Shown: positions 1 through 64,000 of the stretch, piece after piece
Numbering within the stretch: position 1 is the first letter of the stretch
How the letters are laid out: every line of letters starts with the position of its first letter
NCBI RefSeq assembly: GCF_000722765.2
Contig: NZ_CP028415.1
Coordinates: 812,501-876,500 of the forward strand
DNA: 64,000 nucleotides
Reading direction: 5' to 3'
Source: Streptococcus mitis
GTDB lineage: Bacteria; Bacillota; Bacilli; Lactobacillales; Streptococcaceae
Notes under the pieces: generated by a model
The model's database searches: none
The model's input: only the letters and a program-made list of their open reading frames with translations
Told to the model about the DNA's origin: nothing
Program-made: the position numbers and the translations under genes

Positions 1-122
1 AAGGAGGGAACAGTCTCCTAGTCTTGTCTGTAGCCATCGCCTTTGTCTTAAATATTGATGCAAGTGAAAAACGTGCCCAATTATATGAGGAGTTAGAAGC
101 TCACTCATCAAACAATATGTAG
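1..122 (+). CDS. ftsW: C-terminal end of cell-division protein FtsW (partial)
   Basis: The window opens inside an open frame that ends at a TAG at 120-122. The visible 39 residues begin with a hydrophobic stretch (LLVLSVAIAFVLNID) followed by a charged tail (ASEKRAQLYEEL), as expected for the last membrane helix and cytoplasmic end of a SEDS-family protein. FtsW is the septal peptidoglycan glycosyltransferase. The identification rests mainly on position: in pneumococcal genomes ftsW lies directly upstream of ppc. Another polytopic membrane protein cannot be excluded from this fragment. The gap to ppc is only 24 bases, so the two are probably co-transcribed. Confidence 0.65.
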   Translation, partial: GGNSLLVLSVAIAFVLNIDASEKRAQLYEELEAHSSNNM

Positions 123-146
123 AGTTGATAGTGGAAAGGATTACCT

Positions 147-2843
147 ATGTCTCTTCAAAAATTAGAAAACTATAGTAATAAAGCTGTCGTGCAAGAAGAA
201 GTATTGATTTTAACAGAGTTGTTAGAAGATATCACTAAAAATATGCTTGCCCCAGAGACTTTTGCAAAAATCATGGAGTTGAAAGAATTATCAACTCAAG
301 AAGATTATCAGGGCTTGAATCAACTGGTTACTAGCCTGACAAATGATGAAATGGCCTATATTTCACGCTATTTCTCTATCTTGCCTCTCTTGATTAATAT
401 TTCAGAAGATGTGGATTTGGCCTATGAAATCAACCACCAAAATAATATTGATCAAGATTATCTTGGGAAATTATCAGCAACAATCAAAATGGTTGCAGAA
501 AAAGAAAATGCGGTTGAAATTCTAGAACACTTAAATGTTGTCCCTGTTTTGACAGCCCATCCAACACAAGTTCAACGTAAGAGTATGCTGGATTTGACCA
601 ATCATATCCATACCCTTTTGCGTAAGTATCGTGATGTGAAATTAGGCTTGATTAATAAGGAAAAATGGCATAATGATCTCCGTCGTTACATTGAGATTAT
701 CATGCAGACAGACATGATTCGTGAAAAAAAATTGAAAGTAACTAATGAAATCACGAATGTTATGGAATACTACAATAGTTCATTCCTGAAGGCAGTTCCT
801 CATTTGACTGCTGAGTACAAGCGTCTGGCTAAAAAACACGGTTTGGAGTTGAAACATCCTAAACCAATTACCATGGGAATGTGGATTGGTGGAGACCGTG
901 ATGGGAATCCTTTTGTTACAGCAGATACCTTGAAACAATCTGCTATGACTCAGTGTGAAGTCATCATGAACTACTATGATGAAAAGATTTACCAACTTTA
1001 TCGTGAGTTTTCTCTCTCAACTAGTATCGTCAATGTGAGCAAGCAAGTCAGAGAAATGGCTCGTCAATCTAAGGATAACTCGATCTACCGTGAAAAAGAG
1101 CTATACCGCCGTGCCTTGTTTGACATTCAATCAAAAATCCAAGCAACAAAAACCTATCTGATTGAGGATAAGGAAGTTGGATCTCGCTATGAAACAGCCA
1201 ATGATTTTTATAAGGATTTAATTACCATTCGTGATTCCCTCTTGGAAAATAAAGGTGAAGCACTAATTTCTGGTGATTTTGTTGAGCTGATTCAGGCAGT
1301 TGAAATTTTTGGTTTCTATTTGGCATCTATTGACATGCGTCAAGATTCTAGTGTTCATGAAGCCTGTGTAGCTGAACTTTTGAAATCAGCAGGAATTCAT
1401 TCGCGTTATAGCGAACTAAGTGAAGAAGAAAAATGCCAACTTCTATTGAAAGAATTGGAAGAAGATCCACGTATTCTTTCTGCCACTCACGTTGAAAAAT
1501 CAGAGTTACTTGAAAAAGAATTAGCAATCTTTAAGGCTGCTCGTAAGTTGAAAGATAAGTTGGGAGATGATGTCATTCGTCAGACTATCATTTCACATGC
1601 AACCAGCGTATCAGACATGTTGGAATTGGCTATCTTGCTAAAAGAAGTAGGGTTAGTTGATAAAGAAAGAGCCCGTGTCCAAATTGTTCCTCTCTTTGAA
1701 ACAATTGAGGACTTGGACCACTCAGAAGAAACCATGAGAGAATACCTTTCTCTTCCTCTTGCTAAGAAATGGATTGCTTCACGTAATAACTACCAAGAAA
1801 TCATGCTTGGTTACTCTGATAGTAATAAAGATGGTGGTTATCTATCATCATGTTGGACCCTCTACAAGGCTCAACAACAATTGACTGCTATCGGAGATGA
1901 ATTTGGCGTGAAGATTACCTTCTTCCATGGTCGTGGTGGAACTGTCGGTCGTGGTGGTGGACCAACCTATGAAGCCATCACCTCTCAACCGCTCAAGTCG
2001 ATTAAGGATCGTATCCGCTTGACGGAGCAGGGTGAAGTAATTGGGAATAAATACGGTAATAAAGACGCAGCTTACTATAACCTTGAAATGCTGGTTTCAG
2101 CAGCCATTAACCGTATGATTACTCAGTGGAAGAGTGATACTAATACCTCAAATCGCTATGAGGCTATTATGGACCAAGTAGTGGACCGTAGTTACGATAT
2201 TTACCGAGATCTAGTCTTTGGCAATGACCATTTTTATGATTATTTCTTTGAGTCAAGTCCTATTAAGGCCATTTCCAGCTTTAATATCGGTTCGCGTCCA
2301 GCTGCCCGTAAGACCATTACAGAAATCGGTGGTTTGCGTGCCATCCCTTGGGTATTCTCATGGTCACAAAGCCGTGTCATGTTTCCGGGCTGGTATGGGG
2401 TTGGTTCTAGCTTCAAAGAATTTATTGATCAAAATCCGGAAAATATTGAAATTTTGCGTGATATGTACCAAAATTGGCCATTTTTCCAATCTCTTCTTTC
2501 AAATGTGGACATGGTCTTATCTAAATCCAACATGAATATTGCTTTTGAATATGCTAAGTTATGTGAAGATGATCAAGTGAAGGCTATTTATGATACTATT
2601 TTAGACGAATGGCAATTAACGAAAAATGTTATCCTAGAGATTGAGGGCTATGACGAATTATTAGCTGAAAATCCATATCTAAAAGCAAGTTTGGATTACC
2701 GTATGCCTTACTTTAATATCCTTAACTATATCCAGTTGGAGTTGATTAAACGTCAACGCCGAGGAGAATTATCAAGCGATCAAGAAAAATTAATTCATAC
2801 AACTATCAACGGAATTGCGACAGGATTGCGTAATTCGGGTTGA
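147..2843 (+). CDS. ppc: Phosphoenolpyruvate carboxylase
   Basis: This 898-aa protein is a full-length bacterial PEP carboxylase (family range about 880-960 aa). It makes oxaloacetate from PEP and bicarbonate, which supplies aspartate-family amino acids in streptococci lacking a full TCA cycle. Visible signatures are the N-terminal catalytic histidine segment VLTAHPTQ near residue 135, the [10 protein letters not shown] motif near residue 248, and the glycine-rich active-site loop [15 protein letters not shown] near residue 595. A GGAAAGG ribosome site lies eight bases before the ATG. It follows the ftsW tail closely and is ended by a hairpin terminator at 2852. No frameshift or missing motif is seen. 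Confidence 0.97.
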
Positions 2844-2851
2844 TACACATC

Positions 2852-2884
2852 AAACTTCCTCTTTTCTATAGGGGAAGTTTTTAA
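2852..2884 (+). terminator. Intrinsic terminator of ppc
   Basis: AAACTTCC (2852-2859) pairs with GGAAGTTT (2873-2880) across a 13-base loop and runs into a T-rich tract. It starts eight bases after the ppc stop and separates ppc from the trp transporter promoter. Confidence 0.85.
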
Positions 2885-2911
2885 TTATTTCAAAAAAATT
2901 TTCAAAGAGTC

Positions 2912-2939
2912 TTGACAAGTAGTTGAAAAATGATATAAT
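2912..2939 (+). promoter_or_regulatory. Promoter of the trpXYZ leader
   Basis: TTGACA (2912-2917) and TATAAT (2934-2939) are both perfect consensus hexamers, separated by 16 bases. A TG dinucleotide precedes the -10 by one base (extended -10). Transcription should start near 2946 and enter the T-box leader. Confidence 0.9.
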
Positions 2940-2949
2940 TTAACCATTC

Positions 2950-3183
2950 AGAAAAGTAATCATATAAACTTTTTAGAGAGTCTGTGGTAGCTGAAAACAG
3001 ATAAGTGCTGATGATGAAAATTGGGCTGAATGTTATTTAGAATTTGAAATCATAAAAATTCGGTGAGCACACCTTACAGTGCATCTCGTTATTGCGAGAC
3101 AGAGCGATAGGGAAATTCCCTATAATTGAGGTGGTACCGCGCATCGACGTCCTCACACAAGTTTTTTGTGTGAGGACTTTTTT
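2950..3183 (+). promoter_or_regulatory. T-box riboswitch (probably tryptophan-specific)
   Basis: The conserved T-box core AGGTGGTACCGCG is at 3129-3141. It is followed by a strong terminator made of GTCCTCACACAA (3149-3160) and TTGTGTGAGGAC (3166-3177), then T residues to 3183. Upstream lies the stem I region with an AGAGAG motif near 2976. T-boxes bind uncharged tRNA and prevent termination when the cognate amino acid is scarce. A TGG triplet at 3022-3024 in the specifier region would fit tRNA-Trp, and the downstream genes match the streptococcal tryptophan ABC transporter. I assigned the specifier by eye without folding, so that part is tentative; the T-box itself is secure. Confidence 0.93.
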
Positions 3184-3196
3184 AATGGAGGTTAGT

Positions 3197-3256
3197 ATGG
3201 AAAGAAGACGATGGCGTCGCTTGTTTATACTCAATGAAAATCAAAAAGCAAACTAG
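3197..3256 (+). CDS. Possible 19-residue ORF reading from the T-box into the BOX element
   Basis: An ATG at 3197 follows a good Shine-Dalgarno sequence (GGAGG, 3187-3191) just after the T-box terminator. The predicted peptide is MERRRWRRLFILNENQKAN. Its first ten or so codons precede the BOX repeat; the rest and the stop codon come from within it. It could be a leader peptide, or the truncated start of a gene interrupted by the repeat. No similarity is recognised. It has an unusual Arg/Trp-rich start, but an ORF this short could arise by chance. Confidence 0.3.
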   Translation: MERRRWRRLFILNENQKAN

Positions 3257-3378
3257 GAAGCTAGCCGCAGGTTGCTCAAAGCACTGCTTTGAGGTTGTGG
3301 ATAGAACTGACGAAGTCAGTAACCATAGCTACGGTAAGGCGACGCTGACGTGGTTTGAAGAGATTTTCGAAGAGTATT
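3227..3378 (-). repeat. BOX element (boxA-boxB-boxC, one boxB)
   Basis: This roughly 152-bp block has the pneumococcal BOX architecture, reading boxC to boxA on the plus strand. The boxA end (about 3320-3378) contains CTACGGTAAGGCGACGCTGA, matching the core targeted by BOX-PCR typing apart from one base. The middle holds the boxB hairpin ACTGACGAAGTCAGT. The boxC end (3227-3275) holds the CAAAGCACTGCTTTG hairpin and the GAAGCTAGCCGCAGG segment. The ends form an imperfect inverted repeat (ATACTC...GAAAATC). BOX elements are non-autonomous, transcribed structured repeats. This one lies between the T-box terminator and trpX, so it is part of the trpXYZ leader mRNA. Confidence 0.94.
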
Positions 3379-3420
3379 AGATAAGTGAAGTATTTTAAAG
3401 GAATAAAAAGGAGAAATAGA

Positions 3421-4416
3421 ATGAAAAATAAACGTTTAATTGGAATTATCGCTGCCTTAGCAGTCTTAGTAGCAGGAAGCTTGATTTATTCTTCAATGAA
3501 TAAACCAGAAGCTAAGAATGAGAAAAAAGTTGCCAAGGTTGGTGTCCTTCAGTTTGTCAGCCATCCATCTCTTGACTTGATTTATAAAGGGATCCAAGAT
3601 GGACTTGCAGAAGAAGGCTATAAAGATGATCAAATTAAAATCGACTTTATGAACTCAGAAGGTGACCAAAGTAAGGTTGCGACAATGAGTAAACAATTGG
3701 TTGCAAATGGGAATGACCTTGTAGTTGGTATTGCTACACCAGCTGCTCAAGGTTTGGCTAGTGCAACAAAAGACCTACCTGTTATCATGGCTGCGATTAC
3801 TGACCCAATCGGTGCTAACTTGGTTAAAGATTTGAAAAAACCAGGTGGCAACATTACAGGGGTATCTGACCACAATCCAGCTCAACAACAAGTTGAACTC
3901 ATCAAGGCTCTGACACCAAATGTAAAAACAATCGGAGCTCTTTACTCAAGTAGCGAAGATAATTCTAAAACACAGGTCGAAGAATTTAAGAATTATGCTG
4001 AAAAAGCAGGTTTGACAGTGGAAACATTTGCAGTTCCTTCAACAAATGAAATTGCTTCAACAGTTAACGTTATGACTAGCAAGGTTGATGCTATCTGGGT
4101 TCCAATCGATAACACAATTGCATCTGCATTTTCAACTGTTGTATCGAGCAACCAATCAGCTAAAAAACCAATCTACCCAAGCGCAACTGCTATGGTAGAA
4201 GCAGGCGGTTTGGCATCAGTTGTAGTTGACCAACACGACCTTGGTGTGGCAACAGGTAAAATGATTGCGCAAGTCTTGAAAGGTGCAAAACCAGCGGATA
4301 CCCCAGTCAATGTCTTTTCAACTGGTAAATCAGTCATCAACAAAAAATTGGCACAAGAGCTAGGTATTACGATTCCTGAATCTGTTCTAAAAGAAGCAGG
4401 ACAAGTAATCGAATAA
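3421..4416 (+). CDS. trpX: Tryptophan ABC transporter substrate-binding protein TrpX
   Basis: This 331-aa protein belongs to the ABC substrate-binding family (PF04392 type). Streptococcal members preceded by a Trp T-box are called TrpX. The start at 3421 is chosen because AAAAGGAG precedes it at the right distance; an in-frame ATG at 3385 has no such site and lies just after the BOX element. The N-terminus has a basic cluster and one hydrophobic helix (residues 6-26). The position where a lipobox cysteine would sit is serine (LVAGS), so the protein is probably membrane-anchored rather than lipidated. It is the first gene of trpXYZ; a terminator-like hairpin follows it, suggesting higher expression than the permease and ATPase. 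Confidence 0.88.
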   Translation: MKNKRLIGIIAALAVLVAGSLIYSSMNKPEAKNEKKVAKVGVLQFVSHPSLDLIYKGIQDGLAEEGYKDDQIKIDFMNSEGDQSKVATMSKQLVANGNDLVVGIATPAAQGLASATKDLPVIMAAITDPIGANLVKDLKKPGGNITGVSDHNPAQQQVELIKALTPNVKTIGALYSSSEDNSKTQVEEFKNYAEKAGLTVETFAVPSTNEIASTVNVMTSKVDAIWVPIDNTIASAFSTVVSSNQSAKKPIYPSATAMVEAGGLASVVVDQHDLGVATGKMIAQVLKGAKPADTPVNVFSTGKSVINKKLAQELGITIPESVLKEAGQVIE

Positions 4417-4423
4417 TCAGTAA

Positions 4424-4456
4424 TGGAGGAGTTGGGGACATCTCCTCCAATTTTTT
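4424..4456 (+). terminator. Hairpin between trpX and trpY (partial terminator)
   Basis: TGGAGGAG (4424-4431) pairs with CTCCTCCA (4442-4449), followed by a run of T residues. It lies inside the operon, so it is probably a leaky terminator or mRNA-stabilising hairpin giving more binding protein than transporter core. Confidence 0.75.
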
Positions 4457-4491
4457 ACAATTGAAATCATATAGAAAAGGTTAAGAAACAG

Positions 4492-5358
4492 ATGATACTA
4501 TCTATTATTTCTCAAGGATTCGTCTGGGCTATTTTAGGTCTGGGAATCTTTATGACATTTAGGATTTTGAACTTTCCAGATATGACAACAGAAGGTTCCT
4601 TCCCTCTTGGGGGAGCTGTTGCTGTCACTTTGATAACCAAAGGCGTGAATCCATTTTTAGCGACTCTTATTGCTGTTGGAGCAGGTTGTTTGGCTGGAAT
4701 GGCAGCAGGACTTCTTTATACAAAAGGAAAAATTCCAACCTTACTCTCAGGGATTTTGGTGATGACTTCCTGTCACTCTATCATGCTCTTGATTATGGGA
4801 CGTGCAAATTTAGGATTGCTTGGAACCAAGCAAATTCAGGATGTTTTGCCTTTTGACTCGGATTTGAATCAACTATTGACAGGTCTCATCTTTGTCAGTA
4901 TCGTTATTGCTCTCATGCTCTTTTTCTTGGATACTAAACTTGGACAGGCTTATATTGCTACAGGTGATAATCCTGATATGGCTAGAAGTTTCGGTATTCA
5001 TACTGGACGCATGGAGCTTATGGGTCTGGTTTTATCAAATGGTGTGATTGCCCTTGCAGGTGCTCTCATTGCCCAGCAAGAAGGTTATGCTGATGTATCT
5101 CGAGGAATCGGGGTTATCGTTGTAGGTCTTGCAAGTTTGATTATTGGGGAAGTTATTTTCAAGAGTTTGAGCTTGGCAGAGCGTCTGGTTGCCATTGTTG
5201 TGGGTTCTATCGCCTATCAATTCTTAGTTTGGGCAGTTATCGCGCTTGGCTTTAATACAAGTTACCTTCGTTTATACAGTGCCTTGATTTTAGCAGTCTG
5301 CCTCATGATTCCAACATTTAAGCAAACAATCTTGAAAGGAGCCAAGTTAAGCAAATGA
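4492..5358 (+). CDS. trpY: Tryptophan ABC transporter permease TrpY
   Basis: This 288-aa protein is a polytopic permease with about eight hydrophobic segments. It resembles branched-chain-type ABC permeases that pair with PF04392 binding proteins, with the characteristic early segment FRILNFPDMTTEGSFPLGGA. It should form the membrane channel for tryptophan uptake with TrpX and TrpZ. An AAGG site is 11 bases before the ATG. The stop codon overlaps the start of trpZ by four bases, so the two are translationally coupled. No anomalies are seen. Confidence 0.88.
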   Translation: MILSIISQGFVWAILGLGIFMTFRILNFPDMTTEGSFPLGGAVAVTLITKGVNPFLATLIAVGAGCLAGMAAGLLYTKGKIPTLLSGILVMTSCHSIMLLIMGRANLGLLGTKQIQDVLPFDSDLNQLLTGLIFVSIVIALMLFFLDTKLGQAYIATGDNPDMARSFGIHTGRMELMGLVLSNGVIALAGALIAQQEGYADVSRGIGVIVVGLASLIIGEVIFKSLSLAERLVAIVVGSIAYQFLVWAVIALGFNTSYLRLYSALILAVCLMIPTFKQTILKGAKLSK

Positions 5359-6113
5359 CAGCAATTGTAGAATTAAAAAATGCAACCAAAGTCGTTAAAA
5401 ATGGCTTTGATGAAGAAAAGATTATTTTAAATGATGTTTCCTTAGAAATTTTTGAACAGGACTTTATCACAATTTTAGGCGGAAATGGTGCTGGGAAATC
5501 AACCCTCTTTAACACTATTGCAGGAACCTTATCACTAAGCAGTGGAACTATCCGTATTTTAGGTGAAGATGTTACCAAGTTTTCACCAGAGAAGCGGGCT
5601 AAGTATCTGTCTCGAGTCTTCCAAGATCCCAAGATGGGGACAGCTCCCCGTATGACAGTGGCAGAGAATCTCTTGATTGCTAAGTTTCGTGGTGAAAAGC
5701 GTGGATTGTTACCACGACGCTTGTCTAGTTATAAGGATGAATTTCAGGCAACCATTGAAAAAGTAGGAAACGGTCTTGAGAAACACTTGAATACACCGAT
5801 TGAGTTCTTATCAGGTGGACAAAGACAGGCTTTGAGTCTCTTGATGGCAACCTTGAAGCGACCTGAATTACTCCTGTTAGATGAGCATACTGCAGCCCTT
5901 GATCCAAAGACCAGTGTGGCCTTGATGGAATTGACGGATGAATTTGTCAAGAAAGACCAGCTGACAGCGCTTATGATTACCCACCATATGGAAGATGCTC
6001 TCAAATATGGCAATCGCTTGATTGTTATGAAGGAAGGTCGTATCATCCAAGACTTGAAACAAGAAGAAAAAGAAAAAATGAAAATCTCTGATTATTATCA
6101 GCTCTTTGAATAA
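5355..6113 (+). CDS. trpZ: Tryptophan ABC transporter ATP-binding protein TrpZ
   Basis: This 252-aa ATPase has all ABC signatures: Walker A GGNGAGKST (residues 42-50), signature LSGGQRQ (about 152-158), Walker B LLLLDEH with the catalytic Glu (about 173-179), and the switch histidine in MITHHMED. It energises TrpXY. The ATG overlaps the trpY stop. It ends the trp transporter operon. There is no clear terminator before dnaG, only a new promoter 24 bases downstream, so some readthrough into dnaG is possible. Confidence 0.9.
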   Translation: MTAIVELKNATKVVKNGFDEEKIILNDVSLEIFEQDFITILGGNGAGKSTLFNTIAGTLSLSSGTIRILGEDVTKFSPEKRAKYLSRVFQDPKMGTAPRMTVAENLLIAKFRGEKRGLLPRRLSSYKDEFQATIEKVGNGLEKHLNTPIEFLSGGQRQALSLLMATLKRPELLLLDEHTAALDPKTSVALMELTDEFVKKDQLTALMITHHMEDALKYGNRLIVMKEGRIIQDLKQEEKEKMKISDYYQLFE

Positions 6114-6136
6114 AGTAGGGAAAATGCGTGAAATGG

Positions 6137-6165
6137 TTTACTTTTTTTCTGAAATAAAGTATACT
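6137..6165 (+). promoter_or_regulatory. Promoter of dnaG-rpoD
   Basis: TTTACT (6137-6142) and TATACT (6160-6165) are separated by 17 bases. The -35 region is part of TTTACTTT (6137-6144), whose exact inverse AAAGTAAA occurs at 6170-6177, so the core promoter is bracketed by an inverted repeat. Confidence 0.75.
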
Positions 6166-6202
6166 ATATAAAGTAAACTATGATAACATGGAGGTATTGT
6201 GT

Positions 6203-7963
6203 ATGGTTGACAAACAAGTCATTGAAGAAATCAAAAACAATGCCAACATTGTGGAAGTCATAGGAGATGTGATTTCTTTACAAAAGGCAGGACGGAACTA
6301 TCTAGGGCTCTGTCCTTTTCATGGTGAAAAAACACCTTCTTTCAACGTTGTAGAGGACAAGCAGTTTTACCACTGTTTTGGTTGTGGCCGCTCGGGTGAT
6401 GTCTTTAAATTCATCGAGGAGTACCAAGGGGTTCCCTTTATGGAGGCTGTCCAAATCTTAGGTCAGCGTGTGGGGATTGAGGTTGAAAAACCGCTTTATA
6501 GTGAACAGAAGCCAGCTTCACCCCACCAAGCTCTTTATGATATGCACGAAGATGCTGCCAAATTTTATCATGCTATTCTCATGACAACGACCATGGGGGA
6601 AGAGGCCAGAAATTACCTCTATCAGCGAGGTTTGACAGATGAAGTGCTCAAGCATTTTCGGATTGGTTTGGCACCTCCAGAACGAAACTATCTGTATCAA
6701 CGTTTGTCTGGTCAATATCGTGAAGAGGATTTTTTGGATTCGGGACTGTTTTATCTCTCGGATGCTAATCAATTTTTAGATACCTTTCACAATCGGATTA
6801 TGTTTCCCCTGACAAATGACCAAGGAAAGGTCATTGCCTTCTCAGGTCGTATCTGGCAGAAAACGGATTCACAAACTTCTAAGTATAAAAATAGCCGATC
6901 GACTGCAATTTTTAACAAAAGTTACGAATTATATCATATGGATAGGGCAAAAAAATCTTCTGGTAAATCCAGTGAGATTTACCTGATGGAAGGGTTCATG
7001 GATGTCATTGCAGCCTATCGGGCTGGAATCGAAAACGCTGTGGCGTCCATGGGAACAGCCTTAAGTCGTGAGCATGTTGAGCATCTGAAAAGGCTAACCA
7101 AGAAGTTGGTTCTTGTTTACGATGGCGATAAGGCTGGGCAAGCTGCGACATTGAAAGCACTGGACGAAATTGGTGATATGCCTGTGCAAATCGTTAGCAT
7201 GCCTGATAACTTGGATCCAGATGAGTATCTACAAAAAAATGGACCAGAAGACTTGGCCTATCTATTAACGAAAACTCGTATTAGTCCGATTGAGTTCTAC
7301 ATTCACCAGTATAAGCCTGAAAATAGTGAAAATCTGCAGGCTCAGATTGAGTTTATTGAAAAAATAGCTCCCCTGATTGTTAAAGAAAAGTCTATCACTG
7401 CTCAAAACACCTATATTCATATTTTAGCTGATAGTCTGGCGTCTTTTGATTATGCCCAGATTGAGCAGATTGTTAATGAGAGTCGTCAGGTACAAAGACA
7501 GAATCGCATGGAAGGAATTTCCAGACCGACGCCAATCACCATGACTGTCACCAAGCAGTTATCGGCTATTATGAGGGCAGAAGCTCATCTACTTTATCGA
7601 ATGATGGAATCCCCTCTTGTTTTAAACGATTACCGTTTGCGGGAAGACTTTGCATTTGCCACACCTGAATTTCAGGTTTTATACGACTTGCTTGGCCAAT
7701 ATGGTAGCCTTCCTCCAGAAGTTTTAGCAGAACAGACAGAGGAGGTTGAAAGAGCTTGGTATCAAGTCTTAGCTCAGGATTTGCCTGCTGAGATGTCACC
7801 GCAGGAACTTAGTGAAGTAGAAACGACTCGAAACAAGGCTCTCTTGAATCAGGACAATATGAGAATCAAAAAGAAGGTGCAGGAAGCTAGCCATGTAGGA
7901 GATACAGACACAGCCCTAGAAGAATTGGAACGTTTAATTTCACAAAAGAGAAGAATGGAGTAA
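6203..7963 (+). CDS. dnaG: DNA primase DnaG
   Basis: This 586-aa primase makes RNA primers at the replication fork. The start at 6203 is preferred to an in-frame ATG at 6188 because the GGAGG at 6190-6194 sits eight bases upstream and would otherwise lie inside the coding region. The N-terminal zinc finger is complete (C37, H40, C58, C61). It is followed by the RNA polymerase-like core with a TOPRIM domain ([13 protein letters not shown], and DGDKAG near residue 310), and a C-terminal helicase-binding region. rpoD follows two bases after the stop, the common dnaG-rpoD operon. No rpsU precedes it. Confidence 0.96.
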
Positions 7964-7965
7964 CA

Positions 7966-9075
7966 ATGGCAACAAAACAAAAAGAAGTAACAACATTTGA
8001 CGTGCAAGTAGCAGAATTTATCCGTAATCATAAGCAAAAAGGGACAGCAACAGATGATGAAATTAATGCTAGTCTGGTGATTCCTTTTACCTTGGACGCT
8101 GATGGGATTGAGGATCTCTTGCAACGGATTCAGGATGCAGGGATTTCTATCACAGATAACGAAGGAAATCCAAGTGCGCGTGTTCTTAGTGCTGAAGAAG
8201 AACCAGAACTCAGTGACGAGGACTTGATTGGTTCAACTTCGGCTAAGGTCAATGACCCTGTCCGTATGTACTTGAAAGAAATCGGGGTCGTTCCTCTCTT
8301 GACCAATGAAGAGGAAAAAGAATTGGCACTAGCAGTTGAAGCTGGTGATATCGAAGCCAAACAACGTCTTGCGGAAGCCAACCTTCGTTTGGTTGTTTCT
8401 ATAGCCAAACGCTATGTCGGTCGTGGTATGCAATTCCTTGACTTGATTCAAGAAGGAAATATGGGCTTGATGAAGGCTGTTGACAAGTTTGATTATTCTA
8501 AAGGATTCAAGTTCTCAACTTACGCAACTTGGTGGATTCGTCAGGCTATCACTCGTGCTATTGCGGATCAAGCTCGTACCATCCGTATCCCAGTCCACAT
8601 GGTTGAAACCATCAATAAATTGGTTCGTGAACAGCGTAATCTTCTTCAAGAATTGGGTCAAGATCCAACACCTGAGCAAATTGCTGAACGTATGGATATG
8701 ACCCCTGACAAGGTTCGTGAAATCTTGAAGATTGCCCAAGAACCGGTATCTCTTGAAACACCAATCGGTGAAGAAGATGATAGCCATCTTGGAGACTTTA
8801 TTGAAGATGAAGTGATTGAAAATCCAGTGGACTATACGACTCGTATCGTCTTGCGTGAGCAGTTGGATGAGGTCTTGGATACTCTTACAGATCGTGAAGA
8901 AAATGTTTTGCGTCTGCGTTTTGGGCTAGATGATGGTAAAATGCGTACCCTTGAAGATGTTGGTAAAGTCTTTAACGTGACTCGCGAGCGTATCCGTCAG
9001 ATTGAAGCTAAAGCTTTGAGAAAACTACGCCAACCAAGTCGCAGCAAACCGCTTCGTGATTTTATTGAAGACTAA
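7966..9075 (+). CDS. rpoD: RNA polymerase primary sigma factor (RpoD / SigA)
   Basis: This 369-aa housekeeping sigma factor directs core polymerase to the TTGACA/TATAAT promoters seen throughout the window. Region 1.2/2.1 starts at [12 protein letters not shown] (about residue 95). Region 2.3-2.4 is [20 protein letters not shown] (about 181-200). Region 3 begins at RIPVHM. Region 4.2 contains the helix-turn-helix [20 protein letters not shown] (about 327-346). It is short compared with E. coli because region 1.1 is reduced, as is normal in Firmicutes. It is coupled to dnaG and directly precedes the MIP18-family gene. Confidence 0.97.
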
Positions 9076-9089
9076 GAGTGAGGATGAAT

Positions 9090-9419
9090 ATGGCTTATAC
9101 AGAAGAGCAAATTGAAAATATCAAAACACGAATTTTATCAGCCTTGGAAGAAGTTATTGACCCTGAGTTGGGAATCGATATTGTCAATCTTGGTTTAATC
9201 TATGAGATTCGTTTTGATGGCGATACAGGACAAACAGAGATTGATATGACTTTGACAACCATGGGTTGTCCCCTGGCAGACCTTTTGACGGATCAGATTT
9301 ATGATGCCATGACAGAGGTCCCAGAAGTGACTGATACTGAGGTTAAATTGGTTTGGTATCCAGCCTGGACTGTTGAAAAAATGAGTCGCTATGCACGCAT
9401 TGCCCTAGGCATTAAGTAA
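9090..9419 (+). CDS. MIP18 family (DUF59) metal-sulfur cluster assembly protein
   Basis: This 109-aa protein belongs to the MIP18/DUF59 family (PaaD, YitW, SufT-like), which acts in iron-sulfur cluster assembly or delivery. The family signatures are EEVIDPELGIDIVNLGLIYE near the N-terminus and LTTMGCPLADLL with the conserved cysteine in the middle. The start at 9090 is chosen over 9078 and 9084 because GAGGATG lies just before it. It is 14 bases downstream of rpoD and probably in the same operon. The exact client protein cannot be read from sequence. Confidence 0.88.
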   Translation: MAYTEEQIENIKTRILSALEEVIDPELGIDIVNLGLIYEIRFDGDTGQTEIDMTLTTMGCPLADLLTDQIYDAMTEVPEVTDTEVKLVWYPAWTVEKMSRYARIALGIK

Positions 9420-9518
9420 ACATATAAAAACATGTGAGAGATTATTGGAAAAGCGAGGAAATTTCCCCCTCTTTTCCTCTAGTCTCTCCTTTCTTTTGCT
9501 GATTTTATTCAAAGAAAA

Positions 9519-9527
9519 TGATATAAT
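9519..9527 (+). promoter_or_regulatory. Extended -10 promoter of cpoA
   Basis: TGATATAAT at 9519-9527 is a perfect extended -10. No good -35 is at 16-18 bases; TTGCTG lies 20 bases upstream (9496-9501). The -10 ends only seven bases before the cpoA ATG, so the mRNA could begin at or next to the start codon. Confidence 0.75.
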
Positions 9528-9534
9528 AGTAGTT

Positions 9535-10578
9535 ATGGAAAAAAAGAAATTACGCATCAATATGTTGAGTTCAAGTGAGAAAGTAGCAGGACAAGGAGTT
9601 TCAGGTGCCTACCGTGAATTAGTTCGTCTTCTTCACCGTGATGCCAAGGACCAATTGATTGTTACAGAAAATCTTCCAATAGAGGCAGATGTGACTCACT
9701 TTCATACAATTGATTTCCCCTATTATTTATCAACATTCCAGAAGAAACGATCAGGAAGGAAAATTGGCTATGTGCATTTCTTGCCTGATACACTTGAGGG
9801 GAGTTTGAAAATTCCATTTTTCTTAAAGGGAATTGTGAAACGCTATGTATTTTCTTTTTACAACCGGATGGAGCACTTGGTGGTGGTCAATCCTATGTTT
9901 ATCGAGGATTTGGTGGCAGCTGGTATTCCACGTGAAAAAGTGACCTATATTCCTAACTTTGTCAACAAGGAAAAATGGCATCCTCTTCCACAGGAAGAGG
10001 TAGCGAGACTGCGAACAGAGCTAGGTCTTAGTGACAATCAGTTTATCGTAGTAGGTGCTGGTCAAGTTCAGAAACGCAAAGGGATTGACGATTTTATCCG
10101 TCTGGCTGAGGAATTGCCTCAGATTACCTTTATCTGGGCCGGTGGTTTCTCTTTTGGTGGTATGACAGATGGTTATGAGTGCTACAAGAAAATCATGGAG
10201 AATCCCCCTAAAAATTTGATTTTTCCAGGTATTGTATCGCCAGAGCGTATGCGCGAATTGTATGCCCTAGCGGACCTTTTCTTGTTGCCTAGTTATAATG
10301 AGCTCTTTCCGATGACGATTTTAGAGGCTGCCAGTTGTGAAGCTCCTATTATGTTGCGTGATTTGGATCTTTATAAGGTAATTTTGGAGGGGAATTATCG
10401 GGCGACAGCAGACAGAGAAGAGATGAAAGAAGCTATTTTGGAATATCAAGCAAATCCTGTTGCTTTAAAAGACCTCAAAGAAAAAGCTAAGAATATTTCC
10501 AGAGAGTATTCTGAAGAGCATCTGTTACAAATCTGGTTGGACTTTTATGAGAAACAAGCCGCTTTAGGGAGAAAGTAA
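9535..10578 (+). CDS. cpoA: Glycosyltransferase CpoA (galactosyl-glucosyl-diacylglycerol synthase type)
   Basis: This 347-aa GT4-family glycosyltransferase closely resembles what I recall of pneumococcal CpoA, which adds the second sugar to monoglucosyl-diacylglycerol and is linked to piperacillin resistance. The C-terminal GT-B half has the donor-binding block (VVGAGQVQKRKGIDDFI, near residue 178) and the ELFPMTILEAASCEAPI motif (about 260). The start at 9535 fits the conserved N-terminus MEKKKLRINML, but no Shine-Dalgarno sequence precedes it and a perfect -10 box lies seven bases upstream. The next gene is the presumed first-sugar glycosyltransferase, 15 bases downstream. Confidence 0.87.
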   Translation: MEKKKLRINMLSSSEKVAGQGVSGAYRELVRLLHRDAKDQLIVTENLPIEADVTHFHTIDFPYYLSTFQKKRSGRKIGYVHFLPDTLEGSLKIPFFLKGIVKRYVFSFYNRMEHLVVVNPMFIEDLVAAGIPREKVTYIPNFVNKEKWHPLPQEEVARLRTELGLSDNQFIVVGAGQVQKRKGIDDFIRLAEELPQITFIWAGGFSFGGMTDGYECYKKIMENPPKNLIFPGIVSPERMRELYALADLFLLPSYNELFPMTILEAASCEAPIMLRDLDLYKVILEGNYRATADREEMKEAILEYQANPVALKDLKEKAKNISREYSEEHLLQIWLDFYEKQAALGRK

Positions 10579-10593
10579 AAAGTGAGGTAATCT

Positions 10594-11919
10594 ATGCGAA
10601 TTGGTTTATTTACAGATACCTATTTTCCTCAGGTTTCAGGTGTTGCGACCAGTATTCGAACCTTGAAAACCGAACTTGAAAAGCAGGGACATGCTGTTTT
10701 TATCTTTACGACGACAGATAAGGATGTCAATCGTTATGAAGATTGGCAAATTATCCGCATTCCAAGTGTTCCCTTCTTTGCTTTTAAAGATCGTCGCTTT
10801 GCCTATCGAGGCTTCAGCAAGGCGCTTGAAATTGCTAAACAATATCAGCTAGATATTATCCACACTCAGACAGAATTTTCTCTTGGCTTGTTGGGGATTT
10901 GGATTGCGCGTGAATTGAAGATTCCGGTCATCCATACCTATCACACCCAATACGAAGACTACGTGCATTATATTGCTAAGGGGATGTTGATTCGTCCGAG
11001 TATGGTTAAGTACCTAGTCAGAGGTTTCCTGCATGATGTGGATGGGGTGATTTGCCCGAGTGAGATTGTCCGAGACTTGCTATCTGACTATAAAGTCAAG
11101 GTTGAAAAACGTGTTATTCCTACAGGGATTGAATTAGCCAAGTTTGAGCGTCCAGAAATCAAGCAAGAAAATTTGAAAGAACTGCGTAGTAAACTAGGGA
11201 TTCAAGATGATGAACAGATGTTGCTGAGTCTTTCAAGAATTTCCTATGAAAAAAATATTCAAGCAGTTTTAGCAGCTTTTGCAGAAGTTCTGAAAGAAGA
11301 AGACAAGGTTAAACTGGTGGTAGCTGGGGACGGTCCTTATCTGGATGACCTCAAAGAGCAAGCCCAGAAACTAGAGATTCAAGACTCTGTTATCTTTACA
11401 GGTATGATTGCTCCTAGTGAGACAGCTCTTTACTATAAAGCGGCGGATTTCTTCATCTCGGCATCGACAAGTGAAACGCAAGGTTTGACCTACTTGGAAA
11501 GCTTGGCTAGTGGAACGCCTGTCATTGCTCACGGAAATCCTTATCTGGACAATCTTATCAGTGATAAAATGTTTGGAACCTTGTACTATGGAGAACATGA
11601 TTTGGCTGGTGCTATTTTGGAAGCCCTGATTGCAACACCAGACATGAATGAGCAGACCTTATCAGAGAAGTTGTACGAGATTTCAGCTGAAAACTTTGGA
11701 AAACGGGTACATGAGTTTTATCTGGATGCTATTATTTCAAATAATTTCCAGAAAGATTTAGCCAAAGATGATACGGTCAGTCAGCGTATCTTTAAGACAG
11801 TTTTGTATTTACCACAACAGGTAGTTGCTGTACCTGTAAAAGGCTCTAGACGGATGCTGAAGGCATCAAAAACACAGTTAATCAGCATCAGAGATTATTG
11901 GAAAGACAGTGAAGAATAG
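10594..11919 (+). CDS. Monoglucosyl-diacylglycerol synthase-type glycosyltransferase
   Basis: This 441-aa GT4 retaining glycosyltransferase is the partner of CpoA. The pneumococcal counterpart forms alpha-monoglucosyl-diacylglycerol, the precursor for the CpoA product and a lipid anchor for lipoteichoic acid. It shows an N-terminal GT-B fold (FTDTYFPQVSGVATSIRTL), the donor-site block LSLSRISYEKNIQAVL (about residue 208), and the STSETQGLTYLESLASGTPVI motif (about 288). A basic C-terminal extension of about 70 residues probably aids membrane association. The GAGGTAAT ribosome site precedes the ATG. It sits in an apparent operon with cpoA and the PspC gene. Confidence 0.87.
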   Translation: MRIGLFTDTYFPQVSGVATSIRTLKTELEKQGHAVFIFTTTDKDVNRYEDWQIIRIPSVPFFAFKDRRFAYRGFSKALEIAKQYQLDIIHTQTEFSLGLLGIWIARELKIPVIHTYHTQYEDYVHYIAKGMLIRPSMVKYLVRGFLHDVDGVICPSEIVRDLLSDYKVKVEKRVIPTGIELAKFERPEIKQENLKELRSKLGIQDDEQMLLSLSRISYEKNIQAVLAAFAEVLKEEDKVKLVVAGDGPYLDDLKEQAQKLEIQDSVIFTGMIAPSETALYYKAADFFISASTSETQGLTYLESLASGTPVIAHGNPYLDNLISDKMFGTLYYGEHDLAGAILEALIATPDMNEQTLSEKLYEISAENFGKRVHEFYLDAIISNNFQKDLAKDDTVSQRIFKTVLYLPQQVVAVPVKGSRRMLKASKTQLISIRDYWKDSEE

Positions 11920-11933
11920 AAAGAGGAACAGCT

Positions 11934-12125
11934 ATGAAAAAACAATTAATGAGAAGTGGTCGTGATAAAAAGATTGCTGGTGTTTGTGCTGGAGTGGCTC
12001 ATTATTTTGATATGGATCCCACTATTGTTCGTGTAATATGGGGTGTTCTTGCTTTTGGTTACGGAGCAGGAATTGTGGCTTATATCATTTTATGGATTAT
12101 TGCACCCGTAGCAAGTGACTATTGA
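11934..12125 (+). CDS. PspC domain-containing small membrane protein
   Basis: This 63-aa protein is essentially a single PspC domain: LMRSGRDKKIAGVCAGVAHYFDMDPT followed by one or two hydrophobic helices (VRVIWGVLAFGYGAGIVAYIILWIIAPV). In enterobacteria PspC senses envelope stress; short streptococcal members are often near envelope-lipid genes but their role is not settled. It starts 14 bases after the glycolipid synthase with a GAGGAA ribosome site, so it is probably co-transcribed with the glycolipid genes. Confidence 0.88.
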   Translation: MKKQLMRSGRDKKIAGVCAGVAHYFDMDPTIVRVIWGVLAFGYGAGIVAYIILWIIAPVASDY

Positions 12126-12183
12126 AAACTAGCTCAATTCATGCTAAGATAATAGAAAATAGAATGTAACGAAGGAGATAAAA

Positions 12184-12318
12184 ATGGCATTTGGAGATAA
12201 TGGAAAACGTAAAAAAACGATGTTTGAGAAAATAACCTTGTTTATCGTGATTATCATGCTAGTAGCAAGTTTATTGGGAATTTTTGCAACTGCAATTGGT
12301 GCCCTCAGTAATCTATAA
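12184..12318 (+). CDS. 44-aa single-span membrane protein (DUF4044-like)
   Basis: A short gene with a strong AAGGAG ribosome site (12173-12178) six bases before the ATG. The peptide begins MAFGDNGKRKKTMFEKITLF, a basic amphipathic head, then a single hydrophobic helix ending LLGIFATAIGALSNL. Length and layout match the small DUF4044 proteins found upstream of obgE in streptococci. It is followed 22 bases later by a terminator, so it is the last gene of the cpoA-pspC group. Function is unknown. Confidence 0.85.
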   Translation: MAFGDNGKRKKTMFEKITLFIVIIMLVASLLGIFATAIGALSNL

Positions 12319-12340
12319 AATAGATTTAAGAAAATTTTGT

Positions 12341-12366
12341 GACTGGGATTTCCCAGCCCTTTTTTA
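12341..12366 (+). terminator. Intrinsic terminator before obgE
   Basis: CTGGGA (12343-12348) pairs with TCCCAG (12351-12356) with a two-base loop, followed by CCC and six T residues. It lies between the 44-aa gene and obgE. Confidence 0.8.
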
Positions 12367-12381
12367 AAGTGAGAAGAAAAA

Positions 12382-13692
12382 ATGAGTATGTTTTTAGATA
12401 CAGTCAAGATCAAGGTCAAGGCTGGTAATGGTGGCGATGGCATGGTTGCCTTTCGCCGTGAAAAATATGTCCCTAATGGCGGTCCTTGGGGTGGTGATGG
12501 TGGTCGTGGAGGGAATGTAGTCTTCGTTGTAGACGAAGGTTTGCGTACCTTGATGGATTTCCGCTACAATCGCCATTTCAAGGCTGATTCTGGTGAAAAA
12601 GGAATGACCAAAGGGATGCATGGTCGTGGTGCTGAAGACCTAAGAGTTCGTGTACCGCAAGGTACGACTGTTCGTGATGCGGAAACTGGTAAGGTCTTGA
12701 CAGATTTGATTGAACACGGGCAAGAATTTATTGTAGCCCACGGTGGTCGTGGTGGTCGTGGAAATATCCGTTTTGCAACACCAAAAAATCCTGCACCTGA
12801 AATCTCTGAAAATGGAGAACCAGGTCAGGAACGTGAGTTACAATTGGAACTAAAAATCTTGGCTGATGTTGGTTTAGTTGGATTCCCATCTGTAGGGAAA
12901 TCAACCCTTTTAAGTGTTATTACCTCAGCTAAACCTAAAATTGGTGCCTACCACTTTACGACCATTGTGCCAAATCTAGGCATGGTGCGTACCCAATCAG
13001 GTGAATCCTTTGCAGTAGCTGATTTACCAGGTTTGATTGAAGGGGCTAGTCAGGGTGTTGGTCTGGGAACTCAGTTCCTCCGTCACATCGAGCGTACACG
13101 TGTCATCCTTCACATCATTGATATGTCAGCTAGCGAAGGCCGTGATCCTTATGAGGACTACCTAGCGATCAATAAAGAGCTGGAGTCATACAATCTTCGA
13201 CTCATGGAGCGTCCACAGATTATCGTAGCCAATAAGATGGATATGCCTGAGAGTCAGGAAAATCTTGAAGAATTTAAGAAAAAATTAGCTGAAAACTACG
13301 ATGAATTTGAAGAGCTACCAGCTATCTTCCCAATTTCTGGATTGACCAAGCAAGGTCTGGCAACGCTCTTGGATGCTACAGCTGAATTGTTAGACAAGAC
13401 ACCAGAATTCTTGCTCTACGACGAGTCCGATATGGAAGAAGAAGCTTACTATGGATTTGATGAGGAAGAAAAAGCCTTTGAAATTAGTCGTGATGACGAT
13501 GCAACGTGGGTACTTTCTGGTGAAAAACTCATGAAACTCTTCAATATGACCAACTTTGATCGGGACGAATCAGTCATGAAATTTGCCCGCCAGCTTCGTG
13601 GTATGGGGGTTGATGAAGCCCTTCGTGCGCGTGGTGCTAAAGATGGTGATTTGGTCCGCATTGGTAAATTTGAGTTTGAATTTGTAGACTAG
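12382..13692 (+). CDS. obgE: GTPase ObgE/CgtA
   Basis: This 436-aa essential GTPase acts in 50S ribosome assembly and stress control. The N-terminal glycine-rich Obg fold spans about residues 1-158 ([20 protein letters not shown]). The G domain has G1 GFPSVGKST (167-175), G3 DLPG, and G4 NKMD. The C-terminal OCT domain covers about 355-436. A second in-frame ATG two codons downstream is possible; 12382 keeps the familiar [10 protein letters not shown] start. Length matches pneumococcal Obg. A terminator lies just upstream, and a small orphan gene follows nine bases after the stop. Confidence 0.96.
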
Positions 13693-13701
13693 GAGACTGA
13701 T

Positions 13702-14088
13702 ATGGGAGATAAACCGATATCTTTCCGAGATGCGGATGGCAATTTTGTTTCTGCCGCAGACGTTTGGAATGAAAAGAAATTGGAAGAACTATTTAATCGT
13801 CTCAATCCAAATCGTGCCCTGAGATTAGCACGAACTAAAAAAGAAATCCATCTCAGTAAAGAATATAAGAAAATTCCGTGCCACATCAGACACGGAATTT
13901 TCTTATTCTTCAAAGAAAAATGGTGGAGCGAATTTTTTCAATTCTTCAAAGCATTTTTGGGCAGCTTCTGCATCTTCACAGATGACAAGGCAGACATCAT
14001 CACCACAGAGGGTAGCGATAGCATCAGGGAAGCTCAAAGCATCAATGATAGAACCAAAGGATTGAGCAAGTCCAGGAAGGGTTTTTAG
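13702..14088 (+). CDS. Conserved small protein downstream of obgE, with a read-through tail
   Basis: The first 50-54 codons (MGDKPISFRDADGNFVSAADVW and on to about HLSKE) look like the small conserved protein that follows obgE in streptococci. It has a GGAGACTGAT ribosome region and lies nine bases after obgE. The frame then stays open through the transcription terminator at 13869-13902 and on antisense to argR, for 128 codons in total. The tail after about codon 55 has composition expected of antisense argR ([17 protein letters not shown]), so the native protein is probably about 54 aa and has lost its stop codon here. If transcripts end at the hairpin, there would be no in-frame stop on the mRNA. 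Function is unknown. Confidence 0.6.
   Translation: MGDKPISFRDADGNFVSAADVWNEKKLEELFNRLNPNRALRLARTKKEIHLSKEYKKIPCHIRHGIFLFFKEKWWSEFFQFFKAFLGSFCIFTDDKADIITTEGSDSIREAQSINDRTKGLSKSRKGF
13869..13902. terminator. Bidirectional terminator between the obgE operon and argR
   Basis: GAAAATTCCGTG (13869-13880) pairs perfectly with CACGGAATTTTC (13891-13902) around a ten-base loop, with A/T-rich flanks on both sides. It serves the converging obgE-side and argR transcripts. It also lies inside the extended small ORF from 13702. Confidence 0.88.
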
Positions 14089-14373
14089 TAGGACTTGGTG
14101 TTGAACTGGGCGCATCAAGACAAGAGCATCTTCCATGTAAATTTCGAGACGTTTTTCCCATTTTGAGATAGAACCTGTATTGAGCACGTAGTAAGAGTTG
14201 TCTTCTTCTCGTACTTTTGAGAGGTTCATGCTTTTAATATCTCTCGAAAGTGTAGCTTGTGTAACTTGAATATCATTATCGGCAAGAAGAGCTTGTAGCT
14301 CAGCTTGAGTATGAATCTTGTTTTTCGTTACAAGAGCCCGTATGAGCTGGTGTCGGTGTTCAGATTTATTCAT
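13903..14373 (-). CDS. argR: ArgR/AhrC-family arginine repressor (first copy)
   Basis: This 156-aa regulator has an N-terminal winged helix (about residues 1-70, with the conserved [16 protein letters not shown]) and a C-terminal hexamerisation/arginine-binding domain (about 80-150) with the [11 protein letters not shown] motif. ArgR proteins repress arginine biosynthesis and control arginine catabolism; streptococci often encode two or three. A second, 143-aa copy lies at 51172. AAGGAG is ten bases before the ATG. The gene ends at the shared terminator, and its upstream region is a decayed pepX fragment. Which genes it controls cannot be told from here. Confidence 0.92.
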
Positions 14374-14396
14374 AAAATATTACTCCTTGTACTAGG

Positions 14397-14831
14397 TACA
14401 GAAAGCGAGGACTGAACGAGATCGTCAGTCGAGTGGTAAGCGGTATTGTCACGTATGATGATTTTAAAGTCAGTAGTATACAGAACTATACGGAGAAAAT
14501 CTCCTTCTTTTAACTTGTCACTAGTTGGGTGGAGATGAATAGGCTTTATATCTGTTGTGTTCTTTACTGACAGTAAATCATTCCATTAGGGTAGCATTTT
14601 GTCACGACTTGTTGTAAATTTATGATTAATGTTAATTCACAGAGATTTTCCAACATGTAGTGTGGTAGCGTGTATGATAGAGGGTTACACATGTTGGTTA
14701 GGGTCTTAGTATCTTTTCTCCAAGCTCCCGTGTAGACTGATCATAAGTCTATATAGGGATTGTATTTGATACCAAGTGTATGTTTCGTTAGACTATTCAA
14801 TTGGAAATCTTCCATATTGAAAGTCTGATAT
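14397..14831 (-). pseudogene. Decayed duplicate of the pepX 3' end
   Basis: The 459 bases between argR and pepX are not empty. Segments follow the same order as the 3' part of the adjacent pepX. A 21-base block at 14434-14454 recurs at 14884-14904; TCTCCTTCTTTTAACTTGT recurs at 14501 and 14958; AATTCACAGAGATTTTCCAA recurs at 14634 and 15111. Weaker matches continue to a TTTGATAC block and a CATATTGAAAGTCTGAT block just before the pepX stop. It corresponds to roughly the last 170-180 codons of PepX, with many substitutions and indels, and has no usable frame. It must be an old partial duplication or recombination scar. The argR promoter must lie within or beside it. Confidence 0.85.
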
Positions 14832-14832
14832 A

Positions 14833-17115
14833 TTATACCTTTTGACAAGGTAGGATAAGAGTAGACTGTTCAAGATCAACAGTCAGGTGGTAAGCGGTAT
14901 TGTCACGGATTGTGATTTCAAAGTCAGTAGTATAGAGGACTAAACGAAGAGTATCTCCTTCTTTTAACTTGTAAATAGTTGGTTGCAGTTCAAATTGCAC
15001 ATCCATCCATTCATCTGCAGTAATATCCTCTACGAACAGTAAATCATTTCTATTTTGCAAATTGAAATAGCCTTTTGTCACGACGCGTTGTGCATTTTCA
15101 CGAAAAGGCAATTCACAGAGATTTTCCAACATGTAGTAGCGACCGTTGTCAATGGTTCTAGAACTTAAAATAGCTGGATAAGGTTGTAGGTATTTCCTCT
15201 GTCCAAATTCTAGCAGTTGGGCAGATAAGAGCCCCTTATTTGTACTGGATTTGATACGTAGATTGAGCTGAGCATGACCGTTCAAGTGAAGGTCTTTGGT
15301 TACAGGAAGGTCAATAGTAATCTGATTGGCTTTCCCTTGATAGAGTTCTGTATTGAAGGTCTGGTAGGTCTTACCATAACGCTCAAAATCCTTATCTGAG
15401 TACTGGTTTTGAATAACTTTCTCTTCTTGACCAAGTGAGAAGGATTCAAAGTTATCTTGCTCACCGAAGGTATCAAGTGATAGCCAAGTCTGAGGAGCTG
15501 TATTGTCCTGCCAAATGACAGTAGGAAGTTGAAAATCTGTCTCTTCTCCCAGTAATTTCTTAGTCAATAAGGCGTTCATGGACTCACGGAAGTCAATGGA
15601 CTGCCAGTTGTTCATGTAAACATGTGCGCCATTATGGAAAAAGAGGTGCTTGTGTATATGAGCAGGAAGAGCATGGAACATCTGGTAAACATGAAGTGGT
15701 TTGACATTCCAATCCTGTGAACCATGGGTAAAGACAACCTCTGCCTTTACTTTATCAGCATTGAGCAGATAGTTGCGGTCATGCCAAAATTGATTGTAGT
15801 CACCAGATTTGCGATCTAACTGTTCTTTTACTTTTTCTAAGTCAGCTTGGTGAGCCTCATTACCACGGATATAGTCACCAGCCAAGAGATTACGAGAGTA
15901 GGTTAGTTCAGCAAGAGAGTCAAAGTCCTCCCCTGGATACCCACCTGGGCTAGTCACCAGACCGTTTTCACGATAGTAATTGTACCATGAAGAAATGCCT
16001 GCCTCGGCAATAATGACTTCTAACCCATCTACACCTGTAGTCGCTAGACCATTGGACATGGTACCTAGATAGGAAAGTCCCGTTGTGGCTACTTTTCCGT
16101 TTGACCAGTCAGCCTTGACTTGACGCTGGCGCGTGTGGTCAGTAAAGGCACGGCAGCGACCATTGAGCCAGTCGATGACATTTTTATAAGCCTCAATTTG
16201 CTGGTAGTCTCCATTAGTCATGAAACCTGTGGAGTCTTTGGTACCAACACCTGAGACATAGAGATTAGCAAACCCTCGTGGAAGGAAGTAGTCGTTGAGT
16301 GTATAGCTAGCGTTGATGTGCGTTAGCTTTTCTTCAGCTTTTGACACTAGCTCAGCTTGACCTTGAGGTTGGACAAGATTTAGTTGAGGCTCCTCTAGCT
16401 CAATCTTGTGAGCAGATTTAACCTCAAGCTCACCTTCCATCTTGTAGAGAGCCTTATCACTGGCTTTGTCATTGGTTCCTTGATGATAGGGACTTACAGT
16501 CATGATAGCAGGAATTTGCCCGTCATAACGAGGACGAATAATGCTGACCTTGACTAAGTCTGGTAGCCCTTTTTGGTCAGTATCGACACGAGATTCAACG
16601 TAAACGACTTCACGAATGACATCATGGCTAGAAAAAGTAGCCAAACTCTTGCCGTTAAAGTAGTGGTAGTCATTATCCTCAGGAATAAGACCATCACTAA
16701 CAAGTTGGTCGATAAGAGTATTTCCCTTTTTGGTGCGAGTATTGAGTAACTGATAGAGATTTTCAATCAAGTCACCATATACAATGGGAAAAGCAGTCTC
16801 TTTACGAAAAGCATCACTGTCTTCAAAGTCAACCAAGTAAGAAAAACCTAAGAGTTGAAAGGCTACAGTATAGAAAATATCTGCAGTCAGTTCTTTGTCT
16901 GACTGAAAAAATGTCAGTAAGTCAGTTTCTTTATCAACTGCTAAACTAGATAGGGGATAGGTGCTATCTTTGTAATTAAAAAAGAAACGAATAAGAAACT
17001 CCTCGAGCATTTTTTTATTTGTAATGTTGACTGGTAAATCAAACCCGTACTTTTTTAATTCAAAGATAATTGTATCTATAGGTAGCGCTAAATAGCTGAA
17101 TTGATTAAAACGCAT
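14833..17115 (-). CDS. pepX: X-prolyl dipeptidyl aminopeptidase PepX
   Basis: This 760-aa serine peptidase releases X-Pro dipeptides from peptides and supports use of proline-rich peptides such as casein fragments. The catalytic serine is in GLSYLG at residue 348, the same number as in the Lactococcus enzyme. The acid and base are in [10 protein letters not shown] and [11 protein letters not shown] further on. The C-terminal jelly-roll domain (about 560-760) is intact. It is cytoplasmic, with no signal peptide. GGAGG lies eight bases before the ATG, and an extended -10 (TGATATAAT) is 30 bases upstream. A degraded copy of its 3' end lies immediately downstream. Confidence 0.96.
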
Positions 17116-17145
17116 AAAACCTCCGATAAAATAATACTTTAGATT

Positions 17146-17154
17146 ATTATATCA
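17146..17154 (-). promoter_or_regulatory. Extended -10 promoter of pepX
   Basis: On the minus strand TGATATAAT occupies 17154 down to 17146, about 30 bases before the pepX start codon. No clear -35 is seen, which is usual for extended -10 promoters. Confidence 0.7.
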
Positions 17155-17284
17155 AAAAAAGTGGGAAAAACCAAGATTAATCTCTCCATAAAATAACATG
17201 CATTCAGTTATATAGTTTAATATAATGAGTTTTAAAAAAAGAAGAAATTTACTTTTATAAAATAGAAAAGAAACTTGATGTACA

Positions 17285-17314
17285 TTGACTAAATCGGGGG
17301 GGGGGTGGTATAAT
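17285..17314 (+). promoter_or_regulatory. Promoter of the giant surface protein, with poly-G spacer
   Basis: TTGACT (17285-17290, five of six consensus bases) and a perfect TATAAT (17309-17314) are separated by 18 bases. The spacer contains ten consecutive G residues (17296-17305). Slippage in the tract would change the spacer: nine G gives the optimal 17 bases, while eight or eleven gives 16 or 19. The start codon is 55 bases downstream. Spacer-length phase variation is established for poly-G/C promoters in Neisseria; applying it here is inference. Confidence 0.85.
17296..17305 (+). repeat. Homopolymeric G tract (10 G)
   Basis: Ten uninterrupted G residues in an otherwise A/T-rich intergenic region. 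Such a run is very unlikely by chance in low-GC streptococcal DNA. It sits exactly between the -35 and -10 boxes of the surface-protein promoter, where length changes by replication slippage would alter transcription. Confidence 0.95.
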
Positions 17315-17369
17315 TGGAGTATGTAATTGTATACATGATTACAAATCATATAATAAGAAAGTGATAGAA

Positions 17370-20300
17370 ATGTATAAATCAAAAAGACGGAAAAATAAAT
17401 CTTTTGATTGGTATGGTTTGAGCCAACGTTTCTCTATTCGTAAGTATCATTTTGGTGCTGCGAGTGTGCTGTTGGGGACAGCCTTGATTTTGGGTGCTGC
17501 CCAAACGACTGCCAAGGCAGAAGAAACAGTTACTGAAAATAAAACAGAAGCTGTTGCATCTGCTCCAAAAGATGATAAGGCAAGTGAGAATGTCACAAAT
17601 GTGACGACACCAGCTCTTTCTGCTACGACAGAAGCTGCTGTAGTAGAAAAGCCAACCTTGAGTGATGAGGAAGTTGCAAAATTAGCTGCTGAAGCATCTA
17701 AGAAAGATGATAAAGCATCTGAAACAGCTACAACTGAAAAAACAGAAGCAGCTGACAAAGAAAAAGCAACACTAACTGCTCCTTTAACTGACAAAAAAGC
17801 TGATAAAGCAGTTGATGAAAAAGCTGATAAAAAGGACGAAAAGAAAGCAGAAAACCCAATTACTGCTACTAAAACTGTCCTTGAGCAATTGACATCTGAA
17901 GCAGAAGTATTGAACACAACTGCCTCAAACTTTGCGGATAAAAAGGCAGAAGATAAAGCTGGAAAAGAAGCAATCGCAACCGCAGTAGCTTCAGCTAAAG
18001 TTCAAATCGAAGCTTCTAAGAAAGCTCTTGCTGCTGGAGAAATCACTAAGCAAGAATTGGATGCCCAACTCCAACGTATCTCATCTGCCATCGAAGCAGT
18101 CTATGATGAGATGAAACGTGCAGGACACTTAGGTAAAGTTGAAGCAGTGTTGGCAGGTGAAACTACTACCAATACAGCAATCGTAGCTCCTACAACTAAG
18201 ACCCCAGTAAAAAATATTAATAAATTAACGGATGAAGAGATAGCAGCGGTTAAACGTGAAATCATGAATGCTAACCCAAGTATTACAGACCCTTCTATGA
18301 TTGAAGTAGTACAAGATGGGAATGGAACTGCAGGTGGAGCAACTGTTACAATAAATGGTGTTAAAACTAATATTCCTTCTGGAGATACTGTTGTTGGTAC
18401 TGCGGGTACAAAAAACTTAGAGCAACTTAAAAATAATATTAACTGGTTCGACTTTGCAGCAGCATCTATTACCTACTCTAATGGTACTGTAGTAGGGCCT
18501 GCAAGAAAATTAGCGCAACCAATTACTAAAACCATCACATATCCAAATGGTGATAGAGTTGAAGGTAAAATCACAATGGTTCGTGATGTTACCTATGCTG
18601 ATGGTTCAAAAGGATTAACTACTGATGATAAATTCTTGAATTCAGGAACTGCAAAATATGTCGAACATTTATACTACACGGGTGGAGCTCAAAATGACCA
18701 TGAACTTTATGAAGCCCTGCAAGAAGGTATGAAGTTTAATGTTAAAACGAAAGTTGAAGGATATGCTTTAACAGCAACTGTTATTAAACTAGGTTCCAAA
18801 GCAGTAGACTCTGATCCAAATAAAACACCAGCAGGACCAGTGAATGCTGTACGTGATTATGGTGATTGGGGTTCTGATAAACAATTAGCAAAAGCACAGG
18901 CTGAAGACAAAAGATTCAAAGCAAATGCTACTAAGAACAAAACAACGTTGGCTAATAATCCAACAGTTTCAGTAAATGGTGTAGCATTAACACTGCCAGA
19001 ATATCCAACAGAAACATTTGCTAATACAGATGCCTATTATTCAAAAGCAGCTGCTTATAATGGAGCAGTTAAAGCTTATAATCAAGCTATTGATGCTCAA
19101 CAATTATCTGCAACGAAATTGTCAGAAACTGGGTTCACTTATGTTAATGTGAATGGTAAGGCTGTACCAAACGGATCAGCTAATCTTTATAAAAAAATTG
19201 GTAACGAAAGAAAAGCGGATGTACTTATAACAGCTCAAGACACTCAATGGTCATACTTAAGGAAAGCAGGATTACCGACAATAAATCCAGACGGAAGTGA
19301 AATGCTTACTGCATTCACGTCATCTCGTGATGAATCAAACGTTGGGGTAACATTTGCACTTTCTGCAACATACAATGGTCGTATTGTAGATGTTAACGTA
19401 ATTGCTGCCGATGCTGAAGAAGCTGGACGTACTGAAATTGTTCAATTCGAGACAGATGGAACGAAATGGGAACAATTCATGGCATTAAATCTTCAAAAAG
19501 ATATTGATGAAAAAACTGCTCAAGGAGTTTACCCAAGTAGACAAAGTGATGTTAATGCGGATGGACGTCTTGCAGAAGCAGGATATAATCCGAAAGATTG
19601 GGTTAACGTAGATGAAAATGGGAATCCTTCTGCGTATGGAACTAATACATTCGGAGCTAACTACACATCTATGGGTTCTAAAAACTCATTACCAATAGCG
19701 CTTTCTCAAAACGTTAAGACATTATCAATGTATCTAAACTCTGCAGGTGCGCAAGCTGGTACAATTGGTTTCATGATTTATGACGGTGGAGATGCTCCGC
19801 AATCCTATGGGTCAGCTCAACATATCATCGGTGACTTTAATAAAGAAGTTGTTAAAGATGGTGTTAAAACACAAGTAACTGCGACTCAACCCTATCTGGG
19901 TAATGTTAAAGGGGATCCAGATTTCCGTTCAACAAAAACAGACCCTTCAGGTGGCTGGGTACTAGATGACTTAATCACATCAGAAAAATATAAAGAAACA
20001 CCATTAGAGTCAGGTAAAACTGTTGTAACAACAGACAAAGGTGTAACAGGTAAATATTTACTATTACCGAACGGTAATGCTGTGATTGAGAAATCAGATA
20101 ACACACGTGTGTTATTAAACCAAGGTGATGTTATCGAGATGGTAAATCCGTCAACTAAACTGCCGATTCGTGGTATTTATAACCATACAACTGGTGCATT
20201 AGGTGAAGGCACACTTGGAGATGAAGGAGAAAGTCAATTACTCGATCCGGCTGTGGCAACTGAGTATAAACTCCGCCAAGCTCAAGGAAATGAATATGTT

Positions 20301-23300
20301 CTTGACGGTGTACGAGCTAATCTTGGTGTCAATAATGACAAAGCCTATGTTCGTGGTTGGGTAGATTTCAATAATAACGGTAAGTTTGATCTTAATGAAT
20401 CTTCTGAAATTGTTGAAGTTAACCAAAATGGAACGTACAGCATTAAATTTAAAAACACACCACAATTACTAGATACTTCAGCAGATAGTCTAGGTGTACG
20501 TTTACGTATTTCACTAACTAAAGATGAAATTTTAGAACCAACTGGTGTAGCATCATCAGGGGAAGTAGAAGACTTTGAAACGCATGTTATCCATATGCCA
20601 CGTGGTACCAAACATGAAACAAAAGATTTCCAAGGTCGTGAGCAAACTGTTAAGTTACCAACCAATGCAATGTTCACAGCTAGTGGTAAAAACAAAGATT
20701 CTAACTATAAACAATGGGCTCAAATTGAAAATGATAACTTGCCACCGAAAATTGTTTTAACAGATAAACAAGTGGCGTCAGAAGAAGCTTACACACCAAC
20801 AGATAGCGAATTACCATCAAACTATCGTAAAGGTGATGACGGCAAAGTTTTCGTTGAACGTAATGGTGCAACAGTATTCACTGGAGAGTATGTAACCGTT
20901 AAGGATAAGAACAATAAAGTTCTCGGTAAAGGTCTAAAAATTACAAATCCATTGAATAACAAAACAGAATACTTATTAGATACATACACTGAATACGATA
21001 CTGCAGGAAATGAAGTAGGTACCTATAAAGTTAACCCAGCAAGTAACGGTAAGAATGTTTCTATTGGTAACGGTTTATACGAAACTACATTAACTTTCAA
21101 ACCAGTAGATGCATATGTAGGTACAGCAAAAGGTATCGCAGTACGTGCATGGGATGATAACAATAGTTCAACTGGTTGGGAAGCGACTAATGATACTATT
21201 GAAACTTCTAAGACATCTACTACACTAGCAGAAAAAGATAAAGTATTAGAAAATACAAATAATGGAAATAATGGCTATAAATCTATGGATACAAGCTATA
21301 TTCCAACTGTTATTGACGTTCGTCCTGTTGGTGAAGATACAATTACAGAAGATGTACAAGGAAAACCGCAATCATCAAATCCAACAATTCCAGCTTATGC
21401 AACTGTTGAAACAGTAACAAATGATAAGATTGAAGATACTAAGTATGCTGCGAATTTTGTTATTTTAGATAAAACTAAAAAGCCAACATTAGCTACACAA
21501 AAAGAAAATCCTGGAAAATTATATACAGAAGATACAAAAGTTGATAAAGAAACAACACTTACATTAACAGACGGTACTACTGCAACTTATAAACCAGTTG
21601 ATAAGATTCCAGCAAATACTGTAATAGCTAAAGATGGAAATGTGGAAGTAACAGGAACTGGAAATGTAGTTCTAAATAATGTTCGTCTAGTAACAGGAAG
21701 CCAAATTCCTGCAGGATCTAAACCTCAAAGTAATCATCCTACTACAGTAGAAGTTCAAGTTACTTTAGCTGATGGAACTGAGCAAACAATTCCAGCAGGA
21801 GGAACAATTCCAGGTGGAGCTACAATTAAGACCCCATTTACTAATACAGCTACAAATACATTTAATAATGTCACATACAATAATGGACAAACTATTCCAG
21901 CAGCATCAGCTGGTAAGATTTCTTCATTAGCAAAAGAAACGTCAGCAGATCAATTAGTAGAAAAAGGGAAATCTATTACATTAGATGGCACTACTTATTC
22001 TAATAACGATGTGATTCCAAAAGGAACTCGAACAATGACAACTTATGAAGATTTACGAAATGTAACTCTTCCAAATGCAGTTCATATCGATCCTCAAACA
22101 GGAGAAGTGACAAGTGTTCCACGTCGTTATACTAAAGTAACTGAAACAGAAATCGTCATTGAAAACGAAGGTACCTACACATTAAATCAAGATACTGGTG
22201 AAATTACATTCATACCAGATCCTAAATTCGTAGGAACAGGTACAGGTGTAACAAAACAACAACCGGATGTCGACTATAACGATAAAGTAGCTGGGGACCC
22301 AGTAACAAGTAAATATGGTACTGACTACGGTAAAGCCAAGTATATTCCAATCGTTAAGCCACAATCAAAAGCATCAATTACTCGTACAATTCATTATGTA
22401 TACGAAAATGCTAATGACAATCCAACAAGTCAAGATTCTTATAAAGATAACGATCCAATCTTAGCAATCGATAACACACCAGTTACTCGTACACAAACGA
22501 TTGATTATACTCGTGATTATAAGATCTTCTCTGAAGCAGGAACTACTGACACTGCAATTACAACTACCAACCAAGTAACAGATGCATCTGGTAATATTTA
22601 TAATGTTGGAGATACTATTCCAGCGGGGACACAGTTCAACCAAGGTTCAATTATCATCGGTAAATGGACAGCTTCAAGTGATCAAAACTCTAAATTTAAA
22701 GAAATTATTTCACCAACAGTGAAAGGATATACTGCTGAAGTAGTAACAGCTGACTTCACTCCTCGTGCTGATGGTAAAATGGGACACATCCACAATGGTA
22801 AACAACCTGTAGGATTATATACTCCAGTAGCTGATAATAATAAAGATGTTGGGGCATATGAACCATTAGTATCAGAAGTGCGTTCAGACGATAAAGATGA
22901 TTTCGATATGTATGTTGTTTACAAAGCTGATATTCAAAAAGCTAAAGTAACATACATCGACTTAGATGCAACAGGTGATGCTCGTATTCTTGAAGTTCAA
23001 AACGCTAATCCAGCTCCAGCAACAGGTGCTGATGCGAAAACAACTTACGGTGTTGCAACACTTCAAGGTAAATCTCATACAGCTATTCCTTACTTAACAG
23101 CTGAAACAATCAAGAAGTATGAAGATCGAGGTTATGAACTAGTAACAGACGACTATACAAATAATACTCAAGGTACAGCTATTGAGGGTGGACGTAAGTT
23201 TGATGATGATAAAGAAGTTGACCAAGCATTCAATGTTTACCTACGTCATAAAAAAGTTACTCGTAAAATTAAAGACACTCAAGAAGTAACACGTACAATC

Positions 23301-26300
23301 GAGTACAAATATGCAAGTACAGACGATGTACCAGCAGATAAACGTGGAACAACGGCTGCACCAACAGTAACTGAGACACTTCACTTTGAACGTGACCGTA
23401 CAATTGACTACACGTTAGCAGCTAAAGAATATCCAACAGAATACGCTGCTTATAAAGCTGTGTTAGATGCTAGTGGATATGATTCGCCAGAAGAATACAA
23501 AGCTCGTGTAGTTTACTATGACCACATTACAAATAAAGCAATAGCAGCAGATGCAACAGATGCTCAAAAAGCAATCGTTACATTTGGACCATGGACTCCA
23601 GTAGGTGGAACATCTAACGATGCAATTACATTATCTGATGCAGAAAAAGCTAAAGATGATAAATTCAACCTTGTTAATTCTCCAGAAGTAACTGGTTATG
23701 TTCCAGATAACGCTACTGTAGAAGCAACTGCAGCAATCGATGCAGAAGCAGACGACTACAAGATTACAGTACTTTACACTCCAGTTGCTCAAAAAGCTGT
23801 GGTTAAATTCGTAGAAGTAGATCCAACTAATACAGATAAAGTCATTACTCCAGGTCTTGCAGATCCAATCGCAGTAACAGGTAAATCAGAAGCAGCTTAC
23901 CCAGCTACAACAGCAACTTCAGTAACAGATAAAATTGCTGAGCTAGTTAAGAAAGGTTATGAACTTGTTGATAACGGATTTGTATCAGCAGACAAGTTCG
24001 ATAAAGATGCTGCAGTTGATCAAGAATATGTTGTGAAATTCAAAGCTAAAGTAGTTGATGTTCCATCATTTGATCCAACAAAACCAGCAAGTAACGATAA
24101 TCCAAAACCAACTCCAGGTGTAACGCCAATCGATCCAAATAATCCAGATGGACCAAAATGGACTGAAGCATTAATCAACGCTGTAAAAGTACAAGAAGAA
24201 GTAACACGTACAATTAAGTATGTATACGAAGATGGTACTCCAGTAGCAGAATCTGATTTAACAAGTGTGGCTGATAAGAAAGTTAAAACACTTAAATTCA
24301 CTCGTTCTGGTAAGATTAATGTAGCAACAGGAGAAATCACATACGGAGATTGGTCAGCTGATCAAACATTCGAAGCAGTAACTTCTCCTACACTTGAGAA
24401 ATACACTGCGGCAGTTGCAGGTATAACACCAGCAGTTGCAGACGTACCAGCGAAAACTGTAGCGGCTACAGATAAAGACTTTGAAGAGACAGTAATCTAC
24501 TCTACAAAACCAACAACGGTAGACCCTAACAAACCAACAGATCCAACAAATCCAAATGTTACTCCACAACCTGATGATGTAGTACCTAACGATCCAAAAG
24601 GACGTACTTACAGAGAATTAGGATTAATCGAAGAAGTAACACACACAGTTCACTATAAACTTGAAGATGGATCTGATGCAGGTATTGCTGATAATGTACA
24701 AACATTAACATTTACACGTACTGCAGAAGTAGATCCAGTAACTGGAGCAATTTCTAACTTTGGTACATGGAAAGCTAAAGGTGGAGATACAACAATCGAT
24801 GCTGTAACGACACCAAACAAAGACGGATATGTGGCTTCGGCGAAAACATCTACAGAACGTACAAATGTAGCAGCTACGGATAAAGATAGTGAAGAAACAA
24901 TCATCTACCGTAAACTTGGTTCATATGTACCAGTAGTACCAGAAGGCATCACACCTCCAGCGGATGCTGACCTAAATCCAAAACCATATCCAAATGCAAC
25001 TCCAGCAGATCCTACAAAACCAGGAACACCTACTGAAACTCCAGTAGTTCCATACATTCCTGGAACAACACCGGTAGGACCAAATGGAAAACCATTAACA
25101 CCGAAAGATCCTAACGATCCAACGAAAGGATATGAAGTACCAGACCTACCAACAGATCCAACAGAAAACACTACAATTACCTATGTTAAAGATGGATCAC
25201 AAGTAGCTGTTACACACTTCATCGAAGTAAACAGTGAAACTGATAAGACTGAAAAAGGTGCGGTAGCAGAATCAGTAGTAGATACTGGTGATACAGGCAA
25301 AGCATTCACTAAGGCTGCTGATGTAACAGCAACAATTGAAGCACTTAAAGCTAAAGGATATACAGTTGTTGAAAATAACTACCCAACAGATGGTACATTC
25401 GATGCAGACTCTAAGACTAACCAAGTATACAAAGTTTTAGTAACTGCTAAGCCAATTACTGTAAATCCAAACGACCCGACTCCAACTAAAGGTCAACCAA
25501 TCGATCCAAATAATCCAACAGGACCAAAATGGACTCCAGAGTTGATCAAAGAGTTAGAAGACGGACGTACAGAAGAAGTGAAACGTACAATCAAGTATGT
25601 TTACGCAGATGGTTCAAAAGCTGCTGATTCAGTTCAAGAAACTAAAGAGTTCAAACGTTCAGCAACAATCAATCCAGTAACAGGTAAGGTTACATTTGGG
25701 GACTGGTCACCAGCTCAAACATTTGAAGCTGTAACTTCACCAAAAGTTACAAACTTCACTCCAGACAAAGAATCTGTACCAGCGGCAGAAGTAACAGCAA
25801 CTGCTGAGGATATTAATGAAACAGTCATCTATACTACAAAACCAGCAAATATCGATCCATCTAAACCAACAGATCCAAATACACCGAACGTTACTCCAAG
25901 ACCTGATGACAGAGTACCAAATGATCCAAAAGGACGTACTTACAAAGAATTAGGATTAATCGAAGAAGTAACACACACAGTTCACTACAAACTAGCTGAC
26001 GGATCAGATGCAGGTATCCCTGATAATGTACAAACATTAACATTCACTCGTACAGCTGACCTAGATCCAGTAACAGGAGCAATTTCTAACTTTGGTACAT
26101 GGACAGCTAAAGATAACGATACAACAATCGATGCTATAACAACTCCAAACAAACCTGGATATGTAGCTTCAGCAGCTAAATCAACAGAACGTACAAATGT
26201 ACAAGCTACTGATAAAGATAGTGAAGAAACAATTATCTACCGTAAGCTCGGTTCATATGTACCGGTGATTCCAGAAGGCGTAACACCTCCAACAGGAACT

Positions 26301-29300
26301 GACTTAACACCAAAACCATATGAAAATCCAATAAATGAAGATCCTACAAGACCAGGAACACCTACTGAAACTCCAGTAGTACCATATATCCCTGGAACAA
26401 CACCAGTAGGACCAAACGGTAAACCATTAACTCCGAAAGATCCTAACGATCCAACGAAAGGATATGAAGTACCGAAGGTACCAGAAGATCCAACTCAAAA
26501 CACTACAATTACGTATGTGAAAGATGGTTCTCAAGTAGCTCTAGTTCACTTCATTAAAGCTGATGGAACTGCAGTTCACGTATCAGTTGCGGAAGCAGGA
26601 GACACAGGTAAAGCAATCAAGACAACAAACATTGATAACGTTAAAGCTGAATTAGAAGCAAAAGGTTATGAAGTTGTTGCACCAACTGATGCGGCTTATA
26701 CAGCAGAACGTGTAGCATTCTATGCAGAAGCTAACCGTACATTTGATGACAAGGATGACAAAGGTAATGATGGAATTAGTCAAGTTTACTATGTAATCGT
26801 TAAAGAGGGAATCACTCCAATCGATCCAGATAAACCGCTAGATCCAAATACACCAGACGTAACTCCAAAACCAGGAGATAAAGTACCAGGCGATCCAAAA
26901 CAACGTACATTTGAACAACTAGGATTACTAGATGAAGTAAATCGTACAATCAACTACAGATATGCAAATACTGATAAAGTAGATGCTGATAAACGTGGTC
27001 AAGAAGCTCGTCCAACTGTAGAACAAAAACTTCGTTACTCTCGTAAAGGTAACCTAAACAAAGTAACAGGTGAAATCACTTATACTTCTGATTGGACAAA
27101 ACCTCAAATATTAGCGGAAGTAACTTCACCAGTCATCGAAGGATATGTTGCGGACATTAAAGCAGCTGAAAAAGTAGAGAATGTTGCTCATGATGCAGCT
27201 GACTCTGTTGTAAACGTTGTTTACACACCACTAGGAAAATATGTACCAAAAGTACCAGAAGGATTCGAAGTTCCAAAAGTTGAGAAACCTCAATATCCAA
27301 ACGATCCAACAGATCCAACGAAACCAGGAACACCAACAACAGTGATTCCTCACGTTCCAGGAACAACTCCAAAAGATCCAAATGGAAACCCACTGAAACC
27401 AGTAGATCCAAATGATCCAAGTAAAGGATATGTTCCACCAACACCTGAAAACCCAACAGAAGATACACAAATCACTTATGAGAAAGATACTCAAAAAGCG
27501 AAAGTAACTTATGTGGTAGAAGGAACAGGAACAGTACTTCACACAGATAACCTAGAAGGCAAATCTGGAGAACCAATTGAGTACTCAACAGTAACAAAAC
27601 TTGCTGAATTGAAAGCTCTAGGATATGACTTAGTAACTGATGGATTCACAACAGCTACAGATAAGAACTACGATAAAGATACAAAAGTAGATCAAAGCTT
27701 CGTTGTAACAGTGAAACCACATGTTGAGCCAATCAAACCAGTAGATCCAGAAAATCCAAATGATCCAAACAAACCAAACCCAGGTGATCCAATCGATCCT
27801 AACAATCCTGATGGACCAAAATGGACAGAAGATTTAATTAAGAAGATTGATACAACTCGCCACGTGAACCGTACAATTACATACGTTAACGAAAAAGGTG
27901 AGGAAGTAGCTAAGAAAGTAACAGATAAAGTAACATTCACTCGTGAAGGTAAGATTAATACTGTAACAGGTGAAATCACTTACGGTGACTGGACAGCTAA
28001 AGATGGAGATACAACATTCGATAAAGTTGAATCACCAGTAGTTAAAGGCTACATCCTGAAAGATGCCAAACAAAAAGAAGTAGCAGCTACAACAGGATTA
28101 ACTGCTGACTCTAAAGATGAAAATATCAAAGTAGTTTACGTACCAGTAGGAAAAGTTACAATTACAGTACCACCAGGTGTAACACCACCAACTCCGGTAA
28201 CAGATACACCATACGAAAATGTACCAGGTGAACCGGGTAAAGTTGTACCACCAAGTCCAACTAAACCACAAGATCCACAAGATCCAAATAGTCCGAAAGT
28301 ACCAGTGATTCCACATATCCCAGGAACAACACCAGTGGTACCAAAAGATCCAACTAAACCAATTAGTCCGGATAACCCACTAGTTCCATTAACACCAGTT
28401 GATCCAAACGATCCAACTAAAGGATATGAAGTACCACCAGTACCAACAGATCCAAGTACAGATACACCAATCACTTACGTAACTGATAAGCAAAAAGCTA
28501 TCACAAACTTTGTAGATGAAAAAGGTAAAGTTGTATCAACTCCAGTAGTTGATGAAGGTGATTCAGGAGCTAACTTCACTAAGTCTAAAGTTGATGAAGT
28601 AACTAAGACTATTGAAAAACTTGAAAAAGCTGGATACAGAGTCGTTAAGAATGAGTTCCCATCTAAAGATACAGACAGAGTATTTGATAAAGATAAATCT
28701 GTAGATCAAATCTTCACTGTGACAGTAGCTGAAAGAATTATTCCAGTTACACCAGGTAAGCCAGTAGATCCAAACGATCCAAACTTACCGAAGAACCCAG
28801 ATGGAACACCTGTAACACCATCTACACCAGAGCCAGGTAAACCAGTATTCCCTGGAGATCCAAACAGTCCAGTATGGCCAAATACTGTGAAAGATCTTGT
28901 AACTGAGAAATCAGCTACACGTACGATCAAGTATGTAGATCGCAACGGAAAAGAAGTTTCTGAAACTCGTACAGAAACTATTAAGTTTACTCGTGAAGCA
29001 AAAGTAAACATAGTGACTGGTGAAATCACTTATGGTGAATGGACAACAGATCGTAACGATGATATCTTCAACGGTTACCAAGTACCAGTTGTGAAAGGAT
29101 ACATCGCTAAAGCTGGTGATCTAGAATCATCAACTAAAGATGTACAAGTAACTCCTGATACAATCAAGGATATCAATGAAACAGTGATTTACGATAAGTT
29201 AGGTTCATGGATCCCAAATATCCCAGGAACACCAACAAATCCAATCACATATCCAAACGATCCTAAAGATCCAACTAAACCAGGAACAGATAAACCTAAA

Positions 29301-29786
29301 GTACCTTATGTACCAGGATTTATCCCTGTAGATCCAGAAGGTCAACCATTGAAACCAGTTGATCCAAACGATCCAACGAAAGGATACGAAGTACCAGATG
29401 TACCTGGTGATCCAACGCAAGATACACCAATCAACTACATTCCTAAGGATCCTACACCAAATCCAACTCCATACCCAGGTCCAACTCCAGCTCCAACTCC
29501 TAAACCAGAGCCTAAGCCGGAACCAAAACCTGAGCCAAAACCAGAACCAGAAACTCCACAACCTGTAACACCTGCAGATGATGGAGATAACAACGGAAAT
29601 AATAATGGTACTCCATCAACTCCAGCTCAACCTGCAGCGCCTTCTACACCTCAATACATGGATGGTCAACGTGAACTTCCAAATACAGGTACAGAAGATC
29701 ATGCTAGCCTTGCAGCACTTGGACTTCTAGGAGCCCTAAGTGGATTTGGATTGATTGCTCGTAAGAAAAGAGAAGATGAAGAATAA
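17370..29786 (+). CDS. Giant 4138-aa YSIRK/LPXTG surface protein with CshA-like and mucin-binding-type repeats
   Basis: A sortase-anchored adhesin. The ATG at 17370 is chosen over an in-frame GTG at 17361. Residues 1-50 are a YSIRK-type signal peptide (FSIRKYHFGAASVLLG). Residues 50-270 are a charged Lys/Glu/Ala-rich region, partly helical. Residues 270-950 resemble the CshA non-repetitive region. About 955-1075 is a GEVED-type domain with the acidic loop DFNNNGKFD and GEVEDFETHV. About 1075-1640 contains CshA-repeat features (YTLNQDTGEITFIPDPKFVG). From about 1669 to 3948 come nine B2-like modules (VTRTIKYVY...GEITYGDW) and six MucBP-like modules (QKAKVTY...), joined by Pro/Asp/Asn-rich linkers. 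About 4029-4066 is a KPEPKPEP wall-spanning segment. LPNTG is at 4103-4107, then a hydrophobic helix and a charged tail. Ligand is unknown; mucin or host glycoprotein binding is inferred from the family. Confidence 0.95.
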   Translation: MYKSKRRKNKSFDWYGLSQRFSIRKYHFGAASVLLGTALILGAAQTTAKAEETVTENKTEAVASAPKDDKASENVTNVTTPALSATTEAAVVEKPTLSDEEVAKLAAEASKKDDKASETATTEKTEAADKEKATLTAPLTDKKADKAVDEKADKKDEKKAENPITATKTVLEQLTSEAEVLNTTASNFADKKAEDKAGKEAIATAVASAKVQIEASKKALAAGEITKQELDAQLQRISSAIEAVYDEMKRAGHLGKVEAVLAGETTTNTAIVAPTTKTPVKNINKLTDEEIAAVKREIMNANPSITDPSMIEVVQDGNGTAGGATVTINGVKTNIPSGDTVVGTAGTKNLEQLKNNINWFDFAAASITYSNGTVVGPARKLAQPITKTITYPNGDRVEGKITMVRDVTYADGSKGLTTDDKFLNSGTAKYVEHLYYTGGAQNDHELYEALQEGMKFNVKTKVEGYALTATVIKLGSKAVDSDPNKTPAGPVNAVRDYGDWGSDKQLAKAQAEDKRFKANATKNKTTLANNPTVSVNGVALTLPEYPTETFANTDAYYSKAAAYNGAVKAYNQAIDAQQLSATKLSETGFTYVNVNGKAVPNGSANLYKKIGNERKADVLITAQDTQWSYLRKAGLPTINPDGSEMLTAFTSSRDESNVGVTFALSATYNGRIVDVNVIAADAEEAGRTEIVQFETDGTKWEQFMALNLQKDIDEKTAQGVYPSRQSDVNADGRLAEAGYNPKDWVNVDENGNPSAYGTNTFGANYTSMGSKNSLPIALSQNVKTLSMYLNSAGAQAGTIGFMIYDGGDAPQSYGSAQHIIGDFNKEVVKDGVKTQVTATQPYLGNVKGDPDFRSTKTDPSGGWVLDDLITSEKYKETPLESGKTVVTTDKGVTGKYLLLPNGNAVIEKSDNTRVLLNQGDVIEMVNPSTKLPIRGIYNHTTGALGEGTLGDEGESQLLDPAVATEYKLRQAQGNEYVLDGVRANLGVNNDKAYVRGWVDFNNNGKFDLNESSEIVEVNQNGTYSIKFKNTPQLLDTSADSLGVRLRISLTKDEILEPTGVASSGEVEDFETHVIHMPRGTKHETKDFQGREQTVKLPTNAMFTASGKNKDSNYKQWAQIENDNLPPKIVLTDKQVASEEAYTPTDSELPSNYRKGDDGKVFVERNGATVFTGEYVTVKDKNNKVLGKGLKITNPLNNKTEYLLDTYTEYDTAGNEVGTYKVNPASNGKNVSIGNGLYETTLTFKPVDAYVGTAKGIAVRAWDDNNSSTGWEATNDTIETSKTSTTLAEKDKVLENTNNGNNGYKSMDTSYIPTVIDVRPVGEDTITEDVQGKPQSSNPTIPAYATVETVTNDKIEDTKYAANFVILDKTKKPTLATQKENPGKLYTEDTKVDKETTLTLTDGTTATYKPVDKIPANTVIAKDGNVEVTGTGNVVLNNVRLVTGSQIPAGSKPQSNHPTTVEVQVTLADGTEQTIPAGGTIPGGATIKTPFTNTATNTFNNVTYNNGQTIPAASAGKISSLAKETSADQLVEKGKSITLDGTTYSNNDVIPKGTRTMTTYEDLRNVTLPNAVHIDPQTGEVTSVPRRYTKVTETEIVIENEGTYTLNQDTGEITFIPDPKFVGTGTGVTKQQPDVDYNDKVAGDPVTSKYGTDYGKAKYIPIVKPQSKASITRTIHYVYENANDNPTSQDSYKDNDPILAIDNTPVTRTQTIDYTRDYKIFSEAGTTDTAITTTNQVTDASGNIYNVGDTIPAGTQFNQGSIIIGKWTASSDQNSKFKEIISPTVKGYTAEVVTADFTPRADGKMGHIHNGKQPVGLYTPVADNNKDVGAYEPLVSEVRSDDKDDFDMYVVYKADIQKAKVTYIDLDATGDARILEVQNANPAPATGADAKTTYGVATLQGKSHTAIPYLTAETIKKYEDRGYELVTDDYTNNTQGTAIEGGRKFDDDKEVDQAFNVYLRHKKVTRKIKDTQEVTRTIEYKYASTDDVPADKRGTTAAPTVTETLHFERDRTIDYTLAAKEYPTEYAAYKAVLDASGYDSPEEYKARVVYYDHITNKAIAADATDAQKAIVTFGPWTPVGGTSNDAITLSDAEKAKDDKFNLVNSPEVTGYVPDNATVEATAAIDAEADDYKITVLYTPVAQKAVVKFVEVDPTNTDKVITPGLADPIAVTGKSEAAYPATTATSVTDKIAELVKKGYELVDNGFVSADKFDKDAAVDQEYVVKFKAKVVDVPSFDPTKPASNDNPKPTPGVTPIDPNNPDGPKWTEALINAVKVQEEVTRTIKYVYEDGTPVAESDLTSVADKKVKTLKFTRSGKINVATGEITYGDWSADQTFEAVTSPTLEKYTAAVAGITPAVADVPAKTVAATDKDFEETVIYSTKPTTVDPNKPTDPTNPNVTPQPDDVVPNDPKGRTYRELGLIEEVTHTVHYKLEDGSDAGIADNVQTLTFTRTAEVDPVTGAISNFGTWKAKGGDTTIDAVTTPNKDGYVASAKTSTERTNVAATDKDSEETIIYRKLGSYVPVVPEGITPPADADLNPKPYPNATPADPTKPGTPTETPVVPYIPGTTPVGPNGKPLTPKDPNDPTKGYEVPDLPTDPTENTTITYVKDGSQVAVTHFIEVNSETDKTEKGAVAESVVDTGDTGKAFTKAADVTATIEALKAKGYTVVENNYPTDGTFDADSKTNQVYKVLVTAKPITVNPNDPTPTKGQPIDPNNPTGPKWTPELIKELEDGRTEEVKRTIKYVYADGSKAADSVQETKEFKRSATINPVTGKVTFGDWSPAQTFEAVTSPKVTNFTPDKESVPAAEVTATAEDINETVIYTTKPANIDPSKPTDPNTPNVTPRPDDRVPNDPKGRTYKELGLIEEVTHTVHYKLADGSDAGIPDNVQTLTFTRTADLDPVTGAISNFGTWTAKDNDTTIDAITTPNKPGYVASAAKSTERTNVQATDKDSEETIIYRKLGSYVPVIPEGVTPPTGTDLTPKPYENPINEDPTRPGTPTETPVVPYIPGTTPVGPNGKPLTPKDPNDPTKGYEVPKVPEDPTQNTTITYVKDGSQVALVHFIKADGTAVHVSVAEAGDTGKAIKTTNIDNVKAELEAKGYEVVAPTDAAYTAERVAFYAEANRTFDDKDDKGNDGISQVYYVIVKEGITPIDPDKPLDPNTPDVTPKPGDKVPGDPKQRTFEQLGLLDEVNRTINYRYANTDKVDADKRGQEARPTVEQKLRYSRKGNLNKVTGEITYTSDWTKPQILAEVTSPVIEGYVADIKAAEKVENVAHDAADSVVNVVYTPLGKYVPKVPEGFEVPKVEKPQYPNDPTDPTKPGTPTTVIPHVPGTTPKDPNGNPLKPVDPNDPSKGYVPPTPENPTEDTQITYEKDTQKAKVTYVVEGTGTVLHTDNLEGKSGEPIEYSTVTKLAELKALGYDLVTDGFTTATDKNYDKDTKVDQSFVVTVKPHVEPIKPVDPENPNDPNKPNPGDPIDPNNPDGPKWTEDLIKKIDTTRHVNRTITYVNEKGEEVAKKVTDKVTFTREGKINTVTGEITYGDWTAKDGDTTFDKVESPVVKGYILKDAKQKEVAATTGLTADSKDENIKVVYVPVGKVTITVPPGVTPPTPVTDTPYENVPGEPGKVVPPSPTKPQDPQDPNSPKVPVIPHIPGTTPVVPKDPTKPISPDNPLVPLTPVDPNDPTKGYEVPPVPTDPSTDTPITYVTDKQKAITNFVDEKGKVVSTPVVDEGDSGANFTKSKVDEVTKTIEKLEKAGYRVVKNEFPSKDTDRVFDKDKSVDQIFTVTVAERIIPVTPGKPVDPNDPNLPKNPDGTPVTPSTPEPGKPVFPGDPNSPVWPNTVKDLVTEKSATRTIKYVDRNGKEVSETRTETIKFTREAKVNIVTGEITYGEWTTDRNDDIFNGYQVPVVKGYIAKAGDLESSTKDVQVTPDTIKDINETVIYDKLGSWIPNIPGTPTNPITYPNDPKDPTKPGTDKPKVPYVPGFIPVDPEGQPLKPVDPNDPTKGYEVPDVPGDPTQDTPINYIPKDPTPNPTPYPGPTPAPTPKPEPKPEPKPEPKPEPETPQPVTPADDGDNNGNNNGTPSTPAQPAAPSTPQYMDGQRELPNTGTEDHASLAALGLLGALSGFGLIARKKREDEE
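24530..26557 (+). repeat. Internal large duplication in the surface-protein gene (period 1332 bp)
   Basis: DNA at 24530-25225 is closely repeated at 25862-26557. Landmarks are offset by exactly 1332 bases: GACGTACTTACAGAGAATTA at 24601 versus GACGTACTTACAAAGAATTA at 25933, and the GGAAAACCATTAAC region at 25086 versus its match at 26418. The offset equals 444 codons and the reading frame is kept. Each copy carries a Pro-rich linker, one VTHTVHYKL-type B module, a second linker and the start of an A module. The preceding B modules match with a different offset (about 1353-1371), suggesting older duplication with later indels. Confidence 0.85.
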
Positions 29787-29830
29787 TCTTTTTGATTCTC
29801 ATTAAATGCTAACTTGCAATCAGATAAAGA

Positions 29831-29865
29831 AAGAACTTGAGATTTGCTATCTCAGGTTCTTTTCT
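29831..29865 (+). terminator. Intrinsic terminator of the giant surface-protein gene
   Basis: AAGAACTTGAGAT (29831-29843) pairs with ATCTCAGGTTCTT (29849-29861) around a five-base loop and is followed by T-rich sequence. It separates the adhesin gene from dnaE. Confidence 0.88.
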
Positions 29866-29880
29866 TTCTCTTTTTGAAAA

Positions 29881-29889
29881 TGGTATAAT
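29881..29889 (+). promoter_or_regulatory. Extended -10 promoter of dnaE
   Basis: TGGTATAAT at 29881-29889 is an extended -10 lying just after the adhesin terminator. Transcription would start near 29896, downstream of the GTG at 29893, which supports the TTG start at 29920. Confidence 0.75.
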
Positions 29890-29919
29890 ATAGTGAGAAC
29901 GATAGAGGAGAAGTGTAAA

Positions 29920-32900
29920 TTGATCGCACAACTAGATACAAAGACAGTCTATAGTTTTATGGAGAGCGTCATTTCGATAGACAAGTATGTTAGAGTAGCA
30001 AAAGACTATGGCTACACTCATCTGGCTATGATGGATATTGACAATCTTTATGGGGCTTTCGACTTTCTAGAGGTTACAAAAAAATACGGCATTCATCCTT
30101 TGTTAGGGCTTGAAATGACTGTTTTAGTGGATGATCAGGAAGTGAATCTACGCTTTTTAGCTCTATCTAGTGTGGGCTATCAGCAGTTGATGAAGCTTTC
30201 AACAGCCAAGATGCAGGGGGAGAAAAGTTGGTCAGTTCTATCTCAGTATCTAGAGGATATTGCGGTAATCGTGCCTTATTTTGAAGAACTTGAGTTGTTA
30301 AATCTAGGTTGTGATTACTATATAGGGGTTTACCCAGAAACATTGGCCAGTGAATTTCACCATCCTATTTTGCCATTGTATCGGGTTAATACATTTGAAA
30401 GTAAGGATAGAGAAGTTCTTCAAGTATTAGCAGCGATTAAAGAAAATCTACCGCTCAGAGAAGTTCCCTTGCGTTCGAGACAAGATGTTTTTATATCAGC
30501 AAGTTCTTTAGAGAAACTATTCCAAGAACGTTTTCCTCAAGCCTTGGAAAACTTAGAAAAGCTTATTTCAGGTATTTCTTATGACTTGGATACTAGTCTG
30601 AAACTGCCTCGTTTTAATCCAGCAAGGCTAGCCGTAGAAGAATTGAGAGAGCGTGCTGAATTGGGGCTTGTTCAGAAGGGGTTAACTGGTAAAGAATATC
30701 AAGACCGTCTAGACCAAGAATTGGCTGTTATTCATGATATGGGCTTTGATGATTATTTCTTGGTTGTTTGGGATTTATTGCGTTTTGGACGTTCGAATGG
30801 CTATTATATGGGAATGGGCCGAGGTTCTGCAGTTGGTAGCTTGGTTTCCTATGCTTTAGACATTACAGGGATTGATCCAGTAGAGAAAAATCTGATTTTT
30901 GAACGCTTCCTCAATCGTGAACGCTATACCATGCCTGATATTGATATTGATATCCCAGATATTTATCGTCCAGATTTTATCAGATATGTTGGTAATAAAT
31001 ATGGTAGTAAACATGCGGCTCAAATCGTTACTTTTTCTACCTTTGGGGCTAAGCAAGCTCTTAGAGATGTTTTGAAACGTTTTGGTGTGCCAGAGTATGA
31101 ATTATCTGCAATTACCAAGAAAATCAGTTTTCGTGATAATCTCAAGTCGGCCTATGAGGGTAACCTCCAGTTTCGTCAGCAAATCAATAGTAAGTTAGAA
31201 TACCAAAAAGCCTTTGAAATTGCCTGCAAGATTGAGGGATATCCAAGACAAACCTCTGTCCATGCAGCTGGTGTTGTAATCAGTGACCAAGATTTGACTA
31301 ATTATATCCCTCTAAAGAATGGTGATGAAATTCCACTGACTCAATATGATGCTCATGGAGTCGAAGCAAGTGGACTTTTGAAAATGGATTTTCTGGGGCT
31401 ACGAAATTTGACCTTTGTTCAGAAAATGCAAGAGTTGCTTGCTGAAACAGAAGGTATTCACTTGAAAATTGAAGAAATAGATTTAGAAGACAACGCCACC
31501 CTAGCTTTATTTGCCTCTGGAAATACAAAAGGTATCTTTCAATTTGAACAACCTGGTGCCATTCGCTTGCTCAAACGTGTGCAACCAGTCTGTTTTGAGG
31601 ATGTCGTAGCAACTACTTCTCTAAATCGACCAGGTGCTAGTGATTATATCAATAATTTTGTGGCAAGAAAGCATGGGCAGGAAGAAGTGACTGTTCTAGA
31701 TCCAGCTCTGGAGGATATTTTGGCTCCAACTTATGGCATTATGCTCTATCAGGAGCAGGTTATGCAGGTTGCTCAGCGCTTTGCTGGATTTAGTCTTGGG
31801 AAGGCCGATATTTTGCGTCGGGCTATGGGGAAAAAGGATGCCTCTGCTATGCATGAGATGAGGGCTTCCTTTATTCAGGGAGCATTAAAAGTAGGTCATA
31901 CTGCGGAAAAGGCAGAGCAGGTCTTTGATGTTATGGAGAAGTTTGCAGGTTATGGATTTAATAGATCTCACGCCTATGCTTACTCAGCCTTGGCCTTCCA
32001 GTTGGCTTATTTTAAAACACATTATCCAGCCATCTTTTATCAGATTATGTTGAATTCTGCCAACAGTGATTATGTAACAGATGCCTTAGAAGCAGGTTTT
32101 GAAGTAGCCCCATTGTCCATCAATACTATTCCCTATCACGATAAAATTGCCAACAAGTCTATCTATCTAGGTTTGAAATCAATTAAGGGGCTCAGCAAGG
32201 ATTTGGCGCTTTGGATTATTGAACATAGACCTTATTCTAATATTGAAGATTTTTTAGCTAAACTACCTGAGAATTATTTGAAACTTCCCTTGCTGGAACC
32301 TTTGGTAAAAGTTGGTCTTTTCGATTCATTTGAAAAAAATCGTCAAAAAGTATTCAATAATTTAGCTAATCTATTTGAATTTGTGAAAGTGTTAGGAAGC
32401 TTATTTGGAGAGACAATTTATAGTTGGCAAGATTCGGAGGACTGGACGGAGCAAGAAAAATTCTACATGGAACAAGAGCTTCTAGGAGTAGGCGTTAGTA
32501 AACATCCTCTACAAGCTATTGCAAGTAAGGCTATTTATCCGATTACTCCTATTAGTAATTTGTCAGAAAATAGCTATGCTATTATCTTGATTGAAGTTCA
32601 GAAGATAAAAGTAATTCGTACCAAAAAGGGTGAAAATATGGCCTTCTTACAGGTAGATGACAGTAAGAAAAAATTGGATGTTACCCTCTTTTCAGATTTA
32701 TATCGACGAGTTGGTCAGGAAGTAAGAGAAGGAGACTTCTACTATATTAAAGGGAAAGTCCAGTCACGTGACGGTCGTCTGCAAATGATTGCACAAGAAA
32801 TAAGAGAAGCAGTGGCTGAGCGCTTTTGGATTCAGGTGAAGAATCATGATTTGGATCAAGAAATTTCACGTATTTTAGACCAGTATAAAGGCCCAATTCC

Positions 32901-33021
32901 AGTCATTATCAGGTATGAAGAGGAACAGAAAACTATTGTTTCTCCCCATCATTTTGTGACTAAATCTGATGAATTAGAAGCGAAATTGAATGGAATCGTT
33001 ATGAAAACGATTTATCGTTAA
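29920..33021 (+). CDS. dnaE: DNA polymerase III subunit alpha, DnaE
   Basis: This 1033-aa DnaE-type replicative polymerase extends RNA primers, mainly on the lagging strand in Firmicutes alongside PolC. The start is placed at the TTG at 29920: GAGGAG lies about ten bases upstream, the promoter -10 ends at 29889, and the N-terminus becomes the conserved MIAQLDTKTVYSFM. An in-frame GTG at 29893 lies too close to the promoter. Domains in order are PHP (about 1-200), the polymerase core with the metal-binding PDIDIDIPD (about 344-352), helix-hairpin-helix, and a C-terminal OB fold (about 870-950). pfkA follows 80 bases later with its own promoter. Confidence 0.95.
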   Translation: MIAQLDTKTVYSFMESVISIDKYVRVAKDYGYTHLAMMDIDNLYGAFDFLEVTKKYGIHPLLGLEMTVLVDDQEVNLRFLALSSVGYQQLMKLSTAKMQGEKSWSVLSQYLEDIAVIVPYFEELELLNLGCDYYIGVYPETLASEFHHPILPLYRVNTFESKDREVLQVLAAIKENLPLREVPLRSRQDVFISASSLEKLFQERFPQALENLEKLISGISYDLDTSLKLPRFNPARLAVEELRERAELGLVQKGLTGKEYQDRLDQELAVIHDMGFDDYFLVVWDLLRFGRSNGYYMGMGRGSAVGSLVSYALDITGIDPVEKNLIFERFLNRERYTMPDIDIDIPDIYRPDFIRYVGNKYGSKHAAQIVTFSTFGAKQALRDVLKRFGVPEYELSAITKKISFRDNLKSAYEGNLQFRQQINSKLEYQKAFEIACKIEGYPRQTSVHAAGVVISDQDLTNYIPLKNGDEIPLTQYDAHGVEASGLLKMDFLGLRNLTFVQKMQELLAETEGIHLKIEEIDLEDNATLALFASGNTKGIFQFEQPGAIRLLKRVQPVCFEDVVATTSLNRPGASDYINNFVARKHGQEEVTVLDPALEDILAPTYGIMLYQEQVMQVAQRFAGFSLGKADILRRAMGKKDASAMHEMRASFIQGALKVGHTAEKAEQVFDVMEKFAGYGFNRSHAYAYSALAFQLAYFKTHYPAIFYQIMLNSANSDYVTDALEAGFEVAPLSINTIPYHDKIANKSIYLGLKSIKGLSKDLALWIIEHRPYSNIEDFLAKLPENYLKLPLLEPLVKVGLFDSFEKNRQKVFNNLANLFEFVKVLGSLFGETIYSWQDSEDWTEQEKFYMEQELLGVGVSKHPLQAIASKAIYPITPISNLSENSYAIILIEVQKIKVIRTKKGENMAFLQVDDSKKKLDVTLFSDLYRRVGQEVREGDFYYIKGKVQSRDGRLQMIAQEIREAVAERFWIQVKNHDLDQEISRILDQYKGPIPVIIRYEEEQKTIVSPHHFVTKSDELEAKLNGIVMKTIYR

Positions 33022-33056
33022 AATTACGGAAAATAGAAGAATTTTCCATTTAAATG

Positions 33057-33065
33057 TGATATAAT
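33057..33065 (+). promoter_or_regulatory. Extended -10 promoter of pfkA-pyk
   Basis: TGATATAAT at 33057-33065, 36 bases before the pfkA ATG. No strong -35 is obvious. A TGTGATATAAT form also occurs at the FNT gene. Confidence 0.78.
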
Positions 33066-33101
33066 CAGTAGGAATGTTAAAAGAAAAAGGAGCATAACTA
33101 A

Positions 33102-34109
<1,008 letters not shown>

Positions 34110-34166
34110 TCTATAATTTAGTTAATAAGACCAAAAAGGTCATATATATAAAGGAGTCACAAAAAC

Positions 34167-35672
34167 ATGAATAAACGTGTAAAAATCGTTGCAACTTTGG
34201 GTCCTGCGGTAGAAATCCGTGGTGGTAAAAAATTTGGTGATGACGGATACTGGGGTGAAAAACTTGATGTTGAAGCTTCAGCTAAAAACATTGCTAAATT
34301 GATTGAAGCTGGTGCTAACACATTCCGTTTTAACTTCTCACACGGTGACCACCAAGAACAAGGTGAGCGTATGGCAACTGTTAAACTTGCTGAAAAACTT
34401 GCAGGTAAAAAAGTTGGTTTCCTTCTTGATACAAAAGGACCAGAAATCCGTACAGAATTGTTCGAAGGTGAAGCTAAAGAGTATTCATACAAAACTGGTG
34501 AAAAAATCCGTGTTGCAACTAAACAAGGAATCAAATCAACTCGTGAAGTGATTGCATTGAACGTTGCTGGTGCTCTTGATATCTATGATGATGTTGAAGT
34601 TGGTCGTCAAGTTTTGGTTGACGATGGTAAACTTGGTCTTCGTGTGGTTGCTAAAGATGACGCAACTCGTGAATTCGAAGTTGAAGTTGAAAACGATGGC
34701 GTAATTGCTAAACAAAAAGGTGTTAACATCCCTAACACTAAAATTCCTTTCCCAGCTCTTGCTGATCGTGATAACGATGATATCCGCTTTGGTCTTGAAC
34801 AAGGTATCAACTTCATCGCGATTTCATTCGTACGTACTGCTAAAGATGTGAACGAAGTTCGTGCAATCTGTGAAGAAACTGGAAACGGACACGTTCAATT
34901 GTTCGCTAAAATTGAAAACCAACAAGGTATCGACAACTTGGATGAAATCATCGAAGCTGCTGATGGTATCATGATCGCTCGTGGTGACATGGGTATTGAA
35001 GTACCATTCGAAATGGTTCCAGTTTACCAAAAAATGATTATCACTAAAGTCAATGCTGCAGGTAAAGTTGTTATCACTGCAACAAACATGCTTGAAACAA
35101 TGACTGAAAAACCACGTGCAACTCGTTCAGAAGTATCAGACGTATTTAACGCTGTTATCGACGGAACTGACGCAACAATGCTTTCAGGTGAATCTGCAAA
35201 CGGTAAATACCCACTTGAGTCAGTCACTACAATGGCTACAATCGATAAGAATGCTCAAACTCTTCTTAACGAATACGGACGTTTGAACTCAGATTCATTC
35301 GAACGTAACTCTAAGACAGAAGTAATGGCTTCAGCTGTTAAAGATGCTGCTAACTCAATGGACATTAAATTGGTTGTAACACTTACTAAGACAGGTCACA
35401 CTGCACGTTTGATCTCTAAATACCGTCCAAATGCTGACATCTTGGCATTGACATTCGATGAATTGACAGAACGTGGATTGATGTTGAACTGGGGTGTTAT
35501 CCCAATGTTGACAGATGCTCCATCTTCAACTGACGATATGTTCGAAATTGCTGAACGTAAAGCAGTTGAAGCAGGTCTTGTACAATCTGGTGACGATATC
35601 GTTATCGTAGCTGGTGTACCAGTTGGAGAAGCTGTTCGCACAAATACAATGCGTATCCGTACAGTACGTTAA
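34167..35672 (+). CDS. pyk: Pyruvate kinase
   Basis: This 501-aa enzyme makes pyruvate and ATP from PEP and ADP at the end of glycolysis. It shows the N-terminal KIVATLGPA, the catalytic-site pattern FAKIENQQGIDNLDEIIEAADGIMIARGDMGIEVP (read from about residue 245), and the ITATNMLETM segment. The C-terminal regulatory domain (about 380-500) is complete but the extra PEP-utiliser domain of Bacillus Pyk is absent, as usual for streptococci. AAGGAG precedes the ATG. It is co-transcribed with pfkA and ends at a strong terminator at 35686. Confidence 0.97.
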   Translation: MNKRVKIVATLGPAVEIRGGKKFGDDGYWGEKLDVEASAKNIAKLIEAGANTFRFNFSHGDHQEQGERMATVKLAEKLAGKKVGFLLDTKGPEIRTELFEGEAKEYSYKTGEKIRVATKQGIKSTREVIALNVAGALDIYDDVEVGRQVLVDDGKLGLRVVAKDDATREFEVEVENDGVIAKQKGVNIPNTKIPFPALADRDNDDIRFGLEQGINFIAISFVRTAKDVNEVRAICEETGNGHVQLFAKIENQQGIDNLDEIIEAADGIMIARGDMGIEVPFEMVPVYQKMIITKVNAAGKVVITATNMLETMTEKPRATRSEVSDVFNAVIDGTDATMLSGESANGKYPLESVTTMATIDKNAQTLLNEYGRLNSDSFERNSKTEVMASAVKDAANSMDIKLVVTLTKTGHTARLISKYRPNADILALTFDELTERGLMLNWGVIPMLTDAPSSTDDMFEIAERKAVEAGLVQSGDDIVIVAGVPVGEAVRTNTMRIRTVR

Positions 35673-35685
35673 TTAATAGAAAAAT

Positions 35686-35730
35686 AGCCTATCGTATCAA
35701 GCTGTCTAGCCTGTATGATGGGCTTTTTTT
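35686..35730 (+). terminator. Intrinsic terminator of pfkA-pyk
   Basis: AGCCTATCGTAT (35686-35697) pairs with GTATGATGGGCT (35713-35724), with a few G-T pairs, followed by seven T residues. Confidence 0.85.
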
Positions 35731-35943
35731 GTCTATGAAGCACAAATAGGGCAAAACTTTTTACTTTAGATTTAATAGGACGGTATCAAGTGCGTCAAAT
35801 ACTGCTTGCTCCAGACTTTTTGTAACGTGAGTATAGATCTAATTAGTAGTTTTTCGGATTTATGCCCGAACTGTGACATGATAGCTTTTAAAGTTATGTT
35901 GTTTTTTACGTAAATTTCATAAAATATTTAGTTAAGATAGAGA
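35731..35943. other. Non-coding stretch between the pyk and ldh terminators
   Basis: Together with its flanking terminators this makes a 316-base gap between the converging pyk and ldh genes. The interior is A/T-rich and holds no convincing ORF, RNA gene or known repeat. It may be a gene relic or simply spacer. It lies at a place where the gene order seems to change relative to the pneumococcal order I recall. Confidence 0.5.
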
Positions 35944-35948
35944 TAAAA

Positions 35949-35978
35949 AATAACTCCCTGATGACTCAAGGAGTTATT
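35949..35978 (-). terminator. Intrinsic terminator of ldh
   Basis: AATAACTCC (35949-35957) pairs with GGAGTTATT (35970-35978). On the minus strand it follows the ldh stop by 11 bases and runs into a T tract. Confidence 0.85.
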
Positions 35979-35988
35979 ACTATCTAAA

Positions 35989-37017
<1,029 letters not shown>

Positions 37018-37025
37018 TTATTTTA

Positions 37026-37054
37026 ATTTTATCACTTTTAAAAAGCTTTGTCAC
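37026..37054 (-). promoter_or_regulatory. Promoter of ldh
   Basis: On the minus strand, GTGACA (37054-37049) and TAAAAT (37031-37026) are separated by 17 bases, with TG one base before the -10. Confidence 0.78.
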
Positions 37055-37076
37055 GGATATGCTTTACAGTTCTTGA

Positions 37077-37090
37077 TGTAAACGTTTTAG
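37077..37090 (-). promoter_or_regulatory. cre-like CcpA site upstream of ldh
   Basis: TGTAAACGTTTTAG matches the cre consensus TGWAARCGYTWNCW at 12 of 14 positions. It is about 22 bases upstream of the ldh -35, the position expected for CcpA activation rather than repression. It is also about 35 bases upstream of the gyrA -10. Confidence 0.6.
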
Positions 37091-37123
37091 TGGTTTTAGA
37101 TACCTGAAATATAGCGGACATTA

Positions 37124-37132
37124 TGGTATAAT
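37124..37132 (+). promoter_or_regulatory. Extended -10 promoter of gyrA
   Basis: TGGTATAAT at 37124-37132, 38 bases before the gyrA start codon. Confidence 0.75.
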
Positions 37133-37169
37133 ATAGTTAACTACTAATAGTGAAATGAGGCATTTATTA

Positions 37170-39638
37170 ATGCAGGATAGAAATTTAGTGAATGTCAATC
37201 TGACAAAGGAGATGAAGACGAGCTTTATCGACTACGCCATGAGTGTTATCGTAGCGCGGGCCCTTCCTGATGTTCGAGATGGCTTGAAACCTGTTCACCG
37301 TCGGATTCTCTACGGAATGAACGAACTGGGTGTTACTCCAGACAAACCTCATAAAAAATCTGCTCGTATTACAGGGGATGTCATGGGTAAATATCATCCA
37401 CACGGGGATTCTTCTATCTATGAAGCCATGGTCCGTATGGCTCAATGGTGGAGTTACCGTTACATGCTTGTAGATGGTCATGGGAACTTTGGTTCCATGG
37501 ATGGTGATGGTGCTGCCGCCCAGCGTTACACTGAGGCACGTATGAGCAAGATTGCTCTGGAGATGCTTCGTGATATTAACAAAAACACGGTAGACTTTGT
37601 AGATAACTATGATGCCAATGAACGAGAACCCTTGGTCTTGCCAGCACGCTTTCCTAACCTTTTAGTTAATGGAGCAACTGGTATTGCCGTTGGGATGGCA
37701 ACAAATATTCCCCCTCATAACTTGGGTGAAACCATTGATGCAGTGAAGTTGGTTATGGACAATCCTGAAGTGACCACCAAGGACTTGATGGAAGTCTTAC
37801 CTGGGCCAGATTTTCCAACTGGTGCTCTTGTTATGGGGAAATCAGGTATTCATAAGGCTTACGAAACAGGTAAAGGTTCTATTGTCCTTCGTTCACGTAC
37901 TGAAATTGAAGAAACTAAGACTGGCCGTGAGCGTATTGTTGTAACGGAATTTCCTTATATGGTCAATAAAACAAAGGTGCATGAGCATATTGTTCGTTTG
38001 GTTCAGGAAAAACGCATTGAGGGCATTACAGCAGTACGTGATGAGTCAAACCGAGAAGGGGTTCGATTTGTTATTGAAGTCAAGCGTGATGCCTCAGCCA
38101 ATGTTATCCTCAACAACCTCTTCAAGATGACCCAGATGCAAACCAACTTTGGTTTCAATATGCTTGCTATCCAAAATGGTGTACCCAAGATTTTGTCTCT
38201 TCGTCAGATTTTGGACGCTTATATCGAGCACCAAAAAGAAGTGGTTGTTCGTCGTACTCGTTTTGACAAGGAAAAAGCAGAAGCGCGTGCACACATTTTA
38301 GAAGGTCTCTTAATTGCACTAGACCATATCGACGAAGTGATTCGTATCATCCGTGCTAGTGAAACGGATGCGGAAGCACAAGCTGAGTTGATGAGCAAAT
38401 TCAAGTTATCTGAACGTCAAAGTCAAGCCATTCTTGATATGCGTCTTCGTCGTTTAACAGGTTTGGAACGCGATAAGATTCAGTCTGAGTATGATGACCT
38501 CTTGGCTCTGATTGCAGATTTAGCAGATATTCTAGCTAAGCCGGAACGTGTTTCTCAGATCATCAAGGATGAATTAGATGAAGTCAAGCGTAAGTTTGGT
38601 GACCAACGTCGTACTGAATTGATGGTTGGTGAAGTCTTAAGTCTCGAAGATGAGGATCTAATTGAAGAAGCTGATGTCTTGATCACTCTTTCTAACAAAG
38701 GCTACATTAAACGTTTGGACCAAGCTGAGTTTACTGCTCAAAAACGTGGGGGTCGTGGTGTTCAAGGTACAGGTGTTAAGGATGATGATTTTGTTCGTGA
38801 GTTAGTGTCAACTAGTACCCATGATCACCTGCTCTTCTTTACAAATAAAGGTCGTGTCTATCGCCTTAAAGGTTATGAAATTCCTGAGTATGGTCGTACT
38901 GCCAAGGGATTACCAATAGTTAATCTTTTAAAATTGGATGAAGGTGAAAGTATTCAGACCATCATCAATGTTGAGTCTGAACGTAGTGATGATGCTTACC
39001 TATTCTTCACAACCCGTCATGGTATTGTGAAGAGAACCAGCGTTAAGGAATTTGCTAATATCCGTCAAAATGGACTTAAAGCATTGAACCTCAAGGATGA
39101 AGATGAGTTGATTAATGTCTTGCTGACAGAAGAGGACACGGATATTATCATTGGTACAAAGTTTGGTTATTCAGTTCGCTTTAATCAATCAGCCGTTCGT
39201 GGTATGAGTCGTATCGCCACTGGTGTGAAAGGTGTTAACCTTCGTGAGGGAGACACAGTTGTTGGTGCTAGTGTGATTACAGACCAGGACGAGGTTCTTA
39301 TCATCACAGAAAAGGGGTATGGTAAGCGCACAGTTGCGACCGAATATCCAACTAAAGGTCGTGGTGGTAAAGGGATGCAAACCGCTAAGATTACAGAAAA
39401 GAACGGTTCTCTTGCTGGTCTTATGACCGTTAAAGGCGATGAAGATTTGATGATTATCACTGATACAGGTGTCATGATTCGAACTAACGTTGCTAATATT
39501 TCTCAAACAGGTCGCTCAACTATGGGAGTTAAAGTGATGCGCCTAGACCAAGATGCTAAAATTGTAACCTTTACTACGGTTGCAGCTGCAGAAAAAGAAG
39601 AAGTTGGGACAGAAAACGAAACAGAAGGTGAAGCATAA
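37170..39638 (+). CDS. gyrA: DNA gyrase subunit A
   Basis: This 822-aa subunit cuts and rejoins DNA as gyrase introduces negative supercoils with GyrB. The start at 37170 gives the conserved [15 protein letters not shown]; an in-frame ATG at 37155 overlaps the GAGG ribosome site. The catalytic tyrosine is Y120 ([11 protein letters not shown]). The quinolone-resistance region reads HGDSSIYEA with S81 and E85, the residues usual in fluoroquinolone-susceptible pneumococci. The C-terminal beta-pinwheel begins around residue 500 and has the GyrA-box-like [10 protein letters not shown]. The stop codon overlaps the srtA ATG by one base (TAATG), so srtA is translationally coupled. Confidence 0.97.
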
Positions 39639-40381
39639 TGTCTCATAAAAAGAATAAAAAGAAAACAAACCGTAAAAATTTACTAATCAATATCTTGGCA
39701 GGATTCTTAATCATCTTGTCAATAGCTTTGATTTTCAATTCAAAAATTCGTGATATGTTCATGGTTTGGAATACCAATAAATACCAAGTCAGCCAGGTAT
39801 CAAAAGAAAAATTGGAAGAAAATCAAGATACAGAAGGTAATTTTGACTTTGACTCAGTAAAAGCCATTTCGTCAGAAGCTGTCTTGTCCTCACAGTGGGA
39901 TTCACAAAAATTACCAGTTATTGGTGGAATTGCTATTCCTGAAGTAGAAATTAACTTGCCTATTTTTAAAGGTCTTGATAATGTCAATCTCTTCTATGGA
40001 GCTGGTACGATGAAGCGTGACCAAGTGATGGGGAAAGGAAACTATTCACTTGCGAGCCATCACATCTTCACGGCGGAAAATGCCAGTCAGATGCTCTTTT
40101 CTCCATTATCACGTGCTAAAAATGGAATGAAAATTTATCTAACCGATAAGGATAAGGTTTATACTTATGTCATTCATGAGGTCAAGCATGTGACACCAGA
40201 TCACGTTGACGAGATTGATGACCGTAGTGGTGTTAATGAAATCACACTTGTAACCTGTGAGGACTATGATGCGACAGAGCGTATTATCGTAAAAGGTGAT
40301 CTGAAAGATACAACAGACTATTCAAAAACACCTGAAGAAATTCTAACAGCTTTCAATCAACCATATAAACAACGTTATTAA
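39638..40381 (+). CDS. srtA: Class A sortase SrtA
   Basis: This 247-aa membrane transpeptidase cleaves LPXTG motifs and links surface proteins to peptidoglycan. A basic N-terminus and one membrane helix (residues 14-34) give type II topology. Catalytic residues are H141 (SLASHH), C207 (LVTCED) and R215 (ATERII), the same numbering as pneumococcal SrtA. The ATG overlaps the gyrA stop, a conserved gyrA-srtA arrangement in streptococci. It is the expected anchoring enzyme for the giant LPNTG protein at 17370. A terminator follows. Confidence 0.96.
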   Translation: MSHKKNKKKTNRKNLLINILAGFLIILSIALIFNSKIRDMFMVWNTNKYQVSQVSKEKLEENQDTEGNFDFDSVKAISSEAVLSSQWDSQKLPVIGGIAIPEVEINLPIFKGLDNVNLFYGAGTMKRDQVMGKGNYSLASHHIFTAENASQMLFSPLSRAKNGMKIYLTDKDKVYTYVIHEVKHVTPDHVDEIDDRSGVNEITLVTCEDYDATERIIVKGDLKDTTDYSKTPEEILTAFNQPYKQRY

Positions 40382-40385
40382 AGAT

Positions 40386-40422
40386 AAAATCAGTAAAATC
40401 TTAGATTTTACTGATTTTTTTA
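40386..40422 (+). terminator. Intrinsic terminator of gyrA-srtA
   Basis: AAAATCAGTAAAATC (40386-40400) pairs perfectly with GATTTTACTGATTTT (40404-40418) around three bases, followed by T residues. Confidence 0.9.
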
Positions 40423-40457
40423 TAGATAGAGTTTCAAAATAAACGGTTATGAAATAC

Positions 40458-40495
40458 AGAAAACGCTTCCTGAAATCGAAAGTTTGTGATATAAT
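40458..40495 (+). promoter_or_regulatory. Promoter and overlapping cre site of the FNT transporter gene
   Basis: The extended -10 TGATATAAT ends at 40495. The probable -35 is TTCCTG (40467-40472), 17 bases before TATAAT (40490-40495). AGAAAACGCTTCCT (40458-40471) matches the cre consensus TGWAARCGYTWNCW at 13 of 14 positions and covers most of the -35, so CcpA should repress this promoter on preferred sugars. Confidence 0.78.
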
Positions 40496-40525
40496 TATCA
40501 GGTAAAAAAGTTTTAGGAGTTTATT

Positions 40526-41323
40526 ATGGTTTCTTCAGAATTTATCTCAAAGATTGAATTTGCTTGCAAGAAGAAAGAAAGTCTTTATAGTCAAAGCAAA
40601 TTTAAGTATGCGATTCGTTCGATGTTTGCAGGTGCCTTTTTAACCTTCAGTACTGCTGCTGGTGCAGTTGGGGCTGACTTGATTAATAAAATCGTACCTG
40701 GTAGTGGACGCTTCCTCTTCCCTTTTGTCTTTGCTTGGGGTTTGGCCTACATTGTTTTCTTGAATGCCGAGTTGGTAACATCAAACATGATGTTCTTGAC
40801 TGCTGGTAGTTTCTTGAAAAAAATTTCTTGGAGAAAAACAGCTGAGATTCTACTTTACTGTACCTTGTTCAACCTTATTGGAGCCTTGATAGCAGGTTGG
40901 GGCTTTGCTCATTCGGCAGCCTATGCGAATCTGACACACGATAGTTTCATCTCAGGTGTTGTTGAGATGAAGTTAGGCCGTTCAAATGAATTAATCTTGC
41001 TTGAGGCGATTTTGGCAAATATTTTCGTAAATATTGCGATTCTGTCATTTGTTTTGGTCAAAGATGGTGGTGCCAAACTTTGGCTTGTGCTGTCAGCGAT
41101 TTACATGTTTGTATTCTTAACAAACGAGCACATTGCTGCGAACTTTGCTTCTTTCGCGATTGTAAAATTCAGTGTTGCTGCTGACTCAATTGCCAACTTC
41201 GGTATTGGAAATATGCTTCGCCACTGGGGTGTAACCTTCATCGGAAACTTTATCGGAGGAGGCCTCTTGATGGGTCTTCCATATGCCTTCCTCAATAAAA
41301 ATGAAGATACTTATGTAGATTAA
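40526..41323 (+). CDS. Formate/nitrite transporter (FNT) family channel
   Basis: This 265-aa integral membrane protein has six predicted helices and the FNT fold features: SMFAGAFLTFSTAAGAVGAD early on, FAWGLAYIVFLNAELVTSNMM (about residues 69-89), and FANFASFAIVKF near the end. FocA/NirC proteins are pentameric channels for formate, nitrite or related monovalent anions. In a lactic streptococcus formate export during mixed-acid fermentation is the likely role, and this fits the strong cre overlapping its promoter. It is a single-gene unit, ending at the terminator at 41331. The substrate cannot be fixed from sequence. Confidence 0.9.
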   Translation: MVSSEFISKIEFACKKKESLYSQSKFKYAIRSMFAGAFLTFSTAAGAVGADLINKIVPGSGRFLFPFVFAWGLAYIVFLNAELVTSNMMFLTAGSFLKKISWRKTAEILLYCTLFNLIGALIAGWGFAHSAAYANLTHDSFISGVVEMKLGRSNELILLEAILANIFVNIAILSFVLVKDGGAKLWLVLSAIYMFVFLTNEHIAANFASFAIVKFSVAADSIANFGIGNMLRHWGVTFIGNFIGGGLLMGLPYAFLNKNEDTYVD

Positions 41324-41330
41324 GAAAATG

Positions 41331-41354
41331 AGCACGATTGAGTCGTGCTTTTTT
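41331..41354 (+). terminator. Intrinsic terminator after the FNT gene
   Basis: AGCACGA (41331-41337) pairs with TCGTGCT (41343-41349), followed by T residues. Confidence 0.88.
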
Positions 41355-41405
41355 CATTTTTAAAATAGAGTAATAGCTATTTGTTATATCAAAATATAGA
41401 AAACT

Positions 41406-41439
41406 AATATTGGTAAACTATACCTTAAGGTGCTACAAT
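41406..41439 (+). promoter_or_regulatory. Promoter and MET-box-like operator of metY
   Basis: TTGGTA (41410-41415) and an extended TACAAT (41434-41439) are separated by 18 bases. The 17 bases at 41406-41422 end in AAACTATA and match the streptococcal MET-box TATAGTTTSAAACTATA at 12 of 17 positions, overlapping the -35. A perfect ten-base palindrome, ACCTTAAGGT, is at 41422-41431 in the spacer. Regulation by an MtaR/MetR-type LysR protein is likely but inferred. Confidence 0.6.
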
Positions 41440-41470
41440 ATCTTTAATCAAACTATTAGGAGGTCGCCCT

Positions 41471-42751
41471 ATGACTCGTGATTTTAAATTTGAAACTTTG
41501 CAACTACATGCTGGTCAAGTTGTGGATCCAGCTACCAAGTCTCGTGCAGTGCCGATTTATCAAACAACATCCTTTGTTTTTGATGATACGCAGGAAGGTG
41601 CCGATTTGTTTGCCTTGAGAAAACCAGGGAACATTTATACTCGTATTACCAATCCTACAACAGCTGCCTTTGAAGAAAGAATTGCTGCCCTTGAAGGTGG
41701 TGTCGGAGCTCTTGCAACTGCATCAGGTATGTCCGCAGTGACTTATACGATTTTGGCACTTGCCCACGCTGGTGACCATGTAGTTGCAGCATCAACTATT
41801 TACGGTGGAACCTTCAATCTTTTGAAAGAAACCCTTCCTCGTTATGGTATCACAACAACCTTTGTCGACATTGATAATTTGGAGGAAGTGGAAGCAGCTA
41901 TCAATGACAATACCAAGCTTGTTCTGATTGAAACCTTGGGTAACCCCTTGATTAATATTCCAGATTTGGAAAAATTGGCAGAGATTGCTCATAAGTATCA
42001 GATTCCACTTGTTTCTGACAATACTTTTGCTACACCTTATTTGATTAACGTCTTTTCTCACGGTGTAGATATTGCTATTCACTCTGCGACTAAGTTTATC
42101 GGTGGCCATGGTACGACTATTGGTGGCGTTATTGTCGATAGCGGTCGTTTTGACTGGGCGGCTTCAGGGAAATTCCCTCAATTTGTTGACGAGGATCCAA
42201 GCTATCACAACTTGAGCTATACTCGTGATGTGGGTGCAGCAGCCTTTATTATCGCAGTCCGTGTCCAATTGCTTCGTGATACAGGTGCAGCCTTGTCACC
42301 ATTTAATGCCTTCCTCTTGCTTCAAGGACTGGAAACACTTTCTCTTCGTGTCGAACGTCATGTGCAAAATGCAGAGAAAATTGTTGATTTCCTTGTCAAC
42401 CATCCTAAGGTAGAAAAAGTCAATTATCCAAAACTTGCAGATAGTCCTTACCATGCCTTGGCTGAGAAATACTTGCCTAAAGGTGTGGGCTCAATCTTTA
42501 CCTTCCATGTCAAAGGTGGGGAGGCAGAGGCACGCAAGGTAATTGATCATTTAGAAATCTTTTCTGATCTAGCAAACGTGGCAGATGCTAAATCGCTTGT
42601 TGTCCATCCAGCAACAACCACCCATGGTCAATTGTCAGAAAAAGACCTTGAAGCTGCAGGTGTCACACCAAACCAAATCCGCTTGTCAATCGGACTTGAA
42701 AATGTAGAGGATTTGATTGAAGACTTGCGATTGGCCTTGGAGAAAATTTAA
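41471..42751 (+). CDS. metY: O-acetylhomoserine sulfhydrylase (MetY / Cys-Met PLP enzyme)
   Basis: This 426-aa enzyme belongs to the Cys/Met-metabolism PLP family. The length and the N-terminal FETLQLHAGQ...IYQTTSFVFDDTQEGADLF favour O-acetylhomoserine aminocarboxypropyltransferase, which makes homocysteine directly from sulfide, over the shorter cystathionine synthases. The PLP lysine is K208 in HSATKFIGGHGT. AGGAGG is nine bases before the ATG. It stands alone between terminators, with a MET-box-like operator at its promoter, consistent with a methionine supply role. Exact sulfur donor specificity is inferred. Confidence 0.9.
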   Translation: MTRDFKFETLQLHAGQVVDPATKSRAVPIYQTTSFVFDDTQEGADLFALRKPGNIYTRITNPTTAAFEERIAALEGGVGALATASGMSAVTYTILALAHAGDHVVAASTIYGGTFNLLKETLPRYGITTTFVDIDNLEEVEAAINDNTKLVLIETLGNPLINIPDLEKLAEIAHKYQIPLVSDNTFATPYLINVFSHGVDIAIHSATKFIGGHGTTIGGVIVDSGRFDWAASGKFPQFVDEDPSYHNLSYTRDVGAAAFIIAVRVQLLRDTGAALSPFNAFLLLQGLETLSLRVERHVQNAEKIVDFLVNHPKVEKVNYPKLADSPYHALAEKYLPKGVGSIFTFHVKGGEAEARKVIDHLEIFSDLANVADAKSLVVHPATTTHGQLSEKDLEAAGVTPNQIRLSIGLENVEDLIEDLRLALEKI

Positions 42752-42763
42752 AGTAAAAGAAGA

Positions 42764-42793
42764 TAAACAGTGGGTTTCGACTCGCTGTTTTTG
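42764..42793 (+). terminator. Intrinsic terminator of metY
   Basis: AACAGTGGG pairs with CTCGCTGTT (ending about 42789), with G-T pairs, around a TTTCGA loop, then a short T run. Confidence 0.75.
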
Positions 42794-42808
42794 ATTTTCC
42801 TTCAGGCA

Positions 42809-42817
42809 TGATATAAT
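42809..42817 (+). promoter_or_regulatory. Extended -10 promoter of the DUF2130 gene
   Basis: TGATATAAT at 42809-42817, 30 bases before the start codon. Confidence 0.72.
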
Positions 42818-42846
42818 GGTTAAAGAAGTCTAGAAAGAGGAACGAT

Positions 42847-44121
42847 ATGAACGAAATCAAATGTCCCAACTGTGGGGAAGTCTTTACAGTAAATGAGAGC
42901 CAGTATGCTGAACTTTTATCCCAAGTGAGAACGGCAGAGTTTGATAAGGAACTACATGATCGGATGAAGCAGGAACTGGCCTTGGCTGAGCAAAAGGCCA
43001 TGAATGAACAACAGTCTAAACTAGCTCAAAAAGACCAAGAAATTGCGCAATTACAGAGTCAAATCCAAAACTTTGATACAGAAAAAGAACTGGCCAAGAA
43101 AGAGGTTGAACAGACAAGCCATCAGGCTTTATTAGCAAAAGACAAGGAAGTGCAGGCCTTGGAAAACCAATTGGCCACCTTGCGTTTGGAGCATGAAAAT
43201 CAACTACAGAAGACCCTTTCTGACCTAGAAAAAGAACGTGATCAAGTCCAAAATCAGCTCCTCTTGCAAGAAAAGGAAAATGAGCTGTCTTTGGCTTCTG
43301 TTAAACAAAACTATGAAGCCCAGCTTAAAGCAGCCAGTGAACAAGTCGAATTTTACAAGAATTTCAAAGCCCAACAATCCACAAAAGCAATTGGAGAAAG
43401 TCTGGAACAGTATGCGGAAAGTGAGTTTAACAAGGTCCGTAGTTTCGCCTTTCCAAATGCTTACTTTGAGAAGGATAACAAGGTCTCTGCGCGTGGGTCT
43501 AAGGGGGACTTTATCTTTCGTGAGAGTGATGAAAATGGCGTAGAGATTATCTCCATCATGTTTGAGATGAAAAATGAAGCTGACGGAACAGAGAAGAAGC
43601 ATAAGAATGCAGATTTTTATAAGGAATTGGATAAGGACCGTCGGGAGAAGAACTGTGAGTATGCAGTTTTGGTGACCATGCTTGAAGCTGATAACGACTA
43701 CTTTAACACAGGGATTGTTGACGTCAGCCATGAGTACGAAAAGATGTATGTGGTTCGTCCTCAATTCTTTATCCAGTTGATTGGTCTCTTACGTAATGCG
43801 GCGCTAAATTTCCTAAAATACAAGCAGGAGCTGGCCTTGGTGCGTGAGCAAAATATTGACATTACGCATTTTGAAGAAGACTTAGATGCCTTTAAACTAG
43901 CCTTTGCTAAGAACTATAACTCAGCTTCGACTAACTTTGGCAAAGCAATCGATGAAATCGACAAGGCCATCAAACGCATGGAAGAGGTTAAGAAGTTCCT
44001 AACCACATCCGAAAACCAACTCCGCCTCGCTAACAACAAGTTGGAAGATGTTTCGGTCAAAAAATTGACCCGTAAAAATCCAACCATGAAAGCGAAATTT
44101 GAAGCATTGAAGGGGGAGTAG
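42847..44121 (+). CDS. DUF2130 protein: zinc ribbon, coiled coil and nuclease-like domain
   Basis: This 424-aa protein starts with half of a zinc ribbon (CPNCGEVF, residues 5-12). A long Gln/Glu/Lys-rich coiled coil follows (about 25-185). The C-terminal DUF2130 domain (about 200-400) has the pattern GSKGDFIFRE...ISIMFEMKNE, reminiscent of PD-(D/E)XK nucleases. The family is widespread and mostly uncharacterised; a DNA-related role is plausible but unproven. AGAGGAA precedes the ATG and an extended -10 is 30 bases upstream. It borders the paralog array at 44.2-46.1 kb. Confidence 0.85.
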   Translation: MNEIKCPNCGEVFTVNESQYAELLSQVRTAEFDKELHDRMKQELALAEQKAMNEQQSKLAQKDQEIAQLQSQIQNFDTEKELAKKEVEQTSHQALLAKDKEVQALENQLATLRLEHENQLQKTLSDLEKERDQVQNQLLLQEKENELSLASVKQNYEAQLKAASEQVEFYKNFKAQQSTKAIGESLEQYAESEFNKVRSFAFPNAYFEKDNKVSARGSKGDFIFRESDENGVEIISIMFEMKNEADGTEKKHKNADFYKELDKDRREKNCEYAVLVTMLEADNDYFNTGIVDVSHEYEKMYVVRPQFFIQLIGLLRNAALNFLKYKQELALVREQNIDITHFEEDLDAFKLAFAKNYNSASTNFGKAIDEIDKAIKRMEEVKKFLTTSENQLRLANNKLEDVSVKKLTRKNPTMKAKFEALKGE

Positions 44122-44164
44122 CCTTAAATATGAAATAACTTTAAAATAGTCGTATGTCTACATT

Positions 44165-44221
44165 AAATATTTACAACTTTATGTTCAGGAAGCGAAGAAA
44201 TATTTAGAAGGAGAAAACTGA
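44165..44221 (+). pseudogene. Relic 3' end of a third copy of the tandem TPR-like membrane gene
   Basis: A 32-base stretch ending about 44209 is identical to the 3' end of the gene at 44489-45331 (near 45288-45319). In the same frame it reads [14 protein letters not shown] and then a stop at 44219-44221. No matching upstream body is present, since the DUF2130 gene ends at 44121. This is a leftover from deletion or recombination in the paralog array. Confidence 0.75.
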
Positions 44222-44310
44222 TATAAGTTCTTACCGTACGTCACCTATGTGAAGGAGCATAATCAGGTTAATAAGATTATGCAACAGTTAAAATTACTAA
44301 CGAGACGGGA

Positions 44311-44511
44311 TTGTCAAAGGTATATCATGGAGAACAGTTTTTAAAAGCGATAGTTGCTACAGTTTTTGTTATTGGTGCTTTAATTTATGGTGTTACATTT
44401 AGTGCATTTACATTTGGCTTTGGAGTCTTGATAGCGATTCTAGTAATTGCGATCGACTTCTTATATTTAAGTTCTACAATGGAGGATAATGGTGAAAGAG
44501 ATTTTAAATAA
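44311..44511 (+). CDS. Possible 66-aa membrane protein (TTG start)
   Basis: This frame encodes about 66 residues with two hydrophobic segments ([20 protein letters not shown] and [19 protein letters not shown]). No ATG is available; TTG at 44311 is the only reasonable start and its ribosome site is weak. The frame continues 13 codons upstream with protein-like sequence before a stop, so this may be the surviving end of a longer, broken gene. It contains the GGAGG ribosome site of the next gene and overlaps it by 23 bases, which suggests translational coupling. Function is unknown. Confidence 0.45.
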
Positions 44512-45331
44512 CTATTCGTTGAAAATATCTAGATTTGAAATTCCCAAATTATATAGTTTGACAAAAATAGTATACATTTGCTTAATTCCTATAGTTTGCC
44601 TATCATTTATAGGCATGGTTGTTGAATTATTTAAAGGTGGGGAAATGAATTTTATGAAATTCATTACTTATACGGTAGTATGTTTTGGGTTTGAGACATT
44701 GATTTCATTAAACAATAAACTGGTTAAATTAGCTGTAGACAATATCTTTTTGACAGATATTAATTTCGACAAGCACATAAGTTATTATCGTTATGTAGCT
44801 GAACACTCGGTTAAGTCACAACAGCTGTTCAATAATGCAAATTGTTTACTAGCTATTGCCCAATCGCTATACTACCAAGGAAAGTTTGAAGAAACACTTG
44901 ATAATTTGGAACGAATAAATTTTGAGGGTAAAAATTTTAATAAGAAATTTGAAATCGAATTATCCACAACTTACTTTAAGATTCTTTCACTTATCCATGA
45001 TGATAGAGTAGAAGAAATTTCGAACCAAATCGATATGTTAGCTACATTAAAAGTTCGAACAAATTCTCAGGTTGCTAGGAAGACGAATGTAATAAACATA
45101 ATAAAAGCTATAGAGGATATTGTTTTAAAGAAAAAATCAAACGACTACTTTGACATTACTGAACCTGAAAATAAGTTAGCTCGAATCATGTTCTCTTATT
45201 ACGGCGCTCTTAATGCTCAGCTAAAAGGAGATGAAGCTCGTGCCCGTAGTTTGTTTGAAAGTATTGTCCATGAAAATCCAGAACTCTTTTATGTTCAGGA
45301 AGCGAAGAAATATTTAGAATTAGTGAAATGA
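44489..45331 (+). CDS. Membrane protein with C-terminal TPR-like domain (paralog 1)
   Basis: This 280-aa protein has two N-terminal hydrophobic segments (about residues 25-47 and 57-75), then a soluble helical region. [18 protein letters not shown] and [21 protein letters not shown] have the spacing of tetratricopeptide-like helices. The last 65 or so residues are almost identical to those of the next gene. The ATG at 44489 is three bases after GGAGG; a GTG one codon later has better spacing and may be the real start. I do not recognise a function. Location beside a paralog and a relic copy indicates a small, evolving gene family. Confidence 0.75.
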
Positions 45332-45340
45332 GAGTAATAT

Positions 45341-46141
45341 ATGAAATTAGTAAAAAAAATAGTAAGTAGGGCGACAGAAAACACTCTTTTACAACTTGAT
45401 AGGGTTATTCTAATTTGCTCAATTATTGGACTTGTTTTGGATGTGATGGCAGTATGCTTAGTATTTCAAAGCAATTTGGAAATATTGGGATTCATATTAT
45501 TAGTTATTGTCTTTTTAGTTCTCGGCTTTGTATTTTATTTAAGATTTGTATCTAGAAAAGTTATTGTTCTAGTGTTACACGATTCTATTGATCTTAAGCT
45601 CTATGTAGACATGTTAAGAGTTCAATCAGAAAAATCTATTAAGCCCTTTAGGGCAACATATCGTGAGAATTACCAAATTATCCAAGGTCGAGTGGCTTAT
45701 TTAAAAGGAGATTTTCAAGCTGCCAAGGAAAATATGTCCAAATATGATTTGAAAAAAATTTGGAAGAGATTCAGAACCCCTGCGTTTTTAATATCAAGCT
45801 TTGAACTATTAACAGTTTCCATTCATCTTCAAGATGCGCAAGATATTGCTTTCTTTGAGGAACAATTGTCCAAGGCACCAGATTTTAAAGGAGGCAAAGC
45901 TAAACTTGTTGCTCAAGCCCAAGCCATAAAAGATATTGTGTTCAATAAAGAAGTGAACGACTACTTCGACATTACTGAACCAGAAAGTAAGTTAGCTCGA
46001 ATCATGTTTTCTTATTATGGAGCTCTCAATGCCCAGCTAAAAGGAGATGAAGCTCATGCCCGAAGTTTGTTTGAAAGCATTGCCCATGAAAATCCAGAAC
46101 TCTTTTATGTTCAGGAAGCTAGGAAGTATTTAGAAAAATGA
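45341..46141 (+). CDS. Membrane protein with C-terminal TPR-like domain (paralog 2)
   Basis: This 266-aa protein has two N-terminal membrane helices (about residues 22-44 and 47-68), different in sequence from paralog 1. A helical soluble region follows ([15 protein letters not shown]), then a shared C-terminal block starting [20 protein letters not shown] and ending [10 protein letters not shown]. The shared block corresponds to near-identical DNA at 45161-45320 and 45979-46138. It starts nine bases after paralog 1, so both are in one transcript. Function is unknown. The pattern of conserved end and divergent head suggests gene conversion or domain shuffling. Confidence 0.75.
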
Positions 46142-46214
46142 GCTGATATAGTTTTAAAATCTGTCTAAGATAGAATATGTTGATGTAAAGTGAAAAGGGA
46201 ATTAGAAAGCAAAA

Positions 46215-47093
46215 ATGAACGGTATTATCAACTTAAAAAAAGAAGCGGGTATGACTTCGCATGATGCGGTTTTTAAGCTGCGTAAGATTTTGGGAACCAA
46301 GAAAATTGGTCATGGTGGGACCTTGGATCCGGATGTGGTGGGTGTTTTGCCCATTGCAGTTGGCAAGGCAACACGCATGGTCGAGTTCATGCAGGATGAG
46401 GGTAAGGTCTATGAGGGGGAAATCACTCTAGGCTATTCAACGACAACTGAGGATGCCAGTGGAGAAGTGGTCGCAGAGACACCTGTTTTATCGCCCTTGG
46501 ATGAAAAGCTTGTCGATGAAGTGATTGCGAGCTTGACAGGGCCTATTACCCAGATTCCGCCTATGTATTCAGCTGTTAAGGTCAATGGTCGCAAGCTCTA
46601 TGAGTATGCGCGTGCTGGTCAGGAAGTGGAGCGTCCAGAACGTCAGGTGACCATTTATCAATTTGATCGAACAAGTCCGATTTCTTATGAGGGTTATCTT
46701 GCACGCTTCACTTTTCGTGTTAAATGCAGTAAGGGAACCTATATCCGTACCTTGTCGGTTGACTTGGGAGACAAGCTTGGTTATGCGGCTCATATGTCAC
46801 ATCTGACTCGAACTAGTGCAGCTGGTTTGCAACTAGAAGATGCTCTTACATTGGAAGAAATTGCTGAAAAAGTAGAGGCTGGTCAACTGGACTTTCTTCA
46901 TCCTCTAGAGATTGGGACAGGAGACCTTGTCAAAGTTTTCCTAACTCTAGAAGAGGCTACAGAAGTACGCTTTGGTCGTTTTATCGAACTCAACCAAACA
47001 GACCAAGAATTGGCGGCCTTTGAAGATGACAAATTGCTAGCCATTCTAGAAAAACGGGACAATCTCTACAAGCCAAGGAAGGTTTTTATCTAA
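46215..47093 (+). CDS. truB: tRNA pseudouridine(55) synthase TruB
   Basis: This 292-aa enzyme converts U55 of tRNAs to pseudouridine in the T loop. The catalytic aspartate is D38 in the motif [15 protein letters not shown]. Further family features are [20 protein letters not shown] (about residues 116-135) and [15 protein letters not shown] (about 172-186). The C-terminal extension is the short Firmicute form. It lies 73 bases after paralog 2, with no clear promoter seen in between. Confidence 0.95.
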
Positions 47094-47166
47094 TCTAACC
47101 GGAGTGTGGGGATGGAAATGTTTTCCCTAGACTATCCAAACCAGACTATAAATTTTGTAAAAAATG

Positions 47167-47175
47167 TGATAGAAT
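47167..47175 (+). promoter_or_regulatory. Extended -10 promoter of udk
   Basis: TGATAGAAT at 47167-47175, 29 bases before the udk ATG. Confidence 0.6.
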
Positions 47176-47204
47176 AGACGACGGATAAAAAAACGGAGGA
47201 TAGC

Positions 47205-47843
47205 ATGCAAAATAGACCAATCATTATCGGAGTGACAGGTGGTTCTGGTGGAGGTAAGACCAGTGTTTCAAGAGCCATTTTATCGCATTTCCCTTATGAA
47301 AAGATTTCCATGATTGAGCATGATTCATACTACAAGGATCAGTCTCATTTGACCTTTGAAGAGCGTGTCAAAACCAACTACGACCATCCTTTTGCCTTTG
47401 ATACAGACTTGATGATTGAGCAGATTAAGGAATTGTTGGCAGGGCGTCCGGTGGACATCCCGACTTATGACTATACAGAGCATACACGGAGTAGCAAGAC
47501 TTATCGTCAGGAGCCTCAAGATGTCTTTATCGTTGAGGGAATTTTGGTCTTGGAGGACAAGCGCCTGCGCGATTTGATGGATATCAAAATTTTTGTGGAT
47601 ACGGATGATGATGTGCGCATTATTCGTCGTATCAAGCGTGATATGGAAGAGCGTGGCCGTAGCCTTGATAGCGTTATTGACCAGTATTTAGGTGTGGTCA
47701 AACCAATGTACCACCAGTTTATCGAGCCAACTAAGCGTTATGCTGATATCGTCATTCCTGAAGGGGTCAGCAATACCGTGGCTATTGATCTGTTGACAAC
47801 CAAGATTGCAAAGATTTTGGAAGAAGCTCGAAACAGTAAATAA
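47205..47843 (+). CDS. udk: Uridine kinase
   Basis: This 212-aa kinase phosphorylates uridine and cytidine for pyrimidine salvage. The P-loop is [14 protein letters not shown] (residues 9-22). The substrate segment is [10 protein letters not shown] (about 37-46), and later motifs are YDYTEHTRS and [13 protein letters not shown]. Length equals the usual 205-213 aa. GGAGG lies before the ATG. It forms a single-gene unit with its own promoter and a terminator at 47852. Confidence 0.96.
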
Positions 47844-47851
47844 TCAGATGA

Positions 47852-47870
47852 GGAGGCTTGCCTCCTTTTT
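47852..47870 (+). terminator. Intrinsic terminator of udk
   Basis: GGAGGC (47852-47857) pairs with GCCTCC (47860-47865) across a two-base loop, followed by T residues. Confidence 0.88.
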
Positions 47871-47919
47871 TATTTTTCCCTCATAATGGTACATAAATGG
47901 AGATTTTTAGGCATATTTT

Positions 47920-47928
47920 TGGTATAAT
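47920..47928 (+). promoter_or_regulatory. Extended -10 promoter of the xseA-recN operon
   Basis: TGGTATAAT at 47920-47928, 40 bases before the xseA start. Confidence 0.75.
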
Positions 47929-47968
47929 AATACCCATGAAAGAGCAAGAAAATGAATAGTAGGTGGAG

Positions 47969-49309
47969 ATGGAAAAGTATTTATCGGTAACAACTTTGAC
48001 CAAGTATCTGAAAATGAAATTCGATAAAGACCCTTACTTGGAACGGGTCTATTTAACTGGTCAAGTTTCCAATTTTCGTAAACGACCTACTCACCAATAT
48101 TTCTCCCTAAAAGATGACCATGCAGTTATTCAAGCGACCATCTGGTCTGGAATTTATCAGAAATTAGGCTTCGACCTGGAAGAAGGGATGAAAATCAATG
48201 TGATTGGGCGTGTGCAGGTCTATGAACCTAGTGGTAGCTACTCCATCATCATTGAAAAGGCAGAGCCTGATGGGGTTGGGGCGCTTGCGATTCAGTTTGA
48301 ACAACTCAAGAAAAAATTGACAGAAGAAGGCCTGTTTCAAGAACGCTTCAAGCAACCTCTGCCCCAATTTTCTAAGAGAATTGGTGTAGTAACCAGTCGC
48401 AGTGGAGCCGTTATTCGAGATATTATCACGACCGTCAGCAGGCGCTTTCCAGGTGTAGATATCCTTCTTTATCCGACTAAGGTTCAAGGAGATGGAGCAG
48501 CAGAAAAAATTGCTCGAAATATTGCGCGTGCCAATCAACGGGACGATTTGGATTTGCTGATTATTGGTCGTGGTGGAGGTTCTATCGAGGATCTTTGGGC
48601 CTTTAACGAAGAAATCGTGGTACGAGCGATTTTTGAATCTCGTTTACCAGTTATCTCTAGTGTGGGGCATGAGACGGATGTGACCTTGGCAGATTTTGTG
48701 GCAGATCGCCGCGCTGCGACGCCAACAGCTGCAGCTGAACTAGCAACACCTGTGACCAAGTTGGATCTATTAGCTCATTTGCAAAATCAGGAAAAACGGA
48801 TGGCAACAGCAGTCCGAAATGTCCTATCTAAGAAACAAGAATCTTTAAAAAAATGTAGTCAGTCAGTCATCTTTAGACAGCCAGAGCGCTTGTATGATGG
48901 CTATTTGCAACGCTTGGATCAACTGCAACTGCGCTTAAAACAAAGTTTGCGAACACTGATTTCTGATAACAAACAGATAGTACAAGCAAGGACGCATCGA
49001 CTGGTACAATTATCACCTGTTACCAAAATTCAACGTTATCAAGACCGTTTAGGCCAGTTGGACAAGCTCCTACGTAGCCAAATGGCGCTGGTTTATGATG
49101 CCAAGGTTGCTGAAGTCAAGAGATTATCAGAAGCCTTGCTCATGTTGGATACCAGTCGAATCGTGGCGCGTGGTTATGCTATTGTCAAAAAAGAAGAGTC
49201 CGTTGTAGATTCGGTTGAGAGTTTGAAGAAAAAAGACCAAGTGACGCTTTTGATGCGAGATGGTCGAGTAGAATTAGAGGTTAAAGATGTCAAAACAAAA
49301 GAAATTTGA
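47969..49309 (+). CDS. xseA: Exodeoxyribonuclease VII large subunit
   Basis: This 446-aa catalytic subunit degrades single-stranded DNA with XseB. An N-terminal OB fold (about residues 1-100) is followed by the catalytic region with [15 protein letters not shown] (about 137) and [18 protein letters not shown] (about 192), then a long coiled coil (about 260-400). The ATG at 47969 gives the conserved [18 protein letters not shown]; an in-frame GTG at 47963 would only add two residues. The GGTGGAG upstream is unusually close to the start. It leads a six-gene operon and overlaps xseB by 23 bases. Confidence 0.95.
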
Positions 49310-49499
49310 GGAAAATCTAGCAGAACTGGAAACCATTGTCCAAAGTTTGGAAAATGGTGAAATTGCTCTAGAAGATGCGATTGCCGCCTTTCAAAAGGGT
49401 ATGGTCTTGTCAAAAGAGCTCCAAGCGACGCTGGACAAGGCTGAAAAGACCTTGGTCAAGGTTATGCAAGAAGACGGAACAGAAAGTGATTTTGAATGA
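49287..49499 (+). CDS. xseB: Exodeoxyribonuclease VII small subunit
   Basis: This 70-aa helical protein binds XseA in several copies to form exonuclease VII. The family signature [29 protein letters not shown] is complete (read from residue 7). It starts inside xseA and its stop overlaps the ispA ATG by four bases, so the three are translationally linked. Confidence 0.95.
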
Positions 49500-50371
49500 A
49501 AAAGCAAGAAAAATTAGCTCTTGTCGAGTCGGCCTTGGAAGACTTTTATGGAGACCAGCAGTTTGCCTCTAGTTTGCGAGAGTCTGTTCTCTATTCCATT
49601 CATGCTGGTGGCAAGCGTATTCGACCCTTTCTCTTGTTAGAAGTCCTGGAAGCCTTGCAGGTCGCTATTAAACCTGCTCACGCACAGGTTGCTGCGGCCT
49701 TGGAAATGATTCATACAGGGAGCTTGATTCACGATGATCTTCCAGCTATGGATAATGATGATTACCGTCGGGGACGATTGACCAATCATAAGAAATTTGG
49801 AGAAGCAATGGCAATTTTGGCAGGAGATGCTTTATTCCTAGATCCCTATGCCTTGATTGCGCAGGCAGATTTGCCAAGTCAGATCAAGGTAGACTTGATT
49901 GCCAACTTATCCCTTGCTTCAGGAAGTCTGGGCATGGTTGCAGGTCAGGTTTTGGACATGGAAGGTGAACACCAGCATTTGTCTTTGGAAGAACTCCAGA
50001 CCATTCATGCTAATAAGACCGGAAAACTACTAGCCTATCCCTTCCAAGCTGCAGCCATTATAGCTGAATTGGTACCTGAGATGCAGGCAAAACTTAAAAC
50101 TGTAGGTGAATTGATTGGGCTTGCTTTTCAAGTTCGAGATGACGTACTGGATGTGACCGCTAGTTTTGAGGAAATCGGCAAGACACCTCAAAAGGACCTA
50201 CAGGCAGAAAAATCAACCTATCCAGCCTTGTTGGGTTTGGAAAAGGCAATTGACTTTTGTAACCAAACCTTGGATCAAGCTAATGCCAAATTAGAAGAAA
50301 TTGCCCAGCAGATTTCCTTTGAAACAGAATCGATTGTAAAAGTAGTAGAAAGTTTGAGAATCAATGGCTAA
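49496..50371 (+). CDS. ispA: Farnesyl diphosphate synthase
   Basis: This 291-aa trans-prenyltransferase makes farnesyl diphosphate from DMAPP and IPP, the precursor for undecaprenyl phosphate used in wall synthesis. The first aspartate-rich motif is [15 protein letters not shown] (about residues 80-94). The second is FQVRDDVLD (about 212-220). [12 protein letters not shown] near the start binds IPP. It overlaps xseB and tlyA, an arrangement common to Firmicutes. Confidence 0.95.
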
Positions 50372-51179
50372 GGAAAGAGTGGATGTACTAGCTTATAAAC
50401 AGGGCTTGTTTGAAACGAGAGAGCAGGCCAAACGTGGTGTAATGGCTGGCCTAGTCGTAGCAGTCCTTAATGGAGAACGGTTTGACAAGCCAGGAGAGAA
50501 AATTCCAGATGACACCGAGCTAAAACTCAAGGGGGAGAAACTCAAGTATGTTAGCCGTGGTGGTTTGAAACTGGAGAAGGCCTTGCAGGTCTTTGATTTG
50601 TCGGTGGATGGCGCGACTACGATTGATATCGGTGCCTCTACTGGAGGTTTTACCGATGTCATGTTGCAGAATGGTGCTGAGTTAGTCTTTGCAGTTGATG
50701 TTGGTACCAATCAGTTGGCTTGGAAATTACGCCAAGACCCACGAGTGGTCAGCATGGAGCAGTTCAATTTTCGCTATGCTGAAAAGACTGATTTCGAAAA
50801 GGAACCGAGCTTTGCCAGTATTGATGTGAGTTTTATTTCTCTCAGTCTGATTCTGCCAGCCTTGCACAGAGTCTTGGCTGATCACGGTCAGGTTGTGGCT
50901 CTGGTTAAGCCTCAGTTTGAGGCAGGACGTGAGCAGATTGGAAAAAATGGAATTATTCGAGATGCTAAGGTTCACCAAAATGTCCTTGAATCTGTCACAG
51001 CTATGGCAGTAGAGGAAGGTTTTTCAGTCCTTGGTTTGGATTTTTCTCCCATCCAAGGTGGTCATGGCAATATTGAGTTTTTAGCGTATTTGAAAAAAGA
51101 AGAGTCAGCAAGCAATCAGGTTCTTGCTGAAATTGAAGAAGTAGTAGAGAGGGCGCATAGTCAATTTAAAAATGAATAA
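50364..51179 (+). CDS. tlyA: TlyA-family rRNA 2'-O-methyltransferase
   Basis: This 271-aa protein has an N-terminal S4 RNA-binding domain (about residues 1-60) and an FtsJ-like SAM methyltransferase domain with DIGASTGGFTDVMLQNGA (about 88-105). TlyA proteins methylate ribose in rRNA. They are often annotated as haemolysin A, a name from early reports; methyltransferase is the safer call. It overlaps ispA by eight bases and argR by eight bases. Confidence 0.92.
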   Translation: MAKERVDVLAYKQGLFETREQAKRGVMAGLVVAVLNGERFDKPGEKIPDDTELKLKGEKLKYVSRGGLKLEKALQVFDLSVDGATTIDIGASTGGFTDVMLQNGAELVFAVDVGTNQLAWKLRQDPRVVSMEQFNFRYAEKTDFEKEPSFASIDVSFISLSLILPALHRVLADHGQVVALVKPQFEAGREQIGKNGIIRDAKVHQNVLESVTAMAVEEGFSVLGLDFSPIQGGHGNIEFLAYLKKEESASNQVLAEIEEVVERAHSQFKNE

Positions 51180-51603
51180 AAAAGAGAGACTTGAAAAAAT
51201 TAGACGATTTGTGACAGATTATCAAATCGGTACGCAAGAAGAAATTGTAGAACATTTGAAAGAGGCAGGCATCACTGCCACTCAAGCAACGGTATCACGG
51301 GATATCAAAGAGCTAGGCATTGTCAAAATTCCTTTGAGAGATAACACCTATGTCTACGAATTGCCAAAATCAATCGTAAAAAGTTTGCAACTGGCTGAAG
51401 ATAATATTGAGTCAGCTGAATTGATGGATAAGATGATTAATCTCCAAGTTATTCCAGGAAATACGGCTTTTGTAAAAGCTCAGTTAATCGAGACTTTTTC
51501 GGACAAGATTTTTAGCTGTTTGGCGGATGATAGCTCGATTTTAGTCATTGCTAGAAGTGAAAGTCTAGCAGAGGAAATCTTTGAACAAGTAAATAATTGG
51601 TAG
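51172..51603 (+). CDS. ArgR/AhrC-family arginine repressor (second copy)
   Basis: This 143-aa regulator has the N-terminal winged helix with ITATQATVSRDIKELGIVKI (about residues 37-56) and the C-terminal oligomerisation domain ending in DDSSILVIARSESLAEEIF. It is distinct from the 156-aa copy at 13903. Location between tlyA and recN is the conserved AhrC position in Firmicutes, so this is probably the AhrC/ArgR2 orthologue. ArgR copies in streptococci often act together as hetero-oligomers; that is inference here. Confidence 0.92.
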   Translation: MNKKERLEKIRRFVTDYQIGTQEEIVEHLKEAGITATQATVSRDIKELGIVKIPLRDNTYVYELPKSIVKSLQLAEDNIESAELMDKMINLQVIPGNTAFVKAQLIETFSDKIFSCLADDSSILVIARSESLAEEIFEQVNNW

Positions 51604-51609
51604 GTCTAT

Positions 51610-53277
51610 ATGTTACTTGAAATTTCGATAAAAAACTTTGCCATTATTGAGGCTATTTCCCTCAATTTTGAAAAGGGGATGACTGTCCTGACTGGTGAAA
51701 CGGGTGCAGGGAAGTCGATTATCATTGATGCTATGAATATGATGTTGGGAGCTCGTGCGATGACAGATGTTATTCGTCATGGTGCGCCAAAGGCAGAGAT
51801 TGAGGGGCTTTTCTCAGTTGAGAATAGTCGCCTTTTACAGGAAATTTTTGATGAGCAAGGTTTGGAAATGGGTGATGAGATTATCATCCGTCGGGAAATT
51901 CTGCAAAATGGTCGGAGTATCAGCCGTGTCAATGGCCAGATGGTTAATCTGTCTGTTTTGCGTGCTATTGGGCAACATCTGGTGGATATACATGGTCAGC
52001 ATGACCAAGAAGAGTTAATGCGTCCCCAACTTCATATCCAGATGTTGGATGAATTCGGTGACGCAGCATTTTGGGCATTGAAAGAAACCTATCAAACGAG
52101 TTTTGATGCTTATCGAAAAATGCGCAAGCAGGTTCTGGAAGTCAAGAAAAACCAACAGGAACACAAGGCTCGTATTGAAATGTTGGAATTTCAAATGGCA
52201 GAGATTGAGGCAGCAAACTTGCAAGCTGGAGAAGACCTGGCTCTCAATCAAGAGCGTGATAAACTGCTCAATCATAAAAATATTGCGGATACGCTGACCA
52301 ATGCCTATAGTATGTTGGACAATGAAGATTTTTCAAGTCTAGCTAATGTTCGTTCGGCCATGAATGACATGGAAAGTGTTGAAGAGTATGACCCTGAGTA
52401 CCGTGAAATTTCAAGTTCTCTGTCTGAGACCTACTATGTCTTAGAAGATATTAGCAAGCGTCTGGAAGCTATTATTGAGGACCTTGATTTTGATGGCAAT
52501 CGTCTTATGCAGGTTGAGAACCGCTTGGACCTCCTTCATACCATTACTCGTAAATATGGTGGGACTGTAGACGATGTCTTGCTTTACTTTGCTAAGATTA
52601 CGGAAGAATACAATCTCTTGACAGGTAATAACCTTTCGTCTGAGGACATGGAAGCAGAGCTCAAGAAATTGGAAGTCAATCTTGTTGATTTGGCAGGTCA
52701 GCTTGCATCTGCTCGTCATGATTTGGCCCAGCAGCTAGAAGCAGAGATTAAACAAGAACTGCAAGACCTCTATATGGAAAAAGCCCAGTTTCAGGTTCGT
52801 TTTAGCAAGGGCAAATTCAGTCGTGAGGGAAATGAAATGGTCGAGTTTTACATTTCAACCAACCCTGGCGAAGACTTTAAACCCTTGGTTAAGGTTGCGT
52901 CTGGTGGGGAATTATCTCGTCTCATGCTAGCCATTAAGTCTGCCTTTTCACGTAAAGAAGGCAAGACCAGCATTGTCTTTGATGAGGTGGACACAGGAGT
53001 TTCAGGCCGTGTAGCTCAGGCTATTGCACAGAAGATTCACAAGATTGGCCAACATGGTCAGGTTCTAGCTATCTCCCACTTGCCACAAGTGATTGCGATT
53101 GCGGATTATCAATTCTTTATTGAGAAGATTAGTAATGACCATTCAACAGTTTCGACTGTTCGTCTCTTGACGATTGAAGAGCGAGTCGAGGAAGTTGCTA
53201 AGATGTTGGCAGGTGATGATGTGACGGAAGCAGCCCTGACGCAAGCCAGAGAATTGTTGAGAAACAGGGAGAAATAA
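51610..53277 (+). CDS. recN: DNA repair protein RecN
   Basis: This 555-aa SMC-like ATPase acts early in double-strand break repair. Walker A is TGETGAGKSI (about residues 29-38), followed by long coiled coils (about 160-380). The C-terminal head has the signature VASGGELSRLMLA (about 428-440) and Walker B TSIVFDEVDTGVSGRVA (about 454-470). It starts seven bases after argR and ends one base before the phosphatase gene, the last part of the xseA operon. Confidence 0.96.
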   Translation: MLLEISIKNFAIIEAISLNFEKGMTVLTGETGAGKSIIIDAMNMMLGARAMTDVIRHGAPKAEIEGLFSVENSRLLQEIFDEQGLEMGDEIIIRREILQNGRSISRVNGQMVNLSVLRAIGQHLVDIHGQHDQEELMRPQLHIQMLDEFGDAAFWALKETYQTSFDAYRKMRKQVLEVKKNQQEHKARIEMLEFQMAEIEAANLQAGEDLALNQERDKLLNHKNIADTLTNAYSMLDNEDFSSLANVRSAMNDMESVEEYDPEYREISSSLSETYYVLEDISKRLEAIIEDLDFDGNRLMQVENRLDLLHTITRKYGGTVDDVLLYFAKITEEYNLLTGNNLSSEDMEAELKKLEVNLVDLAGQLASARHDLAQQLEAEIKQELQDLYMEKAQFQVRFSKGKFSREGNEMVEFYISTNPGEDFKPLVKVASGGELSRLMLAIKSAFSRKEGKTSIVFDEVDTGVSGRVAQAIAQKIHKIGQHGQVLAISHLPQVIAIADYQFFIEKISNDHSTVSTVRLLTIEERVEEVAKMLAGDDVTEAALTQARELLRNREK

Positions 53278-53278
53278 G

Positions 53279-54007
53279 ATGACAGACTATTATGTAATTG
53301 GAGATGTTCACGGAAAAGCTGGGATGCTGGAAGACCTTCTCAAAACATGGAATGGTCAGACCCAGTTGCTCTTTCTAGGGGACTTGATTGACCGTGGTGA
53401 AGATAGTTGCCGTGTCCTAGAGATGGTTAAGGACTTGGTCGATAATCAAGGGGCAATCTGTTTGTCAGGAAACCACGAGTATATGTTTTTGACTTGGCTA
53501 GATGACCCAGAAGAAAGTTATGACCATTATCGTCGCAATGGTGGAGATACAACCATTAACTCTATCCTAGGTCGTCCCTTGGATGCACCGGTTGATGGAG
53601 TAGAAGATGCCAAGCGTGTTGCTACTGAAGCAGCAGACTTGGTCGAATTTATTCGTCAAATGCCTTTTGTGGTAGAGACAGATAAGTATATCTTTGTTCA
53701 TGCAGGTATTGATTTGACCTTGGACGACTGGCATGAGACCACAGATTATAAAAAAGTCTGGCTTAGAAAACCATTCCACGAAGCCGAAAATCATACTGGA
53801 AAAACCATTGTCTTCGGACATACACCTGTTTATGGCTTGTTGAAGCAAGAGCGTGGTACTGCTGAGCTTTGGACTACAGAAGATGGCAAGGTTGGGATGG
53901 ACGGAGGAGCTGTTTATGGTGGTGTCCTTCATGGAATTGTCTTTACAGACCAAGGAATGACAGAACACCACTTTATCGAAAATGACGGCTTTGTTGCTGA
54001 AGATTAG
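53279..54007 (+). CDS. Calcineurin-like metallophosphoesterase (PPP type)
   Basis: This 242-aa protein carries the three PPP metal-binding motifs: GDVHG (residues 8-12), GDLIDRGED (about 35-43) and GNHEYM (about 64-69), with a later HAGID and FGHTPV. The family includes serine/threonine phosphatases and symmetrical diadenosine tetraphosphatases; the sequence alone does not separate these. It directly follows recN and is probably the last gene of the operon. Confidence 0.85.
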   Translation: MTDYYVIGDVHGKAGMLEDLLKTWNGQTQLLFLGDLIDRGEDSCRVLEMVKDLVDNQGAICLSGNHEYMFLTWLDDPEESYDHYRRNGGDTTINSILGRPLDAPVDGVEDAKRVATEAADLVEFIRQMPFVVETDKYIFVHAGIDLTLDDWHETTDYKKVWLRKPFHEAENHTGKTIVFGHTPVYGLLKQERGTAELWTTEDGKVGMDGGAVYGGVLHGIVFTDQGMTEHHFIENDGFVAED

Positions 54008-54028
54008 TACTCCTAGCAGGGTATGGTC

Positions 54029-54057
54029 TTGTCAAAATGTCAAAAACAATTTATAAT
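54029..54057 (+). promoter_or_regulatory. Promoter of lepA
   Basis: TTGTCA (54029-54034) and TATAAT (54052-54057) are 17 bases apart. They lie between CAGGGTAT (54017-54024) and its exact inverse ATACCCTG (54064-54071). Confidence 0.8.
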
Positions 54058-54085
54058 AAATAGATACCCTGAAAGGAAGAGAATC

Positions 54086-55909
54086 ATGAACTTAGAAGAA
54101 CTGAAAAAACGACAGGAGAAGATCCGTAACTTCTCTATTATCGCCCATATTGACCACGGGAAATCAACTCTAGCAGACCGCATTTTGGAAAAGACTGAGA
54201 CCGTTTCAAGCCGTGAAATGCAGGCCCAGCTTTTGGATAGCATGGATTTAGAACGGGAACGTGGGATTACCATTAAGTTGAATGCCATTGAGTTGAATTA
54301 TACTGCAAAAGATGGGGAAACTTATATTTTCCACTTGATTGACACGCCGGGGCACGTAGACTTTACCTATGAAGTTTCACGTTCGCTCGCTGCTTGTGAG
54401 GGAGCGATTTTGGTGGTCGATGCTGCCCAAGGGATTGAGGCTCAAACCCTTGCCAACGTTTATTTGGCCTTGGATAATGATTTGGAAATCATGCCAGTCA
54501 TTAACAAGATTGATCTGCCAGCTGCAGATCCTGAGCGCGTGCGTACAGAGATTGAAGATGTCATTGGTTTGGATGCCAGTGAAGCAGTATTGGCTTCTGC
54601 CAAGGCTGGTATTGGTATCGAAGAAATTCTCGAGCAAATCGTGGAAAAAGTGCCAGCACCAACGGGTGATGTGACAGCGCCACTTAAGGCCTTGATTTTC
54701 GACTCTGTTTACGATGCCTACCGTGGGGTTATCCTCCAAGTGCGTGTCATGGATGGTGTGGTCAAACCTGGCGATAAGATTCAGCTTATGAGCAATGGCA
54801 AGACCTTTGATGTGACAGAAGTTGGTATTTTTACTCCGAAAGCAGTTGGTCGTGATTTCCTTGCGACTGGGGACGTTGGTTATATTGCGGCTTCTATCAA
54901 GACGGTTCAAGACACTCGTGTGGGTGATACAGTTACCTTGGCAACTAATCCTGCGGCTGAGCCATTACATGGCTACAAGCAGATGAATCCCATGGTCTTT
55001 GCGGGTCTCTACCCAATCGAATCAAACAAGTACAATGACCTACGTGAAGCCCTTGAAAAATTGCAACTGAATGATGCTAGTCTTCAGTTTGAACCAGAAA
55101 CATCTCAGGCACTTGGATTTGGTTTCCGTTGTGGATTTCTTGGACTTCTCCATATGGATGTTATCCAAGAACGTTTGGAACGTGAGTTCAACATCGACCT
55201 CATCATGACAGCTCCATCTGTTATCTATAAGGTTAATTTGACCGATGGTGAGTCTATGGATGTGTCGAATCCATCTGAGTTCCCAGACCCAACCAAGATT
55301 GCGACCATTGAAGAGCCATATGTTAAAGCGCAAATCATGGTACCACAGGAGTTCGTAGGAGCAGTGATGGAGCTAGCTCAGCGTAAGCGTGGGGACTTTG
55401 TGACTATGGATTATATCGATGATAACCGTGTTAATGTCATCTATCAAATTCCACTTGCTGAAATCGTCTTTGACTTCTTTGATAAGCTTAAGTCTTCTAC
55501 ACGTGGTTATGCAAGCTTTGACTACGAATTGTCAGAGTATCGCCCATCTAAGCTGGTCAAAATGGACATCCTTCTCAATGGAGACAAGGTGGATGCCCTT
55601 AGCTTTATCGTTCACAAGGATTTTGCCTACGAACGTGGAAAACTCATCGTTGATAAACTTAAGAAAATCATCCCTCGTCAACAATTTGAAGTTCCAATCC
55701 AAGCAGCAATTGGACATAAGATTGTAGCTCGTACTGATATCAAGGCACTTCGTAAGAACGTACTTGCTAAATGTTATGGTGGTGACGTTTCTCGTAAACG
55801 TAAACTCCTTGAAAAACAAAAAGCTGGTAAGAAACGCATGAAAGCTATCGGATCAGTAGAAGTCCCACAAGAAGCCTTCCTCAGCGTGTTGAGCATGGAT
55901 GAGGAGTAA
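54086..55909 (+). CDS. lepA: Elongation factor 4 (LepA)
   Basis: This 607-aa ribosomal GTPase rescues or back-translocates stalled ribosomes. The start at 54086 follows AAAGGAAG and gives [20 protein letters not shown]; the frame is open further upstream but that part overlaps the promoter. G1 is AHIDHGKST (about residues 20-28), G2 ERGIT, G3 DTPGHVDF, and G4 NKID. The C-terminal LepA-specific domain ends in [18 protein letters not shown]. Length matches pneumococcal LepA. A terminator follows at 55953. Confidence 0.96.
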
Positions 55910-55952
55910 ATTTTATTATTTATAGAACATTAATATAAGAAGAGAATATTGA

Positions 55953-55979
55953 AACGGGCTTAAATAGGCCTGTTTTTTT
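55953..55979 (+). terminator. Intrinsic terminator of lepA
   Basis: AACGGGC (55953-55959) pairs with GCCTGTT (55968-55974), with one G-T pair, and is followed by T residues. Confidence 0.82.
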
Positions 55980-56009
55980 ACATTTAGAATAGGATTAAAT
56001 CGTTTAAAG

Positions 56010-56035
56010 TGTTTGTTTTAAATGTTTGTTTTAAA
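56010..56035 (+). repeat. Tandem 13-bp repeat upstream of the PTS promoter
   Basis: TGTTTGTTTTAAA occurs twice with no gap (56010-56022 and 56023-56035), about 38 bases upstream of the -35. The TGTTTGT core also occurs in both orientations around the lacA promoter at 59.5 kb. A shared regulator, most likely the DeoR-family repressor LacR, is inferred. Confidence 0.8.
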
Positions 56036-56072
56036 GATATAAATAAAAATAAACAAAATAATCAAAAAAATA

Positions 56073-56101
56073 TTGACAACGATTTCATATAGTGTTATAA
56101 T
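56073..56101 (+). promoter_or_regulatory. Promoter of the PTS operon with overlapping cre-like site
   Basis: TTGACA (56073-56078) and TATAAT (56096-56101) are consensus hexamers exactly 17 bases apart, with TG before the -10. TGACAACGATTTCA (56074-56087) matches the cre consensus at 12 of 14 positions and overlaps the -35. Such a strong promoter is expected to be under repression. Confidence 0.88.
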
Positions 56102-56137
56102 TATAGCATAAAGTTAATGGAAAGAAGGGAAAACCTT

Positions 56138-56614
56138 ATGGGATTAGATCATTTCTTTGACAAAAACCTTGTGTTTTGCTTAGAAGCGAATAATCAAGAA
56201 CAACTCTTTGATCAGGTTGCAACTTTATTGGAAGAACGACAAATCGTAACTCCAACCTATCGTGAAGCCTTGATCACGCGTGAAAAGTCATTTCCAACTG
56301 GCCTAGATATGGAATTCTTAGGTAAGGATTTGCCGAATGTGGCTATTCCTCACACAGATATTGTTCATAATCTAGCCGAAAAAGTTGTGGTCGTTCGATT
56401 AGAAAAACCAGTGACTTTTCACAATATGATTGCGCCAGATAAGGAAGTAGAAGTATCCTTGCTCTTCTTTATCATTAATAACTCAAGTTCAAGTCAAACG
56501 AACATTCTTGCTCAGTTGATGGACTTCTTTACTGGAAATGGTCATCTTGAAGACCTATCAAAAATTTCTGAACCTGAAGCCCTCTATACTTATATAGCTG
56601 AAGCAACTGCATAA
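56138..56614 (+). CDS. gatA: PTS EIIA component, fructose/galactitol type
   Basis: This 158-aa phosphocarrier accepts phosphate from HPr and passes it to EIIB. The active-site histidine is H72 in NVAIPHTDIVH. The start at 56138 follows AAGAAGGG at a suitable distance; the in-frame ATG at 56117 overlaps that site. It is first in a three-gene EIIA-EIIB-EIIC operon. The symbol follows streptococcal usage for galactose/galactitol PTS genes; the transported sugar is inferred from the neighbouring tagatose pathway genes to be galactose. Confidence 0.85.
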   Translation: MGLDHFFDKNLVFCLEANNQEQLFDQVATLLEERQIVTPTYREALITREKSFPTGLDMEFLGKDLPNVAIPHTDIVHNLAEKVVVVRLEKPVTFHNMIAPDKEVEVSLLFFIINNSSSSQTNILAQLMDFFTGNGHLEDLSKISEPEALYTYIAEATA

Positions 56615-56652
56615 TTTTGTCTATTAAAAATATTAAATCGGAGGAAATCCAT

Positions 56653-56958
56653 ATGATTAAAATTCTAGCTGCCTGCGGTGCAGGTGTTAACTCAAGCCAC
56701 CAAATTAAAAGTGCTCTTGAAGAAGAACTTTCAAACCGTGGTTACGATGTTCACTGTGATGCGGTAATGGTCAAAGACGTTAACGAAGACCTTATCAAAG
56801 GTTATGACATCTTTACACCAATTGCTGCGACAGACCTTGGTTTTGACCCAGGTATTCCAGTTATCGAAGCTGGACCAATCTTATTCCGTATCCCAGCTAT
56901 GAGTGCTCCAGTATTTGACAATATTGAAGCAGCTATCAAAGAACACGGATTAAGCTAA
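56653..56958 (+). CDS. gatB: PTS EIIB component, galactitol type
   Basis: This 101-aa protein has the EIIB phosphorylation loop AACGAGVNSS with Cys8. It transfers phosphate from EIIA to the sugar bound by EIIC. The ATG at 56653 is preceded by GGAGG; upstream in-frame codons at 56617 lack a ribosome site. The length is typical of GatB-like EIIB proteins. It lies 38 bases after gatA and 47 before gatC. Confidence 0.88.
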   Translation: MIKILAACGAGVNSSHQIKSALEEELSNRGYDVHCDAVMVKDVNEDLIKGYDIFTPIAATDLGFDPGIPVIEAGPILFRIPAMSAPVFDNIEAAIKEHGLS

Positions 56959-57005
56959 TTTTAATTTGTTAACATTCATATAACTATAAAAAGGGAGGAA
57001 CTATT

Positions 57006-58481
57006 ATGGATGTCATTATCGAACTAGCCAATAAGCTGTTCAAACCTATCTTGGATATGGGTGGACCAATCATCATGCTGATCATTTTGACAGTATTGGC
57101 TCTACTATTTGGAGTGAAATTCTCCAAAGCGCTTGAAGGTGGTATTAAACTTGCCATCGCTCTTACTGGTATCGGTGCTATCATCGGTATGCTAAATGGT
57201 GCTTTTTCAGCATCACTTGCAAAATTTGTTGAAAATACTGGTATTCAATTGAACATCACTGACGTTGGTTGGGCACCACTTGCTACAATCACTTGGGGAT
57301 CTGCTTGGACACTTTACTTCTTGCTTATCATGTTGATTGTCAACGTAGTGATGCTTGCTATGAAGAAAACTGATACACTTGACGTCGATATCTTCGATAT
57401 CTGGCACTTGTCTATCACAGGTCTTTTGATTAAATGGTATGCTGATAACAATGGAGTTAGTCAAGGGGTTTCTCTCTTCATTGCAACTGCAGCAGTTGTC
57501 CTTGTAGGTGTTCTTAAAATCATCAACTCTGACTTGATGAAACCTACATTTGATGACTTGCTTAACGCTCCAAGTTCATCACCAATGACTTCAACTCACA
57601 TGAACTACATGATGAACCCAGTTATCATGGTTTTGGATAAGATTTTTGAAAAATTCTTCCCAGGTCTTGATAAATATGACTTTGATGCTGCTAAATTGAA
57701 CAAGAAAATCGGTTTCTGGGGATCTAAATTCTTCATCGGTTTCATCCTTGGTATCGTTATCGGTTTGATGGGTACTCCACATCCTGTTGAAGGACTTAAA
57801 GATGCTGCAGACTGGCAAGAAGTTATCAAAGGTTGGTTGTCTCTTGGTTTGACAGCCGGTGTAGCTTTGGAACTCTTCTCACTAATCGGTTCTTGGTTCA
57901 TCGCTGCCGTAGAACCACTTTCACAAGGTATTACAAACGTTGCTACTAAACGTTTGGAAGGACGTAAGTTTAACATTGGTCTTGACTGGCCATTCATCGC
58001 TGGTCGTGCTGAAATCTGGGCTTGTGCTAACGTACTTGCACCAATCATGTTGGTTGAAGCTGTGCTTCTTTCAAAAGTCGGAAATGGTATCTTGCCACTC
58101 GCAGGTATTATCGCTATGGGTGTTACTCCAGCTCTCTTGGTTGTAACACGTGGTAAATTGCTCCGTATGATTATCTTCGGAACACTCTTGTTGCCACTCT
58201 TCCTTCTTTCAGGTACACTTATCGCACCATTTGCAACAGAACTTGCTAAAGGTGTAGGTGCCTTCCCAGAAGGTGTAAGCCAAACTCAATTGATTACTCA
58301 CTCAACTCTTGAAGGACCAATCGAAAAACTTCTTGGTTGGACAATTGGTAACACTACAACAGGTGATATCAAAGCAATCCTTGGTGCTGTAGTCTTCCTT
58401 GTATTCTATATCGGTATCTTTGCTTGGTACAGAAAACAAATGATCAAACGTAACGAAGAGTACGCAGCAAAAGCAAAATAA
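57006..58481 (+). CDS. gatC: PTS EIIC component, galactitol type
   Basis: This 491-aa integral membrane protein forms the sugar channel. It has about ten hydrophobic segments, and the order of motifs (LDMGGPIIMLIILTVLALLFG at the start, WPFIAGRAEIWACANVLAP late) is that of GatC-type EIIC proteins. GGGAGG precedes the ATG. With gatAB it should import galactose as galactose 6-phosphate, the substrate for LacAB encoded 1.3 kb downstream. Galactitol transport is less likely because no galactitol-phosphate dehydrogenase gene is seen here. Confidence 0.88.
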   Translation: MDVIIELANKLFKPILDMGGPIIMLIILTVLALLFGVKFSKALEGGIKLAIALTGIGAIIGMLNGAFSASLAKFVENTGIQLNITDVGWAPLATITWGSAWTLYFLLIMLIVNVVMLAMKKTDTLDVDIFDIWHLSITGLLIKWYADNNGVSQGVSLFIATAAVVLVGVLKIINSDLMKPTFDDLLNAPSSSPMTSTHMNYMMNPVIMVLDKIFEKFFPGLDKYDFDAAKLNKKIGFWGSKFFIGFILGIVIGLMGTPHPVEGLKDAADWQEVIKGWLSLGLTAGVALELFSLIGSWFIAAVEPLSQGITNVATKRLEGRKFNIGLDWPFIAGRAEIWACANVLAPIMLVEAVLLSKVGNGILPLAGIIAMGVTPALLVVTRGKLLRMIIFGTLLLPLFLLSGTLIAPFATELAKGVGAFPEGVSQTQLITHSTLEGPIEKLLGWTIGNTTTGDIKAILGAVVFLVFYIGIFAWYRKQMIKRNEEYAAKAK

Positions 58482-58508
58482 TGCACTCCTATAAAATGTA
58501 AATTCTTG

Positions 58509-58552
58509 AAACTAGGTTGTCATACCGTTTAGGAGTGACAGCCTAGTTTTGT
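58509..58552 (+). terminator. Hairpin terminator between the PTS genes and lacX
   Basis: AAACTAGG...GTCA (58509-58521) pairs with TGAC...CCTAGTTT (ending 58549), followed by a short T run. It ends the PTS operon or attenuates readthrough into lacX. Confidence 0.78.
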
Positions 58553-58580
58553 ATAAATTATCAAGAAATCGGAGAAAATA

Positions 58581-59477
58581 ATGGTAATTGAATTAAAATC
58601 AGAACAATTAAGAGTTGAATTTAACAGTTTTGGCGGGGCTCTTTCTTCTATAAAAGATGCTGAGGGACTTGAGTATTTGTGGCAAGGGGATGCCACTTAT
58701 TGGAGTGGACAAGCTCCTGTTCTCTTCCCCATTTGTGGTTCATTGAGAGAAGATACAGCATTTTATATAGATGAGAAGGGGCAAGAAATCAAAGGAAACA
58801 TTCCTCGTCATGGTTTGGTTCGTAAGAAAGAATTTGAATTAGTTGAACAGACAGATAATAGTGTAACTTTTGCAATTGAAGACGATGATAATAGCTATCA
58901 AAACTATCCCTATCATTTCCGTTTAGAGATCACTTATATCCTCACTGGAAAGACAGTACGGACTCAATACAAGATAGTCAATAAAGAAACTAGCAGGATC
59001 ATGCCTTACTTTATCGGTGGACATCCAGGATTTAATTGTCCTCTACTGGATGATGAAGTCTATGAAGATTATTATCTAGAGTTTGAGAAAGAAGAGACTT
59101 GCTCTGTTCCACGTCCTTTCCCAGAAACAGGTATGTTGGATTTTCAAGATAGAAGTCCATGGCTAGAGGGTCAAAAAGAATTAGATCTTAATTATGATCT
59201 TTTCAGTACAGATGCAGTTACTTTAGATGAATTGCAATCTAGAACAATTGCCCTTCGTTCCCGCAAACATGATAAGGGATTGAAAGTGCACTTTGAAGAG
59301 TTTCCAAACCTCATTATCTGGTCAACTTTGAATAAGGGGCCTTTCATTGCTTTTGAACCATGGTCTGGCTTGTCAACATCCCTTGAAGAAGGAGATCATC
59401 TAGAAGATAAGAAGAATGTTCGTCTTCTAGAACCTGGTCAAGTGGATCAACTTGGCTTTGATATCGAAATTTTTTAG
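58581..59477 (+). CDS. lacX: Aldose 1-epimerase-family protein LacX
   Basis: This 298-aa protein resembles LacX, a galactose-mutarotase-fold protein associated with streptococcal and lactococcal lac operons. The fold's conserved elements include PVLFPICGSLRED, IPRHGLVRKKEF with the catalytic-type histidine, and IGGHPGFNCPL. Its precise biochemical role has not been firmly settled. CGGAG lies before the ATG. It has no evident promoter of its own and may be expressed by readthrough from the PTS operon. Confidence 0.85.
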   Translation: MVIELKSEQLRVEFNSFGGALSSIKDAEGLEYLWQGDATYWSGQAPVLFPICGSLREDTAFYIDEKGQEIKGNIPRHGLVRKKEFELVEQTDNSVTFAIEDDDNSYQNYPYHFRLEITYILTGKTVRTQYKIVNKETSRIMPYFIGGHPGFNCPLLDDEVYEDYYLEFEKEETCSVPRPFPETGMLDFQDRSPWLEGQKELDLNYDLFSTDAVTLDELQSRTIALRSRKHDKGLKVHFEEFPNLIIWSTLNKGPFIAFEPWSGLSTSLEEGDHLEDKKNVRLLEPGQVDQLGFDIEIF

Positions 59478-59507
59478 TTAAAAAAACACAAAAACAAACA
59501 TTAACTG

Positions 59508-59536
59508 TTGACTTTTTCAGGAAATAGGAGTATATT
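59508..59536 (+). promoter_or_regulatory. Promoter of lacABCD
   Basis: TTGACT (59508-59513) and TATATT (59531-59536) are separated by 17 bases. It leaves an untranslated leader of over 200 bases before lacA. Confidence 0.8.
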
Positions 59537-59586
59537 ATGTTTGTAAGCAACAAATGATGTTTGTAACAAACAAATAATCGTTTGTT
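59537..59586 (+). promoter_or_regulatory. Candidate LacR operators downstream of the lacA promoter
   Basis: ATGTTTGTAA occurs at 59537-59546 and 59557-59566, exactly 20 bases apart (about two helical turns). AACAAAC (59565-59571) and GTTTGTT (59580-59586) add an inverted repeat. Another ACAAACA is at 59494-59500, upstream of the -35. The cluster overlaps the transcription start, as expected for a repressor site. Confidence 0.72.
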
Positions 59587-59763
59587 ATATTCTCTTTCGC
59601 GAAGAAAGATTATTTTTAGGAAACTGATTTCCTAAACTTGAATAAGGTGTTCTTCATCTCATTCAATTCAATTTGTCAATAAACTGCTGGAAAGTCTTTT
59701 GTAGGTAAACTGCTAACTATAAAAGGTTTTACTAGCCTAGAAAAAATAAAAAGGAGAAACAAT

Positions 59764-60189
59764 ATGGCTATTGTTATCGGTGCAGATGCTGCAGGTTTGA
59801 GATTGAAAGAAGTTGTGAAAGACTTCTTGGAAAAAGAAAACTTCCACGTTGTGGATGTTACAGCTGAAGGTCAAGACTTTGTTGATGTGACTCTTGCTGT
59901 CGCTGCAGAAGTAAACAAAGAAGAACAAAACCTTGGTATCGTGATTGATGCTTATGGAGCTGGTCCATTTATGGTCGCAACTAAAATCAAAGGAATGGTT
60001 GCTGCAGAAGTATCTGACGAACGTTCAGCTTATATGACTCGTGGTCACAACAACTCACGAATGATCACTATGGGTGCGCAACTTGTTGGTGATGAATTGG
60101 CTAAAAACATCGCTAAAGGATTTGTTAACGGTAAATACGATGGTGGACGTCACCAAATTCGTGTTGACATGTTGAACAAAATGTGCTAA
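59764..60189 (+). CDS. lacA: Galactose-6-phosphate isomerase subunit LacA
   Basis: This 141-aa RpiB/LacAB-family subunit acts with LacB to convert galactose 6-phosphate to tagatose 6-phosphate. It begins [25 protein letters not shown] and contains the loop [42 protein letters not shown] (read from about residue 60). AAGGAG precedes the ATG. It opens the lacABCD operon behind the LacR-like operators. Confidence 0.96.
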
Positions 60190-60219
60190 TTAGATTACAG
60201 TAAGAAAGGTAAGTTAAAA

Positions 60220-60735
60220 ATGAGAATTGCAATTGGATGTGACCACATCGTAACAGATGAAAAAATGGCGGTTTCAGAATTTTTGAAATCAAAAGGATAT
60301 GAAGTTATTGACTTCGGTACATATGACCATACACGTACTCACTACCCAATCTTTGGTAAAAAAGTAGGGGAAGCTGTAACTAGCGGTCAAGCTGATCTTG
60401 GAGTATGTATCTGTGGTACTGGTGTTGGTATCAACAACGCTGTAAATAAAGTTCCTGGTGTTCGTTCTGCCTTGGTTCGTGATATGACAACAGCCCTTTA
60501 TGCTAAAGAACAATTGAACGCCAACGTTATCGGTTTTGGTGGTAAAATTACTGGTGAATTGCTCATGTGTGATATCATCGAAGCTTTCATCCATGCTGAA
60601 TACAAACCAACTGAAGAAAACAAAAAATTGATTGCGAAAATTGAACATGTGGAAAGTCACAATGCTCATCAAGCTGACGCAAACTTCTTTACAGAATTCC
60701 TTGAAAAATGGGATCGCGGAGAATACCACGACTAA
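60220..60735 (+). CDS. lacB: Galactose-6-phosphate isomerase subunit LacB
   Basis: This 171-aa subunit completes the heteromeric isomerase. It has the family start [21 protein letters not shown], the cysteine-containing [25 protein letters not shown] (about residues 65-89), and a C-terminal extension absent from LacA. It lies 30 bases after lacA and 10 before lacC. Tagatose 6-phosphate is passed to LacC. Confidence 0.96.
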
Positions 60736-60745
60736 GAGGTGACCT

Positions 60746-61675
60746 ATGATTTTAACAGTCACAATGAACCCATCCATTGATATTTCCTATCCTTTGGATG
60801 AGTTGAAGATTGATACTGTCAATCGTGTGGTGGATGTAACCAAAACGGCTGGTGGTAAGGGTCTCAATGTTACTCGCGTACTTTCAGAATTTGGAGATTC
60901 TGTTCTTGCTACTGGTTTAGTGGGTGGCAAACTTGGTGAGTTTTTGGTTGAACATATCGATGATCAAGTAAAGAAAGGTTTCTTCTCAATTCAGGGAGAA
61001 ACTCGGAACTGTATTGCTATTCTCCACGGAGACAACCAAACAGAAGTTCTTGAAAAAGGTCCAGAGGTTTTGGAACAAGAAGGTCAAGACTTTTTGGAAC
61101 ATTTCAAAAATCTTCTGGAGTCAGTTGAAGTAGTAGCCATCTCAGGTAGTCTGCCAGCTGGTCTTCCAGTTGATTACTATGCGAGCTTGGTAGCACTTGC
61201 TAATCAAGCTGGCAAGCCTGTTGTCTTGGACTGTTCAGGTGCGGCACTTCAGGCGGTTCTTGAATCACCACATAAACCAACAGTCATCAAACCAAATAAT
61301 GAGGAATTGTCTCAGCTTCTAGGTAGAGAAGTTTCTGAGGATTTGGATGAATTAAAAGAGGTCCTTCAAGAACCTTTGTTTGCAGGGATTGAATGGATTA
61401 TCGTTTCACTTGGTGCTAACGGTGCCTTTGCCAAACATGGTGATATTTTCTACAAGGTAGATATTCCTAGAATTCAGGTAGTAAATCCTGTTGGATCTGG
61501 AGATTCTACTGTAGCAGGGATTTCTTCAGGACTTCTTCATAAAGAATCGGATGCAGAATTACTCATCAAGGCAAATGTCCTTGGTATGCTCAATGCTCAA
61601 GAAAAAATGACTGGTCATGTCAACATGGCCAACTATCAAGCTCTATATGATCAATTAATAGTAAAAGAGGTATAA
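60746..61675 (+). CDS. lacC: Tagatose-6-phosphate kinase LacC
   Basis: This 309-aa PfkB-family kinase phosphorylates tagatose 6-phosphate to the 1,6-bisphosphate. N-terminal [19 protein letters not shown] and [17 protein letters not shown] (about residues 34-50) bind substrate. The C-terminal [13 protein letters not shown] (about 249-261) carries the catalytic aspartate. GAGGTGA precedes the ATG. The stop and the lacD start are one base apart. Confidence 0.96.
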
Positions 61676-61676
61676 A

Positions 61677-62657
61677 ATGGCTTTAACAGAACAAAAACGT
61701 GCACGCTTAGAAAAACTTTCTGATGAAAAAGGTATCATCTCAGCTCTTGCTTTTGACCAACGTGGTGCTTTGAAGCGCCTCATGGCTCAACACCAAACAG
61801 AAGAACCAACTGTGGCTCAAATGGAAGAACTTAAAGTTTTGGTAGCAGATGAATTGACCAAATACGCTTCATCTATGCTTCTTGACCCTGAGTATGGACT
61901 TCCAGCAACTAAAGCTCTTGATGAAAAAGCTGGTCTTCTCCTTGCTTATGAAAAAACAGGTTATGACACAACAAGCACAAAACGCTTGCCAGACTGCTTG
62001 GATGTTTGGTCTGCAAAACGTATTAAAGAGGAAGGTGCAGATGCAGTTAAATTCTTGCTTTACTATGACGTAGATAGCTCAGACGAACTCAACCAAGAAA
62101 AACAAGCTTATATCGAACGCATCGGTTCAGAGTGTGTGGCTGAAGATATCCCATTCTTCCTTGAAATCCTTGCTTACGATGAAAAAATTGCTGACGCAGG
62201 TTCTGTAGAATACGCTAAAGTAAAACCACACAAAGTTATTGGTGCTATGAAAGTCTTCTCAGACCCACGCTTTAACATTGATGTCTTGAAAGTAGAAGTT
62301 CCTGTTAACATTAAATATGTTGAAGGCTTCGCTGAAGGTGAAGTAGTTTATACACGTGAAGAAGCAGCAGCATTCTTCAAAGCACAAGATGAAGCAACTA
62401 ACTTGCCATACATCTACTTGAGTGCTGGTGTATCAGCTAAACTTTTCCAAGATACTCTTGTATTTGCTCATGAATCAGGTGCAAACTTCAATGGAGTTCT
62501 TTGTGGCCGTGCAACTTGGGCTGGATCAGTTGAAGCTTACATCAAAGATGGTGAAGCAGCAGCTCGCGAATGGCTTCGCACAACTGGATTTGAAAACATT
62601 GACGAACTCAACAAAGTTCTTCAAACAACAGCGACTTCATGGAAAGAACGCGTGTAA
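61677..62657 (+). CDS. lacD: Tagatose-1,6-bisphosphate aldolase LacD
   Basis: This 326-aa class I aldolase splits tagatose 1,6-bisphosphate into dihydroxyacetone phosphate and glyceraldehyde 3-phosphate, which enter glycolysis. Characteristic segments are [20 protein letters not shown] (about residues 20-39) and [15 protein letters not shown] (about 203-217) with the Schiff-base lysine. In S. pyogenes one LacD paralog has a regulatory role; no evidence for that is visible here. It ends the lacABCD run, with a weak terminator following. Confidence 0.96.
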
Positions 62658-62668
62658 GCAAGTCCTCC

Positions 62669-62697
62669 TAGATTAGGAACATGAATCTAAAAATTTT
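62669..62697 (+). terminator. Weak terminator after lacD
   Basis: TAGATT (62669-62674) pairs with AATCTA (62684-62689), followed by A/T-rich sequence with T residues. It is a short hairpin, so readthrough is possible. Confidence 0.5.
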
Positions 62698-62711
62698 TAA
62701 AAAAAGTTGTA

Positions 62712-62748
62712 TGTAAAGGTTTACAAAATAACTTACTTGTGCTATACT
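62712..62748 (+). promoter_or_regulatory. Promoter of lacT with overlapping cre-like palindrome
   Basis: TTTACA (62720-62725) and the extended TATACT (62743-62748) are 17 bases apart. TGTAAAGGTTTACA (62712-62725) is a perfect inverted repeat. It differs from the cre consensus only in having G where the central C is expected, and it contains the whole -35. CcpA should block polymerase binding here. Confidence 0.75.
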
Positions 62749-62769
62749 TAAATCACAAGTTAATACAAG

Positions 62770-62800
62770 GTGAGTGTTACTAAGTAATATTAGGCATGAT
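62770..62800 (+). promoter_or_regulatory. RAT-type antiterminator target upstream of lacT
   Basis: The region starting GTGAGTGTTACTAAGT and ending TTAGGCATGAT has the layout of a ribonucleic antiterminator for BglG/LacT proteins (GTTACT and AGGCA flanking a small stem). Its 3' end overlaps the 5' arm of the terminator at 62796-62853, so the two structures exclude each other. Confidence 0.8.
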
Positions 62801-62853
62801 CACGGATGAATTAGGAATCGACTGATTTTCTAGTTCATTTGTGGTCATTTTTT
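62796..62853 (+). terminator. Conditional terminator controlled by LacT
   Basis: ATGATCACGGATGAATTAG (62796-62814, approximately) pairs with CTAGTTCATTTGTGGTCAT (62830-62848), followed by T residues. It precedes lacT by about 40 bases and overlaps the RAT hairpin. Confidence 0.87.
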
Positions 62854-62890
62854 GTACTCATATACCTTTAAGATATAAAAGGAGGTTGAC

Positions 62891-63727
62891 ATGTATCGAA
62901 TTCTAAATCCAATGAATCACAATGTCTCGCTTGTCAGAAATGATAAGGGAGAAGAGGTGATTGTAATTGGTAAGGGGATTGCATTTGGAAAGAAGAAGGG
63001 AGATTTGATTGCTGAAAATCAGGTTGAGAAAATCTTTCGGATGAAGACCGAAGAGTCCAGAGAAAACTTTATGGCTCTTCTCAAAGATGTTCCGCTTGAT
63101 TTTATCACAGTGACTTATGAAATCATTGATAAGCTATCAAAGAAATATCACTATCCGATTCAAGAGTATCTCTATGTAACCTTGACAGATCATATTTACT
63201 GTTCTTATCAAGCTCTAGCACAAGGAAGGTACAAGGATAGTAATCTGCCAGATATTTCTGCTAAGTATCCTGTCGCTTTTCAAATCGCAAATGAAGCATT
63301 TGGAATTTATCGTCAAAAACTGACAGATAATTTTCCTGAGGACGAAATTATTCGGATTGCTTATCATTTCATTAATGCCGAAGGTGAAAATGAAGTGGAA
63401 CTTGTGGAGTCGATTGATAAGAGGAAAGAAATTCTCAGGAATGTTGAAGAAGTTTTAAAAGATTACGCTATTCAACGTACAAAAGAGAATAATCATTTCT
63501 ATGATCGCTTTATGATTCATTTGAATTATTTCTTGGATTATTTAGACAGATCTAGAGATGATAACCAATCACTTCTGGATATGGAAGACCATATTAAACA
63601 ATCCTATCCAAAAGCGTTCGAAATTGGTTCCAAGATCTATGATGTGATTACGCAACATACGGGTCTTGATTTGTATAAAAGTGAACGAGTTTATCTAGTT
63701 CTACATATCCAACGTTTATTGTCATAA
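62891..63727 (+). CDS. lacT: BglG-family transcription antiterminator LacT
   Basis: This 278-aa regulator has an N-terminal RNA-binding CAT domain (about residues 1-57, starting [17 protein letters not shown]). Two PTS regulation domains follow (PRD1 about 65-170, PRD2 about 172-278) whose histidines are phosphorylated by HPr and the lactose PTS. When active it binds the RAT and prevents termination at 62796-62853, upstream of its own gene and the lacF genes that follow. AGGAGG precedes the ATG. It starts the lactose PTS operon. Confidence 0.94.
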
Positions 63728-63762
63728 AAATTTATTTAAAACTATATAAGGAGAATTCTATC

Positions 63763-64000
63763 ATGAATAGAGAAGAAGTAACATTGTTAGGTTTTGAAAT
63801 CGTAGCCTATGCTGGCGACGCTCGTTCAAAACTATTGGAAGCCTTGAAGGCTGCTGAAGCTGGTGATTTTGCGAAAGCAGATAGCTTAGTCGAGGAAGCT
63901 GGTAGCTGTATCGCAGAGGCACACCATGCCCAAACAAGTCTATTGACTAAGGAAGCAGCTGGCGAGGATTTGGCTTATAGTGTAACCATGATGCACGGTC
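63763..64000 (+). CDS. lacF: Lactose PTS EIIA component LacF (partial, runs off the window)
   Basis: The visible 79 residues match the lactose/cellobiose-type EIIA family, a small helical trimer that receives phosphate from HPr. The start is [20 protein letters not shown], and the phosphorylated histidine is expected at H78 in VTMMH, two residues before the window ends. AAGGAG precedes the ATG. It lies 35 bases after lacT. lacE and lacG probably follow outside the window. Confidence 0.92.

Follow-up and report, generated by a model that had tools for sequence, protein, structure and literature searches.

The run of ten G residues between the -35 and -10 elements ahead of a giant surface-protein gene of Streptococcus mitis is, in all likelihood, a spacer prone to slippage within the main promoter of this mucin-binding adhesin, tuning the level of its transcript. 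Comparison across related loci supports such a slippage-tuned promoter, an interpretation that we consider well supported at the level of sequence. The promoter in the window, i.e., the whole stretch of 64,000 nucleotides that was analysed, appears to be one member of a recurrent streptococcal class in which the G run lies on the non-template strand, many members preceding genes for secreted or surface proteins. On balance, we favor the existence of an undescribed genus-wide set of contingency promoters, in which non-template G runs, apparently of independent placement, lie between -35 and -10 ahead of adhesins, pilins, secreted proteins and capsule operons, and would give a strain several stochastic surface rheostats; judging from the locked orientation and from the C that precedes the tract, the G run may aid promoter recognition beyond spacing.

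On the forward strand, the -35 hexamer TTGACT (17285..17290; 5/6 consensus) and the -10 hexamer TATAAT (17309..17314; 6/6 consensus) flank a spacer of 18 nt (17291..17308), which consists of AAATC, the G10 tract predicted to be the slippage site (17296..17305) and TGG (17306..17308), an extended -10 element directly abutting the -10. An earlier note had described this arrangement, and its description is exact, coordinates included. The TATAAT is separated by 55 nt from the ATG of the adhesin and the end of the tract lies 64 nt before it, the tract thus being outside the coding sequence. For this reason, a contingency locus of the frameshift type, such as the C8 tract of mga, was ruled out. With 11 of 12 consensus matches and TG before the -10, the promoter is the top promoter-like site between positions 16500 and 18000, where six such sites occur and shuffled sequences contain 4.4 on average, so that the hexamers alone would not be special. 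The tract itself is the only run of six or more G or C residues in the 64,000 bases; under a first-order model, only 0.010 G runs of at least ten would be expected per 64 kb. As in porA/fetA-type promoters, a homopolymer of at least eight bases lies between -35 and -10.

The gene downstream (17370..29786, forward strand, with an ATG start), announced in the earlier note as a 12.4-kb surface-protein gene, measures 12,417 bp and encodes a YSIRK/LPXTG adhesin of 4138 aa, with matches to the YSIRK signal, aRib, GEVED, a CshA repeat, 8 Muc_B2, 5 MucBP_2 and Gram_pos_anchor (PF04650, PF17965, PF17966, and PF00746 all above cut-offs). A secretion signal, MucBP-type repeats and an LPXTG anchor are the features of a mucin-binding LPXTG adhesin, mucin binding being putative, and the product is presumably exposed on the surface, as are those of porA/fetA-type loci. 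Among the best 120 of 457 homologs, three named as mucin-binding proteins of Streptococcus mitis share 90-97% identity with residues 340-1300, the alignment of one covering 68% of these residues; other source names are S. gwangjuensis, S. vestibularis, and Gemella sp. The divergent upstream neighbor is pepX (14833..17115, reverse strand), encoding X-prolyl dipeptidyl aminopeptidase, which lies beside all five orthologs examined, and the downstream neighbor is dnaE (29893..33021, forward strand), encoding DNA polymerase III alpha, which is present in the three orthologs with the 3' side covered. A plasmid search returned two Streptococcus salivarius records, matching 15% of the query in its signal-peptide part. 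Elsewhere in the window, a pyruvate kinase is encoded for which chain 8ias, taken to be from S. pneumoniae, is a near-identical match.

A query made of the promoter and gene start matched 15 of 284 Streptococcus genomes. In five of them the gene adjoins pepX; in the remaining ten, the match is confined to the query from position 104 onwards, i.e., from the gene start. The nearest compared genome (G001, with 53% of sampled 31-letter words in common with the window) is 99.0% identical in the adhesin, 99.2% in PepX, and 97.7% in DnaE (the last over 782 residues); its promoter carries G9 in a spacer of 17 nt, within flanks 98-99% identical to those of the window. G314 has an 18-nt spacer with G10, and all 30 nt of its promoter are the same as in the window, inside diverged flanks (upstream mismatches: 27 in 131 aligned nt against G001, and 31 in 130 against the window). 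The G185 ortholog has an interrupted G-rich spacer of 18 nt with no run above six (TTGACT-TTTAC-GGGGGG-AGAGGAG-TATAAT), and those of G170 (TTGAAA-17-TATAAT, with TGG) and G032 (TTGAAC-17-TAAAAT) are tract-less. The hexamer TTGACT recurs unchanged in G001, G314, and G185, and the TGG in G001, G314, and G170. Hence, six alleles can be compared, window included, and three of them have a run of at least eight, so the gene does not need the switch; in the three without it, a spacer of 17-18 nt is kept, as counted on the sequences. The position of the promoter is conserved among the syntenic orthologs. Invariance of the tract across strains had been named beforehand as an observation that would speak against a switch; instead, we found G10 in the window, G9 in G001, G10 in G314 and three alleles without a run of eight, although the G9/G10 difference rests on one genome pair, in which a one-base assembly error is possible.

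In the class as a whole, tract lengths range from 8 to 18 G and differ between loci with very similar flanks, namely G10/G8 with no mismatch in 400 flanking nt (L039/L045), G14/G9 with two in 400 (L082/L087), G12/G16 with 10 in 400 (L050/L051), and G8/G11 with 10 in 398 (L068/L091). A G16/G9 pair is also found among closely related loci, and one genome holds two nearby copies with G16 and G10. Length varies in 10 of 12 groups of related promoters (68 tracts), the groups being our own reading of the pair table, with downstream divergence of at most 13.4% in eleven and 16.4% in the twelfth; among the matches listed, 14 of the 18 frames seen more than once also vary. Thus, at the window locus and in the wider class, length differs between close alleles as in porA/fetA-type loci, in comparisons made mostly between species-level genomes and not clones.

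The genus-wide evidence begins with the pattern GGGGGGGGN{0,8}TATAAT, which was found in 45 of 284 Streptococcus genomes (67 tracts by our own count of the listing) and in none of the 284 when reversed. With C8 before TATAAT, there was a match in one genome, against six (nine matches) in the reversed control, so that the runs before TATAAT are G and hardly ever C (45 vs. 1 of 284 genomes). The wider pattern TTGAN{2,14}G8N{0,6}TANNNT occurs in 69 of 284 genomes (reversed control, 7/284), with 215 genomes free of any such frame. The 150 matches listed for it, a lower bound, correspond to 130 tracts in 66 genomes and to 99 distinct frames; one multi-member frame is not promoter-like, and loci that share a frame are not necessarily homologous promoters. 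In some genomes, six or more frames of this kind are present. Immediately 5' of the G run, a C is found in 64 of the 89 promoter frames among the matches listed. A palindrome-like frame, TTGAACGTTC-G8-CGTACATT, recurs in G110, G181 (two copies), G258, and G032; it fits the pattern and is not promoter-like. At locus L067 (G054), a transporter-like gene is preceded by a double homopolymer, a long A run that passes directly into G18 and then TATAAT.

As a control for distance, G runs separated from TATAAT by N{9,17} were found in 14 of 284 genomes (17 tracts), against 11 (19 matches) in the reversed control. Eight of these 17 tracts are re-hits of the TATAAT pattern, eight belong to one YSIRK family and one is unrelated; with the re-hits counted in, poly-G at this distance is not above its control. 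In the YSIRK family (L316-L323, in G212, G227, G228, G174, G279, G310, G278, and G277), tracts of G9-G11 lie 9 nt before an extended -10, with no clear TTGA -35, and their lengths differ among genomes. Independently of TATAAT, all tracts of G8 or longer were collected in 15 genomes, 12 chosen for having sites and three without, in which tract density is unrepresentative; 23 of the 78 tracts adjoin TATAAT. Around the 78, frames matching at least 10 of 12 consensus positions number 26 on the G strand and one on the C strand (shuffled-flank controls, 1.9%). Around the 55 tracts not adjoining TATAAT, frames of at least nine number 16 and one, respectively, with 0.76 expected from shuffles; 32 of the 55 lie outside open stretches of 100 codons and account for 12 G-strand frames vs. 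0; some of the remaining tracts fall in coding sequence. Chance placement of the tract is thus rejected by the run statistics, the reversed controls, and the C-run and TATAAT-independent counts. The earlier note had held the G run to be in the exact position to work; across the genus, such runs lie in promoter spacers well in excess of controls, a large class that goes beyond what the note described.

A wider scan of genome contigs gave at least 119 stretches; the 80 listed (L098-L177) are mostly from uncultured Clostridia, Bacilli and others, with one Streptococcaceae bacterium and none from a named Streptococcus. Among these listed matches, frames resembling TTGAC-G9-TATAAT are also seen in uncultured Mollicutes, Streptobacillus, and Helicobacter. 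The promoter-frame scan of viral contigs gave four stretches, which were taken for chance since none has a G run of at least eight or an adhesin, PepX, or DnaE match; a second scan gave two stretches, with G11 and G8 in promoter-like frames.

Regarding the genes served, an automatic rule took the longest downstream open reading frame with its start no more than 300 nt away, so that a few assignments may be incorrect. Sixty of the 67 downstream proteins were scanned (omitting L056, L063, L068, L076, L090, and L091, with no or a short reading frame, and L095, with a very long one), and a YSIRK signal was found in 21 of them, besides KxYKxGKxW signals (4), SpaA (5) and pilin (2) folds, CAP (3), and LytR/CpsA (2). 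When related promoters were merged, a YSIRK-like motif was present in 9 of 47 groups, and 32 of 47 had a hydrophobic segment close to the N-terminus, which can be taken as a rough indicator of a signal peptide or membrane segment. Twenty of these genomes hold 255 YSIRK genes, about 13 each, and a streptococcal genome has about 2000 genes; YSIRK genes are therefore in large excess among the targets. Non-surface targets also occur, including PhoH, HPr kinase, an epimerase, an MFS transporter, and an ABC permease.

Spacers are 15-22 nt long in 60 of the 62 tracts with a TTG[AC]N -35, and 24 and 27 nt long in the other two. Tract length decreases as the remainder of the spacer lengthens (45 groups, r -0.35, p 0.009), and the variance of spacer length in these groups is 6.15, vs. 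9.37 when permuted. Among the matches listed, the same trend holds for the 89 frames with a -10 of at least 5/6 (r -0.33, p 0.002) and for all 99 frames (r -0.19, p 0.035). The number of promoters within the 16-19 nt band is not raised (25 vs. 25.3 by permutation), and the spacers with G18 tracts measure 22 and 27 nt, lengths that a spacing model would have to treat as off states. Altogether, spacer compensation moderately supports a role of spacing.

In the mechanism that we propose, replication slippage would add or remove single Gs, and the distance between -35 and -10 would thereby shift through about 16-20 nt, so that cells of the same clone would differ in how much adhesin transcript sigma-A RNA polymerase produces. 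The spacer optimum lies near 17 nt; the 18 nt of the window and the 17 nt of G001 would both be active states, and longer tracts would be weak or off. Because an extended -10 is present, control is expected to be graded rather than strictly on/off. The near absence of C runs indicates that more than length is at work; spacer length by itself does not account for the G-over-C bias. Sigma region 3 prefers G at -14, and G runs abutting the -10 would place a G at that position.

In an alternative reading, the tract would act through its own sequence or structure, as a G-rich element next to the -10, a protein site, or G-quadruplex or A-form DNA, with spacing being minor. The strong G-over-C bias (45 vs. 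1 of 284 genomes), the C that precedes the tract in 64 of the 89 frames among the matches listed, and a 16-19 nt band no fuller than by permutation would all fit; nevertheless, tract and remaining spacer compensate in length, the tract-less orthologs hold spacers of 17-18 nt, and the bias could stem simply from the preference for G at -14, so that we find this reading unlikely. That the tract is incidental, a chance hypermutable run with no regulatory role, would agree with the lack of a run of eight in three of six orthologous promoters, but is very unlikely in view of spacer placement and orientation far above controls, the over-representation of surface genes downstream and the conservation of the G314 promoter inside diverged flanks.

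It is highly improbable that the tract mainly serves the divergent pepX, or both genes, by setting the distance between regulator sites, as discussed for the poly-T tract of R28/Spy1337. The tract does lie between the two divergent genes, upstream of the pepX start by 180 nt; however, the hexamers on either side of it are oriented towards the adhesin, with the tract exactly in between, and pepX adjoins the adhesin also where the tract is absent. Homopolymer sequencing or assembly errors are likewise highly improbable as the source of the length differences: one-base differences such as G9/G10 are typical of them, but differences of 2-7 bases separate close loci (G10/G8, G14/G9, G12/G16, G16/G9), and nearby copies inside one genome have G16 and G10. 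A slippage-tuned promoter spacer remains our preferred reading.

Contingency loci based on simple repeats are textbook knowledge for Neisseria, Haemophilus, and Campylobacter; the porA tract is poly-G, and work from 2010 on repeats of S. agalactiae reportedly exists. The mechanism had been presented in the earlier note as established for Neisseria porA, opc and similar genes, and a homopolymer in the promoter spacer is indeed described for porA, fetA, and opc (PMC2791445); grouping opc with poly-G did not hold, its tract being given as poly-cytidine in a reference list, and the fetA tract comprises 8-14 C (PMC13293289). The window promoter resembles these Neisseria meningitidis loci in having a homopolymer in the promoter spacer of a surface-protein gene, and there length alleles change promoter use. 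Unlike Neisseria, which belongs to another phylum and has C tracts in opc and fetA and also G in porA, streptococci have almost only non-template G in their runs before TATAAT.

Within streptococci, the intergenic poly-T tract of R28/Spy1337 in S. pyogenes gives low transcript with 9T and higher transcript with 10T and 11T; as predicted for our case, single-base tract changes at an LPXTG protein gene alter the transcript, but the tract is poly-T between divergent genes and alters the spacing of two direct repeats, rather than being a run of Gs that separates -35 from -10 (PMC7098570). The bca gene of S. agalactiae (alpha C protein) similarly has an upstream homopolymer near a surface-protein gene, which, unlike ours, is a poly-T of 8-15 residues located 99 nt upstream (PMC7098570). 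Reversible slippage at a C/G homopolymer of eight in a streptococcus is documented by the mga C8 tract of S. pyogenes, which differs in lying in coding sequence and acting by frameshift and not by promoter spacing (PMC10330708). In the low-GC genome of Mycoplasma agalactiae, the spma surface-protein genes have poly-G tracts of up to 13 in their 5' regions, a likeness from another lineage, for which the authors call the effect on transcription unknown (PMC2824730). Methyltransferase and pilus switches have also been reported in streptococci.

Among the matches listed from the open-access literature, with subscription papers mostly outside its scope, no poly-G spacer promoter was found in Streptococcus. 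The accessible parts of PMC11868660, PMC4448216, and PMC5585690 hold none, and the word streptococc is absent from the main text of PMC2831843. Within the same scope, no well-described poly-G spacer was found for an adhesin of this kind in Mitis streptococci, in line with what the earlier note had supposed. The kind of mechanism is known, and its streptococcal lineage and scale appear undescribed in the searchable literature.

The repeat-based streptococcal cases that we met in print are a few single genes, and G-run promoters may be a common and little-noticed route to random surface variation in streptococci. If dozens of surface genes and some capsule loci are tuned in this way, clonal cultures would be mixtures in adhesin expression, strain comparisons of adherence or surface antigens would have to take tract lengths into account, and the expression state may be predictable from genome data by simply counting Gs. 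Moreover, the G-only orientation prompts the question, accessible to experiment, of how the spacer is read in sigma-A promoters.

Two capsule-type operons have a G9 or G10 tract in an 18-nt spacer, one at position 422 of the minus strand of L325 (G056) and the other at position 490 of the plus strand of L326 (G167). The operons start with CpsA and Cps4B (both above the NCBIfam cut-offs), a CpsC-like protein (below the cut-off) and a tyrosine autokinase, and both are candidates for phase-variable capsule expression. Runs of G were further noticed within reading frames. In the capsule operon of L326, a coding G10 at about position 6642 lies in a glycosyltransferase-like gene, with two overlapping frames, and a G10 was also seen in a glycosyltransferase-like frame at L253 (G274). 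A G9 occurs in an HsdS-like frame at L235 (G001), and the G9 of L231 (G167) and G10 of L243 (G042) lie near the start of an open stretch with the motif DPPYNTGKDF, which by eye resembles a type III DNA methyltransferase.
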